In this document: positions 1-64,000 of the stretch, piece after piece
How the letters are laid out: each line of letters begins with the position of its first letter
How positions within the stretch are numbered: position 1 is the stretch's first letter
NCBI RefSeq assembly: GCF_024807845.1
Contig: NZ_JANUEQ010000007.1
Coordinates: forward strand, 1 to 64,000
DNA: 64,000 nt
Direction of reading: 5' to 3'
Origin: Klebsiella sp. BIGb0407
GTDB lineage: Bacteria > Pseudomonadota > Gammaproteobacteria > Enterobacterales > Enterobacteriaceae
The notes under the pieces: generated by a model
The model's database searches: none
What the model was told of the DNA's origin: nothing
What the model saw: only the letters and a program-made list of their open reading frames with translations
Program-made: the position numbers and the translations under genes

Positions 1-103
1 GCGGTGGTCCCACCTGACCCCATGCCGAACTCAGAAGTGAAACGCCGTAGCGCCGATGGTAGTGTGGGGTCTCCCCATGCGAGAGTAGGGAACTGTCAGA
101 CAT
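1..103 (+). rRNA. rrf: 5S ribosomal RNA, 3' part
   Basis: The window opens about 17 nt inside a 5S rRNA gene. The sequence from position 1 follows the enterobacterial 5S consensus and ends in a segment that would pair with the missing 5' end (GTCAGACA). It is followed at once by an intrinsic terminator, so this is the end of an rRNA operon transcribed towards fis. The link to fis points to the rrnD locus of E. coli. The exact 3' end is placed by comparison with E. coli 5S. Confidence 0.93.
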
Positions 104-117
104 CAATTAAGCAGAAA

Positions 118-143
118 CCCCAGTCGAAAGACTGGGGTTTTTT
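118..143 (+). terminator. rRNA operon intrinsic terminator
   Basis: A perfect 8-bp GC-rich stem (CCCCAGTC/GACTGGGG) with a GAAA tetraloop is followed by six T residues, 14 nt after the 5S 3' end. This is a standard rho-independent rrn terminator. Confidence 0.93.
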
Positions 144-301
144 GCGTTTATGGCTTTAATTTTCTTTTCTCTGAACCAGAGTCCGCCGGATTTTACGCTG
201 AGACAAGGTGGCAAATTCGGGCGGGGAAGGAGCATACTCCGGTATGTGACTGAGCTGACCGGACGCAGCCAACGCGGTATCAGGGTAAAAGACAAAGGAC
301 T

Positions 302-406
302 TAGCGCCGAGGGTAGTGTGGGGTCTCCCATGCGAGAGTAGGGAACTGTCAGACATCAATTAAGCAGAAACCCCAGTCGGAAGACTGGGGTTTTTTGCGT
401 TTATGG
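302..406 (+). repeat. Second copy of 5S 3' end plus terminator
   Basis: This stretch repeats positions 48-153 almost base for base. The only differences seen are one T-to-G change, one C lost from the CCCC run and one A-to-G change in the terminator loop. It contains the last half of a 5S gene and its terminator but not the 5' half, so it cannot make a full 5S RNA. E. coli rrnD has a second distal 5S gene (rrfF) after thrV. This copy may be the remnant of such a gene, but no tRNA-Thr is visible in the spacer 154-301, where I see no gene. Confidence 0.9.
371..396 (+). terminator. Duplicate rrn terminator
   Basis: The same stem as at 118-143 with loop GGAA instead of GAAA and six T residues. 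It belongs to the duplicated 5S tail and would act as a second terminator behind the rRNA operon. Confidence 0.9.
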
Positions 407-426
407 AATACCAGATTCATATATTA

Positions 427-462
427 AAAAAGGCGCTTTCTCATACTGAGTAGCGCCTTTTT
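427..462. terminator. Bidirectional terminator, fis-terminator copy
   Basis: An 11-bp inverted repeat (AAAAAGGCGCT/AGCGCCTTTTT) with A-tract on one side and T-tract on the other can stop transcription from both sides. It lies 18 bp after the stop codon of the small gene at 481-663. The 38-nt stretch 424-461 matches 34 of 38 positions of the fis terminator region at 10843-10880, in the same orientation. Confidence 0.85.
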
Positions 463-480
463 ATCAGTAGCTTAGGTGAC

Positions 481-663
481 TTAACCTTTAGGTTCAATAC
501 CTTGCTGCTCTAACTTATTCTGATGTTGTTTCCTGGTTAGCTCTGCTTCTTTACGGGCTTTTTCAGCCAGAGCTTCAACTTCTTCTTCGCTAACCAACTC
601 GCTGGCTTCATGCATTTTTGCCAGACCTTCGTTTACATCGGTTTCCAGCGGATCTTTGCTCAT
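481..663 (-). CDS. Small charged helical protein, unknown function
   Basis: This codes for a 60-residue protein very rich in Glu, Lys and Ala with no hydrophobic segment, so probably a soluble, largely alpha-helical protein. The start at 663 was chosen because a purine-rich ribosome-binding site (GGAAGAGAG) lies 7 nt upstream. A longer reading from 702 has no such signal. A terminator follows directly. I do not recognise the family and assign no function. It stands alone between the rRNA operon and the fimbrial operon, on the same strand as the latter. Confidence 0.7.
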   Translation of the reverse strand: MSKDPLETDVNEGLAKMHEASELVSEEEVEALAEKARKEAELTRKQHQNKLEQQGIEPKG

Positions 664-766
664 AGATATCTCTCTTCCGGAAAAAATAGACTCTATGAGC
701 ATAGATCAATCACTCGCAGTATTTTTGATTATTTGCGCTACTGGAAGGTCCGCATAAAAGGCCAAG

Positions 767-2878
767 TTAAGGCCAAGATATCATAAGTTTAGCTGTTGCT
801 CTTCCTACACCCACTGCCAAGGGGTCATTCACACTTAGGTCATACATATTGTAGGGAATGTCAACTATTATGTCTCTCCACGATACAGGTACGAAGTACT
901 GAGTCCCATCTAGATAGATTTCTTGCGATGAGTTAGGTAGGCCGAACGAGACTGAAGCAACGGGACTTCCTGAATCATTTTTCAAAGACAGAGCACTATC
1001 TATTTGACCATTTGGTAAAGAAGTCAGATTATTCCCCCTAATGGATATTCCCAAATTGTCAGATGAACTATCATCACGTTCATTACAGGTTCCTCGAATG
1101 CTTATAACACCAGAATCGATCAATCGCCCAGTACCACTTTGAAGAAGTGCATTCGCAGGTGAAATATTTGTCGGCGACACATTAATGGCGCATTGTCGTT
1201 CTAACACAGTGATATCAGCCGGTTCTTGAATCCTTGTTGCATTACCTAACTTACACGTATTTCCACCACTTAGAACGCCAAATCTGTACCTCCCAGGCCG
1301 TGCATTTGGTCCTATGTAAACACGAGCACTAAGCGAGGTGGTTCCGGAAGTCGGCCCAGTAGTATTTCTCATATTAGACGAGGGAATTATAAAAAAGTTA
1401 CCGGAGTTGGCTTCCTCCGAGGGGAGATTAGCAGTCCATCGTCCATCCATCCCAAAGGTAACGCGGTATACTTCGTCCCCATTACCCGCGGTAGAGAGAG
1501 CACTCTTAAGACTTGGGTTAATGCTCTCTAATGTACCGGTAAAAAAGACCAGAACATCGGACGCAGCACCGTAAAAAAATAATCCGTAATACAATCCGTC
1601 ACTGCTTGTCCCCCACTCATCATTGATACCTGTATAGGTCGAGTGGATCGCAACTCCGTATGATGGCCGGTTGCAGTCTTGTGAGGCCGCTGATCCATTG
1701 CCCCACACGGGCACGTCGGTCCCTAAGACGCCAGCCCCAGGCCAATATTCCCCAGTTTCAAAGGCAGAGTGTACAGGGGGGGAGATGGTCAAACTTGCTA
1801 TTATTATAACTAGACTCCTCTGGATAACCTTCAGATAGCTCATCCGTCGTTGGTAGAGGGAGTTTATTCGAAAAATGGGTAAGACCAAGGTCATGTACAC
1901 CCGGTGGGCACCTGGGTTGTTTCCAAACCACCTTGCCCAGCGTTTCTTATACTCCGACACCCGTTGTTTCTGTCGGTCCTTAGGCCAGTGCTGGGTTTGC
2001 TCATAAAGCCGTCGCAGTTTTTCTTGGTGATTAGCTTTTGCCCTGGGGGCGATATCGGTCACACCTGCATCCGTTAACCAGGCTCCCATCCAGTCAAAGC
2101 CTTTTGTAATTCGTCCTATAAACGTTTTTTCAGGATGTTTCTCAAAACCAAACTGGTTCAGGTAACGATTCAGTTGTTTTACTTGGCGACGCAGTGACCA
2201 GCGCGTTGCGGTTAAAATTAAAAAATCGTCCATATAGCGAGCATAATAGATTTTTTCTTGTGTGGCAAAATAGTGATCTACCACCCAAAGATGCAAGGCC
2301 CCCATTAAGGGACTTAAAGCACAACTGCGTGCTATCCCTTGTGTCGGTGTATGAAAATTGCCACCTTCTTCGACACTGTAGTGCAAAAATTGTCGTAGCA
2401 GTGATAACAATGCGGGTCGGGCGATATGTGCTGTTAATTGCAGTAACAGCGTATCCGTATTGATCGCACCATAATACCCCTTGATATCGGTTCGACAGAC
2501 CCAGCGATACGCCTGGGTGCTGATCGCATCTTGTACTCGCTGTACTGAGGCCTGCCCACCACCATGCCCTTTCAGATGTTCACATTTTTCATGCAGTTGG
2601 ATATCACCCACCAGTTGCAACGCGACCCACTTAAGCGCCAAGGCATCTTCTGCTGACCACACCACTTGCCGTTCACGCCCGACCACTCGCATCGGTGATA
2701 AACGGTATTCACCGGACTGCAATTGCGCGAGGAAGATCTCCCGATACGCGGTCCAGCGGTAGCGTAAATCCCATATATCGGCATTCGCGGGGGCTGATTT
2801 TCGTGCCTGGCATAACCACTGCCAGCTTATGTCGAGACGCAGACTATCCATGTGCTGTTGTTCATTTATCGTTGTCAT
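767..2878 (-). CDS. Reverse transcriptase fused to fimbrial tip adhesin
   Basis: A single uninterrupted 703-codon frame joins two unrelated proteins. Residues about 60-320 form a reverse transcriptase: motif A with Asp131 (TDIKGYY), motif B at 181-190 (GIARSCALSP), motif C YMDD at 215-218, then a helical region and the KTFIGR segment. It most resembles group II-intron-like bacterial reverse transcriptases of unknown function, not diversity-generating or retron enzymes. Residues 346-372 are a classical signal peptide (MSYLK start, hydrophobic core, cleavage after VHSA). Residues 373-703 look like a two-domain fimbrial adhesin: an N-terminal binding domain with Cys402 and Cys542 and a C-terminal pilin domain with Cys563 and Cys598. 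The start at 2878 has a good GGAG site 7 nt upstream. It is the last gene of the operon, 74 bp after the usher, and holds the operon's only adhesin candidate. Whether one fusion protein is made or the adhesin starts separately at residue 346 is open. No intron RNA, retron RNA or template repeat is visible. Confidence 0.88.
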   Translation of the reverse strand: MTTINEQQHMDSLRLDISWQWLCQARKSAPANADIWDLRYRWTAYREIFLAQLQSGEYRLSPMRVVGRERQVVWSAEDALALKWVALQLVGDIQLHEKCEHLKGHGGGQASVQRVQDAISTQAYRWVCRTDIKGYYGAINTDTLLLQLTAHIARPALLSLLRQFLHYSVEEGGNFHTPTQGIARSCALSPLMGALHLWVVDHYFATQEKIYYARYMDDFLILTATRWSLRRQVKQLNRYLNQFGFEKHPEKTFIGRITKGFDWMGAWLTDAGVTDIAPRAKANHQEKLRRLYEQTQHWPKDRQKQRVSEYKKRWARWFGNNPGAHRVYMTLVLPIFRINSLYQRRMSYLKVIQRSLVIIIASLTISPPVHSAFETGEYWPGAGVLGTDVPVWGNGSAASQDCNRPSYGVAIHSTYTGINDEWGTSSDGLYYGLFFYGAASDVLVFFTGTLESINPSLKSALSTAGNGDEVYRVTFGMDGRWTANLPSEEANSGNFFIIPSSNMRNTTGPTSGTTSLSARVYIGPNARPGRYRFGVLSGGNTCKLGNATRIQEPADITVLERQCAINVSPTNISPANALLQSGTGRLIDSGVISIRGTCNERDDSSSDNLGISIRGNNLTSLPNGQIDSALSLKNDSGSPVASVSFGLPNSSQEIYLDGTQYFVPVSWRDIIVDIPYNMYDLSVNDPLAVGVGRATAKLMISWP
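1763..1843 (-). other. Internal signal peptide, possible separate adhesin start
   Basis: Met346 of the fusion begins a 27-residue segment with Lys and Arg near its start, a hydrophobic core (LVIIIASL) and a signal-peptidase site after HSA. Initiation here would give a 358-residue adhesin precursor, the usual size of two-domain tip adhesins. Only a weak purine stretch precedes this ATG, so independent translation would be poor unless coupled to reverse-transcriptase translation. If only the full fusion is made, this segment would be an internal membrane anchor or a cleavable internal signal. Confidence 0.7.
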
Positions 2879-2952
2879 CTTGCTGCTCCATCAGGTGACT
2901 ATTATTCATTGTTTTCAAGGTAAGAATTCAACTTGCTGCCACTGCTGTTGCG

Positions 2953-5598
2953 TTATCTCTCCCTTGGAGGAAGATCCCGCGCCTCGTCAGGGATACAACT
3001 ATAGGTCGCTTGGGCTAATAGAGACTCTGCCGTGCTGGTTTGCTGGCTCACATCAAAGCTGACCTGGCATTGTTGCTCCTCACGGCTACCCCATTTCACT
3101 ATCAAGTCACCCTTCGACGGCAACCCAGTGAGATAGACTTGCCCTTCATCGCCGACAATACTGCTGATTGGGTTGGCGGTATCACTAGATATGACTGTTG
3201 CTGTCGCCCCAAAGGGCACATATTTATCGTCCTGTTTGATGGTCATGAGCATTTTATAGCCAATGCGGGTGGTAAAGTTTGCTTTCACCACCGCACCTTT
3301 TGTCGGGTAAACGTTGATATTTGACTGGGTTAAATCGACATGAGGGGGAAGCGTGCTGGGGTCTAAGCCAATGCTATTTTTGTTATAATCCGCCAGGTAA
3401 GGGGCCACGGCATAGCCCCGCCAGTCGGTTACGGCGGTACCATTATTGACGCTGACACCACTTGCTCCGGGGGCGCTGACCAGCGCAACCGAATCGCCCA
3501 TCGATCTTGCGAACGTGATACCTTCCGAATGCACAAGTACGCCGCCGCTGGCGTTAATATTCAGGCTCTGGGTGTTAGCGCTATAACTGTACCCGCTACT
3601 GACTGAGCCTTTACTGCCTTGATATCCGGCATTGAGGTTGCTATTCGCCGTCTGGCCTTGATTGCCCCAGCTTTGTGACGCCCCGTAGGAGAGTCTACCG
3701 CCCAGTACATTGCCGCTCAGTCCGGTGTTATTGCGCGTTCTGCCCTTATTATCATGGCTTACAGAGTAGTTCGCATACATTGAGCGCATGTTTTCAGTAT
3801 GGCTAAAAATGCTGAACGGCAGGCTGACATTTAAAGAGAGCTGACGGTTTTCCGGCCAGTCGCCACGTGAGTCTTTGATGCGGTCAATATTGTAATTCAC
3901 GCCATAGCTTACACCCCTAATACTGTTGTTGTAGCCCACAGACATACCGGTTAACGAGTGGTCGCTGCCCCAGTAATCATCGCGGTTTGCCCGCAGGCGT
4001 AATGACCCCATACTGCCCATTTGTTGGCTAATCTGGGTTTGAAAACTACTGCGCCGACGCTGCAATAACCAGGGGCTGACGCCGTCTTCCAGGCGGTAAC
4101 CCTGGCTATTAAATTCACTGAAGTTATAGAAATCCTCGGTGGAATAACGCAAGGCGGTTAAGTCCACTGAGGTGCCGGTTGAGATCATACTTTTCGAATA
4201 ACGAACCCGGTACGATTGCCCTGTTTTTTTCTCGCTATGCGAAGTATTGGTGTAGGCGAACTGTGAGGAGGAATGCGTTACATCGGTGGAAATAGCCCCC
4301 AGCTGCCCCAGTGACACACCGGTGCCCGCACTCGCTGATTGGTAGTCTCTGGCAAGCACCATGCCGCCATAGAGCGTGATGTTGTTATACAGACCGTACA
4401 CCGCAGTCCCGAGGATAAAATCTGAACGACGCGAGCTGGAGGTGAGGTTGCCATCATAGCGGCCTGAGGCTAACTCGTACTTCCAGCTGCCGGGGCGCAG
4501 CATCATCGGTAATGAAGAGTAGGGGACGATAAACTGCCGCTCCGTGCCATCGGCCTCGGTAACAGTGACATCATAATCCCCTGACAAACCCGCCTGTTGA
4601 ATGTCATTGATATTAAAGGGACCGGGGGCTACATAGGTTTCATACACCACATTGCCATTCTGGCGGACGGTGATGCGGGCATTACTGTTTGCCACCCCGG
4701 TAATGGCCGGGGCATAGCCGCGTAGCTGGCTCGGTAGCATCTGCTCATTTGACACCAGCTGTATTCCCTTAAAGGGAATACCATCGAGCACATCATTGCG
4801 GGTGTAGGTTTCCCCCACCACCAGACTCGACCTTAACGCCTGAATATCACGGGCTAGTGTCGTATTGCTGAACTGAGTCTGGGTATTGACCGAGCGGGAA
4901 TAATTCTGCGCCCCGCTGTATTCAGAATGCGTGTGGGTCAGGGTACTGCGCAGCCGCCATGCGCCTGCATTCGCGCCAGCACGCACCGAGGCAAACAGAT
5001 TAGTGCTATCGGTCGTGGATTGTTGATAGCTATTACGGGTACGGCCTGCGCTGAGATTATAATTCGCCGTTAAGGCCGGGATGCCGTCTTCCCATAATTT
5101 GGGGTCAACATAGCCCGAAATATTAGGCTTCATGGCTACCTGAGGCACACTGATATTGAGGCGTAACCGTGCCAGGTCTAACGAAGTGGTGGCTTGCGGT
5201 ATCACTGCACCCAAATCCGAAACCACTGCTGTTACCGGTAGGGCTTTTAACGCCGGCAGCTGGGCCATATTGACCCCAAAGGTTTCGAGCTGCTCTGGCG
5301 TTAACTCAGGTGCGACTTGCCCTTGCGCGTTTTTCACAAACTGGAGCGTATACTGCCCCATATCCTGCTGGTTAATAAACACCGATACGGTATATTCACC
5401 TTCAGCTACGCTGCCCGCCCGCGAAAAAACCGAGAGATCAACCTCAGAATACTCCCCGGAGACACCTAAAAAACTCGGATCAAAATAATCTTCAGCGAAG
5501 GCCGGAACAGCAGCCGCCATCAGGCACCAGGCCAGCGGGTGGTAACGAAAAAATCCATCTATCATTTTTTTCCCAGCTGTTTTGCAGCAAATTTCCAT
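2953..5598 (-). CDS. Fimbrial outer-membrane usher
   Basis: This 881-residue protein is the outer-membrane usher that receives chaperone-subunit complexes and extrudes the fimbria. A signal peptide ends near AVPAFA, followed by the usher N-terminal domain starting EDYFDPSFL. The central part is the beta-barrel with plug (LPSQLRGYAP, APGPFNINDI) and the C-terminal domains carry a Cys pair (QCQV, YSCI). The length is typical. The start at 5598 has GAGG 6 nt upstream; an internal Met at 5565 is possible. It lies 81 bp after the third chaperone and is the only usher of this operon, so it must serve all three chaperones and every subunit. Confidence 0.93.
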   Translation of the reverse strand: MEICCKTAGKKMIDGFFRYHPLAWCLMAAAVPAFAEDYFDPSFLGVSGEYSEVDLSVFSRAGSVAEGEYTVSVFINQQDMGQYTLQFVKNAQGQVAPELTPEQLETFGVNMAQLPALKALPVTAVVSDLGAVIPQATTSLDLARLRLNISVPQVAMKPNISGYVDPKLWEDGIPALTANYNLSAGRTRNSYQQSTTDSTNLFASVRAGANAGAWRLRSTLTHTHSEYSGAQNYSRSVNTQTQFSNTTLARDIQALRSSLVVGETYTRNDVLDGIPFKGIQLVSNEQMLPSQLRGYAPAITGVANSNARITVRQNGNVVYETYVAPGPFNINDIQQAGLSGDYDVTVTEADGTERQFIVPYSSLPMMLRPGSWKYELASGRYDGNLTSSSRRSDFILGTAVYGLYNNITLYGGMVLARDYQSASAGTGVSLGQLGAISTDVTHSSSQFAYTNTSHSEKKTGQSYRVRYSKSMISTGTSVDLTALRYSTEDFYNFSEFNSQGYRLEDGVSPWLLQRRRSSFQTQISQQMGSMGSLRLRANRDDYWGSDHSLTGMSVGYNNSIRGVSYGVNYNIDRIKDSRGDWPENRQLSLNVSLPFSIFSHTENMRSMYANYSVSHDNKGRTRNNTGLSGNVLGGRLSYGASQSWGNQGQTANSNLNAGYQGSKGSVSSGYSYSANTQSLNINASGGVLVHSEGITFARSMGDSVALVSAPGASGVSVNNGTAVTDWRGYAVAPYLADYNKNSIGLDPSTLPPHVDLTQSNINVYPTKGAVVKANFTTRIGYKMLMTIKQDDKYVPFGATATVISSDTANPISSIVGDEGQVYLTGLPSKGDLIVKWGSREEQQCQVSFDVSQQTSTAESLLAQATYSCIPDEARDLPPRER

Positions 5599-5679
5599 GG
5601 AATACCTCTGTCCGGTTTGCGATACCGCCTATCTTCGGCAGGGTGTCGCAGATAAAAATGGCGTCCTTTTCTTATCGGG

Positions 5680-6471
5680 TTAACGCTTAACTTCAGGGAG
5701 CTGTTTCTGATAAATTTTGTCACTGACTCCCCCCTTATCGTTAATTACTTGCCATTCGATATTCTTTGGCGCTTTATCCAGAACCATTGGCCAGCGCTGT
5801 TCACTGTAGGGGGCTATCATCCGGGTGTTGCCTAAATCCACTGCCTGACGATTCACGGATAATCGGTCGAAGGTGACATAAAATGCGCTTGGGTTTTTAA
5901 CCGTGATGTCGCTTGTCGCTGGTACAAATTGCAGTTGGTTATTGATTGTCTCCTCGTCAGGCCTTTGGAGCGCTGCCGGGCGGTAAAACAGTTTCACGTT
6001 GTTTTGCACGGCGATAACCATCTGTGGCGTTGTTGATGTCTGTTCCGGCTTCTCGGCAGGAATAGCCGTTAATGCCAGGACCGCTATCGACTCACGATCC
6101 TGTGGGTGCAAATCATGCTGTTTTAATCGCAGATGTAAGGTGACCGTTTCCCCGACATCGATGCGCTGTAGCGGCGGTAAGGCAATAAATGCCCGGCTAT
6201 TATCAGACTGCTCGCCAGCTTTCAGTGATGACTCATTTGCTGATGGTTCCCAAGGCTGTATCCGCGCTTGCAGCAAATAAGGCACCGAGCTGTTATTGGT
6301 CAGTTGATAGGTCACACCGTTGGTAGCCGTGGATGGGTAAACCACCCGCGTATTGTGTAGCGTGATACCGGTCATTCCCTGCGGTGTGCTCGCCTGAGCC
6401 CAGCCACTCAAACTGCTCAAAAGCACCCCGATACTGGCTTTTATCTTCCAGTTGACGGCAGATTCAGTCAT
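5680..6471 (-). CDS. Periplasmic fimbrial chaperone (third of operon)
   Basis: A 263-residue PapD-like chaperone that would hold fimbrial subunits in the periplasm by donor-strand complementation. It has a signal peptide, an N-terminal immunoglobulin-like domain with the TRVVYPS strand, the conserved DRES segment before the G1-type strand, and the KLFYRPAAL motif at the domain boundary. The ATG overlaps the stop of the preceding chaperone by 4 nt, which suggests translational coupling. It is more diverged from the other two chaperones of the operon than they are from each other, so it may serve a particular subunit, possibly the adhesin encoded two genes on. That assignment is inference. Confidence 0.92.
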   Translation of the reverse strand: MTESAVNWKIKASIGVLLSSLSGWAQASTPQGMTGITLHNTRVVYPSTATNGVTYQLTNNSSVPYLLQARIQPWEPSANESSLKAGEQSDNSRAFIALPPLQRIDVGETVTLHLRLKQHDLHPQDRESIAVLALTAIPAEKPEQTSTTPQMVIAVQNNVKLFYRPAALQRPDEETINNQLQFVPATSDITVKNPSAFYVTFDRLSVNRQAVDLGNTRMIAPYSEQRWPMVLDKAPKNIEWQVINDKGGVSDKIYQKQLPEVKR

Positions 6472-7229
6472 TTTCCCTCTCCCTTTGATGCCAGACTGCC
6501 CTGGTAACGGGGGCTCATATCACCAAAGTCAGTGATAGCAGACCATTCAACCTGGGTTCCTCGCCCGGTAAATGGGTAAGACTGCTGTGAAAAGGGGGCA
6601 ATCATCGGGTCATGCTGGCCGACATCCAGCAGTTGCTTATTGATCGTCACCTGAGCCAGGGTCACGTAATAGGGCGTGGGGTTACTTACCTCAATTCGCC
6701 CACCCGCTTGCCGGAAGCTCAGCTTGCTGTAGGCGGTCTCCGCGTTCATAGGTAACGCCGCGGGTCGATAAAACAATTTGATGATATTGCGAATACCAAT
6801 CGATATTTGCGCCATCGTCATATTTTCTTCGGGCTCACCTGTTTTGGCAGAAGCTGGAATGGCTAAAAAGCTCAGGTAAAAAACCGATTCTCTGTCCGCT
6901 GGTAGCTGTGTGGCACCCTGGCGCACCACTAAAGCGGTATGCTGGCTTTCCGGCTCCAGACGAAACAACGGCGGGGTGACCATAAAGGGTGATGCCGTCA
7001 TATCCTGAACGTCGGGGGTATTCATCACCGATGCCTTGACCAGATAGACTTGCGGGCTGTTATTGATAATGATGGCTTTGGCATTAGACTGCTGGGCGTC
7101 AAAAACCACACGTGTTTGCGCTAAACGTAATCCGCCTTTTGCGTCACTTATCGGTGTATGCAGGATCCCGGTTGCCAGGACAAGAGCACAGAGCCTGGCA
7201 GTAGGTGACGGAGAGTGGGGTAGAATCAT
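6468..7229 (-). CDS. Periplasmic fimbrial chaperone (second of operon)
   Basis: A 253-residue PapD-like chaperone with signal peptide, the strand TRVVFDA, the segment LPADRESVFYLSF typical of the family, and IKLFYRPAAL before the second immunoglobulin-like domain. The ATG at 7229 was chosen because it begins the signal peptide and has an AGGACGG element upstream. A TTG at 7256 would extend it by nine residues into the preceding gene. It lies 13 bp after the second minor pilin gene. Like its neighbour it folds fimbrial subunits and delivers them to the usher. Confidence 0.9.
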   Translation of the reverse strand: MILPHSPSPTARLCALVLATGILHTPISDAKGGLRLAQTRVVFDAQQSNAKAIIINNSPQVYLVKASVMNTPDVQDMTASPFMVTPPLFRLEPESQHTALVVRQGATQLPADRESVFYLSFLAIPASAKTGEPEENMTMAQISIGIRNIIKLFYRPAALPMNAETAYSKLSFRQAGGRIEVSNPTPYYVTLAQVTINKQLLDVGQHDPMIAPFSQQSYPFTGRGTQVEWSAITDFGDMSPRYQGSLASKGEGK

Positions 7230-7242
7230 CAAGGCTTCCGTC

Positions 7243-7815
7243 CTAGTTATAGACAAAGGTAAAGGTGAGGTTAGAGGTCAATACCCCTCCCCGTACGTTG
7301 GCGGGCTGACAGCTGCCACAGCTTAAAATGGCATTGAGCAGCAAATTTCCGTTAAGAGACGCCACATTCTCGCTACCTGCTGCAGGCCATGTATTTGTCG
7401 TTATCTCCTTGTTCGCCGCTAAATTGCTATTTGCCGCAAATACGCTGTTGCCTGAGGTGGTGAGCAAAACGCCATAGCCAATTGTTGTACTGCTGCTATT
7501 GGCGAATAATGTTTTACCGTTAATCAGCTGCGTCTCTCCTGCCACAGTGATGATCGGTTTCATAAAATATCCCTGGCAATTACTCAGGTTTAGCAACAGA
7601 TCGCTACGCACATTTTCACCCGGGATAGTGTCCTGCGGAACTACGCCCTGGCTATAGGTGACGGCTGCCGGGGCGGTGATATCACAGCCTCCGCCATAAA
7701 AGGTGGCCGTAAATTGAATATCTTGCTCAGCACGTCCCGCCGCCTGAAGTTGAGAGACAGGCAGTAGCAACCCGACGATGAGCGTGAGTAAAGAACGTTT
7801 GTATATGAGCGTCAT
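7243..7815 (-). CDS. Minor fimbrial subunit, duplicated paralogue B
   Basis: A 190-residue pilin-like subunit. After a signal peptide ending near LQAAG it has a first Cys in GGGCDITAP and its partner in LSNCQGY, the usual pilin disulphide. A second pair sits close together near the C-terminus (SCGSC). The end (LTFTFVYN) is the donor or acceptor strand typical of chaperone-usher subunits. It is clearly a paralogue of the preceding gene: the CDI, SSSTT.GYG.LL and LSCG.C blocks line up. The ribosome-binding site is GAGAGG. The CxxC-like pair is uncommon in pilins. Confidence 0.88.
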   Translation of the reverse strand: MTLIYKRSLLTLIVGLLLPVSQLQAAGRAEQDIQFTATFYGGGCDITAPAAVTYSQGVVPQDTIPGENVRSDLLLNLSNCQGYFMKPIITVAGETQLINGKTLFANSSSTTIGYGVLLTTSGNSVFAANSNLAANKEITTNTWPAAGSENVASLNGNLLLNAILSCGSCQPANVRGGVLTSNLTFTFVYN

Positions 7816-7870
7816 TTATCGCCTCTCAGCTTTAAAATTTTTTTCTATCAAAAAGTAAGGATGTTATTCA

Positions 7871-8449
7871 TCATTGATAGACAAAATTAAAGGTGAGAGA
7901 GGCATTGAGTACTCCGCCTTGCAGAGTACTTGCCGTGCAGGTTCCGCAGCTGACTACCGCTTTAAGGGGAATGGTGCCATTCAAGGTACTTGCCATAGTA
8001 CTGTCCCAGGTTTTTGTTACCGCCACGATATTTTTAGTGGTCGCTAAGTTGGTGCTGGCGGAGAAATTAGTGTTACCTGTGGTGGATAATAAAATACCGT
8101 AACCTTTGCTGGTGCTGCTGCTTGAGACAAATAAAAGGGTGCCAGAGTCGTTGTCAGCATCCCCGACAATACTGATGGAAGGCGTCAGCCCGAACCCTTT
8201 GCAGCCACTAAGAGTCAGGTCAAAGGTGTCCGAAATATCGCTGGTTGGCGTAATACTGGCCGCGGAAATGGGCTCACCATCCATAATAGAAACCGTTGCG
8301 GGGGCGGCAATATCACATGAGCCTCCGACGATATTGGCGGTGATAGTGGTATTTGCTGATGTGGCTGCGAAAACGGGTGAGGTGATACTCAATGCACTGA
8401 CCACGGCAGCCAGGCAAAGTGGTATAGCGTTGTTATTTAATATTTTCAT
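7871..8449 (-). CDS. Minor fimbrial subunit, duplicated paralogue A
   Basis: A 192-residue pilin-like subunit with signal peptide (cleavage near PVFA). The N-terminal disulphide is formed by the Cys in GGSCDIAAP and the one in LSGCKGF. A close Cys pair SCGTC lies near the C-terminus and the last strand is LTFNFVYQ. It is similar along its whole length to the next gene downstream, so the two arose by tandem duplication. The duplication with retained reading frames suggests two related subunits in the fibre, for example shaft and tip adaptor. The start has AAGGA upstream. Confidence 0.88.
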   Translation of the reverse strand: MKILNNNAIPLCLAAVVSALSITSPVFAATSANTTITANIVGGSCDIAAPATVSIMDGEPISAASITPTSDISDTFDLTLSGCKGFGLTPSISIVGDADNDSGTLLFVSSSSTSKGYGILLSTTGNTNFSASTNLATTKNIVAVTKTWDSTMASTLNGTIPLKAVVSCGTCTASTLQGGVLNASLTFNFVYQ

Positions 8450-8472
8450 CCTGACATTTTCCTTAATGTGAG

Positions 8473-9024
8473 TTATTGAAAAAAAACATTAAAAGTAAGT
8501 GCTGAAAAAAACTTACCCGGTAATACATTCCCTTGAACCGGTCCGACCAGACCTACCCAAAAAACCTCCTCGGTATGATGCTGATTAGCGATATTTAAGG
8601 GCGATAATGACAGTGCCACCCCAGGTTTAATGGCTTTGTCGGGAGCATAGAAATCATTCAAAGAGGGCGCTGTACCTTCCCCGTGGCGTAACATAAATCC
8701 CACTCCATTAGGTTCCCCATCTAAAAAAATGGTGTCGGTATCGTAGGGGGTATGGCCTTCTATGCTGAGTCTGGGAACTAATTGAGTCGTTTTTTCCGGA
8801 CAGGCAAGTTCAGCACGTAAAGGTTTAATCTCGCGTGCCGTAGGCGCTCCTTGAAATGCTGACGTGCGTTGGGGTGTAAAGGTGAGGGAGACCGGTAAAC
8901 GAATTTCACATCCGATATCATCTGAGATAACCGCGCGGATATCTGTCTGGGCGGCAAAAGTCAGCGAAGACGTTCCCAGATAAAGGAGCACAATGCCCCC
9001 GATCAGGTTATTGCACCTTCCCAT
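8473..9024 (-). CDS. Minor fimbrial subunit / adaptor
   Basis: A 183-residue secreted protein with a signal peptide ending near TFAAQ and a pilin-like layout: a Cys in DIGCEIRLP paired with one in ELACPEK, and a C-terminal strand LTFNVFFQ. It is related to the two paralogues that follow but lacks their second Cys pair. The start at 9024 was preferred over 9051 because it begins the signal peptide and has a GGGGG element upstream. It overlaps the end of the preceding chaperone gene by 17 nt, so the two are probably translated together. Confidence 0.82.
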   Translation of the reverse strand: MGRCNNLIGGIVLLYLGTSSLTFAAQTDIRAVISDDIGCEIRLPVSLTFTPQRTSAFQGAPTAREIKPLRAELACPEKTTQLVPRLSIEGHTPYDTDTIFLDGEPNGVGFMLRHGEGTAPSLNDFYAPDKAIKPGVALSLSPLNIANQHHTEEVFWVGLVGPVQGNVLPGKFFSALTFNVFFQ

Positions 9025-9721
9025 GAAATACCCCCATACCACCGTAGTCATTAATTGCGATCCATTCCACAGTCCCTTGAAGAGGGGCTCGGGAATAGGT
9101 CTGGCGGCTCATTGGGGCTATAAGCGTATTACCTTGCTTCACGCTGATGGGTATGACCGTATTAGCAATTTTTAATGAGTTCAGCGTAATATAATACGGC
9201 GACGAATTATAAACAGTAACGCCATTTTCTGAGCGGGTGAATATTAAAGAACTCATCGCTTGCTGTTGCGACATTGCCAGATTCGCCGGGCGATAAAAGA
9301 GTTTTATCACACTCCCCGTTGATATTTGAACGTTACCGCCAATATTATTTTTTCCTTCCGCCTGGGCTTTATTACTGGCTGGAATAGCGATAGCCCGCAA
9401 ATAAAAAACCGACTCTTTATCTTGTGGTAATGGGACGTTTTTTTTCATAATCCGTACTTGGTTGGTTGCGCCCGGCTCTAAACGAAATAGCGAAGGCGTT
9501 ACCAGAAAAGGAGTCTCTCCCTGGTCACCATAGGGTGTGGCTAAAATTTGTGTGCGGATTAAATAGGGGGTTGGGGAATCACTGGAACTGACTATCCCGA
9601 CACTTTGCCCGGAGGTATCATCTGTGGATGAAAAGATAATACGCGTGGCGTCTAACGATATCCCTGCCCAGCATGACGCAGATAACCACAGCAAGCCACC
9701 CGCGAGTAAGATATTTCGCAT
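9008..9721 (-). CDS. Periplasmic fimbrial chaperone (first of operon)
   Basis: A 237-residue PapD-like chaperone with an 18-residue signal peptide (cleavage near CWA), the first-domain strand TRIIFSS, the LPQDKESVFYLRAIAIP segment, and IKLFYRPANL at the domain junction. It follows the major pilin gene, the normal position for the chaperone that supports shaft polymerisation. The operon carries two further chaperones downstream. Confidence 0.93.
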   Translation of the reverse strand: MRNILLAGGLLWLSASCWAGISLDATRIIFSSTDDTSGQSVGIVSSSDSPTPYLIRTQILATPYGDQGETPFLVTPSLFRLEPGATNQVRIMKKNVPLPQDKESVFYLRAIAIPASNKAQAEGKNNIGGNVQISTGSVIKLFYRPANLAMSQQQAMSSLIFTRSENGVTVYNSSPYYITLNSLKIANTVIPISVKQGNTLIAPMSRQTYSRAPLQGTVEWIAINDYGGMGVFHGKVQ

Positions 9722-9794
9722 GCACTATTCCCTCATCAGACTCATCCATGAAGGTAGGGCAATAACCTGCTGCCCTACCTGAATAGCCACGCAT

Positions 9795-10325
9795 TTAGTT
9801 CACAATATAGGCCACTAAAATTGGCGCACTATAGGCACCGGCCTCTGGCGTTAGCGTGGTGGTCGCCATACCCACATTAAAGGTGTAGCTTGCGCTGGTA
9901 GCTGCTGCGCCAATAGTCAGTGGAACGCCTTCTGTAATGACGTTACCTGCGGCGTCTTCAATCATAAAGCCGACTGGCTGAGAGCTTTCTGCCACGAATA
10001 CATTCTGTTCGGCATTACCGGTCGAGGTGGTGCCTTGAATCACCAACTCTCCAACCTCGCCTGCCGTACAACCGGTTAAGGCAACTGGCATAGCGACAGG
10101 ATTGGAAGTAATGGTATTCACTCCCGAGAAACTCGCTCCAGCCACACCGACTTTGGTATTAAAAACGCCGACATTGAGGGTAGATTTGCCCCCGTTGGTA
10201 TTAATAGTACAGGTGGTTGAGGTCAGAACACCTTGCAAGGTGACTTTCTCTGCTGCGATGGCATTAATAGTGAAAGCTGAAACAGAAGCGAGTAATGCCG
10301 TACGTAATATTAAAGATTTAACCAT
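9795..10325 (-). CDS. Major fimbrial subunit (pilin)
   Basis: The first gene of the operon encodes a 176-residue pilin of the FimA-like kind. It has a signal peptide ending AIAAE, then the typical KVTLQGVLTSTTCTI strand, a second Cys in LTGCTAG, and a C-terminal strand ending VAYIVN. The GAGGG site 8 nt before the ATG is strong, fitting high expression. The AT-rich 500 bp upstream must hold the operon promoter. Confidence 0.92.
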   Translation of the reverse strand: MVKSLILRTALLASVSAFTINAIAAEKVTLQGVLTSTTCTINTNGGKSTLNVGVFNTKVGVAGASFSGVNTITSNPVAMPVALTGCTAGEVGELVIQGTTSTGNAEQNVFVAESSQPVGFMIEDAAGNVITEGVPLTIGAAATSASYTFNVGMATTTLTPEAGAYSAPILVAYIVN

Positions 10326-10350
10326 TTTATTTCCCTCATTAATGGATTGA

Positions 10351-10845
10351 AGAATAAGAAATATAAAGAATCAACCAGCAATAAATTATTGCGAGTTAGC
10401 TTTCCCTTGTGTCCATTCGTCTTATTCCATTAGGGAATGTATCATAGGGTTGATTCCAAGAAAATATAAACTTATAGGAGTTATACTAATTTACTTATTG
10501 GAGGGCGAGTATATCTTTAAAGATAAGTTCTGTTACTTTATGGAAATTAAAATTATAAAAATCCATATATTGACCAATGGAATTGATTAGCAAAGGAAAT
10601 TAATAATGGAATTTAGTTGATAACCATGTGTAAAATATAAATAAATTAATAGAGAAAGATATTTATCAGCCTTTAACAGATAAAATATAATTGGAATTTT
10701 ATGGTTATGGATTCTAATTAATTTACCCATTAATCCTTAGAAATTATTTCCGAGGCAAGTGCTACTGAGTGATGGGCGTTGTAAGGTTTTCCCGATAACA
10801 TGATGATTTTACTTGAGGTAGAGCTCTGGCATATCACAGACATTA
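10351..10845. other. AT-rich upstream region of the first fimbrial operon
   Basis: About 500 bp without a supported gene lie between the pilin start and the fis terminator. The stretch is strongly AT-rich, as is common upstream of H-NS-controlled fimbrial operons. It should contain the operon promoter, but I cannot point to a convincing -35/-10 pair. No clear invertible element is seen. Confidence 0.6.
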
Positions 10846-10846
10846 A

Positions 10847-10880
10847 AAAAGGCGCTTCCCCATGCCGAGTAGCGCCTTTT
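10847..10880. terminator. fis terminator
   Basis: A 10-bp inverted repeat AAAAGGCGCT/AGCGCCTTTT lies 26 bp after the fis stop codon. Read on the minus strand it ends in a T-tract. A second copy of the same hairpin lies at the other end of the fimbrial segment (427-462). Confidence 0.85.
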
Positions 10881-10905
10881 CCATCAACAGATTAACTGAT
10901 TAGTA

Positions 10906-11202
10906 TCAGTTCATGCCGTATTTTTTCAATTTTTTACGCAGGGTGCCACGGTTGATACCCATCATTAACGCAGCACGGGTCTGGTTACCACGGGTGTATT
11001 GCATCACCATGTCCAACAATGGCTGCTCTACTTCAGCCAAAACCAGCTCATACAAATCATTAACATCTTGACCGTTCAGTTGAGCAAAATAGTTCTTAAG
11101 TGCCTGTTTTACGGAATCACGCAGGGGCTTTTGGGTTACTTGATCCTGAGAGTTCACGGTTGAAACGGTCAGTACGTCAGAATTTACGCGTTGTTCGAAC
11201 AT
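10906..11202 (-). CDS. fis: Nucleoid protein Fis
   Basis: Fis is a 98-residue homodimeric DNA-bending protein that activates rRNA promoters and shapes the nucleoid. The sequence is, as far as I can tell, identical to E. coli Fis: the flexible N-terminal hairpin arm, the dimerisation helices and the C-terminal helix-turn-helix ([20 protein letters not shown]). It is the second gene of the dusB-fis operon, 25 bp after dusB. Expression is set by the growth-rate-controlled promoter upstream of dusB. Confidence 0.99.
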
Positions 11203-11227
11203 AGTTCTGTCAGCTCTTTATTTCTGT

Positions 11228-12193
11228 TTAGGCAAAATTTTCGAAGTATGCCTCCAACGCCTCCAGCTGTTCGCTGGCATCCTCAATGGCGTTGAATGTG
11301 CGCCGAAACTGGTCACTTGGAGCGTGCTCCTGGAGATACCAGGAAACATGTTTCCGTGCAATCCGGTAACCTTTAGCCTGACCATAAAAGTCATGCAGTT
11401 CCCGAATATGACTACAGAGTAAGCGCTTAACCTCTGCCAGAGGCAGGGGAGGAAGCAACTCTCCAGTGTCCAGATAGTGCTGGATTTCCCGAAAGATCCA
11501 GGGTCTTCCCTGAGCCGCACGTCCTATCATCAGAGCATCAGCCCCTGTATAGTCCAGTACAGCTCTGGCTTTAAGCGGGTCAGTAATGTCGCCATTCGCG
11601 ATAACCGGAATGGAAACTTTCTGCTTAACTTCCCGAATGCTGTCGTATTCAGCATGGCCCTGGAATAAACAGGCGCGAGTGCGTCCATGAATTGTCAGTG
11701 CCTGAATGCCACAGTCTTCAGCAAGTTGGGCAATTTGTACACAGTTCCGGTGCTCCGGATCCCAGCCTGTGCGAATCTTCAATGTAACGGGTACATCCAC
11801 TGCGTTTACCACCGTTGTCACGATATCCCTGACCAGACTCGGGTGTTGCAGCAGGGCCGATCCTGCCAATTTACGATTCACTTTTTTAGCCGGGCAGCCC
11901 ATATTGATATCAATAATCTGGGCACCATTAGCCACATTAATACATGCAGCTGCTGCCATTTCATCCGGGTCACTACCTGCAATTTGCACGGTGCGAATAC
12001 CCGGTTCATCTACATGAACCATCCGTAAACGAGACTTGTCACTGACCCAGACTTCTGGGTTAGAAGACATCATCTCGGAAACGGTTAAACCTGCTCCCAT
12101 TTCGTAACACAGCGTTCTGAAGGGTCTGTCTGTAATCCCCGCCATAGGCGCTGCAATTAACCGATTTCTGAGCTGGTAATGTCCGATGCGCAT
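11228..12193 (-). CDS. dusB: tRNA-dihydrouridine synthase B
   Basis: A 321-residue FMN-dependent enzyme reducing U17 of tRNA to dihydrouridine. The TIM-barrel starts with the [13 protein letters not shown] segment, and the catalytic Cys lies in [12 protein letters not shown]-terminal helical tRNA-binding domain follows. Length equals that of E. coli DusB. It is the promoter-proximal gene of the dusB-fis operon, which is conserved across Enterobacterales. Confidence 0.98.
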
Positions 12194-12232
12194 GAGTTAA
12201 GAAATGACCATACTGTGCCTGCAAGGCGGCGT

Positions 12233-12261
12233 ATATTACGCATTTTTGGCCTGAGATGAAA
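12233..12261 (-). promoter_or_regulatory. dusB-fis promoter
   Basis: On the minus strand a -35 element TTTCAT (12256-12261) and a -10 element TAATAT (12233-12238) are separated by 17 bp. They are followed by a GC-rich stretch (ACGCCGCC) like the stringent discriminator of E. coli fis. The surroundings read almost like the E. coli fis promoter. The AT-rich DNA behind it (12300-12470) is suited to Fis autoregulatory binding. Confidence 0.75.
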
Positions 12262-12474
12262 GGCCAAACTTTGAACAATGTGCTTAAAACACCCGAATGA
12301 CATCACAGACTCATGAAAATTAATTAAAATTCACCATGTAAATCAATTGGTTGAGTTAAATTGGTTGATTTGCAATCAACTAAATCTTCATGGAAATTCA
12401 TGTAATTAAGCATTTTAGCAGCAGAACAATAGCAGATAACTTGCTGTAATAATGAACAGTTTTTGCTATTTTAT

Positions 12475-12509
12475 GCGAACGAGCTCTCATTTTTACTAAA
12501 CTCGTTCGC
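12475..12509. other. Inverted repeat between prmA and dusB
   Basis: A perfect 9-bp inverted repeat (GCGAACGAG/CTCGTTCGC) with a 17-nt loop lies 22 bp past the prmA stop. It may end prmA transcription, but no clear T-tract follows on the minus strand. The rest of the 12194-12531 gap is the fis promoter and upstream AT-rich DNA. Confidence 0.5.
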
Positions 12510-12531
12510 AACAAGGTCAGGTTTTTTAGGC

Positions 12532-13413
12532 TTAAACTTTACGACCAGTGATACGACACCACTCATCTTTTTCCACTACCGGGTCAAGCGTAAACAGACC
12601 TTCATAGGCTTCGCATACACCTGCTGCCTGGGTTGCCAGCACGCCGGATAAGCCCAGTAAGCCACCCTGGACAGGTAATATACTGATTAAGGGCGCTAAC
12701 TCGCGCAGAGGGCCTGCCAGGATGTTTGCGACCACGACATCAGCACGCATCTCTGCCGGTTGGTTCTGAGGTAAATAGAGTTCAAGTCTGTCGGATACAC
12801 CATTACGCTCAGCGTTATCACGACTCGCCTGAATCGCCTGTGGGTCGATATCTATGCCAATGGCTTTAGTGGCGCCCAGTTTCAGAGCGGCAATCGCCAG
12901 GATGCCTGAGCCGCAGCCAAAATCGATAATCGTTTTTCCGGTTAAATCGATACCGTCAAGCCACTCCAGACAGAGCGAGGTCGTTGGATGAGTCCCGGTA
13001 CCAAATGCTAGTCCCGGATCAAGCATGACGTTAACCGCATTTTTATCAGGAACATCACGCCAGCTTGGGCAAATCCACAGACGCTGGCCGAAACGCATTG
13101 GGTGGAAATTATCCATCCACTCACGTTCCCAGTCTTTATCTTCCAGTTGCTCTATTTTATGGGCGAAATCCGGACTTAACAGTGGACAGTGCTCAAGAAT
13201 AGCCACCACTTCCTTCATGTCGGTTTCAGCATCATAGAGACCAATAACATCGGTATCACCCCATAAACGCGTCTCTCCAGGCAGAGGCTCAAATACGGGC
13301 GTGTCATGGGTGTCCTGGAAGGTGACCGAAACAGCCCCGCTTTCAATTAGCGCATCACCGAGATCTTCGGCATGTCCACCGGTGGTATTTATTTTCAGTT
13401 GGATCCATGGCAT
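12532..13413 (-). CDS. prmA: Ribosomal protein L11 methyltransferase
   Basis: A 293-residue SAM-dependent enzyme that trimethylates ribosomal protein L11 at several amino groups. An N-terminal L11-recognition domain (MPWIQLKIN onward) is joined to a Rossmann-type domain with the SAM motif [13 protein letters not shown] and the catalytic-site segment [10 protein letters not shown]. Length matches E. coli PrmA. It follows panF by 11 bp on the same strand, the conserved yhdT-panF-prmA order. Confidence 0.98.
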
Positions 13414-13424
13414 AGCGAAACTCT

Positions 13425-14879
13425 TTATTTATCAGTAGTTGAAACAATGGGATATTCAGGAACGTCCTGCCCAAAACGATTACCTGCCACGAATGCCAGC
13501 AAGCTGAGTAACAGTGAAGGAACGATCGGGTGGAAACCGTAAAAGTGAATATCAAAACTGGCCAGTACGGCATACAGCACTGCACCGACTATCATGCCAC
13601 TTAGGGCACCTGCTGCGTTGGCTTTCTCCCAGTAGAGGCCAAGCACCAGTGGCCACAGGAATACCGCTTCCAGCCCACCAAAGGCTAGCAGATTAAGCCA
13701 GATTATCATCTCTGGTGGTCGCCATGCAGCCAGGAGCAGCAATGCACCGAGGATCAAGGTACTGGCAGAAGAAAGAAGCTTTAATCGTGTTTCATTATTG
13801 ACCTGATCCGGACAAATATTCAGATAAAGATCTTTCACGATAGTGGCAGATGATTGCAGCAACTGGGCATTGATCGTCGACATGATAGCGGCCATGGGGG
13901 CTGCCAGAAAGATCCCGGCAGCGACCGGCGGTAGCACCGTCATCATAAGGGTTGGGATCACCTGATCCGGTACGGTGAGATCGGGAATGATCGCACGGCC
14001 TAAAGCGCCAGCAAGGTGCATCCCGAACATAAGAATAGCCACCACGATAGTGCCGAGAATGATGCCCCGATGAACCGCTTTACTGTCTTTATAAGAGATA
14101 CAACGTACCGCTGTATGGGGTAAACCAATGACACCAAAGCACACCAGAACCCAAAAAGAGGTCATAAATGCCGGAGATAAAATATCATCCGCTCCCTGAG
14201 GGGAAACCAGTTTCGGATCAATACGCTCGAGCGTCTCGACCGCGTTATGCAGACCGCCAGCAGCATAGATAATAGCGATTAACAATAAAATGGTGCCAAT
14301 TAGCATGACAATGCCTTGCATGGTGTCATTGAGTACGCTGGCACGAAAACCACCAAAGGCAGTATAGAGTGCGATAGTGACACCAAAAATCAATAATCCC
14401 GTTTCGTAGGGAATACCCGCAGCCGTTTCCAGTAACCGCGCCCCACCGATGAACTGGACGGTCATAGCGCCAATAAAGGCAACCAGTAAGCTGAAACTTG
14501 CCAGCCAGACCAGTAGCCGGCTGCGGTAACGCGCATAGAGCATGTCATTAAGCGTAACGGCATTATAACGACGGGCAAGAATGGCAAATTTCTTACCCAA
14601 TATTCCTAGTGATAACCAGACAGCAGGTAACTGAATCATCGCCAGCAGCACCCAGCCGAGCCCGTATTTATACGCAGCGCCCGGTCCGCCGATAAATGAA
14701 CTGGCACTGATATAGGTCGCGGTCAGTGTCATTGCGAGTACGAACCCGCCCATTGAGCGGTTGCCGAGGAAATACTCGTTCAGGAAGGTGCCGGTACGAC
14801 GTCTGCGCATGGCATAAACTGAAAGCCCAAATACGACTAACAGATAAGCTATCAGAGGCAGAATCACTTCGTTATGCAT
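13425..14879 (-). CDS. panF: Sodium/pantothenate symporter
   Basis: A 484-residue inner-membrane transporter of the sodium:solute symporter family that takes up pantothenate for coenzyme A synthesis. It has about 13 hydrophobic segments and the family signature around [13 protein letters not shown]. Sequence and length closely follow E. coli PanF. The ATG at 14879 was chosen because it lies 9 nt after GGAGG; the ATG at 14888 touches that element. It overlaps yhdT by 8 nt. Confidence 0.97.
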
Positions 14880-15114
14880 GATGATCATCCTCCAGCGGCA
14901 TATCGCGGAAAAATACTCTGACCATTAACCAGCACAGTAAAATAAATACCAGTGGGATCAGTAAACAGGACATTTCAAACCAGTGCGGTAAGCCGGTTAT
15001 ACCTTGGGTATTATCGGGTAAATAGGCGGCCAGCAGCCATGCCATAAGATATAGCAACGTTAGCCAGAGCGCCCAGCGCGCTTCTTTGTTGGCCTGAACA
15101 AAGCGCTTATCCAT
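14872..15114 (-). CDS. yhdT: Small inner-membrane protein YhdT
   Basis: An 80-residue protein with two membrane segments (about 18-38 and 52-73) and the YhdT family features: start MDKRFVQANKEARWAL and acidic end PLEDDHHA. It is conserved next to panF in enterobacteria, where the pair resembles the small and large partners seen with some sodium symporters. The function is not established. The start was set at 15114 by comparison with E. coli. Confidence 0.93.
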   Translation of the reverse strand: MDKRFVQANKEARWALWLTLLYLMAWLLAAYLPDNTQGITGLPHWFEMSCLLIPLVFILLCWLMVRVFFRDMPLEDDHHA

Positions 15115-15177
15115 GATAGTCTCGTGCATTGGTAGCAGACGACAGTACTTATCGCTGCAGATGGGAGTTCAGAAAGG

Positions 15178-15203
15178 AAAGGGCCGGAAGCATCCGGCCC
15201 TTT
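15178..15203. terminator. Hairpin between accC and yhdT
   Basis: An 11-bp perfect stem AAAGGGCCGGA/TCCGGCCCTTT with a 4-nt loop lies 27 bp after the accC stop. It serves as the accBC terminator on the minus strand. Confidence 0.8.
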
Positions 15204-15230
15204 TTGACATTATTCATATCGAATGAAAAC

Positions 15231-16577
15231 TTAGTCCTGGAGACCCAGTTTCTTTTCCAGATAGTGGATATTTGTTCCACCTTTCTGGAAGTTTTCATCG
15301 TTCATGATCTTCATCTGTAATTCAACGTTGGTTTTGATACCGTCGATGATCAGTTCTGCCAGGGCATTTTTCATACGAGAAATTGCAATTTCACGTGTTT
15401 CGCCATAGCAAATCAGTTTACCAATCATTGAATCGTAATACGGTGGAACGCTGTAGCCCGCATAAATATGTGACTCCCAACGAACACCAAAACCACCCGG
15501 TGAATGGAAACGGGTAATTTTTCCCGGACTTGGCAGGAAGGTATTAGGATCTTCTGCGTTGATACGGCATTCCACAGCGTGACCTTTAACATGCACGTCT
15601 TTTTGCTTAATGGTCAGTTTTTTACCAGAAGCAATCAGCAGTTGCTGCTTAATTAAGTCTACGCCGGTGATCATTTCTGTCACGGGATGCTCAACCTGAA
15701 TACGGGTGTTCATTTCGATGAAATAGAACTCGCCGTTTTCAAACAGAAACTCGAAAGTTCCCGCACCACGATAGTTAATATCCACGCAAGCTTTAGCACA
15801 GCGCTCGCCGATCGCGCGACGTAGCTCAGGAGTAATTCCTGGTGCTGGTGCTTCTTCAACCACTTTCTGGTGGCGACGTTGCATAGAACAGTCACGCTCT
15901 GCCAGATAAATAGCCGTACCCTGACCATCGGCCAGTACCTGAATTTCGATATGACGTGGGTTTTCGAGGTACTTCTCCATATAGACCATATCGTTGTTGA
16001 AAGCAGCTTTTGCTTCCGCACGGGTCATCGTAATGGATTGTTCCAGTTCAGCATCGCTGCGTACGACACGCATTCCGCGACCACCGCCACCACCAGACGC
16101 TTTAATAATGACCGGATAGCCAATACGTTTGGCATGGGCACGGTTTTTATCTGTATCGTCGTCTAACGGGCCATCAGAACCCGGTACACAAGGAACACCC
16201 GCTTTTTTCATGGCGTCGATAGCAGAAACTTTGTCGCCCATCAGGCGGATAGTTTCGGCGCGAGGGCCAATGAAAATAAAGCCAGATTGTTCAACTTGCT
16301 CTGCAAAGTTGGCATTTTCAGATAAGAAACCATAGCCCGGGTGAATTGCCGCTGCGCCAGTAATTTCTGCCGCAGAGATAATTGCCGGGATATTCAGATA
16401 GCTTTTTACCGAAGGAGCCGGACCAATACAGACCGTCTCATCTGCCAGTAATACGTGTTTCAAATCGCGATCTGCGGTTGAGTGCACTGCAACAGTTTTG
16501 ATGCCCAGCTCTTTACAGGCACGCAGAATACGCAATGCAATCTCACCACGGTTGGCGATGACAATTTTTTCCAGCAT
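15231..16577 (-). CDS. accC: Biotin carboxylase subunit of acetyl-CoA carboxylase
   Basis: A 448-residue ATP-grasp enzyme that carboxylates the biotin on AccB with bicarbonate and ATP, the first step of fatty-acid synthesis. The N-terminal domain starts [13 protein letters not shown], the glycine-rich ATP loop is [12 protein letters not shown], and the catalytic region contains [14 protein letters not shown]. The start at 16577 (MLEK) was preferred over 16601 because it matches E. coli and has GAGG upstream inside the 3' end of accB. It forms an operon with accB, 10 bp away. Confidence 0.98.
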
Positions 16578-16587
16578 GTTCGCCTCG

Positions 16588-17061
16588 TTATTCGATGACA
16601 ACTAGCGGCTCGTCAAACTCTACCGGCTGACCATTTTCAACCAGAATGGCTTTCACCACACCAGTCTTATCCGCTTCAATCTGGTTCATCATTTTCATTG
16701 CTTCAACGATACACAGGGTATCGCCAGCATTGACTTTCTGACCAACTTCAACGAACGCTTTCGCGTCTGGAGTTGGGGTACGATAGAAAGTACCGACCAT
16801 CGGAGAACGTACGATATGGCCACTCAGTTCTGCAGCAGCTGGCGCTTCCATAACTGGAGCCGCAGCAGGTGCGATAGCCTGAGAAAGACCTGGTTGTGGC
16901 GCATACATAGGTGCAGCATAAGCCTGTTGCATCACTGGGAAGCCAGTGTTAACCGGCGCACGACTGATGCGAACAGACTCTTCACCTTCAGAGATTTCCA
17001 GTTCAGAAATGCCAGATTCTTCAACCAGTTCAATCAGTTTTTTAATCTTACGAATATCCAT
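16588..17061 (-). CDS. accB: Biotin carboxyl carrier protein
   Basis: A 157-residue carrier whose biotinylated lysine shuttles carboxyl groups between AccC and the AccAD transferase. A charged N-terminal segment is followed by an Ala/Pro-rich linker (about 45-80) and a C-terminal biotinyl domain with the EAMKMMN motif that carries the modified lysine. It lies between aroQ (21 bp upstream) and accC, the standard enterobacterial arrangement. Confidence 0.98.
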
Positions 17062-17082
17062 GAGTCAGTTCCGTACTCTTGT

Positions 17083-17535
17083 TTAGATGGATTTTGACAA
17101 GCGTTTTACCGCTGTCTGAAGTGCATATGAATAGCCATCGGCGCCTAATCCGCAGATTACCCCAACGGCTTTATCTGATAAATACGAATGATGGCGAAAC
17201 GGTTCACGAGCATGCACATTGCTGAGGTGAATTTCGATAAACGGAATATCCACCGCCAGCAAGGCATCACGCAGCGCGACGCTGGTATGCGTGAATGCGG
17301 CCGGATTAATCAGAATAAAATCTATGGAGCCTTTAGCCTGATGAATTCGGTCAATCAACACATGTTCAGCGTTTGACTGCAGGTGGTCAAAGGCAACGTC
17401 TAAGGCCCTGGCCTCTGTCTCAAGTGTATTAACAATTTCTGATAATGTCAGGCTGCCATACTTATCTGGCTCCCGAGTTCCTAACATATTCAGGTTAGGG
17501 CCATTCAAAAGTAAAATGTTAAATTTACACGACAT
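17083..17535 (-). CDS. aroQ: 3-dehydroquinate dehydratase, type II
   Basis: A 150-residue enzyme for the third step of the shikimate pathway, forming a dodecamer of small flavodoxin-like subunits. It has the N-terminal [15 protein letters not shown] motif with the active-site Arg and Tyr region (EPDKYG) and the catalytic His segment ([17 protein letters not shown]). It is the first gene before accB on this strand. E. coli K-12 lacks aroQ and uses AroD; Erwinia, Serratia and Yersinia carry it here. Confidence 0.97.
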
Positions 17536-17767
17536 CGTGTCGCCATCTCCTGCAATTTAGCCAGTAACAGACAAAATATACTGAACTTGTCTGATTGTCA
17601 TCTCCAGAGTCAAAAAATGAGACCCGGGAAAAACAGAAGTCGCATATTATATCTATTTCGTAGCTTTTGGCAGCTAAATACTGGTCTTATCAGGGAAGAT
17701 TATCTATAGCCACCCTAAAACAGTATACGGGGCTCTCGTGATGAGTCCAGTATAGCGGGGGATGTTG

Positions 17768-18367
17768 CTAGCGTTTCCAGGAGCGGAATTTCTTGTAACG
17801 TAAGGCAAGTAACGCCAGTGCAACCAGAGCATAAAGCAGAGGCTGCGGAGATAATACCTTCACTGACCAGATAAAATGCACAGGTACCAGGATTAATACC
17901 AGATAGACGCAGTTATGCAATTTTTGCCAGCGAGCACCCAGACGTTTCATTGCCGCCTGTGTGGATGTCAGGGTCAGTGCTAATAAAATCAGCCAGCAAA
18001 TAATCCCGATGGTCAGGTAGGGACGCGTCACCAATTCGCTTCCAAGCAAATTAAGATTACTTATGCCTAATTCCAGCACTGAATAGCTAACCAAGTGTAG
18101 CGTAGCCCAGACAAAACACCATACTCCCAGTAATCTACGAGTACGTATCAGTAGCGGTTGCTTGCCATAACGCGCCAGCGGCGTGACCGCAAGCGTTGCC
18201 AGCAGTAATTTCAGCGCCATCAGGCCGGTAAAATGCTGAATATCCTTGGCCGGGTCGGCACTCAGTGCTCCCTGATTAGTGGCATAGATTAACCATACTA
18301 GCGGCAAGAATGCCGCCAGATGCAACAGGATTTTAAGCCAGAATATCTGTTTGGCGGTCAGACGCAT
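17768..18367 (-). CDS. msrQ: MsrQ, haem membrane subunit of protein-methionine-sulfoxide reductase
   Basis: A 199-residue inner-membrane protein with about six hydrophobic segments and conserved His residues ([20 protein letters not shown]) that bind haem b. It feeds electrons from the quinone pool to periplasmic MsrP, which repairs oxidised methionines. The start directly abuts the msrP stop. The two genes are a cotranscribed pair. Confidence 0.96.
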
Positions 18368-19372
18368 TCAGAAATTCTCCTTCAGATTAAGGCCCCGATA
18401 CAAAGATGCGACCTGATCTGCATAGCCATTAAACAGCTGTGTTGGCTGGCGTTTTACATCCAATATGCCACCGGAGCCAATGAATCTTTCTGAAGCCTGA
18501 GACCAGCGCGGATGATCCACATGAGGGTTCACATTGGCGTAAAAACCATATTCATTCGGTGCGCCCATATTCCAGGTCGTAGGGGGAATATCACGTACTA
18601 GCTTGATGCTGACAATCGATTTAATCCCTTTAAAACCATATTTCCAGGGAACAATTAAACGTACCGGTGCACCATTCTGCGGTGGCAGGGCTTTACCATA
18701 GACGCCAACGGTCAGGAGTGTCAGAGGATGCATTGCCTCATCCAGCCGCAATCCTTCTACATAAGGATACTTCAGACCCCCGCCGATAAAGCGATCTTTC
18801 TGCCCTGGCATTTGCTCTGGGTCATACAGCGTTTCAAAAGCGACATATCGGGCATCGCTGGTCGGTTCGACCAGCGCTAATAGCTTACTGAGTGGAAAGC
18901 CTATCCACGGGACCACCATCGACCAGGCTTCGACGCAGCGCATGCGATAAATTCTTTCTTCCAGCGGAAAGCGCTGGTGGAGGTCATCGAAATCCAGCGT
19001 CACGGGTTTAGCCACTTCGCCACTGATGGTGAGCTTCCAGGGATCGGTTTTAAGTGATCCAGCATTGGCTGCAGGGTCGGCTTTATCCAGCCCGAACTCA
19101 TAAAAATTGTTGTATCCCATCACCTTATCTTCCGGGGTCAGGGCAAGCGTTGACTGCCATTGTTCTGGCTGGTTGAAGGTCAGCGGCTTTCCAGCTGGAG
19201 CAGGAGGACGGTCATTACCTTGAAACCAGGATAAGAGATTAGCCTGAGCAGGCTGTGGCAAACTTAGAGCAGCGGCACTCAGCCCTAATGCTTTCAGCAC
19301 CTGGCGGCGCTTCATCATAAAGACAGACTCGGAGGTAACGTCAGCTTCGTTAAGATGGGTGACTTTTTTCAT
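18368..19372 (-). CDS. msrP: MsrP, molybdopterin protein-methionine-sulfoxide reductase
   Basis: A 334-residue periplasmic enzyme that reduces methionine sulfoxides in envelope proteins. A twin-arginine signal ([10 protein letters not shown] followed by a hydrophobic stretch and an Ala-rich cleavage region) sends the folded protein out with its cofactor. The molybdenum-ligating Cys lies in [15 protein letters not shown]. It closely follows E. coli MsrP (YedY) over its full length and is followed by msrQ. Confidence 0.97.
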
Positions 19373-19488
19373 GATGCTCTCCTCAATACAAGAACCCTAG
19401 CATGGGGGAGATGAGGCGTGTTGGCGAATATGTCACGAAAAATTGAAATTTAGATCCGAACTGAATCAGTCCGGATCTGGGTTATCGA

Positions 19489-20463
19489 TTAGTCGATTCT
19501 TACTACCGTACGCCCACGAATTTCATTATTTATGATTGCATCAGCATACTCAGGTGCCTGGTCGAGTGTAATCTCAGTCGCTGCTTGCTGATAGAAGCTT
19601 TCTGGTAATTCCCTGGCAAGACGTTCCCAGGCAGCCTGGCGGAGTGGGGCAGGTGCCATCACTGAGTCGACGCCTTGCAGGCGCACGTTACGCAGAATAA
19701 ACGGCATTACAGTCGTTGGTAATGACGTTCCACCAGCCAGACCACAAGCCGCAACACAGCCGCCGTAATTCATCTGTGCCAGTAAGGTGGCTAATACTTT
19801 GCCGCCGACCGTGTCAATAGCGCCAGCCCAAGTCTGTTTCTCCAGCGGACGGGAGTCGGAGAATGCGTCACGCTCGAGGATACGACCGGCACCCAGTTGC
19901 TGCAAATATGAATGAGTACTGGTTCTGCCTGATACCGCAGCCACCTGATATCCCAGATGGTGCAATAACGCCACCGCGGTACTGCCTACACCGCCGCTGG
20001 CACCGGTCACGATAACTTCACCACTTTGCGGACTAACGCCTGCTTCTTCCAGCGCCATGACACAGAGCATCGCAGTAAAGCCAGCGGTACCGATTATCAT
20101 CGCTTTCCGTGCATCCAGTCCCTCCGGCATAGGGACTAACCAGTCGGCGTTGACGCGGGCCTGTTTTGCCAGACCACCCCAATGATTTTCCCCGACGCCC
20201 CACCCGGTCAGTAAGACAGGATCCCCGACCTGAAAGCGGCTATCTTCGCTACTGTGAACTGAGCCTGCGAAATCAATTCCCGGAACCATTGGGAATTGAC
20301 GGATGATTTTTCCTTTACCGGTGATGGCCAGCGCATCTTTATAGTTCAAACCGGAGTAATCAATATCAACGATGACATTGCCTTCGGGGAGTGCCGAGGT
20401 CGCAATCGTTTTTACCTCGGCATGGGTCTGACCTTCATTCTGTTCCAGTATTAATGCCTGCAT
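19489..20463 (-). CDS. acuI: Acrylyl-CoA reductase, NADPH-dependent
   Basis: A 324-residue medium-chain dehydrogenase/reductase of the YhdH/AcuI type that reduces toxic acryloyl-CoA to propionyl-CoA. It has the GroES-like N-terminal fold with DYSGLNYKDALA, the NADPH loop VTGASGGVGSTAV and no zinc ligands, as expected for this branch. Length equals E. coli AcuI. It is divergent from csrD. Confidence 0.95.
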   Translation of the reverse strand: MQALILEQNEGQTHAEVKTIATSALPEGNVIVDIDYSGLNYKDALAITGKGKIIRQFPMVPGIDFAGSVHSSEDSRFQVGDPVLLTGWGVGENHWGGLAKQARVNADWLVPMPEGLDARKAMIIGTAGFTAMLCVMALEEAGVSPQSGEVIVTGASGGVGSTAVALLHHLGYQVAAVSGRTSTHSYLQQLGAGRILERDAFSDSRPLEKQTWAGAIDTVGGKVLATLLAQMNYGGCVAACGLAGGTSLPTTVMPFILRNVRLQGVDSVMAPAPLRQAAWERLARELPESFYQQAATEITLDQAPEYADAIINNEIRGRTVVRID

Positions 20464-20665
20464 GGTTGACTCCTGAGGGGTTTTACATTGTAAACAGACT
20501 TAGCAATCTATACTGAATACTGGGATGCAATGAAGACTCATCTCAATGAAAGTGCCGATTATTCTCGCTATATTTGACTGCTTTTAGATTTATCTACCGT
20601 AATTAATCTGTGGTTAGGGTCGATGATAGTACGTTTTGTATTTACTTATCAGGGTTAGTATCAGG

Positions 20666-22606
20666 ATGAAATTAACAACAAAGCTCTCATTTTTCATGAT
20701 ATTGCTAACCGGGTTAACAGTAATTGTTATCCTGGCGGGCAGTTCATTGAGCTTTTTATATCTGATCCAGGAGAAAACAGAGCAGCGTGTGACCGCTGTG
20801 GCATCAATGATTGACATTCATTTAGTTTCAGCCTCTCCCGAAACACTTGAGTCCTGGCTTAATGAAGAGATGATGCAGTCTGATATCACTGAAATTCGCC
20901 TGAATAATGAAAACGGTGAGTTATTCAGATATCGGATCCCCGCTAATCTTTTATCTGACGTACCTGATAGTGACCTGCGTAATATTACTATTCATTTAAT
21001 TCATCATCCCGGAATGAGTATTAGCCTGACTTATCATGATGTGATTGCGAGCTATTTTCACTCGCTGTTGCCAGTTACCCCTTTTGTTGCTGCGATAGTC
21101 ATTACCATTTTTATCTTACTGTGGTTCCTGTATTGGTTAAGGGGTGCGCTAGTGGGGCAGGAGCGACTGGAAGAGCGGGCGAGTAAAATTCTGGAAGGTG
21201 AGCGGGGTGCCGAAGTAAAGGGGATGTTTACGGAATATCCACATTCAGTGAGCAAGGCATTAGATGTGCTTCTGTCTGACTTACAGGTAGCGAATGAACA
21301 ACGTACCCGTCTGGATGCGTTAATTCGTGCTTTTGCGGCTCAGGATGCTAAAACAGGCCTCCGTAATCGACAATTTTTTGATAACCAACTCTCTATATTA
21401 TTAGAAGAGCATGCTCAAGCTGACGTTCATGGTATGGCCATGATCCTGCGCCTGCCCGATTTTGAGCACCTGCGAGAGCTTTGGGGAGGTGAGGTTGTTG
21501 AGGACTATCAGTTCGCTCTGATTAATCTGCTATCGACATTTATGATGCGCTATCCTGGTGCGATTCTGGCGCGTTATTTTCGTAATGATTTTGCAGTACT
21601 ACTCCCGCATCGTAGCTTGAAAGAAGCCAACGGCTTTGCCAGTCAGTTACTCCATCAGGTTGATGCTCTACCCTCTACCCGCATTGTCGATAAAGATAAT
21701 GTATTGCATATCGGCATCTGTGCCTGGCGCAACGGGCAAACCAAAGAACAGGTTATGGAGCAGGCCGAGATTGCTGCCCGGAACGCGGTGTTACAGGGCG
21801 CAAATAACTGGTGTGTCTATGATGAGAGTTTGCCTGATACCGGACGAGGGAGCGTGAAATGGCGTACTCTGCTGGAGCAAACGTTAAAACAAGGGGGGCC
21901 GCGATTTTATCAAACCCCGGTTGTTAATCGTCAGGGGATTGTGGTTCATCGCGATATCCAGTGCCGTATTTTTGATGGTAAGCAGGAGATACTGTCTGAT
22001 GAATACATGTCAATGGTTGAACAGTTTGGTTTATCTGAGCAATATGGCCAGCTGATTATCTCACGCCTGCTGCCATTGCTGCGGTTCTGGCCGGAAGAAA
22101 CCCTGGCGATTCAGGTCTCTATTGAGTCAATAATCCGTCCCTCTTTTCAGGACTGGATACGAAATTCGTTGATGCAATGTGAAAAATCACTGCGTTCGCG
22201 GATTATTTTTGAACTTGCAGAGGAAGATGTATGTCAACACATCAGTCTGTTACGTCCGATAATAAAACTCATCACAGCATTAGGTGGGCAGATAGCGGTT
22301 ATTCACGCGGGATTAACGGTGGCCAGCACCTCTTATATTAAGGTTCTGGATATCGAGTTGATTAAACTGCATCCTGCTGTTGTGAGAAATATTGGGAAAC
22401 AGACAGAGAATCAGCTGTTTTTGCAGAGTTTAGTTGAAGCATGTCTTGGGACGCGTGCTCATGTGTATGCCTCAGGTGTAAGGACGCTGAGTGAATGGCA
22501 GACCCTTATGGATAATGGTGTGGCAGGCGCACAAGGCGATTTTATTGCTGCTGCACAGTTACTCGACAATGACGTGAAAAAATATTCTCAAAGATACTCG
22601 GTTTAA
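20666..22606 (+). CDS. csrD: CsrD, RNase E specificity factor for CsrB/C
   Basis: A 646-residue inner-membrane protein that targets the small RNAs CsrB and CsrC for RNase E decay and so tunes CsrA activity. Two membrane segments enclose a periplasmic part, followed by a HAMP-like region and degenerate GGDEF and EAL domains. The GGDEF site reads FRNDF and the EAL site is lost (HRDIQCRIF), as in known CsrD, so no cyclic-di-GMP turnover is expected. The start at 20666 (MKLTTKL) was chosen because it gives the E. coli length; the frame is open ten codons further upstream. Confidence 0.95.
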   Translation: MKLTTKLSFFMILLTGLTVIVILAGSSLSFLYLIQEKTEQRVTAVASMIDIHLVSASPETLESWLNEEMMQSDITEIRLNNENGELFRYRIPANLLSDVPDSDLRNITIHLIHHPGMSISLTYHDVIASYFHSLLPVTPFVAAIVITIFILLWFLYWLRGALVGQERLEERASKILEGERGAEVKGMFTEYPHSVSKALDVLLSDLQVANEQRTRLDALIRAFAAQDAKTGLRNRQFFDNQLSILLEEHAQADVHGMAMILRLPDFEHLRELWGGEVVEDYQFALINLLSTFMMRYPGAILARYFRNDFAVLLPHRSLKEANGFASQLLHQVDALPSTRIVDKDNVLHIGICAWRNGQTKEQVMEQAEIAARNAVLQGANNWCVYDESLPDTGRGSVKWRTLLEQTLKQGGPRFYQTPVVNRQGIVVHRDIQCRIFDGKQEILSDEYMSMVEQFGLSEQYGQLIISRLLPLLRFWPEETLAIQVSIESIIRPSFQDWIRNSLMQCEKSLRSRIIFELAEEDVCQHISLLRPIIKLITALGGQIAVIHAGLTVASTSYIKVLDIELIKLHPAVVRNIGKQTENQLFLQSLVEACLGTRAHVYASGVRTLSEWQTLMDNGVAGAQGDFIAAAQLLDNDVKKYSQRYSV

Positions 22607-22648
22607 CCTGCCGTTTGACATTATTTCACGTAGAATAACGCCCACTGC

Positions 22649-22681
22649 ATCTTAAGGGGACACGCATGCCTGCCTTAAGAT
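22649..22681. other. Inverted repeat in the csrD-mreB gap
   Basis: A perfect 9-bp inverted repeat ATCTTAAGG/CCTTAAGAT with a 15-nt loop lies 43 bp after csrD. It lacks a T-tract, so it is not a canonical terminator. The rest of the 22607-22910 gap must hold the mreB promoters; nothing else is recognised. Confidence 0.45.
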
Positions 22682-22868
22682 TATCGCAGCCGTTTTAAAT
22701 CGGTTTGTTACTGTGAGCGAAACGTTTATTTCATCATGTTTGCTGAATTTTTGCGCGCGTTTTGACTGAATGTTTCAGAAATGTAATAACTGTAGCAAAC
22801 TGTACTATTTTTCACCGTTGTAGAACATTTTTCCGCCTTGTCGCTACAACGAGTGGTTGCTAAAGTAA

Positions 22869-23954
<1,086 letters not shown>

Positions 23955-24018
23955 CAGCCTCGGTACAAGGGAGCCTGACGGCTTCCCTTGCTTGTTGGTT
24001 CGGGAATACGCATAGCCT

Positions 24019-25026
24019 ATGAAGCCCATTTTTAGCCGTGGCCCGTCGCTACAAATTCGCCTTATTCTGGCGGTTTTGGTCGCGCTCGGGGTCATTATTG
24101 CCGACAGTCGCTTAGGGGTGTTCAGCCAAATTCGAACATATCTTGATACTGCTGTCAGTCCTTTCTATTTTGTTTCTAACGGCCCTCGTGAATTACTCGA
24201 CAATGTGTCTCAGACATTAACTTCACGTAGTCAGCTGGAACGTGAAAACCGTGTTTTACGCCAGGAACTGATCCTGAAGAACAGTGAACTGCTGATGCTC
24301 GGCCAGTATCGGCAGGAAAATACTCGTCTGCGCGAACTGCTCGGTTCGCCTTTACGTCAGGACGAGCAAAAAATGGTCACCCAGGTCATCTCTACGGTGA
24401 GCGATCCCTATAGCGATCAGGTGGTTATTGATAAAGGCAGTGCGAATGGTGTCTATGAAGGCCAGCCGGTTATCAGTGATAAAGGCGTAGTCGGTCAAGT
24501 TATAGCGGTGGCACAGTTCACCAGCCGGGTACTGTTGATTTGCGATGCCACGCATTCACTGCCGATTCAAGTATTGCGTAATGATATTCGGGTACTGGCT
24601 TCAGGGACGGGCTGTACGGATGATTTACAACTTGAACATTTACCTGCCAATACAGATATTCGTGTGGGAGATGTACTGGTGACCTCAGGGCTGGGAGGAC
24701 GTTTTCCGGAAGGTTATCCGGTGGGTGTCGTGTCTTCAGTTAAACTGGATACGCAGCGTGCTTATACTGTTATTCAGGCTCGTCCAACCGCAGGATTGCA
24801 GCGCTTGCGTTATTTGCTGCTGCTGTGGGGCGCTGACAAAGAGGGTCTGACGCCTATGGCTCCTCATGAAGTTCATCGTGTAGCCAACGAACGTTTGATG
24901 CAAATGATGCCGCAAGTCTTACCCGCTGCTGATGCGATGGGGCCTCCTGCGCCGACTCCTGCTCCAGCTCCGGCAGCTAACGGGGGAAATACACCTCGTA
25001 CCTCAGTGCCAGCAGGGAGCCGCTAG
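24019..25026 (+). CDS. mreC: Rod-shape-determining protein MreC
   Basis: A 335-residue bitopic protein linking MreB filaments to PBP2 and RodA. A cytoplasmic start is followed by one membrane segment (about 13-30), a coiled coil (about 65-105, [19 protein letters not shown]) and two beta-barrel domains in the periplasm. The Ala/Pro-rich tail is shorter than in E. coli (367 residues), the only obvious difference. Its stop codon shares one base with the mreD start. Confidence 0.98.
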
Positions 25027-25514
25027 TGGGTCGTTATCGCAGCCAGGGGCGTTGGGTCATCTGGATCTCTTTTCTTATTGCCCTGCTGCTGGAAGTTATG
25101 CCCTGGCCGGATGATTTGAAATTATACCGGCCGGATTGGGTATTGCTGATACTGCTATACTGGATCCTGGCTTTACCGCATCGTGTTAATGTCGGAACCG
25201 GTTTTTTGATGGGCGCGATTATGGATTTAATCAGCGGTTCCACTCTGGGAGTACGTGCATTAGCACTCAGTATTGTGGCCTACCTGGTGACGCTGAAATA
25301 CCAGTTATTCCGTAATCTTGCCTTATGGCAGCAAGCGTTAGTGGTGGTTTTGTTATCACTGGTAGCCAATCTGATTGTTTTCTGGTCAGGTTTTTTAAAT
25401 GCCAACGTCGCCTTCCAGCCCGCTGTTTTCTGGAGCAGTGCGATTAACGGTATTTTGTGGCCGTGGATTTTCCTGCTAATGCGTAAAGTTCGCCAACAAT
25501 TCGCTGTGCAATAA
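25026..25514 (+). CDS. mreD: Rod-shape-determining protein MreD
   Basis: A 162-residue inner-membrane protein with about five to six membrane segments, part of the elongasome with MreB, MreC, PBP2, RodA and RodZ. It starts with GTG, overlapping the mreC TAG by one base, which implies translational coupling. Length equals E. coli MreD. The last residues ([10 protein letters not shown]) are conserved. Confidence 0.98.
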
Positions 25515-25522
25515 AGGTAATT

Positions 25523-26116
25523 ATGATTACGTTATATCTGGCATCAGGATCGCCACGTCGTCAAGAACTACTGGCTCAACTGGGTCTGGTTTTTGAGCAG
25601 ATAGTTCCGGGTATTACGGAACAGAGACAGCCGCATGAAAATGCCGAACAGTACGTTCGGCGTCTGGCTCGTGAAAAAGCCCAGGCGGGAGTGGTCATGG
25701 CTAAGCGGGATCTTCCTGTTCTTGGCGCTGATACTATCGTGGTACTCGAAGGCGAAATATTAGAAAAACCGCAGAGTATCGAACAGGCGGCTCATATGCT
25801 GCGCCAGCTATCCGGACGACAACACAATGTCATGACCGCAGTGGCGGTTGCTGACAGGAACCAGGTGCTGGAAAGTCTGGTAGTCACTCAGGTGACGTTT
25901 CGTTATTTGTCGGAACAGGATATTGCTGACTATATCGCTAGCGGCGAACCTATGGATAAAGCCGGTGCCTATGGTATTCAAGGCCTCGGTGGCGCTTTTG
26001 TCAGAAAAATTAATGGCAGTTATCATGCAGTGGTGGGACTACCGCTGGTGGAAACAAATGAATTGCTGAGTGATTTTCACGCGTTACGGAATCGACGAGG
26101 AAAAGATGACGGCTGA
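25523..26116 (+). CDS. yhdE: Maf-type nucleotide pyrophosphatase YhdE
   Basis: A 197-residue housecleaning enzyme of the Maf family that hydrolyses dTTP, UTP and modified variants to monophosphates. The N-terminal [13 protein letters not shown] motif and the [12 protein letters not shown] and [12 protein letters not shown] segments form the active site. It follows mreD by 8 bp and overlaps rng by 11 nt, so it belongs to the mre-rng transcription unit. Confidence 0.96.
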
Positions 26117-27575
26117 ATTATTGGTCAATGTGACCCCATCAGAAACGCGGGTTGCTTATATTGACGGCGGAATACTGCAAGAGATCCATATTGAACGTGA
26201 ATCACGTCGTGGGATTGTCGGAAATATCTACAAGGGTCGTGTGAGTAGAGTACTGCCTGGCATGCAAGCGGCATTTGTAGATATTGGCCTGGATAAGGCA
26301 GCGTTTCTCCATGCATCCGACATTATGCCTCACACTGAGTGCGTCGCCGGGGAAGAGCAAAAGAACTTCCATGTTCGAGATATTGCAGAGCTGGTGCGCC
26401 AGGGGCAGGACTTAATGGTGCAGGTGGTCAAAGACCCTTTAGGTACCAAGGGTGCCAGACTGACGACCGATATCACTTTACCCTCACGTTACCTGGTATT
26501 TATGCCCGGCTCCTCGCATGTGGGTGTCTCTCAGCGCATTGACAGTGAAGAAGAACGCGAACGTTTAAAACGTATTGTCAGCGAGTATTGCGACGAGCTG
26601 GGAGGCTTTATTATCCGTACTGCCGCTGAAGGCGTATGTGAAAAAGATTTGGCCTCTGATGCCGCCTACCTTAAACGGGTCTGGACCAAGGTCAGCGAAC
26701 GTAAAAAGCGTAATCAGACTCGCTATCAGATGTACGGTGAACTGGCGCTGGCACAGCGCGTACTGCGTGATTTTGCTGACGCGGCGTTGGACAGGATCCG
26801 TGTTGACTCACGCTTAACCTATGACTACTTACTGGAGTTCACGGCTGAATATATGCCGGAAATGACCAGTAAAATAGAACACTACAGCGGTCGTCAGCCT
26901 ATTTTCGATCTCTATGATGTTGAAAATGAAATCCAGCGCGCTCTGGAGCGTAAGGTCGAGCTAAAGTCTGGCGGATATCTGGTGATTGATCAGACCGAAG
27001 CGATGACGACTGTGGATATCAACACCGGGGCATTTGTTGGCCACCGTAATCTTGATGACACAATATTTAATACCAATATCGAAGCGACACAAGCGATAGC
27101 TCGCCAGCTACGGCTGCGTAATCTCGGCGGGATTATCATCATCGATTTTATCGATATGAGTAATGAAGATCACCGCCGCAGAGTACTGCATTCTCTTGAG
27201 CAGGCACTGAGTAAAGACCGGGTGAAAACCGGGATCAGCAATTTTTCACAGCTGGGCTTGGTCGAAATGACCCGTAAACGTACCCGTGAAAGCGTTGAGC
27301 ATGTGCTGTGTAATGAATGTCCAAGCTGCCATGGCCGTGGTACGGTTAAAAGCGTTGAGACCGTCTGCTATGAAATCATGCGTGAAGTAGTTCGCGTTCA
27401 CCATGCTTACGACTCGGATCGTTTCCTGGTTTATGCTTCTCCTGCCGTCGGTGAAGCGCTAAAAAGTGATGAATCTCATGCTCTGGCTGAGGTTGAAATC
27501 TTTGTTGGCAAGCAGGTAAAAGTACAGATAGAGCCGCTCTATAATCAGGAGCAGTTTGATGTGGTTATGATGTGA
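26106..27575 (+). CDS. rng: Ribonuclease G
   Basis: A 489-residue endoribonuclease that matures the 16S rRNA 5' end and degrades some mRNAs. It has an N-terminal S1 RNA-binding domain ([27 protein letters not shown]), a DNase I-like catalytic domain with Asp residues in TTVDINTG and IIIDFIDM, and the zinc-link CNECPSC. The start at 26106 (MTAELL) follows GAGG and matches E. coli; it lies inside the end of yhdE. Confidence 0.98.
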
Positions 27576-27624
27576 ATCCTCCCTTGAGATTTGTGCATTA
27601 CGCTGTAATAACAAGGAGAATGAT

Positions 27625-30600
27625 GTGAGGAAACTGCCAGGCATACTGCTGCTTACTGGCGTGGGACTGATTGTGATTGTGGCGCTGCTGGTCAGTGCTC
27701 TACGATTAGTACTGCCGCATCTGGATACCTGGCGTCCTGCTCTGTTGGAAAAAATAGAGCAGGCAACGGGTGTGCCTGTTAGAGCCAGCCATCTTGAAGC
27801 GAGCTGGCAAAGCTTTGGTCCTACCCTCAATGTTGAAGATATTCATGCCCCTCTGAATGAAGGAGGTTCACTGAGTATTAAGCGCGTTACTCTGGCACTG
27901 GATGTCTGGCAAAGTTTATTGCATGCCCGCTGGCAGTTTCGCGATCTTACCTTTTATCAGCTGCAAATGCATATCAATACCCCGATAGATGCTGGAGGGG
28001 GCGGTGACGGGCTGGAAGCCAGCAAAATCAGCGATCTCTTCTTACGTCAGTTCGATCACTTTGATCTTCGTGACAGTACCTTTAGCTTCCTGACGCTTTC
28101 AGGACAGCGCTCGGAGCTCTCTATTCCGCAGCTTACCTGGCTTAATAACCAGAGTCGCCACCGTGCTGAGGGTACGGTGAGTTTATCGAGCTTTAACGGA
28201 CAGCATGGATTTGCCAATGTTCGTTTAGACTTGCGGGACGAAAATGGGCTGCTGGATAGCGGTAAAATCTGGCTACAAGCCGATGATGTCGATGTTAAAC
28301 CCTGGTTCAGCCGCTGGATGACCGACCACCTCTCTCTGCAAAGCGCTCGTTTTAGTCTTGAAGGCTGGATGGATATCAACGGCGGGGAAATCCGCGGGGG
28401 TAATATCTGGCTGAAACAAGGTGGAGCTAGCTGGGAAAGTGAAGATAATACTGAACACCATCTTTCCGTCGATAATCTGACGGCAGAGATCAGTCGTGAA
28501 TCTTCGGGCTGGGAGCTGGTTATCCCGGATACCAATATTACCCTTGATGAGAGTGCCTGGCCAAAAGGGAGGCTCGAGCTTGCGTGGCTTAATGGACAAG
28601 ACAAAGCCCAGGGAGATGAACTCCGCGTCCGTGCCAGTAATATGGAACTTGCCAGCTTCAATGGATTAATGCCCATTGCGACACGCTTTTCTCCTGATGC
28701 AGTAAAAGTCTGGAAAACCATGCAGCCGAAAGGACATGTTTCTGTGCTGGCCCTGGATATTCCATTAGCCCATCCAGACCAGACGCGGATGCAGGCGAGC
28801 TGGAATAATGTCAGCTGGAATCAATGGCAGCTGGTACCTGGCGTTGAACATTTATCCGGAACCCTGAGCGGTAGCGTGATGAATGGCAAACTGGATGTCC
28901 TGGTTGTTGATGGCAAAATGCCCTATGAAACGGTATTTCGTGCTCCCCTGGAAATAGCCAAAGGTTCGGCGTCATTACTGTGGAAAAAAGATGCTGAAGG
29001 CTTCGAGCTTGAGGGCAAAAATATTGATGTTCAGGCACTCGCTGTCTGGGCAAAAGGTGATTTTCGTTATCTGCAGCCGACGCAGGGTGAACCCTGGTTA
29101 GGTATTCTGGCCGGAATTAAGACCAATAATGGCGCAGAAGCCTGGCGTTATTTCCCGGAAAATCTGATGGGTAAAGATCTCACTGATTATCTGAGCGGTG
29201 CAATCCAGGGCGGGCAGTCGGATAATGCGACCCTGGTATTTGGTGGCGATCCTGGTTTATTCCCTTTCAAGGGAAATGAAGGTCAGTTTCAGGTGTATGT
29301 TCCCCTGCGTCAGGCGACCTATGCTTTTCAGCCCGACTGGCCGGCACTGAAAGACCTGGATATCACCCTTGATTTTCTTAATCAGGGCCTCTGGATGAGT
29401 GCGGATAAGGTGGCACTGGGTGGTGTTACCGCACGCAACCTAACGGCAAATATTCCTGATTATGATAAAGAAAAACTGCTGATTGATGCCGACATTAATG
29501 GCCCGGGTGCAGCTGTGGGGCCTTATTTTAAAGATACGCCTCTTGACGATTCACTGGCGGCGGCACTTGATGAGCTGCAAATTAGCGGCGATGTGAATGC
29601 TCGCTTACATCTTGATATCCCGCTTGATGGTGAAATGGCTCAGGCCACAGGCGACGTCACTCTGAAGAACAACGATCTTCTGATTAAGCCCCTGGAAAGT
29701 ACGCTGCATCGTTTAAGCGGAAAGTTTAGCTTTGCTAATGGTGATTTACGCAGTGAGCCTTTGCAGGCAACCTGGTTTAACCAGCCGGTCAATATTGATT
29801 TTTCCACCAAAACGGGGGAAAAAGATTATCAAATCAATGTCAATCTGAATGGTGACTGGCAGCCTGGCAAGATGGATGTATTACCTGATGATATCAGCCA
29901 GAAACTCAGCGGTCGTATGGGCTGGACGGGTAAGGTCGATATCTCGCTCCCTTATCGTGGTGATGCTAAATATCAGGTAAGTCTGGCAGGGAATCTGAAG
30001 AATGTAAGCAGTCACTTACCTGCACCATTAAGTAAGTCCGCTGGAACCGCTTTACCGGTAAATATTGTCGTCAAAGGGTCGTTAAAAGAATTCACTTTGA
30101 GCGGAAATGCGGGTGCAGAAAACCATTTTTCCAGCCGCTGGTTGCTTAGTAAAAATCTGAAGCTTGATAGCGCTATTTGGGCTTCTGGCAGTAAAAGTAT
30201 ACCGGCACTGCCTGAATCAAACAGTATCGAGCTCTATCTGCCTGCTATCGCCGGAGAACAATGGCTTGGCTTATCAGACCAGAATAAAGCCCAGGCTACC
30301 AATGACAGAATCGTGTTACCGCAGAAGGTGACATTAAACACGCCGATGTTAGCGTTAGGCGGGCAGCAGTGGCATGACGTCAGTCTGACGACACAGCCGA
30401 CGTCTGGCGGAACAAAAGTGGTGGCTAAAGGGCGTGAACTTAACGCTACGCTGGAAATGCACAAAAATGCCGCATGGCAGGCCAGTATCAGCTATCTCTA
30501 CTATAACCCTGACTGGGCGATGAAGAGCGATAAGAGCACTGATACCAGCCCGTCCTCATCATCCACTATTGATTTCCGCGGCTGGCCTAGTGTGGATCTG

Positions 30601-31410
30601 CGCTGTGCTGAGTGCTGGTTATGGGGACAAAAATACGGGCGTATTGACGCCGATTTAATAGTTAAAGGCGATACCCTACAGCTGGAAAACGGTTTGATAG
30701 AAGCCGGATTTGCCCGGTTAACCGCCGAGGGGGAGTGGGTCAATAAACCTGGTGGTATTCGTACCGCCCTTAAAGGGACTCTTACCGGGCAGAAAGTGGG
30801 TCAGGCAGCCAGTTTCTTTGGTGTGAGCATTCCGCTCCAGGAATCTTCTTTTGATGTAAACTACGATTTGCACTGGCGCGATGTCCCATGGACACCTGAT
30901 GAAAGCTCACTCAGTGGTATTTTGAAAATGTCGCTTGGGCGTGGCAAAATCGAATCAGTCGGCACGGGCCGCGCGGGGCAATTACTCCGTCTGGTGAGTT
31001 TTGATGCGCTTCTGCGTAAATTACGTTTTGATTTCAGAGATACTTTTGGCAGCGGTTTCTACTACGACAGTATCAATAGCACCGCGTGGATAAAAGACGG
31101 TATTTTCCATACCGATGATACACTGGTAGACGGCCTGGAAGCGGATATCGCGATTAAAGGCGAAATGGATTTGGTGCGACGTGAGCTTAATTTTGAAGCA
31201 CTTGTCGCCCCGGAAATATCTGCCACCGTCAGCGTAGCGACGGCATTTGCGGTCAACCCTATTGTAGGTGCTGCGGTATTTGCGGCGAGTAAGGTACTGA
31301 GCCCATTATGGAGCAAAGTTTCCATCCTGCGCTACAGCATCACTGGCCCGATGGATAAACCACAAGTCGATGAAGTACTTCGTCAGCCGAAAATCGGCGA
31401 AGACAGATAA
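27625..31410 (+). CDS. yhdP: YhdP, AsmA-like envelope phospholipid transport protein
   Basis: A 1261-residue protein of the AsmA-like family. One N-terminal membrane helix (about 5-27) anchors it in the inner membrane. The rest is a long beta-groove bridge across the periplasm that, with TamB and YdbH in E. coli, carries phospholipids to the outer membrane. Length and domain order match E. coli YhdP (about 1266). It starts with GTG, 7 nt after AAGGAG. Confidence 0.96.
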   Translation: MRKLPGILLLTGVGLIVIVALLVSALRLVLPHLDTWRPALLEKIEQATGVPVRASHLEASWQSFGPTLNVEDIHAPLNEGGSLSIKRVTLALDVWQSLLHARWQFRDLTFYQLQMHINTPIDAGGGGDGLEASKISDLFLRQFDHFDLRDSTFSFLTLSGQRSELSIPQLTWLNNQSRHRAEGTVSLSSFNGQHGFANVRLDLRDENGLLDSGKIWLQADDVDVKPWFSRWMTDHLSLQSARFSLEGWMDINGGEIRGGNIWLKQGGASWESEDNTEHHLSVDNLTAEISRESSGWELVIPDTNITLDESAWPKGRLELAWLNGQDKAQGDELRVRASNMELASFNGLMPIATRFSPDAVKVWKTMQPKGHVSVLALDIPLAHPDQTRMQASWNNVSWNQWQLVPGVEHLSGTLSGSVMNGKLDVLVVDGKMPYETVFRAPLEIAKGSASLLWKKDAEGFELEGKNIDVQALAVWAKGDFRYLQPTQGEPWLGILAGIKTNNGAEAWRYFPENLMGKDLTDYLSGAIQGGQSDNATLVFGGDPGLFPFKGNEGQFQVYVPLRQATYAFQPDWPALKDLDITLDFLNQGLWMSADKVALGGVTARNLTANIPDYDKEKLLIDADINGPGAAVGPYFKDTPLDDSLAAALDELQISGDVNARLHLDIPLDGEMAQATGDVTLKNNDLLIKPLESTLHRLSGKFSFANGDLRSEPLQATWFNQPVNIDFSTKTGEKDYQINVNLNGDWQPGKMDVLPDDISQKLSGRMGWTGKVDISLPYRGDAKYQVSLAGNLKNVSSHLPAPLSKSAGTALPVNIVVKGSLKEFTLSGNAGAENHFSSRWLLSKNLKLDSAIWASGSKSIPALPESNSIELYLPAIAGEQWLGLSDQNKAQATNDRIVLPQKVTLNTPMLALGGQQWHDVSLTTQPTSGGTKVVAKGRELNATLEMHKNAAWQASISYLYYNPDWAMKSDKSTDTSPSSSSTIDFRGWPSVDLRCAECWLWGQKYGRIDADLIVKGDTLQLENGLIEAGFARLTAEGEWVNKPGGIRTALKGTLTGQKVGQAASFFGVSIPLQESSFDVNYDLHWRDVPWTPDESSLSGILKMSLGRGKIESVGTGRAGQLLRLVSFDALLRKLRFDFRDTFGSGFYYDSINSTAWIKDGIFHTDDTLVDGLEADIAIKGEMDLVRRELNFEALVAPEISATVSVATAFAVNPIVGAAVFAASKVLSPLWSKVSILRYSITGPMDKPQVDEVLRQPKIGEDR

Positions 31411-31610
31411 TTTGCAGTGAGTGGAAAATAACCACACACTCAAAAGCTATATTCATTATATTTCAAATATGCAGGACTGCTGTCAGTGGGCTGATGTCCT
31501 CCATTTTTATGGCATGTCAGTAACGGCTATCAAAGCCACCTGCTATTTTGAACTATCCAAAGTTCCACCTTTTTTCGCCTTGAGCGATAAGTAATAAGAG
31601 TAGCGAAACG

Positions 31611-33056
31611 ATGAGTCTGAACCTGGTAAGTGAGCAACTGCTGTCTGCGAATGGCTTAACCCATCAAGATCTGTTTTCCATTCTCGGTCAGTTATCAGAG
31701 CGTCGTCTTGACTATGGCGATCTCTATTTCCAGTCCAGCTATCATGAATCCTGGGTACTGGAAGACCGTATTATTAAAGATGGCTCCTACAATATTGACC
31801 AGGGAGTAGGTGTGCGTGCCATCAGCGGTGAAAAAACCGGTTTTGCCTATGCAGATCAGATTAGCCTGCTGGCGCTGGAACAAAGCAGCCATGCGGCACG
31901 CAGTATTGTCAGCGAGCAGGGTAATGGACGTACCCAAACCTTAGGTGCGGTACAGCACAGTGCGCTCTATACCAGCGTGGATCCGTTAACCAGTATGAGC
32001 CGTGAAGAAAAACTCGATATCCTGAAGCGTGTTGATAGCGTAGCGCGAGCTACCGACAGCCGTGTACAAGAAGTGACTGCGAGTCTGACAGGTGTCTATG
32101 AGCTTATCCTGGTCGCCGCAACAGATGGCACACTGGCCGCGGATATTCGCCCGTTAGTCCGTTTATCGGTCAGTGTTCAGGTTGAGCATGAAGGGAAACG
32201 TGAGCGTGGTTCAACCGGCGGCGGCGGTCGTTTCGGCTACGAGTACTTCCTGGAAAACGTTAACGGTGAAGTTCGTGCTGATGCCTGGGCAAAAGAAGCC
32301 GTGCGTATGGCTCTGGTGAATTTGTCTGCTATTGCCGCCCCTGCGGGTATGCTGCCAGTGGTTCTGGGTGCAGGCTGGCCTGGCGTATTACTGCATGAAG
32401 CCGTCGGTCATGGACTGGAAGGCGATTTCAACCGTCGCGGTACTTCAGTCTTTAGCGGAAAAATGGGTCAGCTGGTCTCTTCAGAGCTCTGTACTATTGT
32501 CGATGATGGCTCAATGCCGAATCGCCGTGGTTCAATCGCTATCGACGATGAAGGCGTGCCGGGTCAGTACAACGTGCTGATTGAAAACGGTATCCTGAAG
32601 AACTATATGCAGGACAAGATGAATGCGCGTCTGATGGGCGTGCCGCCGACCGGTAACGGTCGTCGTGAGTCCTATGCGCATTTACCGATGCCGCGCATGA
32701 CCAACACCTATATGCTGGCAGGTAAGTCTACTCCGCAGGAAATTATCGAATCGGTAGAATATGGCCTCTATGCACCGAATTTTGGTGGCGGCCAGGTAGA
32801 TATTACTTCCGGTAAATTCGTCTTCTCCACTTCTGAAGCTTATCTGATTGAAAATGGTAAAGTGACGAAACCGGTTAAAGGGGCAACCTTGATAGGATCC
32901 GGGATCGAAGCGATGCAGCAGATCTCTATGGTCGGTAACGATCTGGCGCTGGATCATGGCGTCGGTGTTTGTGGAAAAGAGGGGCAAAGTCTGCCAGTGG
33001 GAGTAGGCCAGCCTACCCTGAAAGTGGATAACCTGACTATCGGTGGAACTGCCTGA
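31611..33056 (+). CDS. tldD: Metalloprotease TldD
   Basis: A 481-residue subunit of the TldD/TldE zinc protease, which degrades unfolded leader peptides and, in E. coli, processes the microcin B17 precursor and the antitoxin CcdA. The zinc site motif [11 protein letters not shown] is intact. Its partner TldE (PmbA) is not in this window and lies elsewhere in E. coli as well. It follows yhdP by 200 bp, in which I see no gene. Confidence 0.97.
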
Positions 33057-33330
33057 TTCTGCACTGATGGGGCGGATTGAGTTTCGCCCCTGCTCCTGTC
33101 TTAGTAGTAAATAATCTCAAATTTCTCAAAATCCCTCTATTTTTAGCCTTTTCGCTATGCAATGGCACAAAAATTGATTTATATAGCATTTCGTGGATAA
33201 CAGGTTTTTCATTACATTACTATAGTGTAATTAACGTAGCGTTAACCAAATCTTAGATTAATTCCAAGTTGTTTCTTATTGTAAACTGCTGTCGAGCGTC
33301 CTGCCTCCAGCACTATCTTTCAGGTCTAAA

Positions 33331-33534
33331 ATGAGTCTGTTTCCCGTCATCGTAATATCTGGCCTTTCTTTTCCGCCAATATTTTTCGAGCTGATATTGT
33401 CGCTGGCACTATTCTGGATAGTTCGCCGGTTGCTGACCCCGACCGGTATTTATGACTTTGTCTGGCATCCGGCACTATTTAATACCGCCTTGTATTGCTG
33501 CCTTTTTTATTTGATTTCGCGTCTGTTTGCTTGA
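33331..33534 (+). CDS. aaeX: Small membrane protein AaeX
   Basis: A 67-residue protein of the DUF1656 type with two membrane segments and the conserved [11 protein letters not shown] block. It is the first gene of aaeXAB, the hydroxylated aromatic carboxylic acid efflux operon. Its own role is unclear. The 274-bp gap to tldD should hold the promoter. In E. coli the divergent activator gene aaeR lies there; it is absent here. Confidence 0.95.
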
Positions 33535-33541
33535 GGTCTTT

Positions 33542-34474
33542 GTGAAAATTTTCGTAAAAAACATCTCTCGTCCTGCGATAACTTTAGTGCTGGTGGTTCT
33601 GGCCTTCATCGCTATTTTTCGCGCATGGGCGTTTTATACCGAATCGCCCTGGACGCGTGATGCCCGCTTTTCTGCTGAAATTATTGCCATTGCACCGGAT
33701 GTTTCTGGTCTTATCAGCGAAGTAAATGTTCGCGATAATCAGTTGGTGAAGAAAGATCAGGTGTTATTTGTCATCGACAGAGATCGCTATCAAAAAGCAT
33801 TAACCGAAGCACAGGCCGACGTCGATTATTACCAGGCTTTAGTGACGGAAAAACGCCGCGAAGCGGGCAGGCGTAATAGTCTCGGCGCTAATGCTATATC
33901 GCGTGAAGAGATAGATCAGTCCAATAACGTACTGCAAACCGCTATCCATCAGTTAGCTAAATCACAAGCATTGCGCGACGTTGCTACTCTGGATCTACAA
34001 CGTACTATCATTCGTGCTCCCGCTGATGGCTGGATAACCAACCTGAATGTCTATGCCGGCGAGTTTATTACCCGGGGTTCCACGGCTGTTGCCTTAGTCA
34101 AACAGAACTCATTTTATATTCTGGCCTATATGGAAGAGACGAAGCTTGACGGCATCCGTCCGGGATATCGGGTACAAATCACTCCTCTGGGAAGTAACCG
34201 CATTTTACGCGGAACTGTGGACAGTATTTCTGCCGGGGTCGCTAACTCAAGCAGTGTGAGTGATGCCAAAGGCATGGCGAGTATAGACTCTAATCTGGAG
34301 TGGGTACGTCTGGCCCAGCGAGTTCCGGTAAGAATTCATCTCGATGAGCAACAGGGAATTCTTTATCCTGCGGGAACCACTGCGACGGTGGTCGTTACTG
34401 AGAAACAAGATCTGGATACGGAGCATGATTCATTTTTTATGAAGCTTCTGCACCGCATTCGTGAGATCGGTTGA
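33542..34474 (+). CDS. aaeA: AaeA, membrane-fusion subunit of aromatic acid efflux pump
   Basis: A 310-residue periplasmic adaptor (HlyD-type membrane-fusion family) that works with AaeB to export p-hydroxybenzoate and related acids. It has an N-terminal membrane helix (about 11-30), the lipoyl-like half motifs around [20 protein letters not shown] and IRAPADGWI, and an intervening coiled coil. The GTG at 33542 was chosen because GAGG lies 7-8 nt upstream and it gives the E. coli length. Confidence 0.95.
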
Positions 34475-34485
34475 GTCAGCTAAGT

Positions 34486-36447
34486 ATGTATCAGATTTCT
34501 ACACTACATATTCGCTTTGCGATTAAGCTGGCTTTTGCCATTGTACTGGCGGTTTTCATTGGTTTTCATTTCAACCTTGAGACCCCGCGCTGGGCAGCGC
34601 TGACGGCGGCACTGGTTGCGGCCGGGCCTGCTTTTGCTGCCGGTGGTGAGCCTTATTCCGGGGCGATTCGTTATCGCGGTATGTTGCGTATTGTCGGGAC
34701 CTTTATCGGCTGTGCCGCTGCCTTAATTATTATTATTTCACTGATTAGAGCGCCAGTTGTAATGTTACTGGCCTGCTGTTTATGGGCAGGTTTCTGTACC
34801 TGGATTTCATCTTTGGTACGTGTCGAAAACTCCTATGCCTGGGGGTTATCTGGCTATACCGCTTTAATCATTGTCATTAGTATCCATACCGTACCGCTCA
34901 CAACCCCGCAATTCGCTATCGAGCGTTGCAGTGAGATAATTATCGGTATTGTCTGCGCCATTGTTGCAGACCTGCTCTTTTCCCCGCGTTCGATTAAACA
35001 AGAAATAGACAGAGAGCTGGATAGCTTGCTGGTGGAGCAGTATCGATTGATGCAGCTCTGTATTGCTCATGAAGATAAAGACGAAATCGATAAAAGCTGG
35101 GGGAATCTGGTTCGCCGGGTGACAGCATTAAACGGTATGCGCAGTAATCTGCAGATGGAGTCTTCGCGCTGGGAACGTGCTAACCGTCGTCTTAAAGCGA
35201 TTAATACCCTTGCCTTGACACAAATTACTCAGGCTTGTGAAACCTTTCTGGTTCAGAATCTACGTCCGCTTGATATCACTCCTTCTCTCAGGCAAGTCTT
35301 TGCCACTAAAGTAGAAACGGCTGCAGATGTCCATAAGCAGTTGAAAAAACTCCGTCGACTCATTTCCGCTCTCGGAGAGAAGTCTACTCCGGTATCGATC
35401 GGTAGCTGGGTAGGGGCATCAACGCGCTATTTATTACTAAAACAGGGCGTTATTACACATGCCCCGATAAGCAGAGTAGAAGAGGAAATTTTACAGGACG
35501 AAGTGGTCATCAAAGTCGAGTCTGCCGAAGGGCATCACGCGATGATCAACTTCTGGCGAACCACTATTTCTTGCATGCTGGGCAGCCTGTTCTGGTTATG
35601 GACCGGCTGGACCTCGGGTAGCGGGGCGATGGTCATGATAGCCGTTGTGACATCGCTGGCCATGCGTCTGCCTAACCCTCGTATGGTAGCGCTGGATTTT
35701 GTCTACGGTATGTTAGCCGCACTCCCAATAGGGGCATTTTACTTTTTGGTTATTCTGCCTTCGACCCAGCAAAGTTTTCTGTTGCTCTGTATCAGCCTGG
35801 CGTTACTCGGTTTCTTCATCGGTATTGAGGTACAAAAACGGCGGCTTGGCTCTCTTGGTGCTCTGGCGGGGACGATTAATATCATTGTGCTGGATAACCC
35901 GATGACCTTCCATTTCAGTACCTTCCTTGATAGCGCTCTGGGGCAAATCGTCGGTAGTGTCCTGGCGCTGATGGTTATTTTGCTGGTTCGTGATAACTCG
36001 CAAGAGAGAACCGGGCGCACCTTGCTTAATCAATTTGTCTCGGCGGCGGTTTCTGCTCTGACGACCAATAAAACACGCCGTAATGAGAACCATCTGCCTG
36101 CTCTGTATCAGCAGCTCTTCTTATTACTGAGCCGCTTTCCTGGCGATATTGACCGCTATCGTCTGGCACTGACGCTGATAATTCTGCATCAGCGCCTGCG
36201 CGATGTGGCAATACCGGTCAATGGAGAGCTATCGGCTTTTCATCGTCAGTTACGCAAAACGGCAAACCGGGTTATTTCAGCGAATAATGACAGTAAACGG
36301 CAGCGTGAATACTTACTGCTGCTGGCCGAGCTGGATGTTTATGAGGAAAAATTACAGCAGTGGTCAGCGCCACCGCAGACCATAGAGCTGGTGCAGCGTC
36401 TGAGTCTGATATTACATAAATATCAGCACACGCTTATTAATGCCTGA
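34486..36447 (+). CDS. aaeB: AaeB, inner-membrane subunit of aromatic acid efflux pump
   Basis: A 653-residue transporter of the FUSC/aromatic acid exporter family with two blocks of about five to six membrane helices separated by a cytoplasmic domain (about 165-340). It exports aromatic carboxylic acids as a metabolic relief valve. It closely follows E. coli AaeB. The first ATG is at 34486; a TTG at 34471 overlapping the aaeA stop would add five residues, and I cannot decide between them. Between it and argR, yhcN and yhcO of E. coli are missing. Confidence 0.94.
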
Positions 36448-36504
36448 GTGAAGTGATAGAAACGGGCTCCCCGCCATGTCTGATGGCGGGAATAGCAGAA
36501 TAAT

Positions 36505-36978
<474 letters not shown>

Positions 36979-37001
36979 TCACCTGACAGAAGGGCGATAA
37001 A

Positions 37002-37040
37002 GAAAATTATTATGCGTTTTAATGAATTTTTATGCAAATA
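37002..37040 (-). promoter_or_regulatory. Tandem ARG boxes of argR
   Basis: Two 18-bp elements separated by 3 bp (37002-37019 and 37023-37040) lie just upstream of argR. The second contains TGAATTTTTATGCA, close to the ARG-box consensus of hyphenated TGAAT/ATTCA half-sites. The 18-3-18 spacing is that used by ArgR hexamers, so autorepression is likely. The rest of the 36976-37400 gap contains the mdh upstream region; I identify no further site there. Confidence 0.75.
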
Positions 37041-37376
37041 GCGAATGGTAAAGCCAGGTGAAAAAATCTTATAGAAACGAGGAATCTTATCAGATTTTGT
37101 TATCGACGAACATGCCTGGCTCACGACTTCAAAATAAGCATTAAAGTAAACCAAATGTTATTAAATTGATGTTGTTTTGATGTCTCCAGACGAGTAATGT
37201 AATCGCGGTTGATATAAACCACATCAGGTCGTGACCTGGCGTTATTCCACCTGGAAAGTAAGTGCAGTAAAACGTCGTCAGGATTTGTAATCTATCGCAA
37301 TCTTGCAACGAAATAATTGTAATTACCCCCTCTCAGGATTATGGTCGCCATCGCAGGAAGTTACGGCATGATTTAG

Positions 37377-38336
<960 letters not shown>

Positions 38337-38348
38337 GCCTTAATCTTA

Positions 38349-38381
38349 TCAACGCTGAGGCAAATCTGTTTTCAGCGTTGA
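38349..38381 (+). terminator. Inverted repeat after mdh
   Basis: A perfect 10-bp inverted repeat TCAACGCTGA/TCAGCGTTGA lies 12 bp after the mdh stop. It has no T-tract of its own but is followed by a second, stronger hairpin at 38391. Confidence 0.6.
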
Positions 38382-38390
38382 TAATAAAAT

Positions 38391-38421
38391 AAAAAGGGAA
38401 AAACACTGTTTTTCCCTTTTT
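38391..38421. terminator. Bidirectional terminator between mdh and degS
   Basis: A 15-bp perfect inverted repeat (AAAAAGGGAAAAACA and its complement, one base apart) carries an A-tract on one side and a T-tract on the other. It lies between the convergent mdh and degS genes and should stop both. Confidence 0.9.
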
Positions 38422-38432
38422 ATGTTTGAAAA

Positions 38433-39497
38433 TCAACCTTCTGGATATTCCTGAATAGTAACCGGCAAAGTCAGCTTTTTATCTTCGCGCATGATTTCAA
38501 CGTCAACCACAGAGCCCGGGCGAATTTCTGCGACCTGATCCATCGTTTCCAGCCCCGAAATAGCCGGTTTATGATTAACTGATATAATCAAATCTTTGAC
38601 GCGGATACCTGCGTTAGCAGCTGGCCCGTTCTCTGTAATTTCTCCGACCATAATGCCTTGTAGTCGCTCAATACCGGTAGCCGATGGATTTCGTGACGCG
38701 TAATCCATACCGTTAATACCGATAAAGCCGCGGATCACCCGACCATCACGAATGATCTTTTCCATGATTTTGGTTGAAAGTGCGGTTGGAATAGCAAAGC
38801 CAATCCCCTCAGGCGTTTCACCGTCATTACTTTTATCAAATGACAGGGTATTAATACCAATCAGTTCACCCAGAGAGTTGACCAGTGCTCCGCCAGAGTT
38901 TCCCCGGTTAATCGAGGCATCAGTCTGTAAAAAGGATTGTCTGCGAGAAGTGCTCAGGCCTATGCGTCCGGTAGCACTAATTATCCCCTGGGTTACGGTC
39001 TGACCGAGGTTATACGGGTTACCAATAGCCAGCACTACGTCACCAATATGCGGCTGTCGTTTGCTATTGATAGGGATAGTGGGAAGATTAGTGGCATCAA
39101 TTCTTAATATTGCAAGGTCTGTCAGACTGTCAGAACCGACCAATAAGGCTTCAAAGATACGGCCATCTTGCAGTGCAACAATGATTTGATCGGCATCATT
39201 GATGACGTGTTTGTTGGTTATGATATAGCCGCGGGCGTCCATAATCACGCCAGAGCCGAGCGTTTTTATATGTAATTCTGGCTGGCCATTATTTCCAGTG
39301 CTGCGATTATAGACATTAACGACAGCTGGAGCTGCACGACGTACTCCCGAGTTATAGCTCACCGGGGTTTCATCGGTGCTGTCAAAGGCTGATGGGGTAA
39401 GCGGGCTAATTGTCTGCCGGAGTGAAGGTATTGTGAATAACAATAAACCAGCAACGACTAACCCTATCACCACTGAACGAAGTATCTTCAGAAGCAT
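38433..39497 (-). CDS. degS: Sigma-E stress sensor protease DegS
   Basis: A 354-residue trypsin-like serine protease anchored in the inner membrane by one N-terminal helix. Its single PDZ domain senses C-termini of misfolded outer-membrane proteins, after which it makes the first cut in RseA and releases sigma-E. The catalytic Ser lies in RGNSGGALVN, the His in NKHVI and the Asp in DLAIL. It is transcribed behind degQ, 88 bp away. Confidence 0.98.
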   Translation of the reverse strand: MLLKILRSVVIGLVVAGLLLFTIPSLRQTISPLTPSAFDSTDETPVSYNSGVRRAAPAVVNVYNRSTGNNGQPELHIKTLGSGVIMDARGYIITNKHVINDADQIIVALQDGRIFEALLVGSDSLTDLAILRIDATNLPTIPINSKRQPHIGDVVLAIGNPYNLGQTVTQGIISATGRIGLSTSRRQSFLQTDASINRGNSGGALVNSLGELIGINTLSFDKSNDGETPEGIGFAIPTALSTKIMEKIIRDGRVIRGFIGINGMDYASRNPSATGIERLQGIMVGEITENGPAANAGIRVKDLIISVNHKPAISGLETMDQVAEIRPGSVVDVEIMREDKKLTLPVTIQEYPEG

Positions 39498-39543
39498 AGC
39501 GTTTTATTAAGTTATCAGAGAGGACGGTAGAGTAGCATAAGTG

Positions 39544-39574
39544 AAACGGGCAGGCTGAGCTGACATGCCCGTTT
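39544..39574 (-). terminator. Hairpin after degQ
   Basis: A 9-bp inverted repeat AAACGGGCA/TGCCCGTTT lies 11 bp downstream of the degQ stop. The T-tract after it is poor, so read-through into degS is possible. Confidence 0.6.
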
Positions 39575-39585
39575 CGCGATTAATC

Positions 39586-40932
39586 TTAACGCGCCATGAT
39601 ATACAGGCTGTTGTCACCACGAATAATATGCAAGGCAATAATGGCAGGTTTGGTATCTATAATTTTACGCATTTCTACCAGATTTTGGACCGGTTCACGG
39701 TTAATCGCGACAATAACGTCATCTTTCTGCAACCCTATCAACGCCGCAGGTGAACCCTTCTCTACATTTTCCAGCAGAACACCTTTCGTTCCGTCTTTTG
39801 ACTGGCCATCACCGAATGAAGCTCCCTGTAGTGCAGGTAAAACGGACTCCAGGCTGATAGTCGACTCCGGGCTCTTATCAAGAGTCACGTCGACGTTAAG
39901 TGGTTTTCCATCACGTAACAGACCGAGTTTAACCACGGTGCCGGGTTCTGTGGTGGCAATTTTGCTACGTAATTCAGCAAAGCTTTGAATCGTTTTTCCG
40001 TTCAGGCTAGTGATAACATCGCCCGCTTTGACGCCCGCTTTTGCCGATCCAGAGTCAGGAATCACTTCGCTGATAAAGGCACCGCGCTGGGTATTGAGTT
40101 TAAACGCTTTAGCAATATCAGCATTCAGCTCTGTGCCTTTAATTCCGAGTAAGCCACGTTTAGCTTCACCGTACTGGATAAGCTGTTTAACCAGGGTTTG
40201 CGCCATATTGCTGGGAATAGCAAAACCAATACCGACGTTACCTCCGCCAGGGGCCAGTATCGCGGTATTAATACCAATCAGTTCACCGTTGAGGTTAACC
40301 AGTGCCCCACCAGAGTTCCCCTGATTAATGGCGGCATCGGTCTGAATAAAGTTTTCCAGCCCTTCTAAATTCAGCCCGCTACGCCCCAGCGCAGAAACAA
40401 TCCCTGAGGTTGCCGTTTGCCCAAGGCCAAATGGGTTGCCTACTGCAACCGTAAAATCGCCGACCCGCAGAGCGTCAGAATCAGCCACCTTAATTTCTTT
40501 TAAATCTTTAGCATCTTGTAACTGCAGCAAAGCGATATCACTTTGCTTATCACTACCGATAGCTTTGGCATCAAACTCGCGATCGTCATTGAGTTTAATT
40601 TTGATTTTATCTGCGCCATCAATCACGTGGTTATTGGTCAGGATATAACCATTTTTGGCATCAATAATGACACCTGAACCTAAGCCACCCAGACCACGCG
40701 GCGGTTTTCTTAATGGGTTTGCTAACTCAGGACCCGCAGCAGGTGCGCTGCGCTCAACTTGTACGCTGACAACCGCAGGAAGAACTTTTTCAAGCATCGG
40801 AGCCAGGCTGGGTAATACTTGCTGTTGTGAGGGGACATCTGTCGACGTTGATGCAAAAACCAGAGGCGAAGCGCTGAGTGTCACACCGATACTTAACGCT
40901 AATGCACTTAACAGCCGTATTTGTTTTTTCAT
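39586..40932 (-). CDS. degQ: Periplasmic serine endoprotease DegQ
   Basis: A 448-residue HtrA-family protease and chaperone of the periplasm. It has a signal peptide (start MKKQIRLLSALALS, cleavage after FA), a protease domain with His in TNNHVI, Asp in DIALLQ and Ser in QGNSGGALVN, and two PDZ domains. The start at 40932 gives the E. coli-like signal peptide; the open frame reaches 41043 without a better start. It is followed by degS. Confidence 0.97.
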   Translation of the reverse strand: MKKQIRLLSALALSIGVTLSASPLVFASTSTDVPSQQQVLPSLAPMLEKVLPAVVSVQVERSAPAAGPELANPLRKPPRGLGGLGSGVIIDAKNGYILTNNHVIDGADKIKIKLNDDREFDAKAIGSDKQSDIALLQLQDAKDLKEIKVADSDALRVGDFTVAVGNPFGLGQTATSGIVSALGRSGLNLEGLENFIQTDAAINQGNSGGALVNLNGELIGINTAILAPGGGNVGIGFAIPSNMAQTLVKQLIQYGEAKRGLLGIKGTELNADIAKAFKLNTQRGAFISEVIPDSGSAKAGVKAGDVITSLNGKTIQSFAELRSKIATTEPGTVVKLGLLRDGKPLNVDVTLDKSPESTISLESVLPALQGASFGDGQSKDGTKGVLLENVEKGSPAALIGLQKDDVIVAINREPVQNLVEMRKIIDTKPAIIALHIIRGDNSLYIMAR

Positions 40933-41097
40933 TAGATGCAGGCTCTCATAACAATAAGAAAAGGGGACACAATATAGATTGCGATAGTATGACTTCCAGA
41001 TACAGAATTCAGATAGCCGATACACAGACAAGCTGTAATCCAACTATCTGAATGAAGATAACACCAGGGCTGCTAAATCCCCCGAGCAAGATGCAGG

Positions 41098-41496
41098 TTA
41101 GTCGCGTTTTGCTCCGCTACGCAATAAACCAGAAGCACCTTCCGAGTAATCGCGTGGGATCTGAACCGGTGCTTGATCGTTGCTTGCTTCTGATTCATTA
41201 AGACGCGTGCGGAACGGGTTCGTTTCTGCGGTCATACCCGGCAACAAGCTGCTGGAGCTTTTTGCCATATGCTGATAAAGCTGGCGATAATCACCGGCCA
41301 TTTTGTCCAGTAACTCTGCACTATGTGCAAAATGACTGACAAGCTCTTCACGATATTCTTCAAGTTCTTTTTTGCTTGCTTCCAGTTCATATTGAAGGTT
41401 TTGTTGTTGGCGCAGTTTACGATTGCCAAAACGCATCGCAGTGGCGCCAATTATCAGGCCCACAACCAATCCAATAAGCGCATATTCCCAAGTCAT
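41098..41496 (-). CDS. zapG: Cell division/envelope protein ZapG (YhcB)
   Basis: A 132-residue protein of the YhcB/DUF1043 family with one N-terminal membrane helix (about 4-22) and a long coiled coil (about 27-85). It links cell division and envelope growth in enterobacteria. The start at 41496 (MTWEYAL) matches the E. coli length. The conserved tail SEGASGLLRSGAKRD supports the assignment. It is divergent from zapE. Confidence 0.95.
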   Translation of the reverse strand: MTWEYALIGLVVGLIIGATAMRFGNRKLRQQQNLQYELEASKKELEEYREELVSHFAHSAELLDKMAGDYRQLYQHMAKSSSSLLPGMTAETNPFRTRLNESEASNDQAPVQIPRDYSEGASGLLRSGAKRD

Positions 41497-41659
41497 GAAC
41501 ATCTCCCGTTGTCTTGTGATTCCATTGGGTACTTTAGCCACTATAACCGTTAATTTAAGAGAAGTGGAATCTTGCCGCAGCTTCGCTTAGGGTAGAACGG
41601 CCTTTTTTCGACAACTGTAGTAAACAGCTATCCGATTTTAAAGGAAATACTAGGATACC

Positions 41660-42784
41660 ATGCAAAATATCTCTCCCCTATCATGCTACCAGCAAACCTT
41701 GTTACAAGGTGATTATCAGCCTGATGATGTGCAACTGAATGCCATAACCCAACTGGATACAATATGGCAGCAGTTTACCTCACAAAAACCTGAGCCCGCG
41801 GCAGACAGCCTGCGTGTACGATTTAGCAAACTGCTGGGTAAAAGTCGCGTTTCGGCGGTGCAAGAGCCCGTCCGGGGTCTGTATATGTGGGGTGGTGTCG
41901 GCCGGGGAAAAACCTGGCTGATGGATATGTTTTTCCAAAGCTTGCCTGGTGAACGTAAGTTAAGGCTGCATTTTCACCGTTTCATGTTACGGGTTCATGA
42001 AGAACTGACTCAGTTGCAGGGCCAAAGCGATCCGCTGGAGAAAGTGGCGGACAGTTTCAAAGCTGAAACCGATATTTTGTGTTTTGATGAGTTTTTTGTC
42101 TCGGATATCACGGATGCCATGCTGTTAGGTACCCTGATGAAAGCACTCTTCGCCCGGGGTATTTCATTAGTGGCGACATCGAATATTCCTCCTGATGAGC
42201 TGTATCGTAATGGCTTGCAACGGGCTCGTTTCTTACCGGCAATCGAGGCTATCAAACAGTATTGCGATGTCATGAATGTCGATGCAGGTATCGATTACCG
42301 GCTGAGAACGTTGACCCAGGCACATATCTGGCTGTCACCGCTTAATCAGCAGACGAACGGGCAGATGGAAAAACTTTACACCGCACTGACAGGCACACCA
42401 CGTGAGGCCGGGCCCGTGATAGAGATTAACCATCGGCCGTTAGCAACACTGGGTATCGCGAACCAAACCCTGGCGGTGGATTTTTCAACGCTGTGTGTCG
42501 ATGCCCGTAGTCAGCATGATTACATTGCCCTGTCGCGCCAGTTCCATACGGTGATGCTGTTTAATGCGCCAGTGATGGATACCAGGAACGAAAATGAAGC
42601 CCGGCGCTTTATTGCGCTGGTGGATGAATTTTATGAACGGCATGTCAAACTGATTGTTTCTGCACAAACCGATCTTTTCGATATTTATCAAGGTGAAAGG
42701 CTTAAATTTGAATTCCAGCGGTGCTTATCGCGGCTACAAGAAATGCAAAGTGAGGAGTATTTACGCCTGGAGCATATGCCTTAA
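41660..42784 (+). CDS. zapE: Cell division ATPase ZapE
   Basis: A 374-residue AFG1-like AAA ATPase that joins the Z ring late in division and is needed under anaerobic or heat stress in E. coli. The Walker A loop is GGVGRGKTWLMD, and Walker B is ILCFDEFFV. Length matches E. coli ZapE (YhcM). It sits between the divergent zapG and the downstream rplM-rpsI. Confidence 0.96.
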   Translation: MQNISPLSCYQQTLLQGDYQPDDVQLNAITQLDTIWQQFTSQKPEPAADSLRVRFSKLLGKSRVSAVQEPVRGLYMWGGVGRGKTWLMDMFFQSLPGERKLRLHFHRFMLRVHEELTQLQGQSDPLEKVADSFKAETDILCFDEFFVSDITDAMLLGTLMKALFARGISLVATSNIPPDELYRNGLQRARFLPAIEAIKQYCDVMNVDAGIDYRLRTLTQAHIWLSPLNQQTNGQMEKLYTALTGTPREAGPVIEINHRPLATLGIANQTLAVDFSTLCVDARSQHDYIALSRQFHTVMLFNAPVMDTRNENEARRFIALVDEFYERHVKLIVSAQTDLFDIYQGERLKFEFQRCLSRLQEMQSEEYLRLEHMP

Positions 42785-42824
42785 ATATTTATTTAGAGAA
42801 GAAAGGATAAATTAGGGTCGATTT

Positions 42825-43440
<616 letters not shown>

Positions 43441-43452
43441 TCGGGATTATAG

Positions 43453-43848
<396 letters not shown>

Positions 43849-43890
43849 TTGTTCTCTGCAAAATTTGCAGAACAACAATGGACAGCAGAC

Positions 43891-43925
43891 AAACACCGAA
43901 GAGTTTCTCTTCGGTGTTTTTTTTT
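43891..43925 (+). terminator. rplM-rpsI terminator
   Basis: A 12-13 bp stem (AAACACCGAAGAG with TCTTCGGTGTTT) and a run of nine T residues lie 42 bp after rpsI. It marks the left edge of the accessory block. Confidence 0.92.
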
Positions 43926-44003
43926 ACCGGAAAGATAAAAAAGCCGATATCAGAAAACTGATACCGACTGATAGATAGCTGTTTCATCAAGGGATAAGGG
44001 ACA

Positions 44004-45536
44004 TCAGCGTACCGGCTGTTTCTCCAGAACGTTCTTCTTACTGCGTACCATTTCCTCGGCACTAATGCCCGGCAGTTCTATCTTCAGCACATAAGTCAGA
44101 AAAGCGTAGATAACAGCTCCTGTCATCATCGAAACAATGACTCCAAGGCTTGCTGAAGCGAATACGCTGTCACGTGTTTCTGGTGTTAGCAAGAAACCGA
44201 CCAAATGAGCAATATAAGGGTCGCTCGAAGTTATAGTGCCAGTCCCGACAATAGTGGCAATCAATAAGGAGAGCAGTGCAGTCCAGCGGCCATTTCTGCC
44301 ACCGTAACCCGCTCTATTCGCCATGACTACTTCCCAGCCCAGACGTCTCTGTCGGTAAAAATCGACGAGCTGGATAGCTCCTGCCGAGCCCATAACAACG
44401 CCAATAGCTACCAGGAACGACTGGAAAGTGGCAAGGAATGAATCTGAGATAAACATCAGGTAAAACGCGCCCAAACCGATAATAATCGCATTGATCGTGG
44501 TGGTAGCCGCACGGCTGACAGGGATCCCCATCGCCAGCAAGGCAAGCCCTGAGCTATAGACTCCGGTAATGGCAGCAGAGAGCAGAGAGACGATAATAAC
44601 AATCGAAAAAGGCACATAAAACCAGAGTGGCAGTAAATCTGTTAAAGAGGTAATCGGAGAGTTCGCCGCCGCGGCACTGAGAGCCGGGTTACTGTCAGCA
44701 AGGAAAGCGCCGAGCATCAGTAAAATACTGACCGGCAGAGCGATACCTGAAGTCGTCCAGAAGATGACCTTTGAGGCTGGCGTCTTACTCGGTAAGTAAC
44801 GAGCAAAATCACCACCGTAGTTCAGGAAACCTAGCCCCACCATGGTCATCGCCAGTACGACACCACCAATCCAGGTGAATAAGTCCCCATGAACAGCGGT
44901 CTGACCAATTTTGTCCCAGTGAATATGTGGCACGATTAAGAACACAAAGACAATACTCATTAAGCCGGTGACCCAGGCGATGTACTTCTCAACTTGCATA
45001 ATCAACTGATGGCCATAAACAGCGACTGACAGGGTTAATGCCAGGATCAAAGCAAACCAGCCTAGAACACAGACTAATGCTGGCTGACCATCGGCCAGCG
45101 CAAAAATACTCGGCCATAGTTTAGCGGTTAAGGCGGCTCCAGTGGTCGAAGCCAGTGTAATCAGGGTAATTTTCCAGCCCATATTTGAAATATAGGCAAA
45201 CAGTGTCGGGAACTTATTACCATGATAACCAAAACAAAAACGCGTCTGCGTTAGTGTTGGCAGACCGGTGCGAGGTCCGCCAACGGCCAGGATACCGACC
45301 AGAAAGCATGACAGCAAATAACCAATAATACCGGCACTGATAGCCTGCCAGACACTCAGTCCGAGTGAGTAAACATAAATTCCATAGGTGATGCCGAGAA
45401 TAGAGACATTCCATGAGAACCAGACAGGGAAAAGCCCGGAAGCATGACCATAACGTTCAGATTCAGGTACAGCATTGACGCCATTAGATTCAACTTTCAG
45501 AGCGGTAGTGGCTGGTTTTGACGTGGTATTTTTCAT
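44004..45536 (-). CDS. NCS1-family nucleobase permease
   Basis: A 510-residue membrane protein with about 12 hydrophobic segments and the features of the nucleobase:cation symporter-1 family, such as the early FSWNVSILGITYG region and the GPRTGLPTLTQTRFCFGYHG segment. It probably takes up a purine, a pyrimidine base or a related compound. It is longer than E. coli CodB (419) and nearer in size to purine-cytosine permeases. Its start overlaps the stop of the phosphorylase gene by 4 nt, so the two form an operon and probably act in one salvage pathway. The exact substrate cannot be read from the sequence. Confidence 0.88.
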   Translation of the reverse strand: MKNTTSKPATTALKVESNGVNAVPESERYGHASGLFPVWFSWNVSILGITYGIYVYSLGLSVWQAISAGIIGYLLSCFLVGILAVGGPRTGLPTLTQTRFCFGYHGNKFPTLFAYISNMGWKITLITLASTTGAALTAKLWPSIFALADGQPALVCVLGWFALILALTLSVAVYGHQLIMQVEKYIAWVTGLMSIVFVFLIVPHIHWDKIGQTAVHGDLFTWIGGVVLAMTMVGLGFLNYGGDFARYLPSKTPASKVIFWTTSGIALPVSILLMLGAFLADSNPALSAAAANSPITSLTDLLPLWFYVPFSIVIIVSLLSAAITGVYSSGLALLAMGIPVSRAATTTINAIIIGLGAFYLMFISDSFLATFQSFLVAIGVVMGSAGAIQLVDFYRQRRLGWEVVMANRAGYGGRNGRWTALLSLLIATIVGTGTITSSDPYIAHLVGFLLTPETRDSVFASASLGVIVSMMTGAVIYAFLTYVLKIELPGISAEEMVRSKKNVLEKQPVR

Positions 45537-46264
45537 TCAAGAGCCCTTATGGAATGCTCGCTATAAACCGCAGTTTCTAAAGCGAGCTCAATCATTTGGT
45601 CTAGTGTGGTTTGTTGTTGCAAAGCCGGGACTTCTTCCCCTGTCAGACTATTAATGCAGGGTGTCAGCAGGCTCAGTGCTTTTGCCCGATACTGTGCCGC
45701 AACAGTAAACAGGGCTGAGGTTTCCATTTCGACGGCAATAATATTCATCTTGTTTAATATCTGCAGCATGCCTTCGGGTTTGTCATACAGCAGATCGTTG
45801 GTGAAAGTATTACCAAAATGGGTTGGGATATTACGTCGCTGTGCAACATCCCAGCACTGACGCAGTAATTCGAAGTCAGGAACGGCGGCATAGTCATAGC
45901 CACCAAAACGATCGCGGTTAACCGAAGAAGAGGTTCCTGCCCCGGTTGCAACGACTACATTCTGCAGATTAGGGTTCTCACCGATGACACCGCAGGTTCC
46001 TATGCGAATCAGCTTTTTAACGTTAAAAAAATTAATTAATTCATAGGTATAGATAGAAATGGACGGAACGCCCATGCCATGTGCCATGATTGATACGGGC
46101 TGGCCACGGTAGTAACCGGTAAAACCAAACATATTGCGGGCATCACAGACTCGTTTTGCATTATCTAAATAGGCTTCTGCAATATACTGGGCCCGCAATG
46201 GGTCCCCGGGCATGATAACGGTTTCAGCAAAATCACTTGGACTGGCATTAATATGTGGTGTCAT
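45533..46264 (-). CDS. DeoD-like nucleoside phosphorylase with altered base site
   Basis: A 243-residue protein collinear with E. coli purine nucleoside phosphorylase DeoD, which splits nucleosides with phosphate. Retained are His4, the phosphate ligands Gly20, Arg24, Arg43 and Arg87, and the ribose ligands Met180 and Glu181. Lost are the catalytic pair for purine N7: Asp204 is Ile and Arg217 is Gln, and Ser90 is Thr. The substrate is therefore probably not an ordinary 6-oxopurine nucleoside. The ATG at 46264 has AGGAG upstream. The permease gene follows with a 4-nt overlap, and a Crp-like regulator is encoded divergently. Confidence 0.88.
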   Translation of the reverse strand: MTPHINASPSDFAETVIMPGDPLRAQYIAEAYLDNAKRVCDARNMFGFTGYYRGQPVSIMAHGMGVPSISIYTYELINFFNVKKLIRIGTCGVIGENPNLQNVVVATGAGTSSSVNRDRFGGYDYAAVPDFELLRQCWDVAQRRNIPTHFGNTFTNDLLYDKPEGMLQILNKMNIIAVEMETSALFTVAAQYRAKALSLLTPCINSLTGEEVPALQQQTTLDQMIELALETAVYSEHSIRALE

Positions 46265-46573
46265 CAGACTCTCTCTCCTCACTGAGTTCAGGAGTACATT
46301 AGAAAGAGTCGCTGATTGAGAAAAAGGCAAATGTCCGGGTCTACCCGACCGGGATCACAAAATTGATTTTTCACCAGAATTAGGTCTCCGATACAGAGTT
46401 AACTCTTTGCCGGAAAGGTAGAATGCCGACAATACGCGTGGGCAGTTTCTTATTTCATTTTTCGCTCTTATTTTTTCAGAGGGCATAGCTCTGCTGGAAT
46501 ATTCGCTATGGGAGCAATAAGCTCAGATTTCGGGTTAACTGTGAACGGCTTTATATGTCGGAGGTCGGAATAG
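46265..46573. promoter_or_regulatory. Divergent control region of the nucleoside operon
   Basis: These 309 bp separate the phosphorylase gene from the divergent Crp-like regulator and must contain both promoters. No convincing Crp-type operator or -35/-10 pair was found by eye. A GGAGG element at 46559-46563 serves the regulator start. Confidence 0.5.
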
Positions 46574-47247
46574 ATGAATACTCTTCAGCAACATGCTCTG
46601 CGAGGTTATCAAACCCTGCGTGAAGCGGTGCTATCGGCGCCGTTAAAAAAAAAGAGTTTGGCCCTGGCGAAGCTATTTTACGCCAGGGCGAAGAGATAAA
46701 AGCGTTGTACTGGATAATGCTGGGTGAGTACACCATGCATTACCATGCCGATAATGGAAAAGTCTTCAGTCTCGGGCAGCGTTTTGTCAGTGATACCATT
46801 ATTGGTGAAATTGAGTTTCTGACTCAGACGCCAAGTCAGTTTTCAGTTATTGCGAATGATGCGATGACGGTACAGGTTATTCCGTTAGCGATGATGGAGA
46901 AAATTTTACTGACACACCCCGAGGTGGGTATTTGGTTAAGCCAGCTGCTTTCTATCAGTTATCAGCATGGTATGGCAAAAACGATGGAGCGTTTTTTACA
47001 ACCGCTGGTATTTAATATCATGGCAGATATTTATGAACGTTATCGGCAACAGAAACCTTTAGTCGATTTTTCTCAGGTCTATCGGGAAGCTGAACGTTTT
47101 GGTTGTTCAGAGCGTAATTATCGTCGAGCAATCACTCAGCTGATTGATGAACAGTTTATTCGTAAGCAGTTCAATGAGTATATTATTTGTGATGTAGAGA
47201 AATTTAGAAAAGCACTGAACTCCCCTGTGAATATCTCTGGGAGGTAA
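46574..47247 (+). pseudogene. Crp/Fnr-family regulator, frame broken at an A9 tract
   Basis: Two frames together spell a regulator of about 224 residues similar in layout to YeiL. The ATG at 46574, with GGAGG 9-10 nt upstream, starts a frame that stops at 46699. The rest, a cyclic-nucleotide-binding-like beta domain (GPGEAILRQGEE, FVSDTIIGEIEFLT) and a C-terminal helix-turn-helix (EAERFGCSERNYRRAITQL), is in another frame and runs to 47247. The switch falls at nine A residues (46645-46653); one extra A would restore one frame. An ATG at 46705 could still start a truncated protein of 180 residues that lacks the first part of the sensor domain. It may be a pseudogene, a phase-variable gene, one rescued by slippage, or a sequencing error. 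It is divergent from the nucleoside operon and is its likely regulator. Confidence 0.8.
46645..46653 (+). other. A9 homopolymer at the regulator frameshift
   Basis: Nine consecutive A residues preceded by TT and followed by GAG. Read in the first frame the gene ends 43 nt later. Ten A residues would join the two halves of the regulator. Such tracts are known sites of replication slippage and of transcriptional slippage. Confidence 0.85.
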
Positions 47248-47352
47248 TGGAGTAATATTATAATTAAATGCACCGAAAAATATTTATTTTATTTTTTATT
47301 GGTAATTTTATGCAATGTTATGAGATGCGATAAGAATTATTCTTAACGATAT

Positions 47353-47384
47353 AACCACACTAATAGTGTGGTTAGTGTTTTTTT
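47353..47384 (+). terminator. Terminator after the Crp-like regulator
   Basis: An 8-bp stem AACCACAC/GTGTGGTT with a 5-nt loop is followed within a few bases by seven T residues. It lies about 105 bp after the regulator's stop. Confidence 0.8.
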
Positions 47385-47916
47385 AGATATTTTTATGCAC
47401 AGATTAATAATCATTACTAAGAATTATCCGGGTGATATTAATATTAAATTGGCATAACGACCATCATTTTTATAGAGATGTAATATCAGGCTGTTGAAAA
47501 TTTTGTCGAATTAACCATCTGCTTTCATATTTTTTAAACAAAGCACTGTTTGCTTATATTTAAATTAATGTTTTATTTTATTTTGCAACCTTTTTATTTC
47601 AATTGAAAACAATGGGTTGTAAAATGTTAACGTTAAATTTTTTATTAAAAAACATCGGAATTACATATTTTTAATACATTTAACATTTCAATTTCATTAT
47701 TATTTTTTATATGAAAATTTGCAAAAATTAAATTTTTTTACTATCTTTTAAATGTAATAAATAATAATCAATTTATTACTGTGTTTAATGGCGAAGGTTT
47801 TATTTATATTAAAAATAGCGACTATTTAATTATCCATATAGTCTTTCCCTGACGCGTAAATATATTTATGTGTGGGCGCTATTTATTATACCCTTAATAA
47901 GGGGGACGGAGTTATC
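47385..47916. other. Very AT-rich leader region of the Stb-type operon
   Basis: More than 500 bp without a gene and composed largely of A and T, with many A- and T-tracts. It lies directly before the second fimbrial operon and must hold its promoter. The composition is what H-NS-silenced accessory DNA looks like. No invertible element or clear operator was recognised. Confidence 0.6.
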
Positions 47917-48480
47917 ATGAATAAAAAAATTATTGCTCTTGGGGTTTTACTGTCTGCAACAGCATCAGCATCCGCTTTTGCTGCTTCAGATAATACTATT
48001 ACATTCCAGGGCGAAGTAGCAGACCAAACCTGTCAAGTTTCTATCAATGGCAACGCGGGTTCACCGGTAGTTTTATTACCCACAGTCAGAGCTAATGATT
48101 TACTTACAGCAGGACAGTCTGCAGGTGATACCACATTTGAGGTTGGTGTGACCGGTTGTACCGCAAATGATACTAATGATATTAAAGTATCTACCGTATT
48201 TGTCGGTAATATTGTGACAAAAGATGGTAACTTAGGAAATACCGGTACTGCCAAAAATGTAGAAATACAGATTGCGGATGGGCTTAAACCTGCCACTGCG
48301 ATTGATTTTAGTAAAGGTTCATATACAGGTGCAGGAGATTTAACTATCACCTCATCTAAAGATGCAGAAAATCCTAATACCTCTGCAAGCCATGAATATA
48401 TTGCATCATATTTCTCTACAGGAGGTGCAACTGTCGGTTCAGTCGCAGCATCCTTACAATATGCTGTAACGTATCAATAA
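47917..48480 (+). CDS. stbA: Major fimbrial subunit, Stb-type
   Basis: A 187-residue pilin, first gene of the second fimbrial operon. It has a signal peptide (MNKKIIALG start, cleavage after AFA), the strand NTITFQGEVADQTCQV with the first Cys, the second Cys in VTGCTAN, and the C-terminal strand ASLQYAVTYQ. The ATG at 47917 was chosen over one 45 nt upstream because GGAG lies before it and the signal peptide starts there. The gene order pilin-chaperone-usher-adhesin-chaperone that follows is that of Salmonella stbABCDE. The symbol rests on that order and overall similarity. Confidence 0.85.
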   Translation: MNKKIIALGVLLSATASASAFAASDNTITFQGEVADQTCQVSINGNAGSPVVLLPTVRANDLLTAGQSAGDTTFEVGVTGCTANDTNDIKVSTVFVGNIVTKDGNLGNTGTAKNVEIQIADGLKPATAIDFSKGSYTGAGDLTITSSKDAENPNTSASHEYIASYFSTGGATVGSVAASLQYAVTYQ

Positions 48481-48485
48481 TATTA

Positions 48486-48515
48486 ATACCGGAAGATATT
48501 CTTCCGGTATTTTTT
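48486..48515 (+). terminator. Attenuator hairpin after the pilin gene
   Basis: An inverted repeat TACCGGAAGA/TCTTCCGGTA with a short loop is followed by five to six T residues, 6 bp after the pilin stop. Partial termination here would give more pilin than assembly proteins, as the fibre needs. Confidence 0.85.
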
Positions 48516-48546
48516 GATTAACTCCTTAAATAACGGTTGTGCTGAT

Positions 48547-49290
48547 ATGCTAAAATATATGAAATTAATACTAATAATGATCGCTGCATTATTTTTAAAT
48601 AATTTTGTTTCTTTTCATGTTAATGCCAGTGTCGTTATGACAGGAACAAGAATTATTTACAATGAAGGCTCTCGTTCTGTTGATGTCGATCTGAGAAATG
48701 ATACCAATATTCCCTATGTTATCCAAACATGGTTTGATAAAGGTATCATGACCAGTGGTCCGGACGAAAAAGTAAAGGTGCCTTTTGTTGCAACACCGTC
48801 TATTTTCCGTATGAATCCTAATGGTGGTCAGGTTCTTAAAATAACTTATTTAGGTGATGCAAAACTGCCAGCTGATAAAGAGTCCGTTTTTTATTTTAAT
48901 TTCATACAGATTCCTCCATCTAATTTAAACGCTGGCGTTTCTGATTCTAATAAGATGTTTGTTATTTTAAGAAATAGAGTTAAATTATTTTATCGTCCAG
49001 CATCTTTATTATCACTCGAAAGAAATAAATTTCCCGATCTTACTGTTACTCAGGCAGCTGGTTCCGCTTCGGCAGTAAGTGTGAAAAATAATACGCCTTT
49101 TTATGTCACAATTAGTGATATCTATTTTTTAAGTAATGGGAAAAAATCGGCTTCTGAATCAGGTATGATTGCACCATTTGGAAACGAAGTGTTTAAATTC
49201 TCTAAATCCAGCACCATTAAAGGAAAAACAGTTAATATAATAGTGCTCAATGATCAAGGGGCCAGGATTAATGAAAGTTATTCATTATAA
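48547..49290 (+). CDS. stbB: Fimbrial chaperone, Stb-type (first)
   Basis: A 247-residue PapD-like chaperone. A signal peptide ends near VNASV, and the first immunoglobulin-like domain starts with TRIIYNEGSRSVDVDL. LPADKESVFYFNFIQIP and VKLFYRPASL are the family's conserved segments. No strong ribosome-binding site is visible. The ATG at 48547 was taken because the open frame before it begins inside the terminator; an ATG at 48559 is also possible. The 3' end overlaps the usher start by 20 nt. Confidence 0.88.
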   Translation: MLKYMKLILIMIAALFLNNFVSFHVNASVVMTGTRIIYNEGSRSVDVDLRNDTNIPYVIQTWFDKGIMTSGPDEKVKVPFVATPSIFRMNPNGGQVLKITYLGDAKLPADKESVFYFNFIQIPPSNLNAGVSDSNKMFVILRNRVKLFYRPASLLSLERNKFPDLTVTQAAGSASAVSVKNNTPFYVTISDIYFLSNGKKSASESGMIAPFGNEVFKFSKSSTIKGKTVNIIVLNDQGARINESYSL

Positions 49291-51850
49291 TAAAACTGAA
49301 CCCGATCGTTTTTTTGTCTTTAGCAAGATTATAATTGCGATGGGGATTATTTATTCATCATCATTATTCGCTAATGATTTTTACTTCGACTCTAATTTAC
49401 TTCAGGGTTCATCCTCAGGGATGGATATGACAAAATTTAATAATGATGATAAAAATGTCGCGCCTGGCGTATATTTTCTTGATGTTTATGTTAATGATGA
49501 AGTCATTGCTACTAATGAAGAGGTCACGGTAAAAAAAAATCCCTCCGATAAGGATGAACAGTGCTTAAATGAGCCGCTTATCAAAGCATTGAGAGAGAAA
49601 GTAACGAGCGATGAGTTTAATAGCACTGATGGATGCCTCAGTGAACCCTCAGATAAAGGATATTTTAATTCTACAATAGACTTGTCATCGTCTCGTCTTA
49701 ATATATCCATACCTCAATCCAAGTTAATCAAACATCCTCGGGGCTACATTCCAGCCAGTCTCTGGGATGAGGGTTCATTTGCCATTTTTCTAAAACATAA
49801 TACTAATGTTACACGTACTGATAATTCAAAATTGAAATATCACTATGATTATCTGTGGAGCAATATTAATTCTGGGACCAATGTTGGATTATGGCAAATC
49901 AGACATATAGGTAATTTGCGTTACTCTTCAAATAGTTATGCTGGCAGTCAGTATAAATATAATACCGTCAGAACCTGGGTTCAAAGACCTATTGAAGCCA
50001 TTGAAAGCATTCTTTCCCTTGGTGATGTTTTTACCGGGAATAGTTTGTTTGGTAGCTTATCCTTTAATGGTGTGAAGCTAGAGAAAGACAATAGAATGCT
50101 GCCCCAGAGCAGCCGCTCCTATGCTCCTCAGGTCAGGGGAGTTGCGGCGAGTTCTGCGCGCGTGGTTATCCGCCAGCAAGGTAGCGTGATTTATCAAACA
50201 TCAGTCCCTCCTGGTCCTTTTGTTATTAATGATTTATATAATACAAAAAGTCAGGGCGATTTACTGGTGGAAGTTATTGATGCTGATGGTAAAGTCTCTA
50301 ATTTTACCGTTCCCTATGCCTCTGTTCCGGAGTCGATTCGCCCGGGAAACACTGATTATTCCTTTTCGGTAGGTAGAGTCAGAAACTTCAGCAATGTTAA
50401 GAATGAATTTGCTGAGCTGACGTTACAGCAGGGTTTATCCAATATGTTTACCATGAACAGTGGTTTACGTATCGCGAATAAATATCAGGCGCTACTTTTT
50501 GGTGGTGTGATCGCCTCAAGAATGGGTGCCTTTGGTATTAATACCACTTATTCGCGCGCTAAAGTTGAAAGAAATCAATCTGAATCTGGCTGGCGATTCG
50601 AAGCAAACTACAGTAAAAGTTTTGAGACGGGTACCAATCTGGTTCTGGCAACCTATCGGTATTCAACCAATGGATTCAGAGATTTACAGGATGTTTTAGG
50701 TGTCAGGCGAGAGCTGGATAACGGCGAAAATTATTGGTCAGATACGATTAAACAAAAAAATAAAATATCATTAACTGTAAGCCAGACTTTCGATGCTCAG
50801 GGAACACTTAGTCTGTATGGCAGTATCGCAGATTATTATGGTGGCCGCGGTAGCATAAAACAGTTACAGCTTTCATACGGTAATGACTGGCATGATATTA
50901 ACTACAGTATCAATGTCTCCCGGCAACAAAGTGTGATGACCAGCGGGCGCTATTTTTACAGCGTCGATGATTCTGATTATGATTCATCAAACAATAGAAA
51001 ATATATAGAGAATACGGTTTCATTGAACCTGTCAATACCCTTAAATATCAGGAAAAACGTCTCTAATCTTTCACTGAGTATGAGTGGGGATAGAGAATCC
51101 AATAATAGTCAGTTAGGACTGAGTGGATCTGCTGGCGAAAATAGTAATACGACCTATTCATTATATGCCGGTGCGGAAAAATATAAAAATAGCAGTGCCT
51201 CATCGACCTGGGGTGGCGCTGTTCAGCAGAATACGTCATTAGGAAGCGTCAGAGGTAATATTTCTGGTGGCGGTGATTATAAACAATACGGGGCAGGATA
51301 TTCGGGAACGATTGTCGCTCATAGTGGCGGTGTTACCGTCGGGCCTTATGTGAGCGATACCTTTGCGATTATTCATGCTGCAGGTGCTAAAGGTGCGGTT
51401 GTTCAGAATGGTCAGGGAGCAACAATAGACCGCTTTGGCTATGCGATTTATCCGTCAATGTCACCTTATCAATATAATAATATTAGTTTAGATCCTAAAA
51501 ATATTGACCCGAACGTTGAGTTAAAAGGCGGTAGCCAGCGTGTTGTTCCTTACTCCGGCGCTATTCCAAAAATTGAGTTTGAATCACGTTATGGCTATGC
51601 CTTATTAATAACAACACTTCCTGATGGCGAGTTACCGCCAATGGGAGCGGAAGTTTTTGATAAAGACGGCAAACAAATTGGCATGGTGGGGCAGGGCGGC
51701 CAAATTTATGCCCGCGTACCTGATATGTCCGGAACGATTTTTGTTAAGTGGGGGCAGAAAAATTCCCATGGCTGTAATCTTAAATATGCAATACCCACTC
51801 AAGATGACAAAACACTGTCTCAGCTGAATTTATCCTGCGATAAGGATTAA
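49271..51850 (+). CDS. stbC: Fimbrial outer-membrane usher, Stb-type
   Basis: An 859-residue usher. The signal peptide ends SSSLFA, followed by NDFYFDSNLLQG of the N-terminal domain. The barrel contains MLPQSSRSYAPQVRGVAASSARV and PPGPFVINDLY; C-terminal domains end with a Cys pair (HGCNL, LSCDKD). The start at 49271 places the signal peptide correctly with AGG upstream. It is only distantly similar to the usher of the first operon, so the two operons are not recent duplicates. Confidence 0.93.
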   Translation: MKVIHYNKTEPDRFFVFSKIIIAMGIIYSSSLFANDFYFDSNLLQGSSSGMDMTKFNNDDKNVAPGVYFLDVYVNDEVIATNEEVTVKKNPSDKDEQCLNEPLIKALREKVTSDEFNSTDGCLSEPSDKGYFNSTIDLSSSRLNISIPQSKLIKHPRGYIPASLWDEGSFAIFLKHNTNVTRTDNSKLKYHYDYLWSNINSGTNVGLWQIRHIGNLRYSSNSYAGSQYKYNTVRTWVQRPIEAIESILSLGDVFTGNSLFGSLSFNGVKLEKDNRMLPQSSRSYAPQVRGVAASSARVVIRQQGSVIYQTSVPPGPFVINDLYNTKSQGDLLVEVIDADGKVSNFTVPYASVPESIRPGNTDYSFSVGRVRNFSNVKNEFAELTLQQGLSNMFTMNSGLRIANKYQALLFGGVIASRMGAFGINTTYSRAKVERNQSESGWRFEANYSKSFETGTNLVLATYRYSTNGFRDLQDVLGVRRELDNGENYWSDTIKQKNKISLTVSQTFDAQGTLSLYGSIADYYGGRGSIKQLQLSYGNDWHDINYSINVSRQQSVMTSGRYFYSVDDSDYDSSNNRKYIENTVSLNLSIPLNIRKNVSNLSLSMSGDRESNNSQLGLSGSAGENSNTTYSLYAGAEKYKNSSASSTWGGAVQQNTSLGSVRGNISGGGDYKQYGAGYSGTIVAHSGGVTVGPYVSDTFAIIHAAGAKGAVVQNGQGATIDRFGYAIYPSMSPYQYNNISLDPKNIDPNVELKGGSQRVVPYSGAIPKIEFESRYGYALLITTLPDGELPPMGAEVFDKDGKQIGMVGQGGQIYARVPDMSGTIFVKWGQKNSHGCNLKYAIPTQDDKTLSQLNLSCDKD

Positions 51851-51855
51851 TAAAT

Positions 51856-53235
51856 ATGAAAATTCACTATCAAAGAAATATAAAGAAATTTTCTCTGGTC
51901 TTTTTATCCGTATTAATAAGCTGGAGTTTTAACGGATATGCGGCAGGGACAGCAGGAAAGTGCGAGCGCGTTACTGCCATAAAAGCATTATCTTCATCAG
52001 CCATTGCTGCGGGTTATACCGCACAAAACTGGAGTGGGGCCGGTGACTCCGCCTCTCAATCGAGTTTAGGTCTTCCTAATATTGTGAGTGTTAGCTCGCT
52101 GACCTCATTTCAGCCCGGGGGTACGCTTCTGGCGAGTTCTGTCGCAACTTTTCTTACCTCCGGTCATACCGTAGCCTATGACCCAAAACAAATTCTTTTC
52201 AAATGTGATGCTGCAGCTACTAATGATGGCTTATTTGAATTCTACGCGACCAACGGGGATGATGATTATGGCGGTAAATATGAGACAGCCGAAGTACCAG
52301 GAGCTTACTTTACTTATGTACAAAACGTTGCGATCCGATTAACTAACTTAACCACCGGAGAATATTACTCCCGTTACTGGAAGTCGCGTCAATTACCTAA
52401 AGGCGATCTGTATTCTGATGGCACCTATACCTATGTTCCTGCCAGTGCTTTCAGTAATGTCTTTGTTGAACTTTTTAAAGTTGATGAGGTAAGCCGTAAT
52501 CCAAATAATAAGCGGGTATATCTCTACGGTAGAAATCAGCCAGCAGGGTATATCGCGTTTAAAGGCGGCGGTCGTAGCCCTAACCTGGTGAATAATGCTG
52601 ACCATAACTCTAATCACTCAGGTTTCTCTGCAGCCTGGCCTGCAGGCTGGTCACTGACTAACTATGTCACCTTTGTAAGAGGCGCATCATGCAAAGTGAA
52701 TGACTATCCATCCAGAGTATTGATACCCAAAATTACGGTAAATGAGCTCAGCCAGGGAAATACCAGCCGGGCTAACTTTACTGTAAGCCTCGAGTGTGAG
52801 TCAGGGGCAGCTTCCAGCACGGCGCCTTCTACCGACGGTAGTAAGGGGTCCGCCAATGTCGCAATGGGATTTTTGGTTAATCAACCCACTGCTGTCAGTA
52901 AGGCCAAAGCGTTGAAATTGTCTAACAGCAGTGGTGCTTTAACCTGGTTGCTGGACACGAATTATGGCACTAATGGACAAGCAGCTGGCGTGGGGATCAG
53001 AATTTTAGATAAAAATGACAGGTACCTTAATTTACTTCCGGCAAAAACATCTTTTGGTAGAGGCAATACTGCCGGATGGTATGGTTTTAAAGACTTATTG
53101 ACGTTATCTGGCTCCGGAAGATCTTCAGATGTTTACACCGGAAACTTTACTGCTGAGTTAGGGACGATTCCTAATCAAAAAGTAACGGCGGGAGCGGTAA
53201 ATGCACAGTTACAAGTTTTTGTTAGTTTTCAATAA
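51856..53235 (+). CDS. stbD: Fimbrial adhesin, Stb-type
   Basis: A 459-residue secreted protein, longer than a pilin and placed after the usher as expected for a tip adhesin. A signal peptide ends near NGYAAG. The first about 280 residues form an unusual Gly/Ser/Tyr-rich domain with Cys in GKCERV and LFKCDA. A pilin-type domain follows (ASCKV, LECESG) and ends with AQLQVFVSFQ. GGAT lies before the ATG, 5 nt after the usher stop. It carries no extra enzyme domain, unlike the adhesin of the first operon. Confidence 0.85.
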   Translation: MKIHYQRNIKKFSLVFLSVLISWSFNGYAAGTAGKCERVTAIKALSSSAIAAGYTAQNWSGAGDSASQSSLGLPNIVSVSSLTSFQPGGTLLASSVATFLTSGHTVAYDPKQILFKCDAAATNDGLFEFYATNGDDDYGGKYETAEVPGAYFTYVQNVAIRLTNLTTGEYYSRYWKSRQLPKGDLYSDGTYTYVPASAFSNVFVELFKVDEVSRNPNNKRVYLYGRNQPAGYIAFKGGGRSPNLVNNADHNSNHSGFSAAWPAGWSLTNYVTFVRGASCKVNDYPSRVLIPKITVNELSQGNTSRANFTVSLECESGAASSTAPSTDGSKGSANVAMGFLVNQPTAVSKAKALKLSNSSGALTWLLDTNYGTNGQAAGVGIRILDKNDRYLNLLPAKTSFGRGNTAGWYGFKDLLTLSGSGRSSDVYTGNFTAELGTIPNQKVTAGAVNAQLQVFVSFQ

Positions 53236-53932
53236 ATTGACCAGAAATATCACATTGTTCTGTCTGCCTTTTTTATGCTGTATTACGCATTCATTTGCAG
53301 TCGTGAATGTTGAAGGAACCAGAGCGGTATTCAATAGTGGTGACAATGTTATTTCTATGAGATTAGTTAATTCTGGAAATGAGCCATCGGTTGTTCAGAT
53401 ATGGACAGATGATGGCGATCCGCTAGCGAATCCCCAGGACAGCAGAACCCCGGTGATTGCGCTTCCACCCGTATTCAGTATCCAGCCTGGTGAGATAAAA
53501 AGCGTTAAATTACAGTTAGTGTCACCGGATAAGATACTGAAAGACAGAGAGTCACTTTACTGGTTGAATATTTACCAGATCCCTCCTCGTTCTAAGACGG
53601 ATGATGCAGAGCAGCACGTTTTTTTACCTCTGCGATTTCGTTTGAAGGTATTTGTTCGTCCGGAGAATATCCCGGTTTTGGAAGAAGAGGATGGAAAAAA
53701 ACTCAATTTTTCCGTTATTCGTGTGAATGATAAAGAGACGTTAGCCATTAAAAATCCCACTCCATGGCATATGAATATTGGTGAGCTGAATATTGATGGC
53801 GAAGTATTTGGTGGGCTGGTTGTCAGTCCGTACAGTGACGGTCAGGTGACGCTGAGCGACAGAAGCAAAAGAGCGAACTCTATTCAGTACAGTATTATCA
53901 ATGATGACGGGAATAAATGGTTTTATCCGTGA
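53201..53932 (+). CDS. stbE: Fimbrial chaperone, Stb-type (second)
   Basis: A 243-residue PapD-like chaperone closing the operon. It has a signal peptide ending THSFAV, the strand TRAVFNSGDNVISMRL, the segment DRESLYWLNIYQIPP and the FRLKVFVRP domain junction. The ATG lies within the end of the adhesin gene (35-nt overlap) with GGAG upstream. Its position right after the adhesin suggests it is dedicated to that subunit. Confidence 0.9.
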   Translation: MHSYKFLLVFNKLTRNITLFCLPFLCCITHSFAVVNVEGTRAVFNSGDNVISMRLVNSGNEPSVVQIWTDDGDPLANPQDSRTPVIALPPVFSIQPGEIKSVKLQLVSPDKILKDRESLYWLNIYQIPPRSKTDDAEQHVFLPLRFRLKVFVRPENIPVLEEEDGKKLNFSVIRVNDKETLAIKNPTPWHMNIGELNIDGEVFGGLVVSPYSDGQVTLSDRSKRANSIQYSIINDDGNKWFYP

Positions 53933-53933
53933 G

Positions 53934-53974
53934 GATAACCGACTCGCCTGTTATATTCGGGCTTATCGGTTATC
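53934..53974. terminator. Hairpin between the Stb-type operon and the sugar kinase
   Basis: A 9-bp inverted repeat GATAACCGA/TCGGTTATC lies just after the chaperone stop, between convergent genes. The T-tract is poor, so it is a weak candidate. Confidence 0.5.
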
Positions 53975-53999
53975 TTGATTCAATGCCTGATAGTCAGTC

Positions 54000-55511
54000 T
54001 TATTGCAGAACTTTGGATTTCCGGGTTAATTCAACCGCAGTCTGCCATTCATGCCAGCGTTTTTGTAGCCGTTCATGGCGAGCCATATCAGGCTGAAAAT
54101 TCAGATGTTCAGGTAAGAACTGGCGGAGTTCCTCGGTGGATATTTGCAATAACGCCTTACGGGCAAGTAGCGCAGTTCCGATAGCGGAAAGCTCAGCGAC
54201 ATCGCTACGGAGCACCGGGCAACCCAGCAGGTCGGCCTGATATTGCATTAACCAGCTATTTTTGGTCGGCCCGCCATCCACCATCAGCGCCGTTAAACGA
54301 AAATCTTCGCGTTGACGCATCACCATTATTACATCCGCAATCTGATAAGTGATGGACTCCAGTGCTGCACGTATCAGGTGCGCACGTCTGACGCCTCGGC
54401 TAAGACCGCTGATCGTGCCGCGGGCATTTTCATCCCACCAGGGGGCACCCAGCCCGGTAAGAGCGGGAACAAAATAGACGCCTAATGTCGAGTCAACGGA
54501 GGCCGGTAACAGAGCCAGCTGTTGTGCCAGTTCCTGCGGGGCTAACTCATCCAGTCCGGTACTCTCCACCATCCAGGCAACTGCATCACCGGTATGGGGA
54601 ATATTACCTTCCAGACCATAGACTAGCTGCTCACCATCATGCCAGGCGACGGTGGTGGCCAGGCTATTCACGTCATACTGAGCCGAACTGACCGGGGCCA
54701 TCACCGAAGAGCCGGTGCCATAGGTCGCTTTGACGCAGCCTGCCGCCCCCAGCCCGTGGGCAAACAGAGCGGCATGTGAATCGCCTGTCATTGCCAGCAC
54801 GGGAATACCGTCAGGGATACCCTGGCATCCTCGGGTATAACCAAAGTGTCCACTCGAAGGTAAAATATCGGGGAGAGCCCGACGCGGAATCGAGAACAGC
54901 GCCATCATCTCATCATCCCAGTCCGCAGTATGCAGATTAAGGAGCTGGGTGCGTGCGGCGTTGGAATAATCACAGTGGAAAGACTCACCGCCGGTCAGGT
55001 TCCAGAGTAGCCAGCTATCGACGGTGCCTAAACAAATTTCACCCTGTTCAGCCCGCGTAAAACCATCAGGCACTGACTCCAGTAGCCAGCGCATTTTTGA
55101 CGCAGAAAACAGTGGGGCAACAGGCAACCCGGTAACTGCTTTAATCTGTGCTTCTTTTCCTGACTCACGTAATGACTGGCAGAATGGCGCTGTACGTGAA
55201 CACTGCCAGGTGATAGCCGCAGATAGCGGGCGTCCGCTATCGCGATACCAGCCGACGGCCGTTTCACGCTGATTACTTATTGCCAGTCCGACAACATTCT
55301 CTGCACCTACTGCGGCAATCGCCTGTGATACCACATCAACAGAGGCTTCGATCAGCAGTTCTGCAGGCTGTTCGACCCAGCCCTCCTGCGGAGTACTGAT
55401 GGTCAAAGCCCTGGAGAAAGATGCGACAATTTTACCACTGCTATCGATTGCCACTGCTTTAGCATTGGTGGTGCCCTCATCGAGGGCGATGATAATTTCT
55501 TTACCGATCAC
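54000..55511 (-). CDS. FGGY-family carbohydrate kinase
   Basis: A 503-residue sugar kinase of the FGGY family (xylulokinase/glycerol kinase fold). The phosphate loop is ALDEGTTNAKAVAID, the family's second nucleotide motif is ATYGTGSSVMAP, and the C-terminal part has LMVDGGPTKNSWLMQ. It phosphorylates an imported sugar for the transketolase encoded next to it. The start was put at a GTG (55511) with GAGG 5 nt upstream; an ATG at 55547 lacks such a site. Kinase plus split transketolase plus ribose-type transporter resembles the D-apulose pathway. The substrate remains a guess. Confidence 0.88.
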   Translation of the reverse strand: MIGKEIIIALDEGTTNAKAVAIDSSGKIVASFSRALTISTPQEGWVEQPAELLIEASVDVVSQAIAAVGAENVVGLAISNQRETAVGWYRDSGRPLSAAITWQCSRTAPFCQSLRESGKEAQIKAVTGLPVAPLFSASKMRWLLESVPDGFTRAEQGEICLGTVDSWLLWNLTGGESFHCDYSNAARTQLLNLHTADWDDEMMALFSIPRRALPDILPSSGHFGYTRGCQGIPDGIPVLAMTGDSHAALFAHGLGAAGCVKATYGTGSSVMAPVSSAQYDVNSLATTVAWHDGEQLVYGLEGNIPHTGDAVAWMVESTGLDELAPQELAQQLALLPASVDSTLGVYFVPALTGLGAPWWDENARGTISGLSRGVRRAHLIRAALESITYQIADVIMVMRQREDFRLTALMVDGGPTKNSWLMQYQADLLGCPVLRSDVAELSAIGTALLARKALLQISTEELRQFLPEHLNFQPDMARHERLQKRWHEWQTAVELTRKSKVLQ

Positions 55512-55565
55512 GGCTGCCTCACTGATGCAGATAAGTGTCAACGCCACCAGACATTCTTTGTCTTA

Positions 55566-56516
55566 TTATTTTTGTTGTGCCTGAAGTAAGGCCGTTGCCT
55601 GTTTTACGATTCCGGCAGTATCAATTTCATGGTGGGCGCGTGTTGCCGCACGATCGGCCGCGATAGCATATCCGCCATCAGGAATACCCAGTCGACGCAG
55701 TGGGATGCCATATCCTGCTTCAGCCAGGACTTCTGCCACCAGACTACCAACTCCGCCATTAATATTATGTTCTTCTACACTGACCACGGCCCGGTGCGGC
55801 TTGAGAACTTCCAGCAGCTGTTCGGTATCACAGGGGCGAATAGAAGGTACATTGATAACTGTGGCTTCAATACCGCTTTCTGCTAATTGTGCGGCAGCGG
55901 CAACAATTTCATGTACCGTTGAGCCCATTGCGACCAGGGCAATATCTGTCCCCTGACGCAAAACGTCAATTTTTCCTGGTGCGAACTGATAATTTTCATC
56001 ATGAAGCTCAGGTAAGGCTTTGCCATCAAGACGAATATAGACCGGGCCGACGTGTTCCAGGGCGTAATCAATGATCTGCCGACATTCAATCGGACAGGAT
56101 GGGGCATATATTTCGATATTGCCAAAGCCACGTAGAACAGAGATATCATCAATACTGTGGTGAGTACTGGCCAGTGGCCCGTAGCTGGCACCAGAGTTGA
56201 GCCCAAATAGCTTCACGTTAGTATTGTTGTAGCAGACATCGATTTTAATCTGCTCGTTAGCGCGAGAGATTAAGAACGGCGCTGCGTTACAGGTGACGGC
56301 AATTTTTCCACCCAGAGCAAGCCCTGCCGCGGTACCAACCAGAACTTGTTCAGCGATACCCACGTTGACCAGTCTGTCCGGAAATTTTTTGATAAAAGGT
56401 GAAATCTTGGCGGTCGATGTGGAATCAGCGACAACCGGAACCAGATCCACGCCGCGGTCAACGGCATCAATAAACGCATTCACCATGACGGTGGCGAGAT
56501 GTTCGCTATTACTCAT
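55566..56516 (-). CDS. Transketolase, C-terminal subunit
   Basis: A 316-residue protein equal to the pyrimidine-binding and C-terminal domains of transketolase. GIAEQVLVGTAAG holds the catalytic Glu that activates thiamine diphosphate. With the N-terminal subunit encoded just upstream (8-nt overlap) it would form one active enzyme moving a two-carbon unit between sugar phosphates. Split transketolases of this kind are known for apulose-4-phosphate (AptA/AptB) and for several uncharacterised sugar clusters. Gene order and the FGGY kinase next door fit such a pathway. Confidence 0.9.
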   Translation of the reverse strand: MSNSEHLATVMVNAFIDAVDRGVDLVPVVADSTSTAKISPFIKKFPDRLVNVGIAEQVLVGTAAGLALGGKIAVTCNAAPFLISRANEQIKIDVCYNNTNVKLFGLNSGASYGPLASTHHSIDDISVLRGFGNIEIYAPSCPIECRQIIDYALEHVGPVYIRLDGKALPELHDENYQFAPGKIDVLRQGTDIALVAMGSTVHEIVAAAAQLAESGIEATVINVPSIRPCDTEQLLEVLKPHRAVVSVEEHNINGGVGSLVAEVLAEAGYGIPLRRLGIPDGGYAIAADRAATRAHHEIDTAGIVKQATALLQAQQK

Positions 56517-57339
56517 CTTTTAGCTCCTCGAGCGCCAATGCTATTTCTTCACCTTTTGGTACACGGTGGTGCCATTCAGGACGACCCTGAATAAAGGATA
56601 CCCCTGCGCCTTTGGTTGTATTGGCGATAATGACATGTGGTTTACCGTTAGGCTGTAAGGCTTCCAGAGTGGCGACTACATCAGCCATATCGTTGCCATT
56701 ACATTGCGTAACTTCCATACCGAAGGCGCGCCATTTCTCATCCAGCGGGTCGGTATTCATAATATCTTTGGTCGCACCTGCCAGTTGCAGATTGTTTTTA
56801 TCGTTAATGATAAACAGGTTATCAAGCTGGTAATGTGCCGCGACTAATGCCGCTTCCCAGTTACTGCCTTCTGCAAGTTCGCCATCTCCAGTCACCACGA
56901 AGACACGGCGATTGCTGTTGTCTCGCTTAGCGGCCAGGGCTATACCGACGGCAACCGGCAAACCATGTCCCAGAGCACCGGTATTCAATTCCACGCCAGG
57001 CGTTTTGTGACGAACAGGGTGTCCGGGTAAATGAGAGTCAGCGTGCTGATAGGTGGAGAGCCACTCTACAGGGATAAATCCAGCTTCAGCCAGTACACAG
57101 TAATAACCACCAACGGCATGTCCTTTAGACTGGATATAGATATCTCTTTCTTTGCTGTCTTTCAGTTCTACGGAGCAGTTAAGGATACGAAAGTACAGGG
57201 CGGTCAGAAGCTCAACCTGTGACAGGTCAGCACCAGTATGGCCGCCAGCCGGGCTTTCAGCATTGAGCACAATGATGCGACGACGAATCGCACGTGCTTT
57301 TTTTTCTAAACCCTCGATGGAGAGTGAAAACGGATTCAT
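56509..57339 (-). CDS. Transketolase, N-terminal subunit
   Basis: A 276-residue protein equal to the diphosphate-binding domain of transketolase. It has the AGGHTGADLS start region, the LGHGLPVAVGIALA stretch and the thiamine-diphosphate/magnesium motif GDGELAEGSNWEAA...NDKNN. It is the first gene of the minus-strand unit tktN-tktC-kinase. AGAGG precedes the ATG. A palindromic operator candidate lies 30 bp upstream. Confidence 0.92.
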   Translation of the reverse strand: MNPFSLSIEGLEKKARAIRRRIIVLNAESPAGGHTGADLSQVELLTALYFRILNCSVELKDSKERDIYIQSKGHAVGGYYCVLAEAGFIPVEWLSTYQHADSHLPGHPVRHKTPGVELNTGALGHGLPVAVGIALAAKRDNSNRRVFVVTGDGELAEGSNWEAALVAAHYQLDNLFIINDKNNLQLAGATKDIMNTDPLDEKWRAFGMEVTQCNGNDMADVVATLEALQPNGKPHVIIANTTKGAGVSFIQGRPEWHHRVPKGEEIALALEELKDE

Positions 57340-57368
57340 AAAACACCTCTCGAATGTTAATTCTCAAA

Positions 57369-57382
57369 TGAATAAATATTCA
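57369..57382. promoter_or_regulatory. Operator candidate 1 of the sugar regulon
   Basis: The palindrome TGAATAAATATTCA lies 30 bp before the transketolase start. The identical site in inverse reading (TGAATATTTATTCA) occurs before the sugar-binding protein gene at 62839. It is the likely target of the SorC-type regulator encoded at 57654. Confidence 0.7.
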
Positions 57383-57459
57383 ACCTGGGTGAAAAAGAAC
57401 GCCATTTTGTTAATGATCTGCTCAGTAAACAGCAGAAACAAACGATTAATTGGCGTTCA

Positions 57460-57471
57460 GAATATATATTC
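57460..57471. promoter_or_regulatory. Operator candidate 2 of the sugar regulon
   Basis: GAATATATATTC, a perfect 12-bp palindrome similar to site 1 (12 of 14 with flanks). It is followed by ATGATTTATTAT, a string also found beside the site at 62839. On the minus strand this adjoining string contains GATAAT, a possible -10 of the transketolase promoter. Confidence 0.65.
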
Positions 57472-57653
57472 ACTCATGATTTATTATCCATAGGGGTAAG
57501 ATATGCTCTGTGAACAGGTTTGTCTACGACTTGTACAAGCAATCTTCTAAGAAAGAGAAAAGGATCACATTTGAAAGGGCCACAACAGGTTTCCCTGCTT
57601 GTTATCTATTCGGCAATGCATAAAAATACAGAGATAAAATTAAGGAGAATGCT

Positions 57654-58604
57654 ATGTCGAAGCAGGACGAACAGCGCTTACTGGTAAAGATAGCGACGCT
57701 TTACTATAGCGAGAATAAAAAGCAGTCTGAGATAGCCTCATTTCTACAATTATCGCAATCTTTCGTCTCAAGGGCGCTGACCCGCTGTCAGAAAGAAGGT
57801 CTGGTGAAAATCACCGTAGTTCAGCCGACCAATATTTTTGTCGAGCTGGAAAAAGAGATAGAGACCCGCTATGGCATTCGCCAGGCGATTGTCGTTGATG
57901 CGGGTGAGAATGCCGGTAATGCGCAGATAAAGCATGCTATTGGGAGTGCGGCCGCACACTACGTCGAGACGCGTTTACGTCCGGAAGACTGGGTCGGTAT
58001 CTCTTCATGGAGTAGTACTATTCGTTGCATGGTTGATGAAATGCATCCTCAGAGTATTCATGCCGCGGGTGTGATTCAGTTACTTGGCGGAGTTGGCCCT
58101 AATGGGAACGTACAGGCGACCATTCTGACCCAGCAACTGGCGGCTCATCTCGGGTGTGGCGCATGGTTACTCCCTTCACAAAGCTTTGAACACTCTGTTG
58201 AGGAGCGTACCCGGCTGGTTAATAGTCCGGATGTGGCGGTGGTGGTGGAGAAGTTTGCGAAAGTGGATATGGCCATTGTCGGTATTGGTGAGCTTGAACC
58301 TTCCCAGTTGCTTAAAAACTCAGGGAACTACTATAACGAAGAGATGCTCCAGTTACTGGCTGAGCGCGGTGCGGTGGGTGATATTTGCCTTCATTATTAT
58401 GATGAGTCCGGCAAACCGGTATTAAGCCACGAAGAAGATCCGGTGATTGGTATGGAACTGGAACAAACTCGTGCCTGCCAGCATGTGATTGCTCTGGCGG
58501 GTGGAATCGAAAAAACGAAGGCGATTCGTGGAGCATTAAAAGGGAACTATATCGATGTTCTCGTTACGGATTTTGCTACCGCACGTAGTTTGATTACAGC
58601 ATAA
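57654..58604 (+). CDS. SorC/DeoR-type sugar-binding transcription regulator
   Basis: A 316-residue regulator: an N-terminal helix-turn-helix (about 19-42, KKQSEIASFLQLSQSFVSRA) and a C-terminal sugar-binding domain of the SorC type, related to sugar-phosphate isomerase folds. AAGGAG lies before the ATG. It is divergent from the transketolase-kinase unit and convergent with the transporter unit. It probably responds to a phosphorylated intermediate of the pathway. Palindromes at 57369, 57460 and 62839 are its likely binding sites. Confidence 0.9.
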   Translation: MSKQDEQRLLVKIATLYYSENKKQSEIASFLQLSQSFVSRALTRCQKEGLVKITVVQPTNIFVELEKEIETRYGIRQAIVVDAGENAGNAQIKHAIGSAAAHYVETRLRPEDWVGISSWSSTIRCMVDEMHPQSIHAAGVIQLLGGVGPNGNVQATILTQQLAAHLGCGAWLLPSQSFEHSVEERTRLVNSPDVAVVVEKFAKVDMAIVGIGELEPSQLLKNSGNYYNEEMLQLLAERGAVGDICLHYYDESGKPVLSHEEDPVIGMELEQTRACQHVIALAGGIEKTKAIRGALKGNYIDVLVTDFATARSLITA

Positions 58605-58632
58605 AAAATGCGCCGAAGTATCGGCGCATTTT
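58605..58632. terminator. Bidirectional terminator of regulator and ABC permease genes
   Basis: A 12-bp perfect stem AAAATGCGCCGA/TCGGCGCATTTT with a 4-nt loop lies between two convergent genes, with A- and T-tracts on the proper sides. Confidence 0.92.
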
Positions 58633-58637
58633 TGAGT

Positions 58638-59726
58638 TTATTTAGCTTCGAAAGCTGTCTTTTGTGCAACCACCGCAGCCTTCTGCTGCATTCGGTTTTG
58701 CATCTGGTCGATAATAACGGCAAGTATAATTACTAAGCCTTTAATCACCATCTGCCAGAACTCACTGACGCCCATCATCACCAGGCCGTCGGCGAGGAAA
58801 CCGATAACAAATGCCCCGATGATGGTACCCAGAATGGTTCCGCGTCCGCCTGCCAGTGAGGTTCCGCCCAGTACTACAGCGGCAATGGCATTCATTTCAA
58901 AGGCTGCACCGCTTGCCGGGTGACTTGCCAGCAGCTGTGCGGAAACGACGATCCCGGCAATAGCAGCACAGACACCAGAAAGGGTATAGACGAGGATTTT
59001 AACCTGCTTCACTTTCACGCCAGAGAGCTCTGCCGCACGCTCATTATCACCGATGGCGTAAACGTGGCGACCAAAGGGCAGGCGGCGGGCGATATAGGCA
59101 ATAACCAGCGCCAGAACGATCATCATCCAGATGGCCCATGGAATACCAAACAACGAACCGGCGCCAATTTCATCAAAACCGGTGTTACCCAGTTGCGGGT
59201 TACCCGCGAGGCCTGGGAAGGTCTGTCCGTCGGAGGTGAGCATCGCAGTACCACGTAATACGTACATGGTACCCAGGGTACAGATAAACGGAGCCACACT
59301 ATAGCGGGTTATAATCCAGCCATTGGTTGCCCCTATAAAGGCACCTATCAGTAATACAATAGGGACTATCACCCAGACACTTGGGAAAATAGCGATGCCG
59401 AGCCAGGGAATGACAATTCCTTTAGTGATAAGCCATCCGGCTATCATGCCACACAGGCCAAGCGTTGCACCGATAGACAGGTCGATACCCGCAGTAATAA
59501 TGACAAAGGTAATACCCAGTGCCAGGAAGGCATTGATGGCAATATGTTTAATCATGATAACCATACTGCCAGCAGACAAGAAGCCCGGGACGGTAATGGT
59601 AAAGAAACCTACAATTAAAAACAGGGCAATAAAGGTTCGCAGTTTCAGCAGTAGCAGCAGAAAGTTTTCGCGAGAGACTGATGTTCTGGCAGGCGGAACA
59701 ATAGCCGCGGATTGTGTCGTTTTCAT
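58638..59726 (-). CDS. Ribose-type ABC transporter permease
   Basis: A 362-residue membrane protein of the RbsC family with about nine to ten hydrophobic segments and the family loop around AAVVLGGTSLAGGRGTILGT that contacts the ATPase. It forms the membrane channel of the sugar importer. The ATG at 59726 was chosen because AGGGG precedes it inside the end of the ATPase gene; the stop of that gene is one base away. It is the last gene of the transporter unit. Confidence 0.92.
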   Translation of the reverse strand: MKTTQSAAIVPPARTSVSRENFLLLLLKLRTFIALFLIVGFFTITVPGFLSAGSMVIMIKHIAINAFLALGITFVIITAGIDLSIGATLGLCGMIAGWLITKGIVIPWLGIAIFPSVWVIVPIVLLIGAFIGATNGWIITRYSVAPFICTLGTMYVLRGTAMLTSDGQTFPGLAGNPQLGNTGFDEIGAGSLFGIPWAIWMMIVLALVIAYIARRLPFGRHVYAIGDNERAAELSGVKVKQVKILVYTLSGVCAAIAGIVVSAQLLASHPASGAAFEMNAIAAVVLGGTSLAGGRGTILGTIIGAFVIGFLADGLVMMGVSEFWQMVIKGLVIILAVIIDQMQNRMQQKAAVVAQKTAFEAK

Positions 59727-59727
59727 G

Positions 59728-61254
59728 TTAAAACCCCTGAGCACTTGCTGAGACCAGCGCGGATTCTTCGGCGCGATCGCGGGGAATATCAGCGGTCAGT
59801 TTGCCGCCAGACATTACCAGGATACGATCGGATACCGCCATAATTTCTTTGAGATCTGAGGTGGAGAAAACCACCGCGATACCTTGTTGGGAAAGCTTTA
59901 CCATCATGCGGAAGACATCAGCTTTGGCGCCAATATCAATCCCGCGGGTTGGCTCATCGAGGAAGAGCACCTTTGGATTGGTGAGCAAAGAGCGACCGAT
60001 GACCACTTTTTGTTGGTTACCGCCGCTCAGAGCCTGAATTTCTACCTCTGGCGAGGAGACCTTAATGGACAGGTTCCCGATGGTGCCGGAGATAACCGCC
60101 TGTTCTTCATTGTTAGCGATGGTGAATCCACGCTGCAGGCGTCGCCACAGGCTGGCAATCGTCAGGTTATTGGCGACTGAAGAAACGGGAAAAATACCGG
60201 TACGTTTCCTGTCTTCAGGTACCAGACTCATTCCCATCCGGATACGTTCGGCAGGTGTTAAACGCTGCGATACCGGTTTGCTATCAAGCCACAGTTTGCC
60301 TAAGTAATTACGTTCTGTACCCAGCATGCATTCAAATAGCTCAGTACGCCCGGCTCCCATCAGGCCATAAATACCGACAATTTCCCCAGCATGTACTTTG
60401 AAACTCACATCATTAACCACCGTATTTCCGGCGCTATTCACACTGGTAATATTTTCTGCTTCCAGAACCGGAGCCCCAAAGGTACGCCCCGGGCTCAGAA
60501 AATCGGTTACGGGCTCACTACCGAGCATTTCCCGGACAATCCAGGGCACATCGATATCGCTAACTTTGGCTTCAGACTGGAATTTACCGTCACGCAGAAT
60601 AGTGATGACATCACCTATTGCCATCAACTCTTCCAGACGGTGTGAGATATAAATAATAGATACTCCCTGACGAGTCAGTTCACGAATCACGCGAAACAGG
60701 ATCTCTACTTCTGTTTTACTCAGAGCAGAGGTCGGTTCATCCAGAATCAGAATATCGGCATTATCTGCCAGGGCTTTGGCTATCTCTATCAGCTGCTGCT
60801 GGCCTACTTTAAGATTTCCAACCAGCTCCCGAGGCGACAGGGGCTGATCGAGGCGTTTTAATAATTCAGCAGCACGTTTTTCCTGTTCGGCTTCATTAAT
60901 CGGTGTAATACCGTTTTGCAGCTCACGGCCGAGAAAAATATTCTCGGCAATGCTCAGATTTTCAAACAGGTTTAACTCCTGGTGCACCATTCCGACGCCG
61001 TGAGCGCTTGCTTCACGGGTACTGGAAAAGTGCACTGGTTTACCATTAAGCAGGATTTCCCCGACGCTCGGTTGCTGAACACCGGCAAGGATTTTCATTA
61101 ACGTCGATTTACCTGCACCATTCTCCCCGATGATGACGTTGACCTTACCGCGCCAGACGTTGTAGTCGACACTGTCCAGAGCGATGGTGCCGGGGAATAA
61201 CATCGAAATACCGCGGGTGCGCAGAATAATGTCATCGGTCGCTAAGGTGCTCAC
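59728..61254 (-). CDS. Ribose-type ABC transporter ATPase
   Basis: A 508-residue double ATPase of the RbsA type. The first half has Walker A GENGAGKSTLMK and Walker B ILILDEPTSAL; the second half has the degenerate GLMGAGRTELFE loop and VLFLDEPTRGID, with signature LSGGNQQKV. It powers sugar uptake. It starts with GTG, overlapping the stop of the DUF2291 gene by 4 nt. Confidence 0.94.
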   Translation of the reverse strand: MSTLATDDIILRTRGISMLFPGTIALDSVDYNVWRGKVNVIIGENGAGKSTLMKILAGVQQPSVGEILLNGKPVHFSSTREASAHGVGMVHQELNLFENLSIAENIFLGRELQNGITPINEAEQEKRAAELLKRLDQPLSPRELVGNLKVGQQQLIEIAKALADNADILILDEPTSALSKTEVEILFRVIRELTRQGVSIIYISHRLEELMAIGDVITILRDGKFQSEAKVSDIDVPWIVREMLGSEPVTDFLSPGRTFGAPVLEAENITSVNSAGNTVVNDVSFKVHAGEIVGIYGLMGAGRTELFECMLGTERNYLGKLWLDSKPVSQRLTPAERIRMGMSLVPEDRKRTGIFPVSSVANNLTIASLWRRLQRGFTIANNEEQAVISGTIGNLSIKVSSPEVEIQALSGGNQQKVVIGRSLLTNPKVLFLDEPTRGIDIGAKADVFRMMVKLSQQGIAVVFSTSDLKEIMAVSDRILVMSGGKLTADIPRDRAEESALVSASAQGF

Positions 61255-61862
61255 GGTTGCGCCTCCTGTTTCAGTTCCAGCGCAGCCGCGTTCTGTGCAG
61301 CGCCGTTACTTAATGTCACGGCAAAGCGAACGCTGACGGGTTTACCCACCCAGCTGGAGTCGATTTTCGGTAGCAGTTTTACCGCCTCCCGGTTGTAGAC
61401 GCGTGACAGCTGAGCAAACTGTACCTGGTTGGTAAAATCTTCAAATACAAAACCGGTCGCATCACGAATAGCATTCCCCTTTATTACCGGGCCTACCTGA
61501 ATAACCAGCGGTTTGCCATTGACGGTAACGGTGAATTTTTGTTCGCGCTCGTCACGGGTATTGACCTCTGTGACAGGCGTATTCAGGTGAACAAAATAGC
61601 TTTCTGGCTTCTCTCCAGATGCGGTTAACTTGCTTTCCAGCGAACTGGCATCAAGAGCATGCTGGTTTGCTGCGTCGATAACACGGGTTTGCCAGGTTTG
61701 TTGCGCTACCTGCTGTGGAGTCAGATTGTCGAAGCTATGCTTCGCATTTGGGTCGACAGGCAGAATAGGTTTGCCGTTTTCATCCAGATCTACCACTGTG
61801 CAGGCTGTTAGCAACAGGACGGAACATCCAATTAATGCACCGCCCCATTGTTTTAAGAACAT
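61251..61862 (-). CDS. DUF2291 lipoprotein of sugar ABC system
   Basis: A 203-residue predicted lipoprotein: the lipobox LLTAC places the modified Cys at residue 21. The rest is a soluble periplasmic domain recognisable as the DUF2291 family, which is regularly encoded with ribose-type transporters of this group. Its function is not known; it may aid substrate delivery. It lies between the binding protein gene (19 bp) and the ATPase gene (4-nt overlap). Confidence 0.85.
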   Translation of the reverse strand: MFLKQWGGALIGCSVLLLTACTVVDLDENGKPILPVDPNAKHSFDNLTPQQVAQQTWQTRVIDAANQHALDASSLESKLTASGEKPESYFVHLNTPVTEVNTRDEREQKFTVTVNGKPLVIQVGPVIKGNAIRDATGFVFEDFTNQVQFAQLSRVYNREAVKLLPKIDSSWVGKPVSVRFAVTLSNGAAQNAAALELKQEAQP

Positions 61863-61881
61863 AAAAAATCCTCCGCCTTAC

Positions 61882-63486
<1,605 letters not shown>

Positions 63487-64000
63487 ATGGCTGTCGCTGC
63501 CAACAAACGTTCGGTAATGACACTGTTTTCCGGTCCTACTGATATCTATAGCCATCAAGTACGTATTGTACTGGCGGAAAAAGGTGTTAGCGTTGAAATT
63601 GAACATGTGGAAGCGGATAACCTGCCTCAGGATCTTATCGATCTCAACCCGAACCATAGTGTACCGACCCTGGTCGATCGTGAGCTGACGTTATGGGAAT
63701 CTCGTATCATCATGGAATACCTTGATGAGCGTTTCCCGCATCCTCCGCTGATGCCAGTTTATCCGGTTGCGCGCGGTGAGAGCCGTCTGTATATGCATCG
63801 TATTGAGAAAGACTGGTACACGCTGATGAACGTCGTCATGAACGGTTCTGCTCATGAGGCTGATGCTGCACGTAAACAGCTGCGCGAAGAGCTGCTGGCT
63901 ATTGCTCCAGTATTTACTCAAAAGCCATTCTTCCTGAGTGATGAATTCAGCCTGGTTGACTGCTACCTGGCTCCATTACTGTGGCGCTTACCGCAGATGA
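63487..64000 (+). CDS. sspA: Stringent starvation protein A, 5' part
   Basis: The first 171 codons of SspA, a glutathione-transferase-like protein that binds RNA polymerase and supports stationary-phase and acid survival and H-NS down-regulation. The start MAVAANKRSVMTLFSG and the thioredoxin-like and helical domains match E. coli SspA (about 212 residues). The gene runs off the window. In E. coli it follows rpsI directly. Confidence 0.97.
   Translation, partial: MAVAANKRSVMTLFSGPTDIYSHQVRIVLAEKGVSVEIEHVEADNLPQDLIDLNPNHSVPTLVDRELTLWESRIIMEYLDERFPHPPLMPVYPVARGESRLYMHRIEKDWYTLMNVVMNGSAHEADAARKQLREELLAIAPVFTQKPFFLSDEFSLVDCYLAPLLWRLPQM

Follow-up and report, generated by a model that had tools for sequence, protein, structure and literature searches.

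A UG4 reverse transcriptase fused to a putative fimbrial tip adhesin may belong to a family of adhesin-diversifying modules

The last gene of a fimbrial operon in Klebsiella sp. BIGb0407 raises the question of why a reverse transcriptase (RT) should share a polypeptide with an adhesin. The window, a stretch of 64,000 nt, carries on the minus strand at positions 767–2878 what a preliminary description had taken for one open frame encoding an RT, then a signal peptide and an adhesin, at the end of a chaperone-usher operon. The open-frame reading of the window bears this out, yielding 703 amino acids with no internal stop. It is proposed here, with a probability of about 0.57, that the gene is one fused representative of a family of modules, based on UG4 RTs, that diversify adhesins. 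The frame divides as follows:

1922..2878, minus strand: UG4 reverse transcriptase domain, residues 1–319 (profile, alignment, AlphaFold2)
1844..1921, minus strand: in-frame linker, residues 320–345 (26 residues), without stop codon (sequence)
767..1843, minus strand: signal peptide (from Met346) and putative tip adhesin, residues 346–703, stop codon included (sequence)

Judged from its sequence, the RT half looks intact. The RT_UG4 profile matches residues 15–319 (E 1.9e-127, 422.6 bits), the runner-up RT profile is RT_UG17 (95 bits, E 1.1e-27) and the Pfam family RVT_1 is matched at E 6.1e-14; the UG4 profile outscores those of the other RT groups, placing the domain in UG4. Asp131 of motif A and the YMDD at residues 215–218, both singled out in the preliminary description, are conserved across 16 aligned RTs (D131, M216, D217, and D218 invariant, Y215 nearly so), and the first Asp of YMDD is present in 61/61 loci. 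An AlphaFold2 model of the RT alone reaches a pLDDT of 90.3, and its nearest solved folds are the group II-type GsI-IIC and G2L4 RTs, with RTs of diversity-generating retroelements (DGRs) also scoring high. The model of the complete fused protein was set aside (pLDDT 45.7).

The second half is less readily named. Met346 precedes a hydrophobic signal-like stretch, SLVIIIASLTIS, at residues 355–366, as the preliminary description had it, but the 358-residue product has no match in Pfam, and the term “adhesin” stays putative, drawn from the place of the gene, the signal peptide, and a pilin-like C-terminus read by eye. Some relatives in the equivalent place match the Pfam families MrpH_C or Fimbrial. 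The fusion recurs as an uninterrupted frame in Cedecea sp. (719 aa), in K. pneumoniae ATCC 13883 (693 aa), and in one further genome (688 aa), which makes a stop-removing sequencing error, named earlier as a possible refutation, unlikely. With the window, these four genomes form one RT clade (support 100/98), and the ushers of the fused loci are 48–83% identical to that of the window. An ATG ahead of the hydrophobic stretch occurs in the window only, without a clear ribosome site, while the other fused loci have a GTG farther up; given this pattern, the adhesin may be made within the RT chain and then freed by signal peptidase, or may arise from a weak internal start. In the fused clade, with RT and adhesin in one frame, cleavage at the internal signal peptide could thus set the adhesin free while the RT stays behind in the cytoplasm.

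The remaining genes of the operon are:

2953..5598, minus strand: outer membrane usher (profile)
5680–6471, minus strand: periplasmic chaperone (profile)
6468–7256, minus strand: periplasmic chaperone (named by reading of the sequence)
7243–7815, minus strand: fimbrial subunit (named by reading of the sequence; without NCBIfam match)
7871–8449, minus strand: fimbrial subunit (named by reading of the sequence; without NCBIfam match)
8473–9051, minus strand: fimbrial subunit (named by reading of the sequence; without NCBIfam match)
9008–9721, minus strand: third chaperone (named by reading of the sequence)
9795–10325, minus strand: fimbrial subunit (reading of the sequence and a weak FimI-like profile match)

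The fused gene is the last of this operon, earlier described as complete. The fimbrial neighbourhood of UG4 RTs is present by profile in the usher and one chaperone, but the other chaperones and the subunits were named by reading, three of the subunits lacking an NCBIfam match. The genome of the window contains one UG4 RT and, in addition, two related usher operons without RT (L257 and L258); together with L259 and L260 from the same genus, whose ushers like theirs are 61–65% identical to that of the window, they served as controls. On the far side of the fused gene, a 73-aa ORF follows the adhesin at 481–702 on the minus strand, and a very similar sequence lies at the same place in the Cedecea relative. 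Positions 1–101 contain a 5S rRNA gene truncated by the beginning of the window. Some 250 nt downstream, at about 300–360, lies another partial 5S-like repeat, followed by the same terminator-like sequence. Rfam models applied to positions 1–6000 returned 5S rRNA at gathering scores and no other conserved RNA.

In overlapping genome samples, matches to the UG4 profile occur in 21/394 Enterobacterales genomes at E 1e-30 (8 of those reaching 1e-40; of 13 weaker loci examined, 11 fit the group II motif), in 12/392 genomes of the family at 1e-37 and in 6/369 genomes of the class at 1e-50. Among plasmid records, 47 match the window RT and 51 a Serratia RT. A single weak match was found in 50,697 phage records, and 1 of 80 loci kept from viral contigs (L127) looks like the UG4 family. 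Some genomes have several copies, with five RT places each in G549 and G700; in G549 (L245, L247, L250, and L253) the repeated module consists of a Wzz-like protein, a 148-aa protein, the RT, and an invasin-like protein. A Salmonella Poona plasmid (L211, L292) carries three units of inverse autotransporter and RT, two of them mutually inverted, near a tyrosine-type DNA invertase, with two of the RTs truncated. Between L294 and L045 the RTs are 97% and the flanking fimbrial operons 84% identical, as if the RT gene were transferred or converted between operons independently of its neighbours.

What adjoins the 3′ end of the RT was mapped for 62 loci, several of them with truncated or frameshifted RTs, with architecture labels set by hand. 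Left out were second copies of the same place (L001, L002, L003, L004, L007, L243, L244, L248, L249, L256, and L262–L268), loci with short flanks (L005, L006, L008–L010, L024, L025, and L215–L238) or a contig end (L071), weaker matches presumed to be group II introns (L011–L023 and L026–L032), and distant RT loci (L073–L126 and L128–L206); L239, a co-directional fimbrial case, was omitted by oversight. Where ORFs were present in both orientations, the longer or annotated one was taken (L050, L052, L055, L065, L067, L068, L070, L127, L212, L240, and L253), short ORFs in L042, L061, and L063 were scored as none, and L212 and L294 were labelled according to annotation tables. Signal-like starts were scored by a crude hydropathy window.

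Two arrangements dominate. In the 33 loci with a co-directional usher upstream, the RT stop is followed by a co-directional gene in 27, which begins −6 to +330 nt from that stop; RT and partner are fused in 4, and no open gene follows in 2. A signal-like start was found in 24 of the 26 co-directional partners scored. The other 29 loci comprise 22 with a convergent gene (its 3′ end between −174 and +226 nt relative to the RT stop; signal-like start in 17/22), 2 with a co-directional gene, and 5 with neither. Convergent partners, where identified in the part of the loci that was scanned, include inverse autotransporters with Ig-like stalks (one by Pfam) and, at four loci, Invasin_D4 proteins, and further a K88-type subunit scoring slightly below the Pfam cut-off, a large cadherin/Big protein, a protein with TSP3 repeats, a fibre-like match, a protein that starts like a type IV pilin, and a PEP-CTERM protein; two scanned partners (L052 and L072) gave no family. 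Of five additional loci, one fits clearly, two have co-directional genes of unknown kind, one does not fit (its partner reads as a rhomboid-like membrane protein), and one is cut by a contig end. In the clear fit, L295, the RT converges on a collagen-repeat protein with a weak, sub-threshold Lcl_C match near its C-terminus. The association of the RT is thus real and wider than fimbriae: homologues without a link to fimbriae, which the preliminary description had named as a refutation, do exist, but many of them adjoin another surface protein, such as an inverse autotransporter or an invasin-like protein.

Usher-pilus tip adhesins bind via their N-terminal domain and invasin-type proteins via their C-terminal domain, so that in both classes the 3′ end of the RT faces the binding end. 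In either orientation, then, the RT 3′ end seems to adjoin the binding end of its partner, which for the remaining partner kinds is a guess. A defence or regulatory enzyme, associated with adhesins through shared expression, would give no reason for two opposite orientations that each set the RT 3′ end against the neighbour, and no recurring defence gene lies beside the RT in the annotation tables read; PADLOC lists UG4 under DRT, a filing by name only, and this reading is considered very improbable. The tree of 40 intact RTs (38 UG4 and 2 outgroup rows) unites the fused forms (4 rows, 100/98) and the co-directional forms (23 rows, 100/99), with 11 convergent rows around them, and requires only 2 changes between the three forms. 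This tracking of architecture by the RT phylogeny speaks against a further explanation, in which diversifying selection and ordinary recombination vary all tip adhesins and the RT is a passenger, or a retroelement preferring such loci. In favour of that explanation, the RT can be better conserved than its operon (97% vs. 84% between L294 and L045), as would be expected of a mobile gene.

The boundary of divergence mostly coincides with the end of the RT. At the DNA level, the window aligns with its Cedecea relative throughout the operon as far as about position 1916, at the RT end; homology is then absent for about 1 kb and returns in the last 141 nt of the adhesin:

908..1915, minus strand: stretch without DNA alignment to the Cedecea relative, with aligning flanks (79% and 76%), read as the diversified part (DNA alignment)

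The identity of this pair is 92% for the RT, 83% for the usher, and 36% for the adhesin; the corresponding values for L043 of E. coli and L045 of E. albertii are 90%, 92%, and 22%. Among 21 pairs of loci with similar RTs, 15 lose homology between −9 and +34 nt relative to the end of the RT domain; the pairs are not independent, five Escherichia loci supplying ten of them. Among the remaining pairs, five marine ones end 149–193 nt short of the RT end (one with a second piece to +109) and one ends at +71.

Adhesin divergence between species was rejected as proof of diversification by the RT, as L258/L260, a pair without RT, looks similar to the pair formed by the window and the Cedecea relative. 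The adhesins of five RT-less operons likewise diverge fast (in one pair, usher 77% and adhesin 37%) and show flat codon usage, as selection and recombination alone would have it; the difference between RT-bearing and RT-less adhesins is not significant (p 0.21), and adhesins beside broken RTs (L254 and L255) look the same as those beside intact ones. Codon usage is flatter in adhesins near the RT (Nc about 55 vs. 47 for ushers), and the codon bias of autotransporters drops in the part adjoining the RT. This flattening was also rejected as proof of hypermutation, being shared by the five RT-less controls and by a Poona copy with a broken RT.

Two copies on the Salmonella Poona plasmid show no difference in 1361 compared synonymous codons farther from the RT, followed toward the RT by synonymous differences of 7/86, 28/54, 17/51, 21/31, and 13/24 and amino-acid identities of 87, 57, 51, 36, and 26%; beyond the divergent part, 535 nt of the RT are 96% identical, one of the two RTs being truncated. 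In three partner genes of G549 (that of L247, cut by a contig end, was left out), synonymous differences fall from 0.56–0.72 beside the RT to 0.10 at 1.2 kb, and in three RTs of this genome from 0.21–0.26 in the last 600 nt to 0.08–0.13 farther in. A gradient inside the RT gene was not seen in every pair compared. Selection alone fails to explain such a two-sided synonymous gradient. Also to be considered is a retro-conversion without high error, in which the RT would help to swap entire binding-domain cassettes drawn from a gene pool. In its favour, Salmonella and the copies in one genome show two-sided breaks, the DNA between the conserved flanks being unalignable, and divergence between the Poona copies starts sharply at codon 1458.

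Recent change is seen in near-identical plasmids, here counted for RT-bearing loci. Over 18.6 kb, two E. albertii plasmids, one of cowbird and one of stool origin, differ by 12 substitutions, 12/12 in the adhesin, and by 3 one-base gaps elsewhere. In a 22.5-kb part (L285, L286), 12/13 substitutions fall in the adhesin (p 1.4e-17 if rates were even). The full 39.9 kb aligned contain 144 substitutions. The other piece accounts for 131 of these, most of them grouped in three clusters such as recombination would leave; these tracts count in favour of ordinary recombination. The 12 adhesin changes sit 113–310 nt past the RT stop and affect 9 codons, 6 with nonsynonymous and 3 with synonymous changes, the latter being left unexplained by selection alone. 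Transversions make up 7/12 of them, as opposed to 40/131 in the clusters (p 0.06). Of the 4 sites that vary among five goat E. coli plasmids, 3 fall within the adhesin (594 nt), and one site carries A, T, and G among the five. Compared whole (84 kb), three goat plasmids differ pairwise by 2 substitutions, both in the adhesin, by 3, two of them in the adhesin, and by 1 outside it. A bird pair is not clearly enriched, with 1 change in 797 nt of adhesin vs. about 2 in 7054 nt upstream (the latter estimated from bit scores), and no changes were found in 18.9 kb of a Javiana pair, in the 1041 nt compared for a sheep E. coli pair, or in 9 kb of Poona copies 2 and 3. The adhesin end adjoining the RT is thus a hotspot of change in two plasmid groups and in duplicated copies. 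The preliminary description had proposed to look for base changes concentrated in the adhesin, especially at adenines: the clustering is found in these two groups, but adenine specificity was rejected, changes occurring at non-adenine sites in both. An A is present in one allele at 10/15 sites (8/12 in E. albertii and 2/3 in goat plasmids), the alleles being unpolarised, and C/G changes are present.

These changes could stem from gene conversion by an unseen allele. The E. albertii adhesin, however, is matched in 2 of 72,556 plasmid records, namely itself and a near-identical sister, and no donor was found there or in 5,426 E. coli genomes, a search that left out E. albertii chromosomes. In a search for near matches, the goat adhesin likewise retrieves from these plasmid records 6, itself and near-identical sisters. 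Selection with ordinary recombination is accordingly regarded as an unlikely account of these loci, albeit the strongest competitor. The exchange of whole cassettes, for which adhesin queries find no pool beyond the sequences themselves and their sisters, is also at odds with point-like changes and with three bases at one goat site, and is held to be improbable.

That the RT makes the adhesin changes is the most economical reading of these sequence comparisons. The stretch beside its 3′ end would code for the ligand-binding end of the partner, and the enzyme would copy an RNA that extends from its own 3′ region into the adjoining gene, in sense where the RT belongs to a fimbrial operon and in antisense where the partner converges. 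If this copying is of low fidelity and the cDNA replaces the source stretch, the adhesin would serve as its own template. The earlier suggestion that the enzyme acts on adhesin variation is the best-supported reading; changes cluster in the adhesin in two plasmid groups, and the other pairs show no enrichment. Region 4 of UG4 loci reads GIxR..ALSP, with Arg in 54/61 loci and Gln in 0/61 at a position, Arg184 in the window RT, where Gln occurs in group II RTs (11/11 presumed ones matched by pattern, 13 given). According to the available part of PMC3521204, the Gln of QGxxxSP (HIV Q151) is tied to fidelity; its replacement by Arg may lower the fidelity of UG4 RTs. Were all this so, a diversifier without template repeat would widen the notion of targeted mutation in bacteria, amounting to an engine by which bacterial surface binding proteins evolve as their own templates, with RT and substrate in a single gene in one clade. 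It may explain how a tip adhesin changes while the rest of the fimbrial operon stays, and could offer a compact laboratory tool for protein evolution.

The DGR is among the closest known systems. DGRs and UG4 loci both place an RT beside a surface protein with a hypervariable end, and the folds are alike (8ubd_A, TM 0.75). The variable stretch is about 0.6–1 kb in UG4 loci, in contrast to DGR repeats of about 100–150 nt. A classical DGR with a missed template repeat would act on the same kind of target, and one partner has the weak Lcl_C match below the Pfam cut-off, a family that we take to be DUF1566. DUF1566 is the most common target domain of DGRs (PMC6642488, available part). However, BLAST found no template repeat or second adhesin copy on two whole plasmids or in the window genome, where the adhesin query gave one 33-bp match (E 0.018), and no Avd annotation was noticed in the annotation tables read. 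The UG4 RT also lacks the (I/V/L)GxxxSQ motif present in 90% of DGRs (PMC3521204, available part), and its changes extend beyond adenine, an allele with A accounting for only 8/12 and 2/3 sites, whereas DGRs err at template adenines (PMC12875486, available part). For these loci a classical DGR is largely refuted and its likelihood very small. The UG4 module is best read as a DGR-like diversifier that is not a DGR, its RT probably copying the adhesin transcript itself. That UG4 RTs constitute a second, independently evolved class of RT-driven diversification, self-templated, miscopying all bases and overwriting the source with cDNA, is a tentative proposal to which we give somewhat less than even odds.

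By profile score the UG4 RT lies nearer to group II introns than to DGRs, yet it reaches 99.9 bits with group_II_RT_mat (cut-off 300), with no ribozyme RNA (Rfam, positions 1–6000) and no maturase family (Pfam). The G2L4 RT, for which we know of no adhesin link, has a close fold (9d4s, TM 0.79) and, like the UG4 RT, would lack an intron of its own. Its role is in double-strand break repair (PMC12337344, available part). With UG4 itself, the window RT shares the sequence family, the fimbrial neighbours already in print (PMC8934634), and the restriction to Proteobacteria (PMC4244168). In their available parts, these two papers mention fimbrial domains with the RT, but not this fused gene, nor a function, an orientation rule, non-fimbrial adhesin partners, or diversification. 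The literature searched, from which subscription journals were mostly out of reach, gave no UG4 function, which does not prove its absence. New from the present loci are the orientation rule, the non-fimbrial partners, the end of homology at the RT 3′ end, the adhesin-clustered substitutions, the Arg in place of Gln, and the template repeat sought and not found; together they offer a testable function for an RT class that the literature found had known by its neighbours alone.
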